Assembly: GCA_949743265.1 (NCBI GenBank)
Contig: CATJSX010000034.1
Span: 1 to 36,296 of the forward strand
Direction: 5' to 3'
DNA length: 36,296 bases
Source of the DNA: an uncultured Peptococcaceae bacterium
GTDB lineage: Bacteria > Bacillota > Peptococcia > Peptococcales > Peptococcaceae
Shown: positions 1 to 36,296 of the stretch, one piece after another
How the letters are laid out: the number at the start of each line of letters is the position of its first letter
How positions within the stretch are numbered: the first letter of the stretch is position 1
The notes under the pieces: model-generated
What the model was told of the DNA's origin: nothing
The model's input: the letters and a program-made list of their open reading frames with translations, nothing else
Database searches by the model: none
Translations under genes and position numbers: made by a program

Positions 1-131
1 CCGATTGCTTCGACAGCGGCAGCCATTTCTTCGTAAGTTACCATTTCTGAATCAATTGTATCCTGTGCATACGCGGGCAGGGCAAAACACATCAAACTGC
101 ATATCAGTAACATGATACTTATCTTTTTCAT
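1..131 (-). CDS. Secreted or exported protein, N-terminal fragment
   Basis: This is the first 43 codons of a minus-strand gene that runs off the left edge of the window. It starts with ATG (complement of 129-131) and has a GGAGGG ribosome binding site eight bases upstream. The visible protein begins MKKISIMLLICSLMCFALPAYA and then QDTIDSEM. That is a typical signal peptide: a lysine pair, a hydrophobic core, and an AYA cleavage motif near residue 22. No lipobox cysteine sits at the cleavage point, so secretion rather than lipid anchoring is likely. The mature part is too short to assign a family. A perfect 20-bp hairpin lies about 60 bases upstream. Confidence 0.75.
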   Translation of the reverse strand, partial: MKKISIMLLICSLMCFALPAYAQDTIDSEMVTYEEMAAAVEAI

Positions 132-680
132 TTTTATTCCCTCCTGATCTGATAAAGCGTTCTTTTAAGTTAATATTAAATGACAAACGTTCCGCCATGG
201 TTTACAATGAAATAGAAGAATTTTCATTGTAAACCATGGCGAAAATAAACAGCAAACCATTTGATACTGCTTGTTATGTACAACTTTTTTGTTTGATCAA
301 ACACCTTTTTCTCAGCGATAAATTCGCGACTTTGTTGCTGTTAGGTCTATTATAGCAAGCAAAAAACTAAAAATCCAGATAATATTTTCTATCGCTGCAA
401 ATCTGATATTTATCTCATAATATCCGCAGCGTTTGACGCTTATATTTCTTGAGGTGGCGTTTTATGGAGAGGGTACATCGGCTATCAACAGGGAGCTTAT
501 GCAAGCCGTTATAGCTTTGCAATATTAAAAAATTTATATAAATTTTGGATAGTTTCTGTAGATAGTATCCCTATCAAATTACTAAAAATGAAAATATAGA
601 TTAAATTATCAGAATATATTTTTGAATTTTTTAGTACTGGTACGTGAAAAATATCTGTATCATTTGGTTTTTAGCGCGGC
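132..680. other. Gene-poor region between the secreted-protein gene and the SLC13 terminator
   Basis: This 550-base AT-rich stretch holds the perfect hairpin at 193-241 and a possible minus-strand -10 hexamer TATAAT (complement of 349-354) with a poor -35, which could start transcription of the gene at 1-131. A small richer patch at about 430-530 reads as protein-like sequence for about 20 residues in more than one frame, but it has no sustained open frame. I see no gene here that I can support. Confidence 0.5.
193..241. repeat. Perfect 20-bp inverted repeat with 9-nt loop
   Basis: Bases 193-212 are perfectly complementary to 222-241, with a nine-base loop between them. The outer part of the stem contains the palindromic CCATGG. 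There is no T-tract on either side, so it does not look like an intrinsic terminator. It lies 61 bases upstream of the start codon of the minus-strand secreted-protein gene, and probably within its leader if the TATAAT at 349-354 is the promoter. It could be a regulatory RNA hairpin, an mRNA-stabilising stem or a large operator. Confidence 0.8.
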
Positions 681-713
681 AAAAAGGTGTTGTTTGAAAA
701 ACAACACCTTTTT
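681..713 (-). terminator. Rho-independent terminator of the SLC13 gene
   Basis: A 15-bp perfect stem (681-695 with 699-713) with a three-base loop has an A-run on one arm and a T-run on the other, so it can work in both directions. It begins five bases beyond the stop codon of the minus-strand transporter gene. Confidence 0.9.
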
Positions 714-718
714 TGGTA

Positions 719-2110
719 TTAACGCACACCAATCAACGCCCAATAAGGCATCAAGATTATGATGAAAAAAATAATTAACAAAATAGTACGGACTGTACTA
801 GTAACGACAAAATCTTTCATTGTCATAACGCCAAAAGAAAACATAATCAAATAATTGGCAGATTCATAAGGTAAAAATAACAAATCCCCACCCAAAAAGA
901 CAGTATATAGAATGGATTGCGGATCGATTCCTGCTTCTATCGTTGAGGCAATCAGTGCAGCAGGAAAAGCAGCATACATTGCGATTGGCGTCATTAAAAA
1001 ATTTGCCAATAAACACATGAAGAACACACCAATAAGAAAGAAACTATTACCAAATGTAGCAACTGCTGGAATCAATAATGTTGATACTAGAGCACCTAGC
1101 CCAATTTGCATACCAACTGTACCAATGCTAGCACAAGCAGCAACAAAGAAAAGCATGTCAAAAGGTATTTTTTTAATACATTCACTAGAACCTAAACCAA
1201 TACCCGGGAAAAAGGCAACAAGCGGCATAATCATAAAAGCATATTCCATGCCTAAGTGGTGCAACGGCTGAAAAAGCATATATAATAGAATAATGATCAA
1301 AAGCAACATAGCTTTCTTTTCTTGATTTGACATAGCGCCTAACCCAGCTAACTCATTTTTTATATAGCTCTCTCCCCCTTCTACTTGTGCGCTCATAGGT
1401 ATTTTGTACATTTTACCATAAATCAATATCATCAATACAGAAAAAACTGCGAGCGGCCAAAAAGCGACGAACAAATCAACCATTGTAATAGATAAATTTG
1501 GCGCTACGGTCTGAGCAGCTGGTAAAGCGATACCCATTGCTAAAGGATTATAAACCATATGATTGCATAAAGCGCTCCCCATAATAGAGGCTGACATAAT
1601 AATAGCCCCTTCTTTCGTTCGTCCGTAATGCATGGCTTGACATAGTGCATAGCTAAAGACGATTCCTACTGTTGAGCCATTGCCGAAAGTCAATAAACAA
1701 ATCAACCAATTAGCCAAGAAAATGCCCAAAGCAATTTTGATAAAAGAACCTTTGCAACGACTGACAATCCACAAAGAAATGCGATTAAGTATGCCGCATT
1801 CGGAGCAAATATTGGCGATCAGAAATCCTCCCAATACCATAGGTATTGTCGTTTGAGTCCAAGGAGAATAAGCAATCGCAAAAGGAACTATATTAAGTAC
1901 AACATATAGAGCTGGCAAAAGTAAGGCGCTGATTAACATTGGTAGCGTTTCAAAAGCAAATAAAAAGATGACAAATAATGTTACAATAAGGTATGAACGC
2001 ATTAAAGCTGTATAGGTTTCATTTAGAGGAATGAGTAATAACAATAAGGGCACTACAATCGTAATAAACCATTTGATTAGCAGTGAGTGATTATTTTTCA
2101 ATGCGACCAT
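719..2110 (-). CDS. SLC13/DASS-family anion:sodium symporter
   Basis: This 463-residue protein is almost entirely hydrophobic, with about 11-13 membrane segments, and matches the divalent anion:Na+ symporter (DASS, SLC13) fold. Family members import dicarboxylates, citrate, sulfate or related anions. Two re-entrant substrate-loop-like regions are visible: one around NPLAMGIALPAAQ in the first half and one around TPIAMYAAFPAALIAS in the second, matching the family's internal duplication. The ATG start has a GGGGGA site upstream. The gene lies 71 bases downstream of the phosphatase-like gene on the same strand, with no terminator between, so the two are probably co-transcribed; a strong terminator follows directly. 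The pairing suggests that it imports the anionic substrate, or exchanges a product, of the hydrolase. The substrate cannot be told from sequence. Confidence 0.85.
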   Translation of the reverse strand: MVALKNNHSLLIKWFITIVVPLLLLLIPLNETYTALMRSYLIVTLFVIFLFAFETLPMLISALLLPALYVVLNIVPFAIAYSPWTQTTIPMVLGGFLIANICSECGILNRISLWIVSRCKGSFIKIALGIFLANWLICLLTFGNGSTVGIVFSYALCQAMHYGRTKEGAIIMSASIMGSALCNHMVYNPLAMGIALPAAQTVAPNLSITMVDLFVAFWPLAVFSVLMILIYGKMYKIPMSAQVEGGESYIKNELAGLGAMSNQEKKAMLLLIIILLYMLFQPLHHLGMEYAFMIMPLVAFFPGIGLGSSECIKKIPFDMLFFVAACASIGTVGMQIGLGALVSTLLIPAVATFGNSFFLIGVFFMCLLANFLMTPIAMYAAFPAALIASTIEAGIDPQSILYTVFLGGDLLFLPYESANYLIMFSFGVMTMKDFVVTSTVRTILLIIFFIIILMPYWALIGVR

Positions 2111-2181
2111 AAATTTCCCCCACTTTCTTAATTTTTAGCACAAATCAGCCAAAATACCGACTAATTTATGCTCTGTTCGAT

Positions 2182-4203
2182 TTAGTATTCTTCCGCCAGA
2201 ATTTGATAAACTGGTGCTCCTTCACATTGTTTTGGCATACGAACACCAGCTAAAACAGCTACAGTAGGTGTAACATCAACTTCTCTAATCCAACGTTTAG
2301 TCACGTAATTTTGTTTAATTCCTTTTCCGGCGGCAATAAAAATTGGCGATACAGAAGTATCTTCAAATCCTAATGTGGTTGATAGAGAATCGCAGTGATC
2401 ACCGTTATAGCCTTCCGCAGTAAAGAAAATAATATCTCCGCATTGTGGGTAATCACCCCCTAGACCAATTAAGACAGCGTCTTTGTTGCGCAAAGCAAGA
2501 GAAATGACTCTATCTCCAGTTTTAGGATGCTTATAAGTATATAAAGCAGTGATAATTTCATCTTCCAATTTGTATTTATCTTCTGGTTCAACAATCCCAT
2601 ATTTATCTCTTCCTTTTAGGTTAATGTAAATATGGCAAGCCCTATTATTGATGGCGCGTGTGCGGGACCAATCTATCTCTTTCATAGGATTTCCGTTTTC
2701 ATCTTGTTTCACATAGGTGAAGCCTAGCTCCTGCATGATTGGAATACTTGTTCCACCACCGCTGCAAATTAACGGGCGATCATGTTCTGAGGAAACTTGT
2801 GCGTGATCAGAAACGATCAAAATTGTCCAATCTTTATCCAACAGATGAACAAATTGTCCAATATATCGATCCGTCTGGGTATAAACCGCTTCAGCCATCG
2901 TTAAATATTCTTCATGAGGTAATATTGCATCGCCTTTATCTTTCAAGAATCGCCAAATCATATGTCCATGAGCGTCAATATTATGAAAATGCGAAAATAT
3001 AACGTCATAATTTTTTTCTTCAATCAAATAATTCAATGCTTTCGCCTGCCATTTAGCAGCGACTTCCCAACACTCATGCATACAATCCATAACTAATTGT
3101 TTATCTGCACCGCCAAGATTAGATTCTGGAGGAGTATAACCAGCAACATCAATGATTTCTTGATACAAACTTTTGGGATGCCATACAGAATCATTGCGAA
3201 TATCCATGGCTGCTGAAATCCACATTTTCAAATGCCCACCGTCTTCATCAAGTTCTAAAATACGCATCCAACGTGCGACCGTGTAGTGCTGATCATTTTT
3301 TATAGCTTCGTCAACAATTGCTTCACTAAAAGTATCTTTAGCTAATGTGGCAATAGGATCAGATGCTTTTTTTGATTTATAAATTGCAATATGATCGTAG
3401 ACATTTTGTTCATTTTTTAAGATTAAAGCCGATCGATGAACTAATCCTTTGGAAAGAAGGATAGTAAATTCAAGCGCATCTACAGGCGCATTAGCCCAGC
3501 CTTGAGCAGGTTTAACGGGAGATAAAACAATATCAAAAGGAGCCTTCGTTAAATCAACGCCATCATCATCTTCTGACAGAATGATATTATGAATATCATT
3601 TCCACTTGTCATCATCTCACTCATACTTGTGGCATTATCGCCGATTTGTAAATCGGTAATAACACAAGGAACTTTGCCAGCAGTAGCAGCTTTTTCCTGA
3701 AATTTTACACTTTCATTTCGTTTATCAGCTACAACAATGAATTCGGGTTCTACTTGTCCAACCCCCATATTGACGACTCCCGGTTGAGTGCCATCTACGA
3801 CATGCAAATTCTCACTTTCGGAAGTTGGTGGCCAAGAACTACCGGGCCAATGCCATACCAATGTTTTTAATCCAGCTTCAGCGGTAACGTTCCATAATGG
3901 TTCCGCTGTACAATTTCTGGAATCAAGATTATATTCTAAAACGTCTAAATCAGTCGGTGACTGACGACTAAAACAGGTAACGTTATGAACCATTGGATAA
4001 CATCCTGTAGCTAATGTCGTCCACATCGGCGGCGTAACAGTAGGCTGTCCACCCAATAATACCAAATCTTCTCTGGCAGAACCGCATTCAATAATTTTTT
4101 TGGTATTAGGCATAAGACCTTGATCAACATATTTGCGCGTCAATCTTGGATCCATGCCATCAATACCGAGCACCAAAATTTTTTCAGACAATGGTTTTTT
4201 CAT
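2182..4203 (-). CDS. Alkaline-phosphatase-superfamily phosphodiesterase or nucleotide pyrophosphatase-like hydrolase
   Basis: The 673-residue product shows the metal-binding skeleton of type I phosphodiesterases and nucleotide pyrophosphatases. I read D15 in GIDGMD, the probable nucleophile T57 in TPPMWTTLATG, D410 and H414 in NIDAHGH, D466-H467 in VSDHAQ, and H603 in NGDHCD. This is the two-zinc set of the superfamily. There is no signal peptide, so it should act in the cytoplasm. I place the start at the ATG at 4203, because AAGGAG lies eight bases before it; a GTG nine bases further up would overlap that site. The family cleaves phosphodiesters, phosphonates or sulfate esters, and the real substrate is unknown. 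Its neighbours are a downstream SLC13 transporter and a divergent LysR gene, which suggests uptake and hydrolysis of a small anionic ester. Confidence 0.82.
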   Translation of the reverse strand: MKKPLSEKILVLGIDGMDPRLTRKYVDQGLMPNTKKIIECGSAREDLVLLGGQPTVTPPMWTTLATGCYPMVHNVTCFSRQSPTDLDVLEYNLDSRNCTAEPLWNVTAEAGLKTLVWHWPGSSWPPTSESENLHVVDGTQPGVVNMGVGQVEPEFIVVADKRNESVKFQEKAATAGKVPCVITDLQIGDNATSMSEMMTSGNDIHNIILSEDDDGVDLTKAPFDIVLSPVKPAQGWANAPVDALEFTILLSKGLVHRSALILKNEQNVYDHIAIYKSKKASDPIATLAKDTFSEAIVDEAIKNDQHYTVARWMRILELDEDGGHLKMWISAAMDIRNDSVWHPKSLYQEIIDVAGYTPPESNLGGADKQLVMDCMHECWEVAAKWQAKALNYLIEEKNYDVIFSHFHNIDAHGHMIWRFLKDKGDAILPHEEYLTMAEAVYTQTDRYIGQFVHLLDKDWTILIVSDHAQVSSEHDRPLICSGGGTSIPIMQELGFTYVKQDENGNPMKEIDWSRTRAINNRACHIYINLKGRDKYGIVEPEDKYKLEDEIITALYTYKHPKTGDRVISLALRNKDAVLIGLGGDYPQCGDIIFFTAEGYNGDHCDSLSTTLGFEDTSVSPIFIAAGKGIKQNYVTKRWIREVDVTPTVAVLAGVRMPKQCEGAPVYQILAEEY

Positions 4204-4523
4204 GCAAAGCACTCCTTCAGTATCAAGATTTTTATGTTGGCCAACATTTTTTACATCCTTATTATAATTATAAAATATATCAAAGTAAAATATATGACAA
4301 TAATAGTTAGTCTGATATATATCGTCGCTATCTATGAAACAGGATATACTACAAAGAATTTACCAAAATAATAAATAAAAAAACTTGCTGATAAATTGCT
4401 ATTGACAATTAAAAATCATTTTATTATAGGCAAATACAATGATTTTACTTCTAATCGGAAAAATGATATACTTATCAAAGATTATTTTTTGTTGATCATT
4501 TACAAAAACGAGGAGCTGTCAAT
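4204..4523. promoter_or_regulatory. Divergent promoter region between the hydrolase and lysR genes
   Basis: This 320-base, very AT-rich region holds the control elements of both transcription units. On the plus strand TTGACA (4402-4407) is followed after 17 bases by TATAGG (4425-4430), a reasonable sigma-A promoter for the LysR gene. On the minus strand TTGTCA (complement of 4295-4300) with TATTTT 17 bases on is a weaker candidate for the hydrolase. A short dyad, TGATA-N4-TATCA at 4464-4477, could be a LysR-type box. I see no gene here. Confidence 0.5.
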
Positions 4524-5435
4524 ATGCGAATAGAACAACTATATCATCTGATAGAAATCGCCAAAACCCATTCTTTTACAATAGCAGCGCAAAATCTCTT
4601 TATCAGTCAGCCAACCATTAGTGAATCAATCAAAAAATTAGAAGAAGAATTATCAATAACTTTATTAAATCGTCAAAAAAATAGCGTGACATTGACCGAT
4701 TTAGGACAAGAAATTTATGATATTGCTTTGCAGATTGTCAGTCAATTTGAACGTATACAAGAAATATCCCATCGCGAATCGTTTAATGTTAATAACGCTT
4801 TACAAGGAAATTTGAAAATTTCTGTTTCTACAGGAATTATTCACGGCTATTTGGAAAACGTTTTGCCTTTCTTTAAAAATAAATATCCTAATGTTACTTT
4901 ATCAGTGATTGAGCATGGGGTATATGAGTTATTGGACTTGGTTAGCACACAAAAATGTGATATCGCCATTACAATCGTTGATCAAAACAAATATTGGCAG
5001 GAACATGGTGCTAAACTGAAATATCGTTGTTTAGCTACCGAAGATTTTTATGCTTTAGTACCTGCCAATTCCCCTTTAGCCAATAAAAATAGCATTTCTA
5101 TTCGTGAGCTCGTTAATTATCCATTAGCTGCTTTGAGCTGTAATCATTCAATCAACCTTAACGATATGCTCAATGATCTATCTTCATTTCAAATCGTTTT
5201 TGCTACAAATGATTTTCAACTCTTGCAAGATTATATTGTACAAAATAATGTTATTGCTTTTCCTGTGAATGCCTCTATCCTGCAATCTTTTTCTCATAAT
5301 GTGCGGATAAAAGCCATAAAAGTTGCCAACAATTTCAAAGCAAAAATTTATTATCTTTATCATAACGATAATCCGCAAAAAGATTTGATCGAAGCCTTCA
5401 TTGAGGTTTTAGAAAATGAATTTATTCGGCAATAA
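4524..5435 (+). CDS. LysR-family transcriptional regulator
   Basis: The 303-residue protein has the standard LysR length and layout. The N-terminal winged helix-turn-helix covers roughly residues 3-60 (MRIEQLYHLIEIAKTHSFT..., then AAQNLFISQPTISESIKKLEEEL), and a periplasmic-binding-protein-like effector domain follows from about residue 90. The start has GAGGAG nine bases upstream. It is divergent from the hydrolase-transporter pair with a shared 320-base regulatory region, the usual arrangement for a LysR activator of its neighbour. Its effector is probably the transported or released small anion, but that is inference. Confidence 0.92.
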   Translation: MRIEQLYHLIEIAKTHSFTIAAQNLFISQPTISESIKKLEEELSITLLNRQKNSVTLTDLGQEIYDIALQIVSQFERIQEISHRESFNVNNALQGNLKISVSTGIIHGYLENVLPFFKNKYPNVTLSVIEHGVYELLDLVSTQKCDIAITIVDQNKYWQEHGAKLKYRCLATEDFYALVPANSPLANKNSISIRELVNYPLAALSCNHSINLNDMLNDLSSFQIVFATNDFQLLQDYIVQNNVIAFPVNASILQSFSHNVRIKAIKVANNFKAKIYYLYHNDNPQKDLIEAFIEVLENEFIRQ

Positions 5436-5483
5436 CAAGAACGTGTATTCTCTACATGGATTCGACACCTAAAAAACGACTTT

Positions 5484-5569
5484 CAAATTTTGATTTTAAC
5501 GTCTGATATTTATATGAAACGACTATTTATATTCAATAGCTATTTTTATTCGCTTAAAATCAAAATTTG
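5484..5569. repeat. 16-bp inverted repeat, arms 54 bases apart
   Basis: Bases 5484-5499 (CAAATTTTGATTTTAA) are perfectly complementary to 5554-5569. The sequence lies just downstream of the LysR stop codon. The arms are AT-rich and there is no T-tract after the second arm, so it is not a clear terminator. It may be a transcript-end structure or the footprint of a small mobile element. Confidence 0.6.
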
Positions 5570-5648
5570 CATTTCATCGCCTATTTTTGACCGTAAACTA
5601 GAAATATATGTTCGTGTTTTGCTGCTATTTTTCACTAGCGACAAAATG

Positions 5649-5676
5649 TTGTGACATAATAATAATTATGTCGTCA
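5649..5676. other. Candidate dif-like Xer recombination site
   Basis: The site reads as an 11-base left arm TTGTGACATAA, a six-base centre TAATAA, and an 11-base right arm TTATGTCGTCA. This is the 11-6-11 plan of dif sites, and the inner ends CATAA and TTATG match those of the E. coli dif site. It lies about 250 bases upstream of the tyrosine recombinase gene. Related half-sites occur at 5634-5646 (ACTAGCGACAAAA) and 5734-5746 (ACTGGCGACATAA); the second matches the reverse complement of the right arm (TCTGACGACATAA) at 11 of 13 positions. A recombinase binding site next to its own gene is known for XerS/difSL and XerH/difH. The role here is inference. Confidence 0.5.
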
Positions 5677-5699
5677 GAATTGATTTTTTATGTTATAAT
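5671..5699 (+). promoter_or_regulatory. Probable promoter of the recombinase gene
   Basis: A perfect TATAAT at 5694-5699 has TCGTCA at 5671-5676, 17 bases upstream, as a weak -35. The -35 overlaps the right arm of the dif-like palindrome, so recombinase binding could repress transcription. Confidence 0.45.
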
Positions 5700-5925
5700 A
5701 CCCTTAGAAAGCAGATTATTTAACGGCAAAAAAACTGGCGACATAATTATTTTGCTATTTTTTTCTTAAATTTTTGCGTCGTTTACTCATTACTCTTTTG
5801 ACAGTAAGTTATTTTTAAGAACAAATATTAAATAATTTGCGTTTGATAATTATTGTTGTTTTGTCCTTTAATCAAGAATTTCCGAGCACTACCCCCTTCT
5901 ATTTTCATTTTTGAGGTGATTGATA

Positions 5926-6819
5926 ATGAATGATAACTGGCATTTGAAACTTCAAGACTACAGAAATTTTTTAACTACTAATGGTTTAAGTGAAAACTCT
6001 GTTAATTCTTATTTGTACACTTTGGGAAATTTTGCGCAATTTATGGTTGAAAGTTATGGACAATTTGACTATGATCATATTTTATCAGTTGATATTAAAG
6101 ACTATCAAAATTATTTGCTGAATATCAAAAAATACAAACCAGCTACTATTTCCAAAAATTTGGTTGTTTTGCGCAATTACTGCCAATTTCTTATTATTCA
6201 AGGCTATATGACGAAAAATCCTTGTGATGAAATTCCTGCTTTTAAAGTACAGAATCCTTTGGAAAATGCGCCGGAAGTATTAGAGGGTCTTCATCTCAAG
6301 CGTTTTCGCCGCGCCGTCTACGCTGGCGGTAGTATGCGGGACATTTGTATTTATGAATTGCTTTATAATACAGGAATCCGCGTTTCGGAATTATGCGCTA
6401 TTGAACTTGATGATTTTGTCATTGGCGAGCGCAGCGGAACGTTGATTGTACGCAGCGGCAAAGGAAACAAATATCGTGAAGTTCCTTTAAATGCTGTTGC
6501 CAGAGCCTCTGTTCGCAACTATCTTGAAGTTCGCCCAAAAGTAAACAATAATAAATTATTGCAAGGTCAACGCGGTCCGCTGCAACGCAAAGCCATCAAT
6601 ACTATTTTAAACAAATATGCTGCCAAAGTTGATATTGGCGGTCAAAAAATGCATCCCCACCTTTTGCGCCACCAGTTTGGTCATGATATGGTGCAAAACG
6701 GCGAAACGCTATCGGTTTTAAAGGAAATTCTAGGACATGAAAACATCAATACTACCGCTCGCTACACTAAACCAACCAAAAAAGATACCCAAGAAGCTGT
6801 CGAACGACTGAACCAATAA
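5926..6819 (+). CDS. Xer-type tyrosine recombinase
   Basis: The 297-residue protein has XerC/XerD length and domain order: an N-terminal SAM-like core-binding domain (about residues 5-90) and a C-terminal catalytic domain. All six catalytic positions are visible: R152 (NTGIRVSEL), K179 (SGKGNKYREV), H245 and R248 (HPHLLRH), H271 (LGHENI) and the nucleophile Y280 (ARYTK). I use the ATG at 5926, which has GAGGTGAT seven bases upstream; the in-frame TTG six bases earlier would overlap that site. The likely role is chromosome dimer resolution or site-specific integration. It stands alone, convergent with the asp23-family gene, behind a promoter embedded in a dif-like repeat region. Confidence 0.9.
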   Translation: MNDNWHLKLQDYRNFLTTNGLSENSVNSYLYTLGNFAQFMVESYGQFDYDHILSVDIKDYQNYLLNIKKYKPATISKNLVVLRNYCQFLIIQGYMTKNPCDEIPAFKVQNPLENAPEVLEGLHLKRFRRAVYAGGSMRDICIYELLYNTGIRVSELCAIELDDFVIGERSGTLIVRSGKGNKYREVPLNAVARASVRNYLEVRPKVNNNKLLQGQRGPLQRKAINTILNKYAAKVDIGGQKMHPHLLRHQFGHDMVQNGETLSVLKEILGHENINTTARYTKPTKKDTQEAVERLNQ

Positions 6820-6830
6820 ACAAAGTTAAT

Positions 6831-6873
6831 AAAAAACCGCTGAAGGCATATCATTTACCTTCAGCGGTTTTTT
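6831..6873. terminator. Bidirectional terminator between xer and the asp23-family gene
   Basis: A 16-bp stem (6831-6846 with 6858-6873) has an 11-base loop and A/T runs on its outer arms. It lies between convergent genes, 12 bases after the recombinase stop and 26 bases beyond the Asp23-family stop, and should serve both. Confidence 0.9.
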
Positions 6874-6898
6874 ATTAGCTTCATTTGGACAAATTTTT

Positions 6899-7303
6899 TT
6901 ACCTTCCTCTACTATCGCTGTTCTCATCTTTCGTATTTTCTTCCCAAACACCAAAAGTTACCCCTTGCACATGAACGTTGACTTCACGCACTTTTAAGCC
7001 AGTCATATTCTCAATGGCGTTTTTGACACTGTTTTGAATTTCATGTGCCAAAGCGGGAATTTTAACGCCAAATTTTACCATCAAATACAGTTCAATAGCC
7101 ACATCTTTTTGATTAACATCGACTTTAACGCCTTTGGCTAAATTTTTCTTGCCCAGCATTTCAGAAAAATTAGACGTTACGCTGCCAGCCATACCAGCGA
7201 CGCCTTCGGGTTCCATGGCGGCGATACCAGCAATGGCGGCAATGACGCCGTCAGCAATTTTGATCGTTCCATAATCTTCTTTTTTTTCTGTTGTTTCTTC
7301 CAT
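6899..7303 (-). CDS. Asp23/Gls24-family envelope stress protein
   Basis: The 134-residue protein matches the Asp23 (DUF322) family throughout. Typical segments are GTIKIADGVIAAIAGIAAMEPEGVAGM near the N terminus, VDVNQKDVAIELYLMVKFGVKIP in the middle, and VREVNVHVQGVTF near the end. Family members lie under the membrane and are linked to envelope stress. The start has AAGGAGG seven bases upstream. The gene lies 65 bases downstream of spoIIIAH, a common neighbourhood in spore formers, but has its own sigma-A-like promoter, so vegetative expression independent of sporulation is likely. Confidence 0.92.
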   Translation of the reverse strand: MEETTEKKEDYGTIKIADGVIAAIAGIAAMEPEGVAGMAGSVTSNFSEMLGKKNLAKGVKVDVNQKDVAIELYLMVKFGVKIPALAHEIQNSVKNAIENMTGLKVREVNVHVQGVTFGVWEENTKDENSDSRGR

Positions 7304-7339
7304 AACAGCCTCCTTGAGATAAGATGATTTTCTGCTTCT

Positions 7340-7367
7340 AGTATATCAGGTTTTAGTCAAAATGCAA
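7340..7367 (-). promoter_or_regulatory. Promoter of the asp23-family gene
   Basis: On the minus strand TTGCAT (complement of 7362-7367) is followed after 16 bases by TATACT (complement of 7340-7345). It lies in the short gap after spoIIIAH, about 40 bases upstream of the asp23-family start codon. Confidence 0.6.
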
Positions 7368-7368
7368 A

Positions 7369-7968
7369 TTACTTTGGAATAATCACGATTTGTTCTAACG
7401 TAAAATTGGTGCTTTTATGAACTAAATCGCCGATTTTAGCGTAATCGCTGTCATTTAAATTGTCTGTAGTATAAACTGTTGCATTATCAAAGTCAATCAT
7501 AACAATAATATTTTGGTATCCTTTAGTTTGCAATAAAGTTTCAGCCTGCAATTCCATAGCTGATGTTTCTGCCAATGTCAGCAAGCGTCGTTCTGCTTCT
7601 GTTTTAGCTTCTGCGGATATTTTATCATTAGCAATAATATTTTCCAGCATTTCCTGCTGTTGACTATGTTGCTGATTGCGTTCCATACGCAAACTAAGTA
7701 CGCTGGCAATATTTTCGGTCATTTCGTTAGATTCCTGAGAAATGTTTTCAGCAACTGTCGGCGTCGTTTGGTTGATGATAATAGGTTGAGCTAAAGGCTG
7801 CTTAACGCTTCTATTTTTAGCTTTGGGAATTTGATTTTCTGCCAAAACCATCTGCGCTTCTTGTTGTAACGTTTCATGTGTACTTTGAAAGCCGTTGCTG
7901 ATCGCCCATACCATCGCCGCCAATATGACTAGAACAATCATTACTTTGACGTTCTGTCTTTTGAACAT
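7369..7968 (-). CDS. spoIIIAH: Stage III sporulation protein AH
   Basis: The 199-residue protein is the last product of the spoIIIA operon. It has a single N-terminal membrane segment (about residues 9-28) and a long polar outer region ending in the SpoIIIAH domain (DFDNATVYTTDNLNDSDY). In model species this outer domain meets SpoIIQ from the forespore and forms the channel through the septum. I choose the ATG at 7968 because GGGAG lies eight bases upstream; a GTG nine bases earlier leaves no spacing. Only 12 bases separate it from the end of spoIIIAG. The central Gln-rich stretch (RNQQHSQQQEM) is probably a coiled coil. Confidence 0.93.
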   Translation of the reverse strand: MFKRQNVKVMIVLVILAAMVWAISNGFQSTHETLQQEAQMVLAENQIPKAKNRSVKQPLAQPIIINQTTPTVAENISQESNEMTENIASVLSLRMERNQQHSQQQEMLENIIANDKISAEAKTEAERRLLTLAETSAMELQAETLLQTKGYQNIIVMIDFDNATVYTTDNLNDSDYAKIGDLVHKSTNFTLEQIVIIPK

Positions 7969-7980
7969 AATAATCACTCC

Positions 7981-8580
7981 CTATTCCTCCTTTGCTTTCG
8001 GCAAAACAGTCACTTTGTGAGGCGGTACGTCCAAAAGTACTTGTACAGCGTTGGCAATTTGAGACTTAATTATCAAATCATCAGCCCCTTCGGCGACGAC
8101 AACAACGCCAACAACCTGTGGACGGTTTTGCTTAATGATAACAGGTTCATTACTACCTTGATTTTGATTTTTCATCACCAGTTTGACTTCTTGACGAGTT
8201 TCGTCAGTACTTTTGGTACTGCCATTTTGATTAGTTTCGCTGATAGTAGTTTGATTCATCTGATTTTCTTGAGCGTATTCAGTTTCAGTAGTCGTTGCTA
8301 ATGTTACTTTGACCACTACTTTGCCCACACCTTTAACTGCTTCTAACGCTTCAGTCAAATCAGCTGCCAGCCGTTCTTCATCGGTGATCAGCTCTGATTG
8401 TGTGCTGATTGAAGTTTCTGGTATGAGCGATGGCGAATCATCAACCGCTTGCTTAGGTTCGCGATTACCAAGAATCATAGACGCTACGCCGATAAAAGCT
8501 AACAATAACAAAAAAATAATATATTTTTTCTGTTCTTGATTGATAATGATACTGCCTTGCAACGATTGGTCATCACTCAT
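7981..8580 (-). CDS. spoIIIAG: Stage III sporulation protein AG
   Basis: The 199-residue protein has one membrane segment (about residues 21-40: YIIFLLLLAFIGVASMIL) and a ring-building domain (VKVTLATTTETEYA..., then VVGVVVVAEGADD... and VPPHKVTVLPK). SpoIIIAG forms the large ring of the mother-cell complex. A Gln/Asn/Thr-rich insertion lies between the two halves of the domain, as in other SpoIIIAG proteins. The ATG at 8580 has AGGAGG eight bases upstream and overlaps the spoIIIAF stop by eight bases, which implies translational coupling. Confidence 0.94.
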   Translation of the reverse strand: MSDDQSLQGSIIINQEQKKYIIFLLLLAFIGVASMILGNREPKQAVDDSPSLIPETSISTQSELITDEERLAADLTEALEAVKGVGKVVVKVTLATTTETEYAQENQMNQTTISETNQNGSTKSTDETRQEVKLVMKNQNQGSNEPVIIKQNRPQVVGVVVVAEGADDLIIKSQIANAVQVLLDVPPHKVTVLPKAKEE

Positions 8581-9106
8581 TACTCTCACCTCCTACGGAA
8601 AAATAGGCACTGATTTTTTCTTGGGGCAAATCAAAATAAGTACTAATTAAGGAAACGGCTTTTTGCGCAAGATGCTGGTCGGCTGTTTCTACTGGTTCAA
8701 GATAGAGCGCTACTGCTTCAATAGTGCCGTTTTGCCGATCAAGAGTAACTTCAGCGCGGCTGTTGGCGATACCATCAAGTAAAATGAGCAAAGCGTTCAT
8801 TTGCTGATTGATTTTTTGCTCGTATTGCGTTAACATTTCTTGCGTTAAACGAGCGCTGTATTGTTCGCTCTGTGCCATAAGCGTGTTGTTTTCGGCTGTC
8901 GCTTGCGGTACCATTATCCAGCCTGATAGAAAATCGCTGCTGTTAATCACTGCTGTGATAGGCTCCATAATACTTAAAATAATAAATAGCCCCATAACCA
9001 GTTTTAGATAAGGCCGCATACGGCTGTGAGGCAGAAGCAAATCCATGACCGTCGTTAAAATGATAATGAAAACGACATTAGCTACTAAAAACGCTATCTT
9101 GTCCAT
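8573..9106 (-). CDS. spoIIIAF: Stage III sporulation protein AF
   Basis: The 177-residue protein starts with two membrane segments (about residues 5-24 and 33-50), followed by a soluble domain with the recognisable LPQEKISAYFSVGG end. It matches SpoIIIAF in length, topology and operon place. The start has AAGGGAG upstream. The gene follows spoIIIAE by 15 bases and overlaps spoIIIAG. It contributes to the mother-cell transmembrane complex needed for sigma-G activity in the forespore. Confidence 0.92.
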   Translation of the reverse strand: MDKIAFLVANVVFIIILTTVMDLLLPHSRMRPYLKLVMGLFIILSIMEPITAVINSSDFLSGWIMVPQATAENNTLMAQSEQYSARLTQEMLTQYEQKINQQMNALLILLDGIANSRAEVTLDRQNGTIEAVALYLEPVETADQHLAQKAVSLISTYFDLPQEKISAYFSVGGESNE

Positions 9107-9121
9107 GACATTCTCCCTTCC

Positions 9122-10291
9122 TTAGCGCATCATTAGCGTTATATTAGCCGTTGTAGTCAAAATAACAATGGTAAAAAAGAACGTTACGGCAACAAACGCT
9201 ACTGCTGCAAAAATCAATAGGAAACTGTCGCCAATATCACTAATCATAGCGGTCGCTTGCTTTTCGCCCAAAGGCTGCACCATAGCGCCAGTAAATTTAT
9301 ACAACAAATAGATGATGAAGATTTTCACCGCAGGTAAAAGCGTGAGCAAAATAATGACCAACAACCCTAAAATACCAAAAGCGTTTTTAATCAATAATGA
9401 GCCGCTGATAACCGTTTCATAAATATCGGATAGCATATTGCCGACCACTGGGATAAAAGCACCGGCTACATACTTTACCGTTCTAACGCCCATACCGTCG
9501 ATCACAGCACTGCCAAATCCCTGAATACTAATGAGTGCCAAAAAAAGACTGCTGCTAACGCTAATCGCCGCTAAAATAATCTGTCGAAATAGACTGGCGA
9601 GCTTATCCATACTAAATTCTACCGAAAGATTGTTGGCAATTTTAAGCACGACTTCAAAATAAATTAGCGGAAAAACCAAATACCGAAATAAATTGCCCAT
9701 CAGATTAACGCCGATATATAATGATGGTTGCAAAGCGCTAACAGCAGCGCCGTTGCCTAAAGAAGCCATCAAAACAAACTGTATTGGCATTAAAAGCTGC
9801 ATAAACCGTACCATACGTTCTATAGCGCTTTGACCCAAATCAATTACCAATTGTACCGAATGGACAATGAGCAACAAAATCATTGACATTACGACTAAAT
9901 TAGCTAGTTTGCCAACAGTATCGTGAGTAAAACTGCGTCCTAAATTGCCCAAAACGGCGCTCATAATGACCAAAAAAATCAATTTGCCCACAATAGTGAC
10001 GTTATATGCCAATTCGCGGCGAAAAATTTGCATTATGCCGTTAGTAAAAGTTTCAAAATCAAGAGTGATCTCTCCTTTGATAAAACGTTCGACAAAATTG
10101 CTCAATGTTCCTGAAGGCAAATATTGCTCTAGCTCGGCATCGATTTCTACCAAAAGCGCTTCAATATCTTTCGTATCCAAAAGTTTCAATTGCTCTGTTG
10201 CTTCTTGAGCAGTTGTTTCGTCATCAGCCCATACTATATGTGGAAACAAACTAAACCCAATAAGAAAGCATAAGACTATTTTTTGTTTCAT
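9122..10291 (-). CDS. spoIIIAE: Stage III sporulation protein AE
   Basis: The 389-residue protein has a signal peptide (MKQKIVLCFLIGFSLFPHIVWA), a short acidic outer segment, and about seven to eight membrane spans. Conserved stretches include DGMGVRTVKYVAGAFIPVVGNMLSD and the GSLLIKNAFG segment. SpoIIIAE is the large polytopic subunit of the SpoIIIA complex, and length and position fit. An AGAGGTGA site precedes the ATG. It follows spoIIIAD by 10 bases. Confidence 0.95.
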   Translation of the reverse strand: MKQKIVLCFLIGFSLFPHIVWADDETTAQEATEQLKLLDTKDIEALLVEIDAELEQYLPSGTLSNFVERFIKGEITLDFETFTNGIMQIFRRELAYNVTIVGKLIFLVIMSAVLGNLGRSFTHDTVGKLANLVVMSMILLLIVHSVQLVIDLGQSAIERMVRFMQLLMPIQFVLMASLGNGAAVSALQPSLYIGVNLMGNLFRYLVFPLIYFEVVLKIANNLSVEFSMDKLASLFRQIILAAISVSSSLFLALISIQGFGSAVIDGMGVRTVKYVAGAFIPVVGNMLSDIYETVISGSLLIKNAFGILGLLVIILLTLLPAVKIFIIYLLYKFTGAMVQPLGEKQATAMISDIGDSFLLIFAAVAFVAVTFFFTIVILTTTANITLMMR

Positions 10292-10301
10292 CAGCTCACC
10301 T

Positions 10302-10688
10302 CTAGGGGATCAACTGTAGAATCGCTTCTAAAATAGAAACCAAAATAGGAATCGCTAGCGTAATAATGATAATTTTGCCTGCTAATTCTATTTTGGCAGC
10401 AATGGCAGAGCTGCCGGCATCTCGACAAATTTCTGCCGAAAATTCGGTCAAATAAGCAATCCCCACTACTTTGAATATCGTAGTAACGTAAATTAAATTG
10501 ACTTCTGCTTTATTAGCTAATTCGCGAAAAACTGCCAAAATTGCTGAAATTTTGTCCATCATCAATACAAAAATTATTACGCCGAAAGCGATTACCAAAT
10601 AAATACCAAATACGCTTTTTTGCTCATTTAAAACCATCAGCATGATGACTGTTGCCAAGCCTAAGCCTACAATTTGAAAGATTTCCAT
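10302..10688 (-). CDS. spoIIIAD: Stage III sporulation protein AD
   Basis: The 128-residue membrane protein (four predicted spans) begins MEIFQIVGLGLATVIMLMV and contains the family segment FSAEICRDAGSSAIAAKIELAGK. I start it at the ATG at 10688, which gives normal family length. A longer in-frame reading would overlap spoIIIAC and adds unrelated sequence. The ribosome binding site is weak, and the gene begins 19 bases after the spoIIIAC stop, so coupling is likely. Confidence 0.92.
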   Translation of the reverse strand: MEIFQIVGLGLATVIMLMVLNEQKSVFGIYLVIAFGVIIFVLMMDKISAILAVFRELANKAEVNLIYVTTIFKVVGIAYLTEFSAEICRDAGSSAIAAKIELAGKIIIITLAIPILVSILEAILQLIP

Positions 10689-10707
10689 CTTGCCCACATC
10701 TTTTCCG

Positions 10708-10905
10708 TTAATACAGCGCAAAAACAGTGCGTACATAATCGAATAATTCAGAGAGCAGGTCAATGACCATGAAGAGTACTACTGCTAATCCCGCTAACGT
10801 CGCTAAACTGGCCAGATCATCTTTGCCAAAAGATTTTAATACGCTGTTTAACACCGCTATCAAAATGCCAATGCCAGCAATTTTGAACACAATACTAATA
10901 TCCAT
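10708..10905 (-). CDS. spoIIIAC: Stage III sporulation protein AC
   Basis: The 65-residue protein has two membrane segments. Typical family features are the start MDISIVFKIAGIGIL, the loop KSFGKDDLASLATLAG and the end LFDYVRTVFALY. I use the ATG at 10905, which gives the normal size for SpoIIIAC (about 65-68 residues); the open frame continues 24 codons further upstream but only into spoIIIAB. It pairs with SpoIIIAD in the membrane. Confidence 0.93.
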   Translation of the reverse strand: MDISIVFKIAGIGILIAVLNSVLKSFGKDDLASLATLAGLAVVLFMVIDLLSELFDYVRTVFALY

Positions 10906-10922
10906 TTCTGCTTTCAGCCCCT

Positions 10923-11438
10923 TCAAATCAAAATGAGTACAGCGGCAATTCCTAAAGTAATACCTAAATACTGCCAAATGCGCTGGTTTTTGTCCCGTTC
11001 TTGTATGGCTTCTTGATATTGTTCTTGTAGCTGCTGCGACAACAAACGAAATTTTTTCTTTTCTTCCGCTAAATCGCCTTCACCTAAACCTTGACCAAAG
11101 TACCATAGACAATCTAGATCATTTTTTTTGAGCGCTGATACGCGTCCTAATGATTGCAAAAAATGGCGCCATGCTTCTGTTAGAGTCAGCCGATGGAACA
11201 ATAAATCTTCACCAACATTTATCAGTAAAGAACTTAATGGCTCTGCTGTTCGTTTACCAATACGGTCAAATGCTTTTGGCAGCGGCGTCAAGCCATAGCA
11301 AATTTCCGTCTCCAGTAGTCCAAAAGCGCTTTGCAGCATTTGCAACTGTTGCGCACGCAAAGTATAATGATGCGCCACCAAAAAACCGATAGCACTGAAA
11401 GCGACGATAATAGCGACAGCTCCAACTATTTTCAACAT
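10923..11438 (-). CDS. spoIIIAB: Stage III sporulation protein AB
   Basis: The 171-residue protein is anchored by an N-terminal membrane segment (LKIVGAVAIIVAFSAIGFLVA) and ends in a second hydrophobic helix (LGITLGIAAVLILI). The part between contains the family signature LLETEICYGLTPLPKAFDRIG. SpoIIIAB resembles GspF-type platform proteins and is thought to work with the SpoIIIAA ATPase. Its ATG overlaps the spoIIIAA coding end by seven bases. Confidence 0.93.
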   Translation of the reverse strand: MLKIVGAVAIIVAFSAIGFLVAHHYTLRAQQLQMLQSAFGLLETEICYGLTPLPKAFDRIGKRTAEPLSSLLINVGEDLLFHRLTLTEAWRHFLQSLGRVSALKKNDLDCLWYFGQGLGEGDLAEEKKKFRLLSQQLQEQYQEAIQERDKNQRIWQYLGITLGIAAVLILI

Positions 11439-12421
11439 TTTTCCATCACCGTATAATCATTGCCGTCACTAGCCATGACCAGTTCTAAACGACCGATTCT
11501 TTCTTTGTTAGTTAAAAAAATAATACGTTCAAAAGAATGGCTGTCCAACAATGGACGCAAAAACGGTCGATTACACAGTTCTCGCCAACAACTGCCATGA
11601 ATAGTGGCAATAACCTTAACGCCAGCGCTTAACGCCATTGAAATGGCGTTAATATCCTCTTTGGTACCAATTTCATCAGTGACGATAACTTGCGGCGACA
11701 TGGAGCGAATCATCATTACCATGCCTTCCGATTTGGGACAACCATCAAGAATATCTGTGCGTATCCCCACCTCGAGCTGGGCTTCGCCATCAACAGAACC
11801 AGCGATTTCCGAGCGTTCGTCAACCAAACCTACGGTCATACTGCCTAGAGGTGCATAAAGTCCGTCGCTTAATTGGCGCACTATATCGCGAAGTAATGTC
11901 GTTTTGCCGCAGCCAGGCGGAGCAGCAATAAGCGTATTACATAAACGATGCTTTTCATTAAGGTAAGGCATTATCCTGTCAGCCGCCCCAAGGACTTGAT
12001 GAGCGATACGAAAATTTAAGCTGGAAATATTTTTCATCGTTCGGATATTGCCGCCTTCCAATAAAGCTTTGCCGCTGAGTCCGACGCGATGACCGCCAGT
12101 AATGGTGATATAGCCTCGCCGATATTCTTCTTCCCAAGCATAAACGGAACTTTGATTCAACCGTTCGATGATATAATTTAATTGTTCTCTTTGGCAAATG
12201 ACGTTTAATACTTGCTCCTTACCCGAACGATAAAGTATCATTAACGGCCGATACAAGCGAATTCGAATTTCTGCAGCTTCCTCTAGCTGAACTTGTGTCA
12301 AAAACAGCGATTGAAATTCTAAAGGAAAAAAATCATTAACGATTTGATTTAAGGGACATTTCGGCAGTTTGGTAGGTCGTATTTTTTGCTGAGGCTTGTC
12401 AGCAAATTTAATAACCGTCAT
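11432..12421 (-). CDS. spoIIIAA: Stage III sporulation protein AA, secretion-type ATPase
   Basis: The 329-residue cytoplasmic ATPase opens the spoIIIA operon. The P-loop APPGCGKTTLLRD carries K173; a Walker B-like stretch MSPQVIVTDEIG and the GHRVGLSGKA segment match the family. It is related to GspE/PilT secretion ATPases and powers the SpoIIIA channel. GGAGG lies eight bases before the ATG. The 170 bases upstream contain a CATAAATA element (minus strand, near 12445-12455) that resembles a sigma-E -10, but I could not find a convincing -35. Confidence 0.95.
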   Translation of the reverse strand: MTVIKFADKPQQKIRPTKLPKCPLNQIVNDFFPLEFQSLFLTQVQLEEAAEIRIRLYRPLMILYRSGKEQVLNVICQREQLNYIIERLNQSSVYAWEEEYRRGYITITGGHRVGLSGKALLEGGNIRTMKNISSLNFRIAHQVLGAADRIMPYLNEKHRLCNTLIAAPPGCGKTTLLRDIVRQLSDGLYAPLGSMTVGLVDERSEIAGSVDGEAQLEVGIRTDILDGCPKSEGMVMMIRSMSPQVIVTDEIGTKEDINAISMALSAGVKVIATIHGSCWRELCNRPFLRPLLDSHSFERIIFLTNKERIGRLELVMASDGNDYTVMEKC

Positions 12422-12475
12422 CTTTTCGCCTCCTTGTCCCTATATATTTATGCACAAAATAGATTTTCAGAACAA

Positions 12476-12521
12476 AAAAAGCGGTGGCTTGAAATTTATT
12501 ATTTCAAAACTACCGCTTTTT
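12476..12521 (-). terminator. Terminator of the blaR1-type gene
   Basis: A GC-containing stem (arms with GCGGT and ACCGC) with an inner TTGAAAT/ATTTCAA helix has a small bulge, and a run of seven T on the minus strand follows. It lies 71 bases beyond the stop of the BlaR1-type gene and upstream of spoIIIAA, insulating the two units. Confidence 0.85.
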
Positions 12522-12591
12522 GTTTGGTCATATAGATATCAGCGCTGAAATAAGGGTTTTTATTATGCCGTTGTTCTGGTAGTTGTGAAAA

Positions 12592-14742
12592 TCAGGCGGC
12601 CTTTGTCACAAATCCGATAGAAATGCTCCCTCTTACATTTTCCAATGTGCCGTCTGTTGCCCGAAGAAACAGTTTATAGGTTCCAGATTCCACTGGAGGC
12701 TTAAAAGTAAAATTTGCAGTACATTTCAACGCTTCATCTTGCTGACGTAAATTCTTTACACAATAATAGATCGTGTTCAAATGAATATCTTCATGTTTAA
12801 CCAAACCAACTTGCAATCCATTTCCCATTTCCGCTAAAACATCATACCAAATTCTATCTCCATCGGATAGGGTGTATTCGCCCAGCCAAACGATTTCTCC
12901 ATCCACTACCGTTTCTAAATTAACGGGAATGATTTGAGAATGAGAAATTTTGTCTTCAACAGATTTCTGCCAATCGTCATTGCTCATATCTTTCAGTAGC
13001 TCCATTACTTCTGACTCAGTCATATAGATAACGTCTGTAATTTTGTTATCCGCATCACGGGTGATTTTAATATTGATGATTCCCACTGGGTTCATGTTCA
13101 GTGTGTAAAAGGATTTATTGGCGTGAATGTCCAGAAAAATATTGACCAACTGCCCTTGATAATAATAATCCTTGCCGTTCATTGTAATGCCTACAGCTTG
13201 ATATTCTGTCTTTTGCGCTGCAGCCCATTCTTTGTCCTTTTCATCTTTTAGTTCATCAAATTCATGATTCTTATCCAATTTGTTAAACAGCATGGATTGG
13301 AAATTCCATTTTCCATCTTCCAATGCCCGATCCAGCCAAAATTCCAGTTCCACTTCATTCATACAATCTGTTAAAATGGAGAAAAATGCGATTTCTTCAT
13401 CGGCATATGCTTTTTCAGCGAGTTCGACAAACAGAGAAGAATTTGTGTCAAGCCCGCGTACAGCGACAGAAAAGAATGCAAAGTCGCCATCAGCATAGAT
13501 TGTTTTAAGCCATTGTTCTTGTGCTTCCTCGTTCAGATGAGAAAAGACGATTTGAAACAACGGTAGGCTGCCAGCCTTATAATACTGCTCCGCTTGCGAA
13601 GCATAATCTTGACGGTTTGTCCGTATGTTTTCCTGCGTATGGTTTTTACTCATAACTGATGATGGCGCAGCTGTTGTATCATTAGTTGCTGCAGCGACGG
13701 GATAAACACCGACAAAAATCGCTCCAAATATTACGCATAGCGTCAGTACGACTGTCAAAAGCCGCATTGTCGTTGATTTCTTTTTAAAATTCATAATAGC
13801 ACCTAACCTTTCTTTCAACAATTGTTTATTTTCGCTTAAAGTGACAGCTCCGAGATTTTCTTTGTATTTCCCAATTGCCGCCATAGTATCGAGCAAAGTT
13901 TTGCCATAGTCTTGCGCATTATCAGTTCCTATTTTCGTAAGAACCGCTTCATCACAGGAAAATTCGCACGCCTTGGTAATTTCACGGCTCATAAGATACA
14001 CAAGCGGATTAAACCAATGCAGACAGACCGTAATCTGTACCAGCCATTTATAGAATATATCCCCTCGCTTGTAGTGCGTCAATTCATGCAGAACTATATA
14101 CTGTAAATCTTTTTCGGAAACATCCGCGCTTGGCAGCACAATACACGAATGGAAAAAACCAATCAGTAGCGGTGAAGAAATCAATGGATTGACACATAAC
14201 TCTACCGGTTTTTGCATACCTACCTGTTTTGCGGTGATGGAAAGTAGGTCTAAAATCTCAAGATCGGAAATCGGGATCAATCCAGCCTTAAGATATCGTA
14301 TAAATCCTTGATAAATTGTTACTTTTCGCATCAGCAGCCCCAATGCAACTACAAGCCAAATCAGCCAAACGTGATTGGTTAACAACACCCAAATCTCTTG
14401 CAGCAGATGAACGGTTGTCAAATTTTCTACTGGAGGGTTCAAAATTTCATTATTCTGCTCCAAATCGGTAACAGGCGCAAGAATAGTTCCTAAAGTTTCT
14501 AGCGCAGGTTGCTGCGGAACAGTGTGAGTAATTGTCTGAGCGACAGTTTGATAGGTTTTTCCCAATAGGTTTACTTCTGTCTCGAACGGGAGCAACAATC
14601 GCAAAACAACAACCAGCCAAATATAATACTGCCACTGTCGGCTGATTTTATCTTTTAAAAATCGTTTTCCCAAAAGCAGCGCCAGAATAAGCAGCCCGCT
14701 GGAAAAAGACATAGACAGGAAGATTTTCAAAACCGCGTTCAT
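12592..14742 (-). CDS. BlaR1/MecR1-type M56 metalloprotease sensor with repeat-bearing outer region
   Basis: The 716-residue membrane protein has an M56 peptidase domain with HELTH at H219-H223 (E220 catalytic, both His for zinc), flanked by four membrane segments and a fifth at about residues 325-350. BlaR1 proteins cleave the BlaI repressor when an outer sensor domain binds ligand. Here the outer part shows no SxxK/KTG penicillin-binding signature. It has about four repeats of some 30 residues (roughly 387-510), with recurring units such as ADGDFAFFSVAVRGL, ADEEIAFFSILTDCM and EDGKWNFQSMLFNKL, and then a possibly beta-rich C-terminal domain. The signal may therefore not be a beta-lactam. 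The start overlaps the blaI-type stop by four bases (ATGA). Confidence 0.88.
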   Translation of the reverse strand: MNAVLKIFLSMSFSSGLLILALLLGKRFLKDKISRQWQYYIWLVVVLRLLLPFETEVNLLGKTYQTVAQTITHTVPQQPALETLGTILAPVTDLEQNNEILNPPVENLTTVHLLQEIWVLLTNHVWLIWLVVALGLLMRKVTIYQGFIRYLKAGLIPISDLEILDLLSITAKQVGMQKPVELCVNPLISSPLLIGFFHSCIVLPSADVSEKDLQYIVLHELTHYKRGDIFYKWLVQITVCLHWFNPLVYLMSREITKACEFSCDEAVLTKIGTDNAQDYGKTLLDTMAAIGKYKENLGAVTLSENKQLLKERLGAIMNFKKKSTTMRLLTVVLTLCVIFGAIFVGVYPVAAATNDTTAAPSSVMSKNHTQENIRTNRQDYASQAEQYYKAGSLPLFQIVFSHLNEEAQEQWLKTIYADGDFAFFSVAVRGLDTNSSLFVELAEKAYADEEIAFFSILTDCMNEVELEFWLDRALEDGKWNFQSMLFNKLDKNHEFDELKDEKDKEWAAAQKTEYQAVGITMNGKDYYYQGQLVNIFLDIHANKSFYTLNMNPVGIINIKITRDADNKITDVIYMTESEVMELLKDMSNDDWQKSVEDKISHSQIIPVNLETVVDGEIVWLGEYTLSDGDRIWYDVLAEMGNGLQVGLVKHEDIHLNTIYYCVKNLRQQDEALKCTANFTFKPPVESGTYKLFLRATDGTLENVRGSISIGFVTKAA

Positions 14743-15122
14743 TGTGATTTTTTTCCTTTCTCCAACAGATTTTTCAATTCCTCGTATTCTTCTTCTGTCA
14801 GCAGATCGCCCATAATCAGATTGGAAACCAGTCCTTTTGCACTTCCTTCATAGATTTTATTCAGAAAATTTTTCGTCTGTGTTGTTTGGTATTCTGTTTC
14901 TGAAACGAGCATCGTATATTCGTTGCGACGTCCGATTTTCTTGGCACTCAAAAACCCCTTATTCATCAGCCGCGACAAGAGAACAATCAAAGTATTTTTT
15001 TGACATGGCTTACCCCTAGCCGCCAATTCGTCCATAATATAAGAAAATAACGTTACTTTCTCTGAATTGCCCCATACGATTTTCATAATTTCAAGTTCAG
15101 CATCGGATAATTGCTGTATCAT
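14739..15122 (-). CDS. BlaI/MecI/CopY-family transcriptional repressor
   Basis: The 127-residue protein matches the penicillinase-repressor family: an N-terminal winged helix (SDAELEIMKIVWGNSEKVT...) with the recognition region QKNTLIVLLSRLMNKGFLSAKKIGRRNEY, and a C-terminal dimerisation helix pair with LLTEEEYEELKNLL. It is encoded immediately upstream of its partner sensor, overlapping it by four bases. AAGGAGG precedes the ATG. It should bind the two dyads in its own promoter and be inactivated by the M56 protease. Confidence 0.94.
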   Translation of the reverse strand: MIQQLSDAELEIMKIVWGNSEKVTLFSYIMDELAARGKPCQKNTLIVLLSRLMNKGFLSAKKIGRRNEYTMLVSETEYQTTQTKNFLNKIYEGSAKGLVSNLIMGDLLTEEEYEELKNLLEKGKKSQ

Positions 15123-15143
15123 ATTTTCGCCTCCTTATTGTAT

Positions 15144-15193
15144 AACACGATGTTATTATTTAATAATATAACATCGTGTTGTCTTTTTGTCAA
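15144..15193 (-). promoter_or_regulatory. Promoter with two BlaI-type operators
   Basis: On the minus strand TTGACA (complement of 15188-15193) is followed after 17 bases by TATATT (complement of 15165-15170), a near-consensus sigma-A promoter. Two dyads, AACAcgaTGTT at 15144-15154 and AACAtcgTGTT at 15170-15180, resemble BlaI/CopY operators (TACAnnTGTA type). One covers the spacer and the -10 edge; the other lies just downstream of the -10. They are mirror images in a 13-bp inverted repeat, so autorepression is the clear reading. Confidence 0.85.
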
Positions 15194-15327
15194 GTCCTCA
15201 TTAACGCCGAAATAAGAGAGCTTTTAATCCGACTTTTGCACTATTTTAAGGAAGTGAATAAATAGCACAAATAGGATACTTGCGAGTTTCGCAGAGCAAA
15301 AATGCTCGTTAATGCGCCTCACATATC

Positions 15328-15650
15328 ATGATAAGATTTATCCTTTACTACTTAAAGGATAAAAATAAACTGTCCATTACTACGGTAAAGCGGCTTGAAA
15401 AGTATTTGTCTTTATGCTGTTTTTGTGATAGCGTTTAATATTAACTATGCCAACGGTATAAGAGATAATGATTTTAATAAATCGGACAATGATCAGCCAA
15501 TCACAAGTTTGATTGCTGAAAAATTTTTGCAAAATATAATTTTTCATGTTGCTGATGTATAAAACTAAAATGAATACAAACTACGAACCATCATCAATAA
15601 TATTCTGCAAGAAACGTTTGACAAGCAATATCGATTATGATAAAAAAGAA
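15328..15650 (+). pseudogene. Decayed coding relic, family unknown
   Basis: Translation in successive frames gives protein-like pieces that do not join without frameshifts. An ATG at 15328 opens a short frame (MIRFILYYLKDKNKLSITT..., including VKRLEKYLSLCC). A second frame overlapping its end reads YAVFVIAFNINYANGIRD, then DNDQPITSLIAEKFLQNII, to a stop at 15560-15562. A third reads INNILQETFDKQYRL and stops near 15650. No good ribosome binding site precedes the pieces. A terminator-like hairpin about 30 bases after the last piece supports a former plus-strand gene. An alternative is a 55-residue secreted peptide starting at the TTG at 15395. I do not recognise the family. Confidence 0.35.
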
Positions 15651-15678
15651 TAAAAAGCGTTTGTTCACAATACAACAT

Positions 15679-15709
15679 AATTTTTCAGCATAACGCTGAA
15701 AAATTTTTT
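15679..15709 (+). terminator. Terminator-like hairpin after the decayed gene
   Basis: An 11-bp stem (15679-15689 with 15695-15705), closed by CAGC/GCTG with a five-base loop, leads into a run of T. It points along the plus strand, where no intact gene lies upstream, so it probably belongs to the relic at 15328-15650. Confidence 0.6.
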
Positions 15710-15723
15710 AGTGTCATTGCGCA

Positions 15724-15804
15724 GCAACAATCGATATATCGTCCAATATATGCATGAAACTCAGTGATGCATATATTCGCCATTATATCGCCAGTTCTTG
15801 TTGC
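15724..15804. repeat. Nested long hairpin, about 81 bases
   Basis: Three helices stack with internal loops between them: 15724-15730 with 15798-15804 (7 bp), 15732-15738 with 15784-15790 (7 bp), and 15745-15755 with 15767-15777 (11 bp, loop of 11). A symmetric six-by-six internal loop separates the second and third helices. There is no T-tract. It could be a structured RNA upstream of trmK, a REP/MITE-like element or a cruciform site. Confidence 0.5.
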
Positions 15805-15892
15805 ATTAGCAAACATTTCATTTTGAAGCAAAAGTTTTCTTTAGCATTATCTGATTTTTATTAAACGAAATTTTTCGCAAGGAGTTGAAACA

Positions 15893-16600
15893 GTGAAAAT
15901 ATCAAAACGTTTGGAAACTATTGCCCAAATGGTCACAGCGCAATCTACAGTAGCAGACATTGGTACTGACCATGGCTATTTACCTTGTTATTTAATTCAG
16001 CATCATCTTGCTGTAAAAGTTATTGCTGCTGATATGAATCCACTTCCTTTACAGGTAGCGCAAAGAACCATTGCCGAACAAGGCTTAAGTGAAAAAATTG
16101 AAACCAGACTGGGTAATGGTTTATCGGTTTTGTCACCTGATGAGGTAGATACAGTAACGATTTCCGGCATGGGTGGAGGTCTAATCGCTGAAATTTTGAG
16201 TAGCGAACCAACTGTATGCCGTTCACTAAAACGGTTAATTTTGCAACCTAACGTAGCAGCCTATCGTTTGCGTCATTGGGCGTACGACCACGGCTGGCAG
16301 ATTATAGCGGAAGAATTACTCAAAGAAGATAATCATTATTATGAAATCATCGTTTTGGAGCAAGGGCAAACGGTGCCTTTAAATGTTGCAGAATTTTTTA
16401 TTGGTCCTCTACTTCTGCAAAAACGTCATCCTTTGCTGATAGAATATTTGCAGAAAGAAAAAAAGAGAGATGACGCGATTTTAACCAAATTAGCAGCGGC
16501 TGACAGTGCAGATGCGCTGTACAAAAAAACACAATTGCTTAACAAGTGGCAAACAATCAATGAGGTGATAACATGTCAGTTTTCTGTCAACAAATTGTAG
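15893..16600 (+). CDS. trmK: tRNA (adenine22-N1)-methyltransferase TrmK
   Basis: The 235-residue protein is an SAM-dependent Rossmann methyltransferase of the TrmK (COG2384, YqfN) family that makes m1A22 in tRNA. Motif I is VADIGTDHGYLPCYL (about residues 19-33), and the catalytic-loop region reads VTISGMGGGLIAEIL. The C-terminal helical part contains LLLQKRHPLLIEYL and KKRDDAILTKL. It uses a GTG start with AAGGAG eight bases upstream. Its last 28 bases overlap the next gene, so the two are translationally coupled, as is common in Bacillota. Confidence 0.93.
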   Translation: MKISKRLETIAQMVTAQSTVADIGTDHGYLPCYLIQHHLAVKVIAADMNPLPLQVAQRTIAEQGLSEKIETRLGNGLSVLSPDEVDTVTISGMGGGLIAEILSSEPTVCRSLKRLILQPNVAAYRLRHWAYDHGWQIIAEELLKEDNHYYEIIVLEQGQTVPLNVAEFFIGPLLLQKRHPLLIEYLQKEKKRDDAILTKLAAADSADALYKKTQLLNKWQTINEVITCQFSVNKL

Positions 16601-17673
16601 CAGCTTTAGAAGAATTAGCACCGCTAAGATATGCGGAAGAATGGGACAATGTAGGCTTGCAGATTGAGAGCGACCGCCAAATGGTCGAAAAAATTATGCT
16701 GGCGTTAACGCCATCGGAAAAAGTGATTGCGCAAGCAGTAGAAAAAAAAGTTGATTTTCTGCTTACGCACCATCCATTGATTTTTAAACCGTTAAAAACC
16801 ATCAATAGCCGTACGGCAGCGGGACGCTCGGCACGCCAACTTTTGACACATCAAATCAGCTACTATGCTGCCCATACCAATTTGGATACGGTGCTAGTCA
16901 ATCAAACCTTAGCTGAAGCTATATCCTTACAATCCGTAAAACCCCTGTCTTTCAGCCATGCCGATTGCTATTATAAATTAGCGGTTTATGTCCCTGTCGG
17001 TTATGAAGAAAAAGTACGTGAAGCTATTTGTACCAGCGGCGCTGGTTTTATCGGCAAATACAGTCATTGTACCTTTCAAAGTGCCGGAACAGGAACTTTT
17101 TTGCCTTTAGCTGAAGCCAAACCTTTTTTGGGCGAAGTCAATCGACTAGAACGCGCTCAGGAATATCGTTTGGAAACGATTGTACCCAGCGAAAATTTGA
17201 CCGATGTGTTGACACAGATGCATGCCGCTCATCCGTATGAAGAAGTAGCATACGATCTTTATCCGCTAAAAAATCAGCCGGAACGGGCAGGAATAGGCGT
17301 TATCGGCGACTTATCAGAAAAGCTGACTTTGACGGAATTTATGCAGCAAGTAAAAAAAATCTTGCAACTGGACAGTATACGATATTGCGGTGAGCGACAA
17401 AAAATAATTCAACGAGTAGCGATTTTAGGCGGTAGCGGCGCTAGTTATATCAATTTAGCTCACGAACAAGGCGCTGATGTTCTGCTTACTGGTGATTTGA
17501 GCTATCATGACGGACAATTAGCGGAAGAATTAGGCTTAGCGGTCATTGACGGCACACATTTCGCTACTGAACATTTTGTTCTGCCAGTATTAGGTGATTA
17601 CTTAACGCAACGTTTCCAACATAAAGTGACTATTATTTTCGCTGATGAAAAAGACTTTTGGCATGCTGAATAA
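16573..17673 (+). CDS. Nif3-like dinuclear metal-centre protein (YqfO family)
   Basis: The 366-residue protein has the Nif3/GTP cyclohydrolase I type 2-like fold, in the long YqfO form with a PII-like insert (about residues 125-225) between two NIF3 halves. Metal-binding motifs are LLTHHPLIF near residue 65 and DGTHFATEHFVLP near residue 330. Members form hexamers with a two-metal site; the cellular role is poorly defined. A GAGGTGAT site precedes the ATG, and the gene overlaps trmK by 28 bases. Length is normal for the long form. Confidence 0.92.
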   Translation: MSVFCQQIVAALEELAPLRYAEEWDNVGLQIESDRQMVEKIMLALTPSEKVIAQAVEKKVDFLLTHHPLIFKPLKTINSRTAAGRSARQLLTHQISYYAAHTNLDTVLVNQTLAEAISLQSVKPLSFSHADCYYKLAVYVPVGYEEKVREAICTSGAGFIGKYSHCTFQSAGTGTFLPLAEAKPFLGEVNRLERAQEYRLETIVPSENLTDVLTQMHAAHPYEEVAYDLYPLKNQPERAGIGVIGDLSEKLTLTEFMQQVKKILQLDSIRYCGERQKIIQRVAILGGSGASYINLAHEQGADVLLTGDLSYHDGQLAEELGLAVIDGTHFATEHFVLPVLGDYLTQRFQHKVTIIFADEKDFWHAE

Positions 17674-17702
17674 TTTATGTTGCTTTTCATCAAAAATGGG
17701 CA

Positions 17703-17737
17703 AATGGGCAGTTATCTATGATAGATAACTGCCCATT
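17703..17737. terminator. Hairpin between convergent nif3 and hydrolase genes
   Basis: A perfect 16-bp stem (17703-17718 with 17722-17737) with a three-base TGA loop sits between convergent genes and touches the hydrolase stop codon. The T-tracts are weak on both sides, but the stem is strong and the position fits a shared terminator. Confidence 0.7.
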
Positions 17738-18475
17738 CAACTTTGTAGATATTCAATCAGTTTACTTGCATACTCGTCGCTAAATTCATGTAAATATTGA
17801 CCATGTCCCATATTTTCAATTTCAACATCAATCAAAGCAGGCAAATATTTTTTGAGTAAAGCGGCACTCTTTTTGGGGTAGTATTCATTTGAACCTCTCC
17901 AGAATAAGACGGTTCCCTTGTAATTCTTTATTTTTTCAGGAATACTGTATCTATAGATAAATTGACATGCGTTTTTTATAGTGCTTGCGGTAATATTAGG
18001 ATAAAGCATTTCAATAATGCTGTTATTATCTTTTCCCATTACAGCAGCTAACATAAATTTAGGAATTGTTTTTCCGTTTTGTATTCGCTCTATCGCTTTG
18101 CAGAAAATATATTCATAAGGTTTCGCCAATAAACCTATTTTTGTTAGAAACGCCGCATCCAAATGGGTTTTTGTGACATTGACTCTCCCTCTTCCTATAA
18201 TTTCTACAGCCATTGTCGCCCCATGGAAAACCCCGACAAACAATACAAATGACCAGATAAGTTATTTATAATATAATTTTCTATTTCATCACAATTTTTC
18301 TCAAGGCTAACCAGTTCATCTGTTTGTTCACTGTGTCCGTCCACTTCCGCTAATATCACATAATAATCTGATAATCGCTTCAAAATCGGTTCATAGCAGA
18401 GCATCGCTGTAGATGCCATTCCGTGTATCAATAGTACCGCTTTATTTTTTCATGACCAAAACACAAAAGATTCAT
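17737..18475 (-). pseudogene. Alpha/beta hydrolase gene with two frameshifts
   Basis: The reading frame is broken twice, each time by one missing base in a homopolymer. From the ATG at 18475 (GGGAGG five bases upstream) the frame gives MNLLCFGHEK and then shifts at an A6 run (complement of 18445-18450); one more A would continue NKAVLLIHGMAST. The second shift is in a G4 run (18219-18222), just after the nucleophile elbow GFSMG; one more G would continue ATMAVEIIGRG. Restored, it would be a 246-residue alpha/beta hydrolase with the nucleophile Ser in GFSMG and a late His in NMGHGQYLHEF. A good promoter precedes it. Recent inactivation and sequencing error are both possible. Confidence 0.8.
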
Positions 18476-18798
18476 GATAACCTCCCATCGCCCAGCAAAT
18501 CATTTTTGCTAAGCAGATTTTATCATAGTCCATTTTAAACGTCAATAATGCTGCTTTTCCTATTTCAAAATCTAAAACGTCAGAACTCATACTCTAAAAT
18601 ACTACCAATAAAAACTAATAAACGTACTATGACAATCCCTATTTGCGGCGGATTATCCAGTGCTTATCTATTTGGTTAATTCAATAACTTTCAGAAAGTT
18701 ATTGCGTCTTAAAAAGAGAAATGATAAAATAGGCGGGAATCTAGTCGATCATACACGATTCGACACAAAATAATTTATTATTCATAGGAGTGAATATC
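18476..18798. promoter_or_regulatory. Divergent promoter region: broken hydrolase gene and ABC operon
   Basis: For the minus-strand hydrolase, TTGACG (complement of 18540-18545) is followed after 17 bases by TAAAAT (complement of 18517-18522). For the plus-strand ABC operon, TTGCGT (18702-18707) is followed after 17 bases by TAAAAT (18725-18730). A 9-bp inverted repeat (18683-18691 with 18695-18703, loop CAG) touches the latter -35 and is a good operator candidate. No gene is present. Confidence 0.65.
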
Positions 18799-19767
18799 AT
18801 GAACTTTACAAAAACCTCAAAAATGATTTTGCTACTTGTTACAACTCTGTTTCTGTTAACTGCTTGCAACGGAGAGCCTAAAAGCTCCACAGAAGAAACG
18901 CTAAAAATCGGTCTTTTGCGTATTGACGACAGTATTCCTTTTTATGTTGCACAAGAAGAAGGTTTATTTGAAAAGTATCACGTTCAAGTAGAATTAGTTG
19001 AATTTAAAAGCGGCAAAGATCAATCTCTTGCTTTAGAAAGCGGCGAACTGGATGGTTTGATGACCGATATGGCTGTACAAGGACTGATTAAAAAAAGCGG
19101 TACGGAAATTAAAACGGTGGCCATGGCGCTAGGGGCAAAAGCCGAAGAAGGGCGTTTTTTGGTCGTTTCCGCACCGGAAAGTGGTATTTTAACGCCAGAA
19201 GATTTATTGGGCAAAACAGTGGCAGCGTCCAACAACACGATGATGGATTACTTACTGGAACAATTTGAGCGTATTTATCAATTGCCAGCTGAAAATATCA
19301 ACCAAGCTAACATACCTGATTTAATGCTGCGGACAACCATGCTTTTAGAAGGCAAAGATATTGATGCAGCTATTCTTCCCGACCCATTGGCAGCATATGC
19401 CGTTATGGAAGGTGCTAATGTTGTCATTGATGATACTCAGTTAGCCGAAAACTTATCACAATCAGTAGTAGCGGTAACGGATCAAGCCATTAACGATAAA
19501 ACTACAGCAGTAGAAAATATGTTGAAAGCTTACTTTGAAGCTATGACACTAATCAATGAACAGCCGGAAAATTATCGTGAATTATGCTTAAATGTAGCAA
19601 ATGTACCGCAGGAATTGGCACAGACTTATCCAACGCCTACTTATTCGCCAAAAACAATTCCTTCTGAAGAAGAAGTTGCGCGTATCGTCGATTGGCTGGT
19701 AAGTCGTCAGTTGATTGAAAAAAACTATACATATACGGAAATGGTTGATGATCGCTTTGTCCAATGA
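18799..19767 (+). CDS. ABC transporter substrate-binding lipoprotein (NMT1/THI5 or SsuA type)
   Basis: The 322-residue protein starts with a lipoprotein signal peptide ending in the lipobox LTAC (Cys24 after MNFTKTSKMILLLVTTLFLL). The mature part resembles the NMT1/THI5-SsuA-TauA group: LKIGLLRIDDSIPFYVAQEEGLFEKY near the N terminus and DAAILPDPLAAYAVMEG in the middle. These proteins capture thiamine precursors, sulfonates, taurine or nitrate. I choose the ATG at 18799, eight bases after AGGAG; a GTG nine bases upstream overlaps that site. The next gene starts inside its end. The ligand is not evident from sequence. Confidence 0.87.
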   Translation: MNFTKTSKMILLLVTTLFLLTACNGEPKSSTEETLKIGLLRIDDSIPFYVAQEEGLFEKYHVQVELVEFKSGKDQSLALESGELDGLMTDMAVQGLIKKSGTEIKTVAMALGAKAEEGRFLVVSAPESGILTPEDLLGKTVAASNNTMMDYLLEQFERIYQLPAENINQANIPDLMLRTTMLLEGKDIDAAILPDPLAAYAVMEGANVVIDDTQLAENLSQSVVAVTDQAINDKTTAVENMLKAYFEAMTLINEQPENYRELCLNVANVPQELAQTYPTPTYSPKTIPSEEEVARIVDWLVSRQLIEKNYTYTEMVDDRFVQ

Positions 19768-20515
19768 ATTATTTCGAGTAGAAAATATTGATTTGATTTA
19801 TCAAATAGAAAAGAAAAATCGGCAAGTATTTGCCGATTTTTCACTATCCATTGAGCGTGGCCAACGTTTGGCAGTAATTGGTCCTAGCGGCTGCGGCAAA
19901 AGCACCCTACTTCATTTATTGGCAGGATTATTGCAGCCCACCAGAGGGACTATTTATTATAAAAACCAGCCGTTGCGCGGTCCTCATCAAACTATCAGCG
20001 TTATGCTGCAAGAATATGGGCTTTTTGCTTGGAAAACGGTAGCGCAAAATATCGAATTACCTTTACAACTACAAAAAATACCCAAAAATCAACGTCGTAC
20101 GCTGGTAAAAGAAACTTTGGAACGATTGGGGCTGGCTGATGAAGGACGTAAATTTCCAGCTCAGCTTTCCGGCGGTCAGCGACAACGAGTAGCTATCGGG
20201 CGTGTGTTAGTGCAAGCACCGGAAGTTTTATTGATGGACGAGCCGTTTTCTGCGCTTGATGCTATCAATCGGGAATATTTGCAAAATATCATTTTGCACT
20301 TATGTGAAAATGAGCAAATAGCATTGGTTATTGTCACACATAACGTTGAAGAAGCGGTATTTTTAGGACAGAAAATTTTAGTTTTCGGTGGAAGACAAAT
20401 CAGTCTTATAGATAATGAGCATAACGGCCGCACAGATTATCGTGATACGCCACAATTTTATATACAGTGCAGCGCTTTACGGCAAATGATTCGAGGTGAT
20501 AAAAATGAGACGTAA
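19748..20515 (+). CDS. ABC transporter ATP-binding protein (SsuB/TauB/ThiZ type)
   Basis: The 255-residue ATPase shows all the ABC motifs: Walker A GPSGCGKST (residues 45-53, K51), Q-loop MLQEYGLFAWKTV, signature LSGGQRQRVAIGR, Walker B VLLMDEPFSALDA, and H-loop VTHNVEEAV. It energises the adjacent permease. The start is uncertain. I use the ATG at 19748, which overlaps the upstream gene by 20 bases and has only a weak GGAA upstream, so it probably depends on coupled translation. Its end overlaps the permease start. Confidence 0.93.
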   Translation: MIALSNELFRVENIDLIYQIEKKNRQVFADFSLSIERGQRLAVIGPSGCGKSTLLHLLAGLLQPTRGTIYYKNQPLRGPHQTISVMLQEYGLFAWKTVAQNIELPLQLQKIPKNQRRTLVKETLERLGLADEGRKFPAQLSGGQRQRVAIGRVLVQAPEVLLMDEPFSALDAINREYLQNIILHLCENEQIALVIVTHNVEEAVFLGQKILVFGGRQISLIDNEHNGRTDYRDTPQFYIQCSALRQMIRGDKNET

Positions 20516-21257
20516 CATGATAGGCTATTTTTTAGCCTTCGGTTTATTGATCGTTTTTTGGCATTTAGGCAGTTTAGCGCTTAATAAATCTTTTCTGCCG
20601 ACACCACTAGCTTCTTTTCAGGCTTTCGTCATTGCTTTTAGCGAAAAGGAATTGCTTTACCATTGGCGTATTAGCGCTTTAAGGATTGTGATAAGCATTT
20701 TGTTGGCTTTTGTGACGGCAATGCCTCTGGGTCTTTTTATGGGACGCTCGCCAAAGGCTGATCGTATTCTGGGTCCGTTGGTCTATTTACTTTACCCTTT
20801 GCCCAAAGTAGTTTTTTTGCCTATTATTGTGGTTTTATTGGGTTTGGGCAGCGCACCGAAAATCTTTCTCATCGCGTTGGTTATTTTTTTTCAGATTATC
20901 GTCGTTACTCGCGACGCAGCGCGAAGTATTCCTAATGATAGTATTTTGTCCATGCGTTCGTTAAACGCTACGCCTATGTCAATGTATTATCATTTGATTC
21001 TCCCTTACTGCCTGCCCAAAATTTTAACCTCTCTTCGTGTAACTTTGGGTACAGCAGTAGCTATTCTGTTTTTTGCTGAAACCTTCGCCTCTTTTGACGG
21101 CTTAGGCTATTTTATTCTGGAAGGCATGGAAACGCGTAACTATCCTGATATGTATGCTGGTATTATTGCCCTAGCGCTTCTAGGCATGATGCTGTATTGG
21201 TTAGTAGATTATCTGGAATATTGTTTATGCCGTTGGCAAAAGTATGAAAACAGCTGA
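20505..21257 (+). CDS. ABC transporter permease (SsuC/TauC/ThiX type)
   Basis: The 250-residue protein has about six membrane segments and a BPD_transp_1 domain with the EAA-loop region DAARSIPNDSILSMRSLNATPMSMYYHLILPYCLPKILTSLRV. The N terminus (IGYFLAFGLLIVFWHLGSLAL...FLPTPLASFQAF) is typical of the SsuC/TauC group. The ATG at 20505 has GAGGTGAT upstream and overlaps the ATPase gene by 11 bases. Together the three genes make a full importer. No further gene follows in the operon; a hairpin at 21326-21365 may end it. Confidence 0.92.
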   Translation: MRRNMIGYFLAFGLLIVFWHLGSLALNKSFLPTPLASFQAFVIAFSEKELLYHWRISALRIVISILLAFVTAMPLGLFMGRSPKADRILGPLVYLLYPLPKVVFLPIIVVLLGLGSAPKIFLIALVIFFQIIVVTRDAARSIPNDSILSMRSLNATPMSMYYHLILPYCLPKILTSLRVTLGTAVAILFFAETFASFDGLGYFILEGMETRNYPDMYAGIIALALLGMMLYWLVDYLEYCLCRWQKYENS

Positions 21258-21325
21258 CAGCTTACTCCAAAAGTAGGTTGCTGGCTACTTGTATAAAAAA
21301 ATAAAAAATTTTTAATGAATTTTTT

Positions 21326-21365
21326 TAGCAGATAAATTCGGCTTAACTGCTGGTTTTATCTGCTA
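21326..21365 (+). terminator. Hairpin ending the ABC transporter operon (weak)
   Basis: An 11-bp stem (TAGCAGATAAA and its complement) with an 18-base loop lies about 70 bases after the permease stop. The following bases are only moderately T-rich, so termination efficiency is uncertain. Confidence 0.4.
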
Positions 21366-21405
21366 TTAATAACCGACAACTTGAAAAAAATTTGAGATTT
21401 TTTGA

Positions 21406-21434
21406 TTGACTTTTTAATTGACATTTTTTATAGT
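21406..21434 (+). promoter_or_regulatory. Promoter of the leader and mini-protein unit
   Basis: TTGACT (21406-21411) is followed after exactly 17 bases by TATAGT (21429-21434), a good sigma-A promoter. Transcription would start near 21441. A second TTGACA lies at 21418-21423 but has no good -10 at the right distance. Confidence 0.65.
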
Positions 21435-21440
21435 TAAAGT

Positions 21441-21543
21441 GTTAAGAGAAATAAATCGCCTATACGATGTTTTCTTATTCATGTCACCCTCCGTTTAATA
21501 CTACATTGAACGGTTTTCCCGACCTTCGGGGCGGGTCTTTTTT
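21441..21543 (+). ncRNA. Terminated leader RNA or small RNA (about 100 nt)
   Basis: Between the promoter at 21406-21434 and the 59-codon gene lies an intrinsic terminator: arms CCCGACC (21518-21524) and GGGCGGG (21529-21535) with one mismatch, a UUCG tetraloop and a T-run to 21543. It stands 51 bases before the start codon, so most transcripts should stop there. That makes this an attenuated leader of the mini-protein gene or a free small RNA of about 100 nt. I do not recognise a known riboswitch class. Confidence 0.5.
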
Positions 21544-21594
21544 GGAGAATCAAACACTTTAAATAATGGTCATTTTGGAGAGGAGTTATGTATC

Positions 21595-21774
21595 ATGACG
21601 AACTTATTTGATGAATTCATTAAAGCGAAAGAGGACCACATCATTGACACTTACTGCATTGGTGATGACTGCGATGATTGCGAAGAATTAGCGCAAGGTG
21701 GCGTAATTAGAAAGATCAAAAAAATGTATGTTGATAACATTGCTGAAGAAATTATGCACCCAGATCATGAGTAA
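21595..21774 (+). CDS. Small acidic Cys-bearing protein, 59 residues, unknown function
   Basis: The open frame of 59 codons starts at ATG 21595 with AGGAG nine bases upstream and ends in TAA. The protein begins MTNLFDEFIKAKEDHIIDTY and has a central C21-x4-C26-x2-C29 cluster in a run of aspartates (CIGDDCDDCEE), then a basic stretch (RKIKKMYVD) and an acidic end with two histidines (MHPDHE). The cysteines could bind a metal or respond to redox state. It has no signal peptide or membrane segment. It is flanked by a terminated leader upstream and a strong terminator at 21813-21859, so it is a stand-alone unit. I do not recognise the family. Confidence 0.65.
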   Translation: MTNLFDEFIKAKEDHIIDTYCIGDDCDDCEELAQGGVIRKIKKMYVDNIAEEIMHPDHE

Positions 21775-21812
21775 TAATAATTTCGTTTTAGTTAATTAAG
21801 TAATGAATAATA

Positions 21813-21859
21813 AAAGCGTATGTTGCTATGAAATTTATTTTCATAGCAACATACGCTTT
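21813..21859. terminator. Strong bidirectional terminator
   Basis: A perfect 21-bp stem (21813-21833 with 21839-21859) with a five-base loop sits between the mini-protein gene and the convergent hydrolase gene. A T-rich stretch follows in the plus direction and an A-rich one precedes it, so both genes can use it. Confidence 0.9.
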
Positions 21860-21862
21860 ATT

Positions 21863-22783
21863 TTATTTATCAAGATACTTTTGCAACCATTCCAATACAT
21901 CTTGATAGACTTCGCAGCGATTGATTTCATTAAGAATATCATGCCGACCGCCGGTATAAAGATTTAGCGTAACATCATTAATGCCATGAACGCGATAATT
22001 TTGATAAACTTGTTTGACCCCAACCGCCATTTCCCCTACTGGATCATGATCGCCGGATATCAATAAAATAGGCATATCTTTGGAAACAAAACGATCGTTT
22101 TCCGGTTGATTGACACTCAAACTCAAATCATACAATTCGTGATAAAATCCATTGGTACACATCATACCACAATAAGGATCATTAACGTAACTATCTACTA
22201 GCGATTGATCGCGAGTCAGCCAGTCAACTTCCGTGCGAGCTGGTTTAAACGGACGATTAAAAGCTGCAAAAGTCATTTTCTGCAGCAATTTAGCTGGTCT
22301 TTTAGCGCTAACTGTTTGTGAAAGAAAGAACGCTAACTGTCTGCCGACAATAGCGGCTTTTCCGGGATGACCGCCAGTACCAGATAGAATCAAACCGTCA
22401 ATCATGCCTTGATTTTGTTGCACAAAACGGCGACAAACAAAAGAACCCATGCTGTGACCAAGCAAAAATAAGGGACAATCGAATTGACGTCGTACTTGAT
22501 AAATCACTCTGGCTAAATCGTCAATCAACAAATGCCAGCCCAATTTCGGCGGCAGATGACCGAGATCGTGGTTGTATTCGCCACTTTGCCCATGACCGCG
22601 TTGATCATGAGCTAAAACAGTAATTTGATTTTCTTGCAGAAATTGAGCAAAATGGTCATAGCGTCCACTATGTTCCGCCATACCATGCACAATCACGACT
22701 ATTGCTTTCGGTAAAGAAGCCAACCATCGACGCTGCCAAATCATAGCGCCGTCACTCGCTTTAAATTGTACTGTCGTATCCAT
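21863..22783 (-). CDS. Alpha/beta hydrolase, monoacylglycerol lipase or lysophospholipase type
   Basis: The 306-residue cytoplasmic enzyme matches the serine aminopeptidase S33 (Hydrolase_4) group. The oxyanion region is VIVHGMAEHSGRYDHFAQFL, the segment HDQRGHGQSG follows, and the nucleophile elbow is GHSMGS. A late catalytic Asp is in ISGDHDPVGE and the His is in YTGGRHDILNE. Likely substrates are monoacylglycerols or lysophospholipids. The start has AAAGGAGA eight bases upstream. It is a single-gene unit with a terminator shared with the mini-protein gene. Confidence 0.9.
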   Translation of the reverse strand: MDTTVQFKASDGAMIWQRRWLASLPKAIVVIVHGMAEHSGRYDHFAQFLQENQITVLAHDQRGHGQSGEYNHDLGHLPPKLGWHLLIDDLARVIYQVRRQFDCPLFLLGHSMGSFVCRRFVQQNQGMIDGLILSGTGGHPGKAAIVGRQLAFFLSQTVSAKRPAKLLQKMTFAAFNRPFKPARTEVDWLTRDQSLVDSYVNDPYCGMMCTNGFYHELYDLSLSVNQPENDRFVSKDMPILLISGDHDPVGEMAVGVKQVYQNYRVHGINDVTLNLYTGGRHDILNEINRCEVYQDVLEWLQKYLDK

Positions 22784-22809
22784 AAATTTCTCTCCTTTAA
22801 AAAATCCTT

Positions 22810-22839
22810 TTGACGTCTTTTCATTTTCCTTTTTATATT
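22810..22839 (+). promoter_or_regulatory. Promoter of the coiled-coil hypothetical gene
   Basis: TTGACG (22810-22815) and TATATT (22834-22839) are 18 bases apart. The -10 lies 47 bases upstream of the start codon at 22887. Confidence 0.5.
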
Positions 22840-22886
22840 ATATACTGAAATCATAAGTTTGAAAATCTATTTTGAGGTGAAATGTA

Positions 22887-23222
22887 ATGAACGAACAAGA
22901 AACTGCTGCTCAAGAATATATTCAAAAAAAGCAAGATTATCTAAGACAATGCATTGCTTTAACCAAACAACTGACTGCTGTATTAGGCGATATTCCACAA
23001 ACACACCAAATTTTGCAAAAGCGAAAACAATTGCTTCAGCAGTTAGACCAACTTGATGGACAATATGCCTATAAGTTAGCCGGCTATACGTTATCCGAAA
23101 GCGACCTCAATACAATTGCCGATTTAGCGGAAGAAATGTGGGATTTGGATAACCGTTATACAGAATTGATGAAGCAAAATAAGCAGGACATTCACAATCG
23201 TTGGCAGAATTTACGAAAATAA
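22887..23222 (+). CDS. Hypothetical helical protein, 111 residues
   Basis: The protein is short, Gln/Leu-rich and polar, and probably forms helices or a coiled coil (QKKQDYLRQCIALTKQLTAVL, then KRKQLLQQLDQLDGQY). There is no signal peptide or membrane segment. GAGGTGAAATGTA precedes the ATG, and a strong terminator follows the stop by eight bases, so it is a one-gene unit. The size and helical content recall small flagellar or secretion chaperones such as FlgN/FliT, but no flagellar gene is near, and I do not assign a function. Confidence 0.7.
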   Translation: MNEQETAAQEYIQKKQDYLRQCIALTKQLTAVLGDIPQTHQILQKRKQLLQQLDQLDGQYAYKLAGYTLSESDLNTIADLAEEMWDLDNRYTELMKQNKQDIHNRWQNLRK

Positions 23223-23230
23223 ATAAAAAC

Positions 23231-23257
23231 AAAACCACCCGTCAAACGGGTGGTTTT
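23231..23257. terminator. Terminator after the coiled-coil gene
   Basis: A perfect 12-bp stem (AAAACCACCCGT and its complement) with a CAA loop. The minus-strand reading has the longer T-rich tail, so it could also end a minus-strand transcript coming from the relic at 23605-23905. Confidence 0.88.
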
Positions 23258-23604
23258 GCATTATTATACTAAATCTACGTCTCCGTATTCATCACATTCA
23301 AGTTACTACTTCGACGCTCTTTAAAAAGCATCGTCCCCCCTATTCTCCTATATATTTTTTGATTATTACCTCGCTTAGTCATACGTGTCTTTCCATTTAA
23401 AAATATCTAATTAGTATACTTCAGAATCATATTTATTTTGACGCTGGTTTGTACATCGTATTTAGTTTCAAATTTCATTTACTACTAATAATGGGCATCT
23501 ATAGAAATTGTTGTTTTCACGTTAAGGGATTGATTGTTGCTTGAATAGGATATGTAGCGATTACAATTTAAGTTTACATAATAAATGGTTATGTGCAGTT
23601 ATTA

Positions 23605-23905
23605 TTATGGTCTCCCACTCGCATATAAAATTCGCCCATTTTCTTCTTCTGTACAAAAAACGCTAAAATTTTTTCACTTTTAAGACGCTGGCAAATATAT
23701 TGTAAACGTTCTTTATTCCCCATAACAACAAGACTTTTGATATTTTTACTTCAACCCCTCCATGATTCCAACTTTCAATAATACGATTGTCTTCATAAAC
23801 GAAATTTCTTTACCCACGCATCTTCTCAAACATTCCTTTATGCTGACCTTGCAATGCCGCCTCTCAAATCAATATACAATTTTTGGCGACAGATGATAAA
23901 TCTTG
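23605..23905 (-). pseudogene. Decayed gene on the minus strand, family unknown
   Basis: Reading the minus strand from about 23905 down, protein-like pieces appear in changing frames. They are KLYIDLR, then EAALQGQHKGMFEKMRG, a stop, RNFVYEDNRIIESWNHGG with VEVKI, then a frameshift to NIKSLVVMGNKERLQYICQR with LKSEKILAFFV, and a further shift to TEEENGRILYASGRP and a TAA at 23605-23607. Such a run of balanced, charged sequence is unlike the surrounding AT-rich DNA, so this looks like the C-terminal part of a dead gene. It lacks a start and a ribosome binding site. I do not recognise the family. Confidence 0.4.
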
Positions 23906-23922
23906 CTGATTTGGAGATAATA
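23894..23922 (+). promoter_or_regulatory. Candidate forespore (sigma-G/F-type) promoter of sleB-ypeB
   Basis: TGATAA (23894-23899) is followed after 16 bases by GATAATA (23916-23922). This resembles forespore promoters (about TGMATA and CATAMTA) more than a sigma-A site, and fits the known forespore expression of sleB-ypeB. It is 41 bases upstream of the sleB start. Confidence 0.4.
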
Positions 23923-23962
23923 GAAACAACCATTAAATTTCTCAAATAAAGGAGTCTTGTTC

Positions 23963-24424
23963 ATGAAAAGCAAAATTTTGCTAGCAATATTGGTTTCGGT
24001 CGGATTTTGGTTTTCTTCTCTTGTAATATTAAACGAACCAGAAGAGGCTATCGGCGGCGTAGGAACTTATAGCAGCAACGATGTCATGGTTTTAGCCAAG
24101 ATGATTCATGGTGAAGCTAGAGGAGAGCCGTATATTGGTAAGGTAGCTGTAGGCGCAGTAATACTTAATCGTGTTAAAGATAAAAAATTTCCTGATTCGG
24201 TTTATGGCGTTTGTTTTCAGCCCGGCGCTTTTGACGCTGTTAACGATGGACAATATTATCTGGAACCGGATAAATCGGCGATTAACGCCGCTAAAGCAGC
24301 TATAGGCGGCTGGGATCCTACTTATGGAGCACTTTATTATTGGAATCCAGAAACAGCAACCAGCAAATGGATTTGGAGTCGCAAGATTGTCACGCAGATC
24401 GGCAAACACGTTTTTGGTAACTAA
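23963..24424 (+). CDS. sleB: Spore cortex-lytic enzyme SleB-like, catalytic domain only
   Basis: The 153-residue protein has an N-terminal hydrophobic export segment (KSKILLAILVSVGFWFSSLVIL) and one Hydrolase_2 (SleB/CwlJ) domain. The family signature is MIHGEARGEPYIGKVAVGAVILNR with the likely catalytic E51, then FPDSVYGVCFQPGAFDAV and GALYYWNPETATSKWIW. SleB degrades spore cortex during germination. The usual N-terminal peptidoglycan-binding domain is absent, so this is a short form. AAAGGAG is eight bases before the ATG at 23963. It is followed after 20 bases by ypeB, its usual partner. Confidence 0.9.
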   Translation: MKSKILLAILVSVGFWFSSLVILNEPEEAIGGVGTYSSNDVMVLAKMIHGEARGEPYIGKVAVGAVILNRVKDKKFPDSVYGVCFQPGAFDAVNDGQYYLEPDKSAINAAKAAIGGWDPTYGALYYWNPETATSKWIWSRKIVTQIGKHVFGN

Positions 24425-24444
24425 AGTGAAATGGAGGAATTATT

Positions 24445-25839
24445 TTGAAAAAATGGCAGGCAATTGCCTTGGCGGTTTTAATTATAGCAGGGATATCTTT
24501 CGGTGTTTATCGCTGGGAAAGTGTACAAGAAATTACTGAAACTAATTTAACCATTAAATTGGAAAACCAATATCAGCGCAGTTTTCATCAGTTAGCCTAT
24601 GGCATGGACAATATCAACGCCCAGCTAGCACAAATGTTAGTAACGACTAGTCATCGACAAACATTGCTTGGTTTAGCCAATCTGTGGCGTGAAACTTATG
24701 GCGCTATTGGCGATTTATCCGCTTTACCAGCGGCAATGAACGAACTGGAAAATACTGATAAACTTTTGAACGATGTAGCGGAATACAGTTACTATTTGAT
24801 CCGTCAAAACATTCTCAGCGGTAAATTGCTTGATGAAAAAGATTTTAGTCAATTAGAAGATTTTTACCAACGTTCCAAAGTGGTAAAACAAGAACTATCA
24901 GATATTGAAGCGGCGATTTTAAATGAAAATCTTCGTTTTTCGGATGTTGAACCCTTTCTATTGAATGAAGAAAACGCAACAGCTGATAGTAATCGTATTG
25001 TCTCGGCTTTTCGCAGCATAGAAAGTCAAGTCAATGCTTTTCCAGAACTTAATTTTGCCGAAGGCGTACGCAAGATTGAGCCAGAACCCCGACCAATTGC
25101 CGGTGAAATGATTACGCAAATGCAAGCTATTGAGATTGCCGAAGAATTTTACACACGTTATCAAAAAAATAATGAAAAAAATATCGAAAGCCGTGTAGAA
25201 TTTGTTTCCGAAGGCGGTAAACTGCCAGTTTATGGTGTACGCATTTATCATGATGACAGCAACGAACCAATTTTTGTCGAAGTTAGCCAAAAAGGCGGTC
25301 ATATTTTACAAATGTATCACTATCGTGACCTAGGAACGGCAACATTAAGTGAAGCCGATTCCTTGCGCGTAGCAGAAGAATTTTTACAAGAACAAGGTTT
25401 TCCTACAATGAAATTGGTCGATGCGCAAAACGATGACATGTTTAATGATTTGACATACGTCCCCGTACAAGAAGGCGCTTATATTTATTCCGATATGGTC
25501 AAAGTACAAATTGCTTTAGACAACGGCGAGGTAATGAATTATGATCAAACCAGCTATATCACACATCATTATGAACGCACTATCGCCGCTCCTCGTCTTT
25601 CTGCCGACGAAGTGCGACGCGGTATGAACCCCAATTTTTCAGTCAGCGATATTCGTTTGGCGCTAATTCCTGACGAATACAGTGTACGCGAAATATTAAC
25701 TTATGAAGTGCGCGGCAGTGTAGTAGAAGAAGATTTTGCTATTTTTGTTGATGGACAAACTGGTGAAGAAGTACGTATTGTTCGTCTGACCGAACCGCAG
25801 GAATACTTGGTAAACGCTCAAGAAGATAACAGTAAATAA
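24445..25839 (+). CDS. ypeB: Germination protein YpeB
   Basis: The 464-residue protein has an N-terminal membrane anchor (about residues 5-22), a helical region, and C-terminal PepSY-like repeats (for example TLSEADSLRVAEEFLQEQGFP and RLSADEVRRGMNPNFSV). YpeB is needed for SleB stability and localisation in the spore, and the two genes are usually adjacent, as here. The start is TTG, with GGAGG seven bases upstream. A 19-bp hairpin about 40 bases after the stop ends the unit. Length is normal for the family. Confidence 0.93.
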   Translation: MKKWQAIALAVLIIAGISFGVYRWESVQEITETNLTIKLENQYQRSFHQLAYGMDNINAQLAQMLVTTSHRQTLLGLANLWRETYGAIGDLSALPAAMNELENTDKLLNDVAEYSYYLIRQNILSGKLLDEKDFSQLEDFYQRSKVVKQELSDIEAAILNENLRFSDVEPFLLNEENATADSNRIVSAFRSIESQVNAFPELNFAEGVRKIEPEPRPIAGEMITQMQAIEIAEEFYTRYQKNNEKNIESRVEFVSEGGKLPVYGVRIYHDDSNEPIFVEVSQKGGHILQMYHYRDLGTATLSEADSLRVAEEFLQEQGFPTMKLVDAQNDDMFNDLTYVPVQEGAYIYSDMVKVQIALDNGEVMNYDQTSYITHHYERTIAAPRLSADEVRRGMNPNFSVSDIRLALIPDEYSVREILTYEVRGSVVEEDFAIFVDGQTGEEVRIVRLTEPQEYLVNAQEDNSK

Positions 25840-25880
25840 TACTTTCAGAAATGAAAACGCTTCTTTAAAAAAAACTGATG

Positions 25881-25928
25881 ACGAAAGAACGGTATGATTT
25901 ACTTTCTATAATCATGCCGTTCTTTCGT
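25881..25928 (+). terminator. Terminator of sleB-ypeB
   Basis: A 19-bp stem (25881-25899 with 25910-25928), with one G-T wobble and a ten-base loop, follows the ypeB stop by about 40 bases. The T-richness behind it is moderate, with a stronger T-run some 15 bases later. Confidence 0.8.
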
Positions 25929-26129
25929 TATTAACAATTCTTTTTTTAATTTCTGGATCATGAAGATGAAAATTTTTCATTCAAATTGATTTTTGAACAA
26001 ATAACTCTTGTCAGGCGAAGAAAATTACTTTATTCTACTATTATGCGACAAAAATTGATTAAAACTGTTTGGTTTAGAAAAATCTTTTGAACTAAACCAT
26101 CAATACATTTCAGAAATGAGGTATAGTAA

Positions 26130-26885
26130 ATGACCACAAAGGAAAAGAAAATTTCATTAGGATTTATATTATTTGATCAAGAAACTTGTGATTTTGAACA
26201 GTTCAGACAGTTTATGCTGGCAGACTGGAGTATTGATTTGTCAGCGCAAATGATGGCAAAAGAGAATACTGCTCAATCAAAAGTTTTTGAAATTGATGGT
26301 ATCATGTTAGCGTGTGGTTTTATGCCCAGTGTCATTCCCAACGGGGAAGTGGAAAGCGTTTGTCAGTATAATTTTTTCTGGCCAGAGGCCCAAGAAATCG
26401 TCAATCGTCATCAAAGCCACTTAGTTTTAGCCGTTATGGACGGTTCTATGGCTGCGAAGCGACTGTTCACCAAAGCAGCCAGCTGCTGGCTAAAAACTGT
26501 CGGCGCTCTCGCTGTTTATTTGGGCAGTCAGACTCTAGTATTACCGCCGGAAATGTATATACAGCAAGCCTTGTCTCTGCAAGAAAATGATATACTGCCG
26601 CTGGCACTGTGGGTGTATATCGGATTGTATCAAGGTGAAAAAGGCGCTAGTGGTTATACTTATGGTCTAACCGAATTTGACAAACCAGAAATAGAAGTAT
26701 TGAATTCCGCACACGATTTATTAGATGTTTATGATTTTCTATATAATATTGCTAATTATGTCGTTAGCTGTGACGCTTTATTGGAAGATGGTCAAACCAT
26801 AGGATTCAGTGAAGACGAAAAACTACCTGTTACTTATTCGGCAGGAGCAGCCTTGAAAGGCGAAACCATAAAAATAGACTGGTAG
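26130..26885 (+). CDS. DUF4261-domain protein
   Basis: The 251-residue cytoplasmic protein ends in a recognisable DUF4261 domain: GYTYGLTEFDKPEIEVLNS, then LYNIANYVVSCDALLEDGQTIGFSEDEKLPVTYS. Function is unknown. There is no signal peptide or membrane segment. GAGGT lies upstream of the ATG. It ends only 10 bases before the secreted amidase gene, so the two are likely co-transcribed. Confidence 0.78.
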   Translation: MTTKEKKISLGFILFDQETCDFEQFRQFMLADWSIDLSAQMMAKENTAQSKVFEIDGIMLACGFMPSVIPNGEVESVCQYNFFWPEAQEIVNRHQSHLVLAVMDGSMAAKRLFTKAASCWLKTVGALAVYLGSQTLVLPPEMYIQQALSLQENDILPLALWVYIGLYQGEKGASGYTYGLTEFDKPEIEVLNSAHDLLDVYDFLYNIANYVVSCDALLEDGQTIGFSEDEKLPVTYSAGAALKGETIKIDW

Positions 26886-26895
26886 GTGATAAACC

Positions 26896-28611
26896 ATGAA
26901 ACGATTTTCTGCTGTATTACTGACTGCAATGACAACGCTGCTTTTGCCAATAACGGCTCATGGAGCAGAAGCGGTAACTGTAGCGTTGCCCAGTTTTTCC
27001 ATAACATTAAATGACGTAGCCATTAACTACCAAAACAGTCAGTATCCTTTCTTAGTATATAAAGATATTACGTATATTCCTATGACGTATGAAGATGCCA
27101 AACTGTTAGGCTTAGTTTCTGAATGGAATGACGAAAACGGATTATCCATCAACAAATCCGTTTATTATGACCGCGACACGAGTCGCAATAATTATCAAGG
27201 CTATCCAACAACAGAAGTCAACAACCCTACGCAAACAGCCACTATCGCTCAATTTCCAGTAACAATAGCCGGCAAAGAAATTGATAATCAAACGGAAGAA
27301 TATCCGCTTTTAGTCTTTCGCGACGTTACTTATTTTCCGCTGACTTGGCGCTTTGCTGTTGATGAATTTGGCTGGAAATATCAATTCAGTGATGAACAAG
27401 GACTAACGATTGCGCCTCCTGCTTCTGTTTCAACCAGTACAATAGTGACTCCTGACGATCCGAAACCAACAATAGATTCCTCCGTCACTAAAGTGCAAGT
27501 AACTGCTGATATTGTTAATATTCGTGCCGATGCAAATACCTCTTCCGAAATATTAACTAAAGTGGAAATAGGCGATATATTGGACGTTTTAGCTGTCAAT
27601 GGCGATTGGTATCAAGTATTGGCTGATGACAAAATTGGTTGGATCGCTGGTTGGTTAGTGACTCCTTGTCAAACAAATGATACTTTCACACCGAGCGGCA
27701 ACGGGCATGAATTAACTAATGGTAATTTGACCTTTGACGGACGAATAGCGACGGCTGTTTTTGATGTCGCATCAGAAAGCACTGCTACTGTCACTGCCAG
27801 CAGTCAAAATAAAGTAGTGATTACGATTGATCATTTAATGCTTAAAGATTTTACTCCTTTAGGCGCTGCTGGTGCCATTACAGCAATTGAAGGAACACAA
27901 GCAGGCGATAAAGCAATTTTGACTGTTCATACCCTAGATAAAGCCACCGTAACAGCCAGCTTGGAAAATAATCGTTTAACAATTACAGCTCGCGATCGTT
28001 ATGTTAATGGCGGCAAAGGTTTAAGCGGCAAAATTATCGTTATTGATCCCGGTCATGGCAACATCAAAGAAAATGGCGTTGTTGATCCCGGCACTGTCGG
28101 ATTAGTTTTAGGCTATACTGATCGCGAAGTAGGCTATGCTGTCGGCGATAAACTGCGTCATTTGTTGGAAGCGCAAGGCGCTATCGTGGTGATGACTAGA
28201 GAAGCAGAACCGACAACCGTCACTCTGACCGATCGCCCTATCATTGCCAATCAAGTTGGCGCTGATGCCTTTGTTAGCATCCATGGCAATGCATTAGAAA
28301 ATAATACTACTAAACAAGGCGCCGAAGTCTATTATTATGCCCAACAATTTTTAACGCCTTCAGCACAGAAAAACAGCCGCCAAGAATTAGCACAGGCGGT
28401 CAATCAAGGGATCGCTGACGCCACTGGACGCAGTTGCGTTGTCAAAGATTTTCAAAATTATGTTGTGCTGAGAAATACAGAATGTCCGTCTATTCTGGTA
28501 GAAACAGGCTATCTATCTAATGCTGAAGAAGAAGCACTTTTGGCAGATAGCACTTATCAGCAAAAAATAGCGCAAGGAATTTTTGACGGACTGACACAAT
28601 TTTTTCAATAA
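26896..28611 (+). CDS. Secreted N-acetylmuramoyl-L-alanine amidase with stalk, SH3b and AMIN-like domains
   Basis: The 571-residue enzyme has a signal peptide (to about residue 24). Two copper-amine-oxidase-N-type repeats follow at roughly 29-105 and 110-180 (YPFLVYKDITYIPMTYEDAK and YPLLVFRDVTYFPLTWRFAV), then an SH3b domain (about 193-250), an AMIN-like region (about 260-370) and a C-terminal Amidase_3 domain. The zinc ligands read as H387 (DPGHG), E411 (DREVG) and H463 (SIHGNA), with the catalytic E536 in VETGYL. It cleaves the stem peptide from muramic acid in peptidoglycan. A TAGGTGAT site precedes the ATG. Confidence 0.93.
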   Translation: MKRFSAVLLTAMTTLLLPITAHGAEAVTVALPSFSITLNDVAINYQNSQYPFLVYKDITYIPMTYEDAKLLGLVSEWNDENGLSINKSVYYDRDTSRNNYQGYPTTEVNNPTQTATIAQFPVTIAGKEIDNQTEEYPLLVFRDVTYFPLTWRFAVDEFGWKYQFSDEQGLTIAPPASVSTSTIVTPDDPKPTIDSSVTKVQVTADIVNIRADANTSSEILTKVEIGDILDVLAVNGDWYQVLADDKIGWIAGWLVTPCQTNDTFTPSGNGHELTNGNLTFDGRIATAVFDVASESTATVTASSQNKVVITIDHLMLKDFTPLGAAGAITAIEGTQAGDKAILTVHTLDKATVTASLENNRLTITARDRYVNGGKGLSGKIIVIDPGHGNIKENGVVDPGTVGLVLGYTDREVGYAVGDKLRHLLEAQGAIVVMTREAEPTTVTLTDRPIIANQVGADAFVSIHGNALENNTTKQGAEVYYYAQQFLTPSAQKNSRQELAQAVNQGIADATGRSCVVKDFQNYVVLRNTECPSILVETGYLSNAEEEALLADSTYQQKIAQGIFDGLTQFFQ

Positions 28612-28730
28612 GCACATATCAAGAACGCACAACATTGAGTTTGCAGTGATGAAACTATCTATTCATTGGTATAATGTTTTCTAAAAACAGATAGTATCAA
28701 TATCTGCAACTACTATATATCCTGTCTAAA

Positions 28731-28764
28731 AAAGCAGACCCCATGATACATGATGGTCTGCTTT
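28731..28764. terminator. Bidirectional terminator between amidase and recQ units
   Basis: A 10-bp stem (AAAGCAGACC with GGTCTGCTTT) with a 14-base loop has A/T runs on the outer arms. On the minus strand it leads into six T, so it can end the recQ/small-protein unit; on the plus strand it is the first hairpin after the amidase gene. Confidence 0.8.
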
Positions 28765-28801
28765 CATTTAGAGCTGTTACAGAACAGCCTTTTTTGATTG
28801 G

Positions 28802-28981
28802 TTATATTGTTTTTTCAAAAATGACAATTAAAGCAATGATAACAAATAAACAGCCAGCAACAAGACGCACCAGCTTTTTGCCGTTGGCGGTCAATCCTTC
28901 GCCGTGCGCAGCATAATGCAGCATACCGCCGCAAAGTACAATACCTATAATCGATAAAACGATTTTCCACATTAACGTCAT
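28802..28981 (-). CDS. Small two-span membrane protein, 59 residues, unknown function
   Basis: The minus-strand open frame of 59 codons starts at ATG 28981 with GGGAG seven bases upstream and stops at 28802. The protein begins with a hydrophobic stretch (MWKIVLSIIGIVLCGGMLHY), has a short polar loop with HGEGLTANGKKLVR, and ends in a second hydrophobic helix (LVAGCLFVIIALIVIF). This suggests a membrane hairpin with a basic loop. It lies 16 bases downstream of the recQ stop and before a terminator, so it is probably co-transcribed with recQ. I do not recognise the family. Confidence 0.72.
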   Translation of the reverse strand: MTLMWKIVLSIIGIVLCGGMLHYAAHGEGLTANGKKLVRLVAGCLFVIIALIVIFEKTI

Positions 28982-28997
28982 AGTGATCTCCCTTCTA

Positions 28998-31145
28998 CTA
29001 CTCCTTTTGATGTAATTGAAGATTTTTTAACAAAATTACTTGAATCTGATTATAATCCGTATGAGGATCAGGCAATTGTTCACGAATAATTCGCAAAGAG
29101 CTTAAGCCTACTGTTTTAACGGCTTGCAAAACGTCGCTTTCGATGGTTTTATTATATAAATCCCCCCACTTTACTTTAAAATCATACTCATCGGCTAGCT
29201 GTCGAATATGGTTCAAAATAGTTGCGACTGCAACGCCTCTATTTTGGGCAACTTCGACGATAGTCATACCTTCTTTGAGCAATTCTTTCGTCATTCGAGC
29301 GGAATCACCAGCTTTTGGCGTTTTACTCGTTCTATGAGACATAGCGGATTTAGCACGATGAATAGGCTCATCGCTTTGCTCTGCATGATATTGCTTAATC
29401 ACTTGCAAAAATTGTTCGCCATACATTGTTAGTTTATGCTCACCAATGCCAATAACACTTAGCATTTCTTCCAACGTTCTCGGTTGTTTTTGACTCATAT
29501 CTTTTAGCGTAGCATCACTGAAAATCATGTAGGACGGCAAAGATTGAGCGACAGCTATTTCCAAGCGCAATGTTTTAAGCCGATCAAGTAATTCTTGATG
29601 CGCAGCCGTTGTCTTAGTTGTCGGTACAGCCGTTTTCAGCAAAACTTGTCCATTGCCCATAAGCACTTCCATGCCTTTAGGCTGCAAAGCTACCACCGGA
29701 TATTCTCCTTCTGCAATACACAAAAAACCATGTGAAATCAAAGTATAAATCAAATCTCTGATTTCTTCCTTTTTCATTGATGCTAAAGTCCCATAAAAAG
29801 TATTGCCGTCCAAATCCAACTGACGAATTTTTTTGGTTTTAGCGCCTTTAAGCATATCAACTAAATTAGCAACGCCCAAACGAAACCGCAAACTGTGAAT
29901 ACAGCCGAAAATCGTTTTGGCCGTGTCGGTTTGGTCAGTAACAACGCCTTGAAAATTGCAGTTACTGCAATGACCACAATCTTTCTCATAATTTTCGCCG
30001 AAATAATTTAAAATAAACCGCCGCAAACAATCTTTGGAATAAGCATAATCAATCATACTTTGCAATTTTTGATATTCTAATGCCTTGCGTTCTTCATCTT
30101 CTACGCCCTGCTCAATCAAAAATTTGTTGGTAAAAATATCACTGGGTGAAAATAGCAATACGCAAACACTTTCTAAACCATCGCGTCCAGCTCGTCCAAT
30201 CTCTTGATAATAAGATTCAATATTGCGGGGAATATTGTAATGTATAACATAGCGTACGTTGGATTTATTGATTCCCATACCAAATGCGTTAGTCGCTACC
30301 ATAATATTGGCTTCATCATAAATAAACGCTTCTTGATTGGCACGCCGTTCTTCATCACTCAAGCCGCCGTGATATTTTAAAGCGCCCATATGAGCATCGT
30401 TGAGCAATTGCCACAAACGTTCAACTTCTTTGCGTGTTGAACAATAAATAATACCAGCTTCGTCCTTTCGAGAGCGAATAAAAGATAATAGTGATTTTTG
30501 GCGATCAGCATCACTATTGACAACCAGTTCCAAATTGGCGCGATTAAAACTAGCACGATAAATATTCGGCTGACGTAATTGCAATTGAACGATAATATCA
30601 GTTCGCACTTGCTGTGTAGCTGTAGCTGTAAAAGCTGCCACAACAGGACGATGAGAACAACAAGCAATAAAACCACAAATCTGTCCGTAACTCGGTCGAA
30701 AGTCATGTCCCCATTGAGAAACGCAATGCGCTTCATCAATAGCTACAAAAGAAATCGTCAACGTATTGATCAGCGACAAAAAATCAGAACTTGTCAGTCT
30801 CTCAGGAGCAACATATAAAATTTTAATTTCACCAGAAGTCAATCGTTTTTTGACGCTTTGATAATCAGCAGAGCTTTGGGTGCTATTGATAAAGGCTGCA
30901 TGAATACCAAGAGTTTCTAAACTATCCACCTGATCTTTCATCAAGGAAATTAACGGTGAAATAACCAACGTAACACCGTCAAAAATCAAGGCTGGCACTT
31001 GATAACAAATTGATTTGCCTCCGCCAGTCGGCATGATTACAAAGGTATCATGGCCATTTAAAATTGATTCGATAGCTTTTGTTTGAATAGGCTTAAATGC
31101 CTGATAACCATAATATTTTTTTAAAACGTTTAAGGCCCGCTCCAT
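28998..31145 (-). CDS. recQ: ATP-dependent DNA helicase RecQ
   Basis: The 715-residue protein has the full RecQ layout. The helicase core has Walker A PTGGGKS (K44) and the DEAH box at D137-H140 followed by CVSQWGHDFRPSY. A zinc-binding Cys cluster (DCGHCSNC) is followed by the winged-helix region, then an HRDC domain (LLDRLKTLRLEIAVAQSLPSYMIF...). A further helix-turn-helix (TKELLKEGMTIVEVAQNRGVAVATILNHIRQL) resembles the HTH_40 module seen in Bacillota RecQ proteins. RecQ unwinds DNA 3'-5' in recombination repair. GAGGTG precedes the ATG. It is divergent from recG. Confidence 0.96.
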   Translation of the reverse strand: MERALNVLKKYYGYQAFKPIQTKAIESILNGHDTFVIMPTGGGKSICYQVPALIFDGVTLVISPLISLMKDQVDSLETLGIHAAFINSTQSSADYQSVKKRLTSGEIKILYVAPERLTSSDFLSLINTLTISFVAIDEAHCVSQWGHDFRPSYGQICGFIACCSHRPVVAAFTATATQQVRTDIIVQLQLRQPNIYRASFNRANLELVVNSDADRQKSLLSFIRSRKDEAGIIYCSTRKEVERLWQLLNDAHMGALKYHGGLSDEERRANQEAFIYDEANIMVATNAFGMGINKSNVRYVIHYNIPRNIESYYQEIGRAGRDGLESVCVLLFSPSDIFTNKFLIEQGVEDEERKALEYQKLQSMIDYAYSKDCLRRFILNYFGENYEKDCGHCSNCNFQGVVTDQTDTAKTIFGCIHSLRFRLGVANLVDMLKGAKTKKIRQLDLDGNTFYGTLASMKKEEIRDLIYTLISHGFLCIAEGEYPVVALQPKGMEVLMGNGQVLLKTAVPTTKTTAAHQELLDRLKTLRLEIAVAQSLPSYMIFSDATLKDMSQKQPRTLEEMLSVIGIGEHKLTMYGEQFLQVIKQYHAEQSDEPIHRAKSAMSHRTSKTPKAGDSARMTKELLKEGMTIVEVAQNRGVAVATILNHIRQLADEYDFKVKWGDLYNKTIESDVLQAVKTVGLSSLRIIREQLPDPHTDYNQIQVILLKNLQLHQKE

Positions 31146-31444
31146 ACTTTCTCACCTCGTCCTCATTATACTGCTTTTATGTACAAAATGCACTGTTTTT
31201 CAGGTAAATTCTTACTGTTTATTAAGATACGCCGAAAAAGCGCGCCACAACATAATTTATAGGCAATATTGCACTTAAATCTTCTGTGTTTTGATGAAAT
31301 GATTTTAATTTATAAACTTTATCTCCTGTCACTATACTATCTTTTATTATAGTGTTAAAATGAAATTGTCATAAGCGTACGAATAAAATTTGAAAAATGA
31401 TAAAAATTTCTGCGGCATTATCCTGCTGCAAAAGGTGATGACTA

Positions 31445-33499
31445 ATGAATAAATTGACTCAACCAGTAACAGTACTTAAAGGTATCGGCAAACAGAAAGC
31501 TGCCGAGTTGCACCAATTATCTATTGATACTGTAGAAGATTTGCTGACCCACTACCCTTATCGCTATGAAGATCGCGCTAATTTGAAGCCTATCAGCCAA
31601 TTAAGTTCCGACCAGTTAGAAACAGTTTTAGGACGCGTTGAGGCGATAAACGAAGGATTTACCAAAAACGGTCGTCATATGCTGCGCGTAACGCTTGCCA
31701 ACAATTCAGGAAGAATCGTTTTAATGTGGTTCAATCAGCGATATTTAAAACAACGCTTTGCGCTCAACCAGCGTTTGATTGCCAGCGGCAAAATTCTTTC
31801 AGGCACAACTAAACAAATGATGGTAACGGATTTCGAAATTTTATCGGAAACAGATGATATCAGTCAATTTGCTCGCCTTGTACCGGTACATCGCGCCAGC
31901 GAAAAATTAAGCGCTAAATGGATTCGTCAAACAATTGAACAGGCTCTGAGAGCGTACGGCGGCGATATTATTGATTTTCTGCCTCAGCCGCTTTGCCAGC
32001 GTTATCGTTTGTTACCGCGATCAGAAGCAATAGCCGAAATACATTTTCCCAGCAGTTGGGCGAAATTAAATATGGCGCGCTACCGATTAGTTATAGAAGA
32101 ATTTACACTGATGCTTTTAGAGCTTAGTCAAAGAGTAACGCCGAATAAATCAGTTAAAGGCATTGCTCATCAGCCTACAGAACGATTGACTAATCAGTTT
32201 ATTCGTCAGCTCCCTTTCAAATTGACTAACGCTCAACGCAAAGTCATTTTGGAAATCAAAAGCGATATGGAGAAACCAACAGCCATGCATCGTTTGGTAC
32301 AAGGCGATGTCGGCAGCGGCAAAACAATGGTCGCTTTATATACGTTACTCAAAGCGGCTGAAGGCGGTTATCAAAGCGCCTTAATGGCTCCGACAGAAAT
32401 TTTAGCGGAACAACATTATTTGACATTACGCCAAATTTTAGCACCCTTAGGAATTGAGCCAATCTTGTTAAAAGGCAGTTTGAACACTAAAGAAAAAACA
32501 TCTGCTCTGGAAAAGCTGGCCAATGGCGACAGTCAGATCATCATCGGTACCCATGCACTTATTCAAAAAAACGTCAATTTTTGTAATTTAGGCGCTATCG
32601 TCATTGATGAACAGCACCGTTTCGGCGTTAGAGATCGTTTGGCTTTAGAAAATAAAGGCAGCCAACCTGATGTGCTTGTTATGACCGCTACGCCAATTCC
32701 ACGTTCTTTGGCGCTCACTCTTTACGGCGACTTGGAACTGTCGGTTATTGATGAACTGCCGCCCGGTCGCAAACCGATTATTACCTATCATATTACTGAA
32801 AAAAAACGCCAAAGCATGTACGGCTTTATTTTGCAACAGCTTCAAGCTGGTCATCAAGTTTATGTCGTCTGCCCTATGATCGAAGAATCAGCAAAAATCG
32901 ATTTGGAAAATGCTCAAGCATTACACCAGAAATTAGCAACGGAAATTTTTCCACAATATCAAGTTGGATTACTACATGGCAAAATGACTGCAACCGCCAA
33001 AGCAGAAATCATGGAATCATTTCGCACCGCTCATTTGCAAATTTTAGTTTCGACTACCGTTATTGAGGTTGGTGTAGATGTTCCCAATGCCAATATGATG
33101 GTAATCGAAAATGCCGAACGTTTTGGTTTAGCGCAGCTGCACCAGTTACGCGGAAGAGTCGGTCGAGGCGACGTTCAGTCTTATTGCATTTTAGTTTCTG
33201 AAGCTAAAGCTGAGGATACGCAGCGACGTATGGCAATTATGACCAAAAGCAATGATGGATTCGCGATTGCCGAAGAAGATTTGGCGATTAGAGGACCGGG
33301 AGAAATTTTGGGCATACGGCAAAGCGGCTTACCTGACTTTAAAATTGCCGATCTAGTGCAAGACATCAAACTATTAGAACGCAGCAAATTATTAGCTGCC
33401 GATATTCTTAACGATGGTTTAGAAAATACAACTTATGACGCTTTACGCTTGGAAATTCAAAGACGATATCAGCAAAAAATAATCAGCGGAATCAATTAA
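31445..33499 (+). CDS. recG: ATP-dependent DNA helicase RecG
   Basis: The 684-residue protein shows the RecG layout: an N-terminal helical part with the wedge/OB domain (TVLGRVEAINEGFTKNGRHMLRVTL), Walker A GDVGSGKT (K293), a DEQH box at D388-H391, motif TATPIPRSLALTLYGDL, and the C-terminal motifs STTVIEVGVDVPNA and QLRGRVGRG. It remodels stalled forks and branched DNA. AAGGTGATG precedes the ATG. The 299-base gap to recQ is AT-rich and carries a 7-bp stem around 31330-31354; I could not place the promoters with confidence. Confidence 0.96.
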   Translation: MNKLTQPVTVLKGIGKQKAAELHQLSIDTVEDLLTHYPYRYEDRANLKPISQLSSDQLETVLGRVEAINEGFTKNGRHMLRVTLANNSGRIVLMWFNQRYLKQRFALNQRLIASGKILSGTTKQMMVTDFEILSETDDISQFARLVPVHRASEKLSAKWIRQTIEQALRAYGGDIIDFLPQPLCQRYRLLPRSEAIAEIHFPSSWAKLNMARYRLVIEEFTLMLLELSQRVTPNKSVKGIAHQPTERLTNQFIRQLPFKLTNAQRKVILEIKSDMEKPTAMHRLVQGDVGSGKTMVALYTLLKAAEGGYQSALMAPTEILAEQHYLTLRQILAPLGIEPILLKGSLNTKEKTSALEKLANGDSQIIIGTHALIQKNVNFCNLGAIVIDEQHRFGVRDRLALENKGSQPDVLVMTATPIPRSLALTLYGDLELSVIDELPPGRKPIITYHITEKKRQSMYGFILQQLQAGHQVYVVCPMIEESAKIDLENAQALHQKLATEIFPQYQVGLLHGKMTATAKAEIMESFRTAHLQILVSTTVIEVGVDVPNANMMVIENAERFGLAQLHQLRGRVGRGDVQSYCILVSEAKAEDTQRRMAIMTKSNDGFAIAEEDLAIRGPGEILGIRQSGLPDFKIADLVQDIKLLERSKLLAADILNDGLENTTYDALRLEIQRRYQQKIISGIN

Positions 33500-33655
33500 C
33501 TGTTGATTAAAACGCCAAAAAAATCAATTATCGCCAAAATTTACGCTGATTTTTGTGCACAAAGGCAAATTCTTAGCATTTTTTGGCAATACTAATATCA
33601 AAAAGATTACAATAACAAATTTTTTATCAAGAAAATCTTAAAATCGAGCAATTCT

Positions 33656-33685
33656 TTGGTCAGGTTTTCCAAAGTATGCTATAAT
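33656..33685 (+). promoter_or_regulatory. Promoter of the class A PBP gene
   Basis: A perfect TATAAT (33680-33685) has TTGGTC (33656-33661) 18 bases upstream. The -10 ends 25 bases before the start codon, and AAAGGAGG lies between, which gives a very short leader. Confidence 0.6.
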
Positions 33686-33710
33686 ACGAGTATTAAAGGA
33701 GGTAACTTAA

Positions 33711-36296
33711 ATGGCAGAAAGTAATCGCGCTAGACATACTGAAACGACAAAAAAGCCCAAAAAGAAAAAATATAAAATTCATTGGCTACGAATTATTTTG
33801 TGTATCTTGTTGGTTTTAACACTGGTAGGTGGCGGCGTCGCTTTTGGCGTAATCAAGGCCATGCTGGAGGATATTCCTTCCTTAGACGGCGCTTCATTGG
33901 ACGATTATGAAGTCACGTCATACATTTTGGATAAAGACGGCAATTATGTAGACAAGTTACACGCCGGCGAGTATCGAGTACCAGTCGATTATAAGGATAT
34001 TTCGCCTAATATGATCAATGCGTTGACCGCAATCGAAGACCAGCGGTTTTGGAAACATAAAGGCGTCGATCCTATTCGTATCGGCGGCGCTTTAGTAGCT
34101 AACATCAAAGCAGGTCGCACAGTGCAAGGCGGTAGTACTATTACGCAGCAATTAGCTGGTATGGTATTGTTAGATCGTCAGGAAAAATCCTACACCAGAA
34201 AATTGCAAGAAGCTGTTATTGCTATGCAATTAGAACAACGTTATTCCAAAGAAGAGATCATCACTGCTTATTTGAATCGTTCATTTTTCGGTAATAACGC
34301 TTATGGTGTACAAGCAGCGGCAGAAACATTTTTTAACAAAAGCGCTAAAGATTTAACCATTACAGAAAGCGCTCTTTTAGCAGGCATGATTCAAAATCCT
34401 TCTAAATGGTCGCCCATTAACAAACCGGAAAACGCTAAAAGCAGACGCAATGTTGTTTTGAATCAAATGGTAGAAATTGGCGCTATCAGCGAAAGCGACT
34501 GCGCGCGGTATAAGGAAGAACCTATTGTATTGGGTGAATTCAAATCCAGTAATAAAACCGACGGCAATTTTTATGCCAATCAATCTTTTATTGACCATGT
34601 TATCAATGAAGCTATTGATATTTTGGATATTAAGGACAATCCGCGTCTGCTCTATACTGATGGTTACGTCATTTACACGACGCTAGATACTCATCTACAA
34701 AGCTATATGGAAAGTATTTATAACGATGATTCCCAATTTCCAGCAGGCGATAGTCAAAGTATTTTGCAGTCAGCAGCGGTTTTGATGGAATCTAAAACGG
34801 GAGCAGTGCGTGGCATCATGGGTGGACGCAATCAAACGGGTACCCGTAATTTGAACCGTGCAACACAATCAGTACGTCAGCCGGGATCATCCATCAAACC
34901 TATCATTGTCTATGGACCCGCTTTTGAAATGGGTATGTCACCGGGAACTGTCATTGACGATTATCCTAAAACTTATGGCAGACACGTCTTTAAGAATTAT
35001 GACCACAAATATCGCGGTCTGATGACTATTCGAGAAGCGATCAAAAATTCAACTAATACTGTTGCTGTTAAAACTATGGAGCAAGTGGGTGTTGAAAATT
35101 GTATAAAATTTGCGCAGAATTTGGGCATTACCAGTTTAGTTAGTGAAGGCAATCCCAACGATTTGAATCTGTCTAGCGCTTTAGGCGGATTAACGCAAGG
35201 GGTTTCGCCTTTGGAAATGGCGGGCGCTTACGGCGCTTTCGCTAATAACGGCATTTACAATAAACCATATGTTATTACCAAGATTACTGATAAAAACGGA
35301 CGTACCCTTTATGAACATCAAACGGAAAGCCAAGCGGTAATGAAAGAAGAAACAGCTTATATGATTGCCAACGCTATGGTCAGTGTCGTCAGCGAATCGG
35401 GTGGAACAGGAACAATGGTCGCTTTATCTGGTCGTCAAGTCGCTGGTAAAACAGGAACGACTACAGATAATAAAGACTATTGGTTTGTTGGTTTTACACC
35501 ACAATACGTTACGACAGTTTGGATGGGCTACGATCAACCAAGAGAAGTGCGCAGTATTGGTAGTGCCGGCAGAAGCTGCGGACCTATTTTTAAAAAGATC
35601 ATGGCTTATGCTCACGAAGGACTGCCAACAGAAAACTTTCCGCGACCATCAGGTATTGTCAGCCAAACCATAGATACTAAATCAGGTCTGTTGCCCAGTG
35701 AATATACACCGGCAGAATACCAAAAATCGGAGATTTTCAACAAAGAATTTGTACCCAAAGAAACCTCCGAAGCGTGGGCATTAGTAGAAATTGATCCCTT
35801 AAGCGGTGAATTATTTACCAATAAATGTCCCGGTGCACCAGAAACAAAAGTTGTTTTGCGTCGTGCTATTCCATGGCAAGAAAATATTGCGCCTGGATTT
35901 ACACCTGCCGATGCTAGTTTAGAAGAACCTACCGCCGAGTGTACGATACACGCTAACGGCATCGCTGTCGGCGATTTATTCTTGACAGGCAGCGGCAAAT
36001 ATAGCGGCGAGAAGTTAGCTAGCGTTGAATTATTCTGGCAAGAATATACTGGCGACGGCGTTTCTTATGAAGTACATCGCGCCAATCACAGCGGTTTTAC
36101 GCCGGACGGATCAACCAGAATTTCTAATACCAGCGGAACCAGTTTTACTGATCGTTCCCCATTACAGGAAGACCGCAGTATTTATAAAGTCGTTGTCTTA
36201 GATGCTAACGGTAATCGTATGGCAACTTCCAACGAAGTGGCGGCTTCTGCTAAAACGAGCGTTAATCAACCGACAGATAACAAGCCGGATGACACG
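33711..36296 (+). CDS. Class A penicillin-binding protein (PBP1A type), 3' end outside the window
   Basis: The open frame runs 862 codons to the right edge without a stop. After a short basic tail and one membrane anchor (about residues 28-51), a glycosyltransferase (family 51) domain shows the catalytic E109 in AIEDQRFWKHKG and the GGSTITQQL motif. The transpeptidase domain carries the nucleophile motif SSIK (S393, K396), NSTNTVAVK as the SxN motif, and KTGT (K580). A fibronectin-type-III-like module follows (VELFWQEYTGDGVSYEVHR to IYKVVVLDANGN). The enzyme polymerises and cross-links peptidoglycan. AAAGGAGG is eight bases upstream of the ATG. Confidence 0.94.
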   Translation, partial: MAESNRARHTETTKKPKKKKYKIHWLRIILCILLVLTLVGGGVAFGVIKAMLEDIPSLDGASLDDYEVTSYILDKDGNYVDKLHAGEYRVPVDYKDISPNMINALTAIEDQRFWKHKGVDPIRIGGALVANIKAGRTVQGGSTITQQLAGMVLLDRQEKSYTRKLQEAVIAMQLEQRYSKEEIITAYLNRSFFGNNAYGVQAAAETFFNKSAKDLTITESALLAGMIQNPSKWSPINKPENAKSRRNVVLNQMVEIGAISESDCARYKEEPIVLGEFKSSNKTDGNFYANQSFIDHVINEAIDILDIKDNPRLLYTDGYVIYTTLDTHLQSYMESIYNDDSQFPAGDSQSILQSAAVLMESKTGAVRGIMGGRNQTGTRNLNRATQSVRQPGSSIKPIIVYGPAFEMGMSPGTVIDDYPKTYGRHVFKNYDHKYRGLMTIREAIKNSTNTVAVKTMEQVGVENCIKFAQNLGITSLVSEGNPNDLNLSSALGGLTQGVSPLEMAGAYGAFANNGIYNKPYVITKITDKNGRTLYEHQTESQAVMKEETAYMIANAMVSVVSESGGTGTMVALSGRQVAGKTGTTTDNKDYWFVGFTPQYVTTVWMGYDQPREVRSIGSAGRSCGPIFKKIMAYAHEGLPTENFPRPSGIVSQTIDTKSGLLPSEYTPAEYQKSEIFNKEFVPKETSEAWALVEIDPLSGELFTNKCPGAPETKVVLRRAIPWQENIAPGFTPADASLEEPTAECTIHANGIAVGDLFLTGSGKYSGEKLASVELFWQEYTGDGVSYEVHRANHSGFTPDGSTRISNTSGTSFTDRSPLQEDRSIYKVVVLDANGNRMATSNEVAASAKTSVNQPTDNKPDDT

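Follow-up and report, generated by a model that had tools for sequence, protein, structure and literature searches.

A 111-bp array of four half-sites (5636-5746) in an uncultured Peptococcaceae bacterium is probably the cognate TnpI/IRS-type resolution site of the tyrosine recombinase encoded next to it, present here without a transposon. The window, meaning the whole 36,296-nt stretch of DNA that was analyzed, is contig 34 of a 3.04-Mb draft genome (208 contigs, 98% complete), and the array lies in the intergenic stretch that separates a LysR gene (4524-5435, + strand) from the recombinase gene (5926-6819, + strand). A sequence-only reading had described a 28-bp palindrome with an 11-6-11 plan at this place, one extra half-site on each side of it, and a recombinase promoter whose -35 element overlaps the right arm, and all three were present as described (Table 1). 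The palindrome, TTGTGACATAA-TAATAA-TTATGTCGTCA at 5649-5676, has the inner ends CATAA and TTATG. In their 13-bp form the flanking half-sites are ACTAGCGACAAAA (5634-5646) and ACTGGCGACATAA (5734-5746), both in + orientation, and the putative -35, a consensus match (TCGTCA, 5671-5676), falls within the core right arm 17 bp ahead of TATAAT at 5694-5699. On the LysR side of the array, the same intergenic stretch also contains a 16-bp inverted repeat with perfectly matching arms (5484-5499 and 5554-5569, 54 nt between arms), and 45 bp starting ~15 bp past the start of its left arm are matched at 80% on contig C93 of this genome.

Table 1. Features of the recombinase gene and its upstream array (window coordinates; offsets are counted from the core start).
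Feature	Position	Strand	Basis or remark
Accessory half-site H0, TAGCGACAAAA	5636..5646	+	Starts 13 bp before core start; -13 also in L060, L061, L065
Core left arm, TTGTGACATAA	5649..5659	+	Sequence; unique in genome assembly
6-bp central (crossover) region, TAATAA	5660..5665	.	Sequence; relatives have 6 or 7 bp
Core right arm, TTATGTCGTCA, inverted half-site	5666..5676	-	Sequence
Predicted recombinase promoter, TCGTCA-17-TATAAT, extended -10 (TG)	5671..5699	+	Consensus match only
Distal accessory half-site H3, TGGCGACATAA	5736..5746	+	Starts 87 bp after core start; +86 to +88 in many relatives
Tyrosine recombinase, 297 aa, with R, K, HxxR, H and Y motifs	5926..6819	+	Shine-Dalgarno-like GAGGTG at 5913-5918
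Terminator-like hairpin between recombinase gene and convergent asp23 gene	6829..6875	.	Sequence prediction

The palindrome by itself is not significant, as shuffling the intergenic DNA 2000 times produced an equal 7-bp inner run in 201 cases. The four-part array, in contrast, is far beyond chance: its score of 25.5 was reached in 0 of 5000 intergenic shuffles (maximum 22.5), and the maximum in 100 shuffles of the whole window was 21.0. A good half-site at +41, an offset that recurs among the relatives described below, was not found in the window array, which has the -13 half-site instead. An Rfam comparison gave no match.

Relatives of the recombinase that were 32-46% identical were found in 27 of 398 other genomes in a phylum search (E < 1e-40), and the array was found again upstream of relatives 34-46% identical, with its half-site letters altered. 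The sequence-only reading had named lack of conservation upstream of orthologues as a point against it, and what is conserved there is an array with fixed spacing. The claim about geometry is carried by free scans, in which extra half-sites were allowed anywhere within 140 bp on either strand, and not by an averaged profile. These scans placed a half-site at +87 in the window and in L060, L061, L085 and L087 (genomes G184, G157, G356 and G335), at +86 in L075 (G237), and at -13 in the three loci listed in Table 1 (G184, G157 and G313). One helical turn beyond +87, they placed half-sites at +98 in L065 (G313) and L138 and at +97 in L071 (G219). Geometry-restricted scans added L010 (G030), with an exact 11/11 copy at +87, as well as L066, L067 and L086, which comprise G357 (+88) and both G249 copies (+86). 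The half-site letters varied by locus (GACATAA, AAGATAA, AATATAA, TACATAA, AACATAA, CGCAAAA), and since spacing was kept while letters changed, the pattern is not simple sequence conservation. A match profile averaged over relatives peaked at +87, +41 and -13, which is supportive only, as some of its cores (e.g. L062, L069, L080) were chosen by a geometry-aware scan, and the profile overstates +87 and -13 but not +41. The array was undetected in about half of the relatives examined, plasmid ones included.

Several loci bearing related recombinase genes had features of their own. The G338 chromosome carries two closely similar copies ~21 kb apart in the same orientation (L112, L113), each within similar neighboring elements, and in G213 a related gene directly follows a CRISPR-like repeat array (L080/L109). 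On small Priestia and Niallia plasmids (L136, L137), perfect palindromes with 11-bp arms lie ~118 bp upstream of related recombinase genes, and accessory half-sites were absent at these palindromes. One genome-contig scan and one viral scan, each with a single protein query, found no relatives of use.

The array faces the opposite way with respect to the gene in L065, L067 and L086 (G313, G249), which suggests that its first function is recombination and not promoter control. This bears on the possibility that the array is only an autoregulatory operator, with a stranded recombinase whose old site controls its own promoter or does nothing, which we consider unlikely. Such an operator would be in keeping with the single site in the assembly, which has no partner, with the predicted -35 inside the core, and with the location of the locus at a break in the conserved asp23-nusB gene order, as for an inserted fragment. 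The active-site motifs of the recombinase are nonetheless intact in sequence, all four half-sites are retained at the spacing of the family, and the inverted arrays suit a recombination site better.

The translated flanks of 12 related genomes revealed the break in gene order: in all 12, a nusB-like gene comes after asp23. Here asp23 (6899-7303) is neighbored by the convergent recombinase gene and not by nusB, and nusB-xseA is found on another contig, C56 (L157), behind LysR, transporter and phosphodiesterase genes. The conserved asp23-nusB-xseA order is thus broken exactly at the recombinase gene, which fits acquisition or rearrangement, the draft assembly being compatible with either. The C56 phosphodiesterase gene is 44% identical to one at 2182-4212 of the window. 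A plasmid or transposon is the probable source of the module.

A further explanation is that the recombinase integrates, excises or inverts DNA at the core, which would then serve an integrative element for attachment or an invertase as its target. The core has one copy in the assembly; the next matches have 2 mismatches, the total of matches is no greater than for a reversed-pattern control, and a search of the assembly that allowed up to 2 mismatches brought out no further core above background. An integrative or inverting role appears quite improbable. Some relatives are in phages or islands (a Moorella phage; G184, beside a phage-type integrase), and the 16-bp inverted repeat (5484-5569) lies nearby, as such a role might suggest, but neither cargo genes nor the edges of an element were recognized, and two direct accessory half-sites at fixed distances favor resolution. 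The earlier suggestion of an autoregulated integrase with its attachment site survives as a recombinase with its own adjoining, probably autoregulatory site that overlaps the promoter; for the attachment site itself, the assembly offers no support in the form of a second core.

The sequence-only reading had also proposed a lone recombinase forming a single-Xer system comparable to XerS or XerH, and had recommended a genome-wide search for the 28-bp element together with a count of Xer genes. The recombinase gene is alone locally, but it is not the only Xer-like gene of the genome, which has canonical xerC in a trmFO-xerC-hslV context and canonical xerD in an xerD-deoB context; this count speaks against a single-Xer system. 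The window protein fell short of the model cut-offs for XerS (87.6 bits against 267), XerC (177.5 against 335), XerD (170.8 against 330) and XerA (171 against 220). In a tree, XerC and XerD sequences formed a separate, well-supported group without the window protein, whose place inside the non-XerCD group was poorly resolved. A reading as an integron integrase was rejected, as the protein scored 59.4 against a model cut-off of 265.

The genome-wide search yielded the single copy described above, and GC skew across the window showed no clean switch. Matches to a general dif consensus resembled background. With a Firmicutes-type pattern, this draft yielded only a weak dif candidate (L146, contig C164 of G000; 3 mismatches in 21), but CTTCCCATAATATGTATTATGTAAACT in the related genome G003, a member of the same family (L147), was a good one. 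Compared with the known dif sequence, the G003 candidate looks like a canonical Firmicutes dif. Relatives were scattered along complete chromosomes (positions not referred to the origin) and some genomes had two copies of related recombinase genes, both of which speak against a dif role. A dif of the XerS or XerH type would share the 11-6-11 plan, the CATAA/TTATG inner ends and a gene adjoining its own site, as for XerS/difSL. Against the canonical XerC and XerD genes, the XerS score far below cut-off, the skew, the canonical-looking dif of G003, the genomes with two copies and the relatives located on plasmids, we regard this explanation as highly improbable.

The best annotated relatives of the window recombinase are plasmid-borne, and some are linked to transposons. 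On plasmids of Legionella fallonii and L. israelensis (L144, L141) the recombinase gene overlaps a Tn3-family transposase gene (tnpA), in the order of a tnpI-tnpA arrangement, and the upstream sites comprise a core, a direct half-site at +41 (10-11/11) and another at +87 (11/11). A Caedibacter plasmid recombinase gene likewise has a Tn3-family transposase gene downstream, with weaker candidate half-sites at +41 and +87. In comparison with these Tn3-linked recombinases, the window matches +87 at 11/11 and leaves +41 unmatched, with -13 instead. Half-sites were found at +62 and +98 on pBM19 and pGEOTH02 (L134, L135), and the distal half-site is at +98 on an Anoxybacillus plasmid (L138). The Caldicellulosiruptor plasmid pBAS2 was rejected as a relative because it encodes a different recombinase and has no such array; the pBAS2 paper found no Xer site.

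We propose that two recombinase subunits would bind the inverted core arms and exchange strands across the 6-bp center, while further subunits of the same recombinase on the direct half-sites at -13 and +87 would be architectural. By wrapping the partner sites, these architectural subunits may confine synapsis to pairs of direct repeats within a single molecule, and the outcome would be deletion or resolution and not integration or inversion. Vanhooff and colleagues reportedly showed in 2006 that DR1 and DR2, the direct repeats of the TnpI site, are bound by catalytically inert TnpI subunits, which limits TnpI to resolving sites in direct repeat. With the predicted -35 inside the core and the transcript start inside the array, recombinase bound at the core should additionally shut down expression of its gene. 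Substrates of the chromosomal copy would be limited to a replicon that is duplicated or dimeric and to incoming elements with the same site. The surroundings of the window gene contain neither a transposase or replication gene nor a second copy of the site; a current substrate is thus not apparent, and the present role of the chromosomal copy may be resolution or that of a stranded module.

A broader possibility, which we hold only tentatively, is that the locus represents a wide and so far undescribed family of independent, self-resolving modules, each with one site and one Xer-like recombinase that doubles as accessory protein on half-sites at fixed offsets (-13, +41/+62, +87/+98). Such modules might have been adopted by plasmids, phages, Tn3 transposons and chromosomes, the window copy being a working chromosomal version for a host function. 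Extra XerC/XerD-like genes with no annotation beyond 'tyrosine-type recombinase' are found in many genomes and plasmids. The fixed spacing offers a means of locating their cognate sites with nothing but sequence and of telling resolution modules apart from integrases. The TnpI/IRS plan, which one survey (PMC7157771) reports for just three Tn3-family transposons, would also reach solitary plasmid and chromosomal genes, and its topological logic becomes testable in new protein-site pairs.

Among known systems, XerS/difSL and XerH/difH each pair one recombinase with a site close to its own gene (PMC5357621), as in the window. They are the sole chromosomal Xer systems of their hosts, however, whereas the window genome has XerC and XerD, and the window site, unlike theirs, has accessory half-sites. 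The pBM19, pGEOTH02 and Anoxybacillus plasmids share with the window a self-encoded recombinase, an upstream core with a distal direct half-site, and no transposase in the stretch examined; they differ in having the distal half-site at +98 (and a half-site at +62 in two) and in their plasmid location. The Legionella loci share the ATAA/TTAT inner ends, the 6-bp center, the +87 half-site and the position of the site upstream of the gene, and differ in a second accessory half-site at +41 and in the overlap of the gene with tnpA.

The Tn4430 irs, upstream of tnpI, is made up of IR1, IR2, DR1 and DR2, recombination taking place at the IR1-IR2 core; in Tn5401, TnpI binding modulates tnpI expression (PMC7157771). 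Like these systems, the window has a two-domain tyrosine recombinase with a site directly upstream of its own gene, in which inverted core half-sites are joined by two direct accessory ones (-13 and +87) and the predicted promoter lies inside the site. TnpI binds core and accessory half-sites as one and the same protein, which is putative for the window recombinase. Unlike Tn4430 and Tn5401, the window module is chromosomal and has no terminal repeats and no Tn3-family transposase among the window genes scanned, and one accessory half-site is at -13 instead of +41, the offsets for this comparison being those of the Legionella and Caedibacter relatives. Because of the missing transposase linkage and the displaced half-site we do not class the module as TnpI, but it most likely works as a TnpI/IRS resolution module does.

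Follow-up and report, generated by a model that had tools for sequence, protein, structure and literature searches.

How a 59-codon gene is expressed when an intrinsic-terminator-like hairpin separates its start codon from a strong promoter-like site, and whether such an arrangement is a regulatory switch, are the questions raised by positions 21406 to 21774 of contig C34, the 36,296-nucleotide stretch that we refer to as the window. The genome to which it belongs comprises 3.04 Mb in 208 contigs at 98.4% completeness, and the nearest named relative that we found is a metagenome-assembled genome (MAG) titled uncultured Clostridia bacterium. Because the window carries sleB, ypeB, a stage III sporulation gene and an Asp23 gene, we take the host to be a spore-forming Firmicute-like bacterium. 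The SleB-type cortex hydrolase, which is encoded at 23957 to 24424 and adjoins ypeB, is only 155 residues long and aligns to the C-terminal part of its family profile (82–200 of 201). The initial annotation of the locus described an attenuation-controlled gene and held that a lack of conservation of either the leader or the small protein in relatives would count against that description.

Architecture of the locus

The elements on which the argument turns are the following.

21406 to 21434, plus strand: sigma-A-type promoter, TTGACT-17-TATAGT
21441 to 21517, plus strand: structured leader RNA, from its folding energy (−15.5 kcal/mol for 21441 to 21516) and pair probabilities
21486 to 21536, plus strand: alternative fold predicted in silico, in which ACCC (21486 to 21489) pairs with GGGU (21533 to 21536) and closes a three-way junction
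21518 to 21543, plus strand: intrinsic-terminator-like hairpin, CCCGACC-UUCG-GGGCGGG, followed by TC and T6
21577 to 21585, plus strand: ribosome binding site GGAGAGGAG, 9 bases ahead of the ATG
21595 to 21774, plus strand: open reading frame for an acidic 59-residue protein with the cluster C21-x4-C26-x2-C29, supported by its coding score and a homologue
21813 to 21859, no strand assigned: long perfect palindrome, probably a two-way terminator (−31.8 kcal/mol for 21810 to 21862)

Scored with a sigma-A weight matrix, the promoter is one of the four sites on both strands of the 36-kb window that reach at least its value, and it ranks second on the plus strand, in keeping with the good promoter initially annotated. 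A simple consensus scan returned 4 promoter-like sites against 6.3 expected; since this is no local excess, the evidence for the promoter lies in its rank and position and not in its mere presence. The matrix found no sigma-A promoter between the terminator (21543) and the reading frame; the runner-up site nearby, at 6.6 compared with 11.4 for the promoter, overlaps the start codon. Expression of the small gene is therefore probably by transcripts that pass the terminator. The sequence AAAGTGTT directly after the −10 box (21436 to 21443) is complementary to AACACTTT directly after the terminator (21553 to 21560), a pairing that would be possible in RNA only with a transcription start earlier than expected.

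From the position of the promoter, transcription is expected to start near 21441, which gives a leader of about 77 bases up to the hairpin at 21518. This agrees with the roughly 80 bases originally proposed, and the same description proved accurate for the hairpin with its T-run, for the 51 bases between the end of that run at 21543 and the ATG at 21595, and for the small gene with its own ribosome binding site and cysteine cluster. The hairpin itself, CCCGACCUUCGGGGCGGG at 21518 to 21535, is GC-rich, with a best fold of −8.8 kcal/mol for 21517 to 21537, and takes twelfth place among the 109 hairpin-plus-T-run sites of the window, which makes it a terminator of moderate strength. The UUCG loop ascribed to it can form as C(UUCG)G with an A·G mismatch, but at −7.2, where the best register of these 18 bases reaches −8.1, it is one among several near-equal registers and not the computed optimum.

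Folding and conservation of the leader

The leader contains a 5′ hairpin at 21446 to 21476 and a 9-bp hairpin at 21491 to 21513. Its folding z-score is −2.71 for the whole leader, −3.26 for the leader without the terminator (21441 to 21516) and −3.07 for 21485 to 21543, and in each case none of 200 shuffled sequences folded as well. When the 57 bases downstream are included the fold becomes ordinary (z −0.57), and a fold of equal quality is reached by 18 of 644 GC-matched windows of 103 bases, so that the leader is only moderately unusual among real sequence. Two competing folds were computed, a three-way junction at −26.4 kcal/mol and the simple terminator at −24.3 kcal/mol, and both use the 3′ arm of the terminator. 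Neither is a clear antiterminator, because the three-way junction, too, ends in a stem beside the U-run.

The leader belongs to no RNA family that we could recognize, consistent with the earlier remark that no riboswitch class was evident: Rfam 15 gave no match in the window at the gathering threshold, and among the 26 sub-threshold matches that it gave between 21250 and 21880 at E values up to 10 none was credible. A covariance search in relatives, which had been proposed as a check on the attenuator, went against it. BLAST with the leader against 46 genomes of the class, one of which represents the genus, matched only the leader's own genome, and the covariance model gave weak matches in three other genomes with E values of 0.18–0.78 that we take as chance. 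A second copy within the same genome was found neither by BLAST (best other match E = 0.026 over 21 bases) nor with a covariance model built from this one sequence (best other match E = 3.46).

The small protein and its homologue

In all likelihood the 59-codon frame is a genuine gene. At 0.250 bits per codon, its coding score is on a par with the average over 125 gene segments of the window (0.243); of 104 non-gene frames just 2 outscore it, one of the two being an Asp23-family gene. Searches of Pfam and PHROGs found no family for the protein, and PDB sequences, phages, plasmids and viral contigs gave no match. The single NCBIfam match, below threshold, is to the Clo7bot Cys-rich peptide family (TIGR04333), which resembles residues 8–31 weakly (E = 0.045) but scores 13.6 bits where 31 are required. 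A predicted structure with a mean pLDDT of 61 was too poor for a fold search. In the titles and abstract openings of the literature we found nothing on this gene.

We found one clear homologue, a 91-residue protein from another genus of the same family, encoded on CALXSY010000019.1 of the uncultured Clostridia MAG BRZ_HS bin73 (L004:1498-1773). It was detected at E = 1.6e-4, a value that applies to one genome in a search of 100 relatives, and the reciprocal search gave E = 1.2e-3; the local alignment scores 79, and none of 20,000 shuffles scored as high, the maximum being 60. In their N-terminal halves the two proteins have L-x3-F-[IL]-K-[AS]-KE-x-H-x-I in common, and each carries one CxxC pair. 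The homologue lacks the equivalent of C21, so that what is common is the CxxC and not the full C-x4-C-x2-C cluster. The computed alignment places C29 opposite C26 of the homologue; in our reading both cysteines of the pair are in register, at the cost of one more indel. The shared histidine and the CxxC pair suggest, from sequence, a metal-binding or redox role. The homologue is 32 residues longer than the window protein and does not match TIGR04333, and protein-family searches with it gave weak matches or none. Its gene likewise has a sigma-A-type promoter directly upstream (TTGACT-17-TATACT), but its leader is short, at about 57 bases, and has no terminator.

Elsewhere the protein is scarce. 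At E ≤ 1 there are matches in 14 of the 100 relatives' genomes, of which only its own genome and one other (G005) fall below 0.01; the remainder we take as chance. The small gene occurs in 2 of 46 genomes of the class, and in the phylum 3 of 398 genomes match. We did not count the third of these (E = 0.0104) as a relative, as it extends over no more than the homologue's tail (columns 56–90) inside a 391-residue frame. A single-protein scan of a collection of genome contigs found no homologue, and a two-sequence scan of an 84,980-species collection, which used two short patterns that distant relatives may escape, returned only the homologue already known. As far as these sequences reach, the family is very rare and lineage-restricted, with two detected members. 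The protein is thus conserved in a relative where the leader is not, and of the two absences named at the outset only that of the leader was found.

Genomic neighbourhood

In the window the small gene lies behind a sulfonate/NMT1-type ABC operon whose stop codon is at 21257, while the gene of the homologue lies directly behind cydABDC (L036:56-6273). Of 13 genomes of the family, 11 have the ABC permease and only 2 the small gene, so the small gene has no stable neighbour; in the genome of the homologue, permease and small gene are on separate contigs (C10 and C19). A link to the ABC operon was rejected on these grounds, and the small gene is a separate unit. The association with cydABDC is seen in the genome of the homologue, but the cydAB locus of the window's own genome has no small-protein match within the 9 kb read. 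In the window, trmK, NIF3 and the ABC operon stand in one row from which cyd is absent; in another genome (G003, L070:111-8610), cydABDC adjoins trmK- and NIF3-like genes, the non-cyd identities being judged by eye.

Downstream, the palindrome at 21813 to 21859 sits between the small gene and a convergent hydrolase gene. On the minus strand at 17737 to 18431, two adjacent frames resemble, by eye, a single alpha/beta-hydrolase-like protein split by a frameshift.

How the gene may be expressed

We consider it about an even chance (roughly 0.5) that this is a stand-alone, lineage-restricted gene, served by a promoter of its own and a terminator-ended leader, whose protein is made from read-through. 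Transcription would run from the promoter at 21406 to 21434 through the structured leader into the intrinsic terminator, where RNA polymerase would frequently terminate around 21543 and release a short transcript of some 100 bases. Only transcripts that read through would yield the 59-residue protein, and these would end at the palindrome. What the sequence itself shows is the set of elements, a gene-like codon usage, a homologue and a leader rich in structure; the transcription start, a working terminator and read-through as the source of the mRNA we infer. The rank of the promoter, the coding score, the same type of promoter at the homologue, the terminator and the z-scores of the leader all support this reading. 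Against it stand the terminator-free leader of the homologue, the failure to find the leader in relatives or at a second place in its own genome, the 18 of 644 windows that match its fold, the loss of signal with the next 57 bases and the moderate hairpin.

The structured RNA, about 100 bases long and with a promoter and a terminator at its ends, might instead be the product of an independent small RNA gene (21406 to 21543), in which case the small-protein gene would be transcribed on its own, perhaps with a different sigma factor. We regard this as rather unlikely: the stretch from 21543 to the reading frame contains no sigma-A promoter and, by eye, no sporulation-sigma consensus, and our searches of relatives and of the rest of the genome found no copy of the RNA.

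The hairpin might instead be the terminator of the upstream ABC operon, the promoter-like site being a coincidence or a weak internal start. We found no canonical terminator with a U-run downstream of the operon's stop codon; the stem-loops near 21258 to 21280 and 21326 to 21365 both lack a T-run. The second of these, which lies between the operon and the promoter, has an 11-bp stem (TAGCAGATAAA...TTTATCTGCTA). The hairpin lies about 260 bases beyond the stop codon, however, the promoter is among the four best in 36 kb, and the small gene would be left without a promoter, all of which make this account unlikely.

We think a true attenuator of a new riboswitch-like class, controlled by a ligand, a protein or the ribosome and with the three-way junction and the simple terminator as alternative states, similarly improbable. 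The locus does resemble known terminator attenuators (riboswitches, T-boxes and protein-bound leaders) in its order of promoter, structured leader, terminator, ribosome binding site and gene, and an intrinsic terminator between promoter and start codon is present at the level of sequence. Its two folds lie within 2.1 kcal/mol of each other and have the terminator's 3′ arm in common. It differs from the known systems in having neither an Rfam family nor conservation, no demonstrated antiterminator, since the alternative fold also places a stem next to the U-run, and no leader peptide with a Shine-Dalgarno sequence, the ATGs at 21467 and 21481 both lacking one by eye. Of the attenuation-controlled gene initially annotated, the anatomy, the real gene and the structured leader therefore stand, while conservation, a clear antiterminator and a leader peptide with a ribosome binding site were not found and the homologue does without a terminator; the leader is an anatomically plausible candidate for an attenuator, which would be species-specific. 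We consider it very unlikely that this leader is a regulatory RNA of recent origin, confined to the genus and either riboswitch-like or bound by a protein, which doses a previously undescribed CxxC small-protein family through two registers of the terminator hairpin and perhaps responds to metal or redox state. The missing conservation lowers the chances of this reading, for which the place of the homologue beside cydABDC would be a hint of a connection with respiration or thiols.

Were the leader regulatory, it would be an example of a control RNA of a single lineage that comparative screens would miss; otherwise, there would be nothing out of the ordinary about this small orphan gene, whose leader would simply contain a leaky terminator. 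The protein itself belongs to a family of two detected members.
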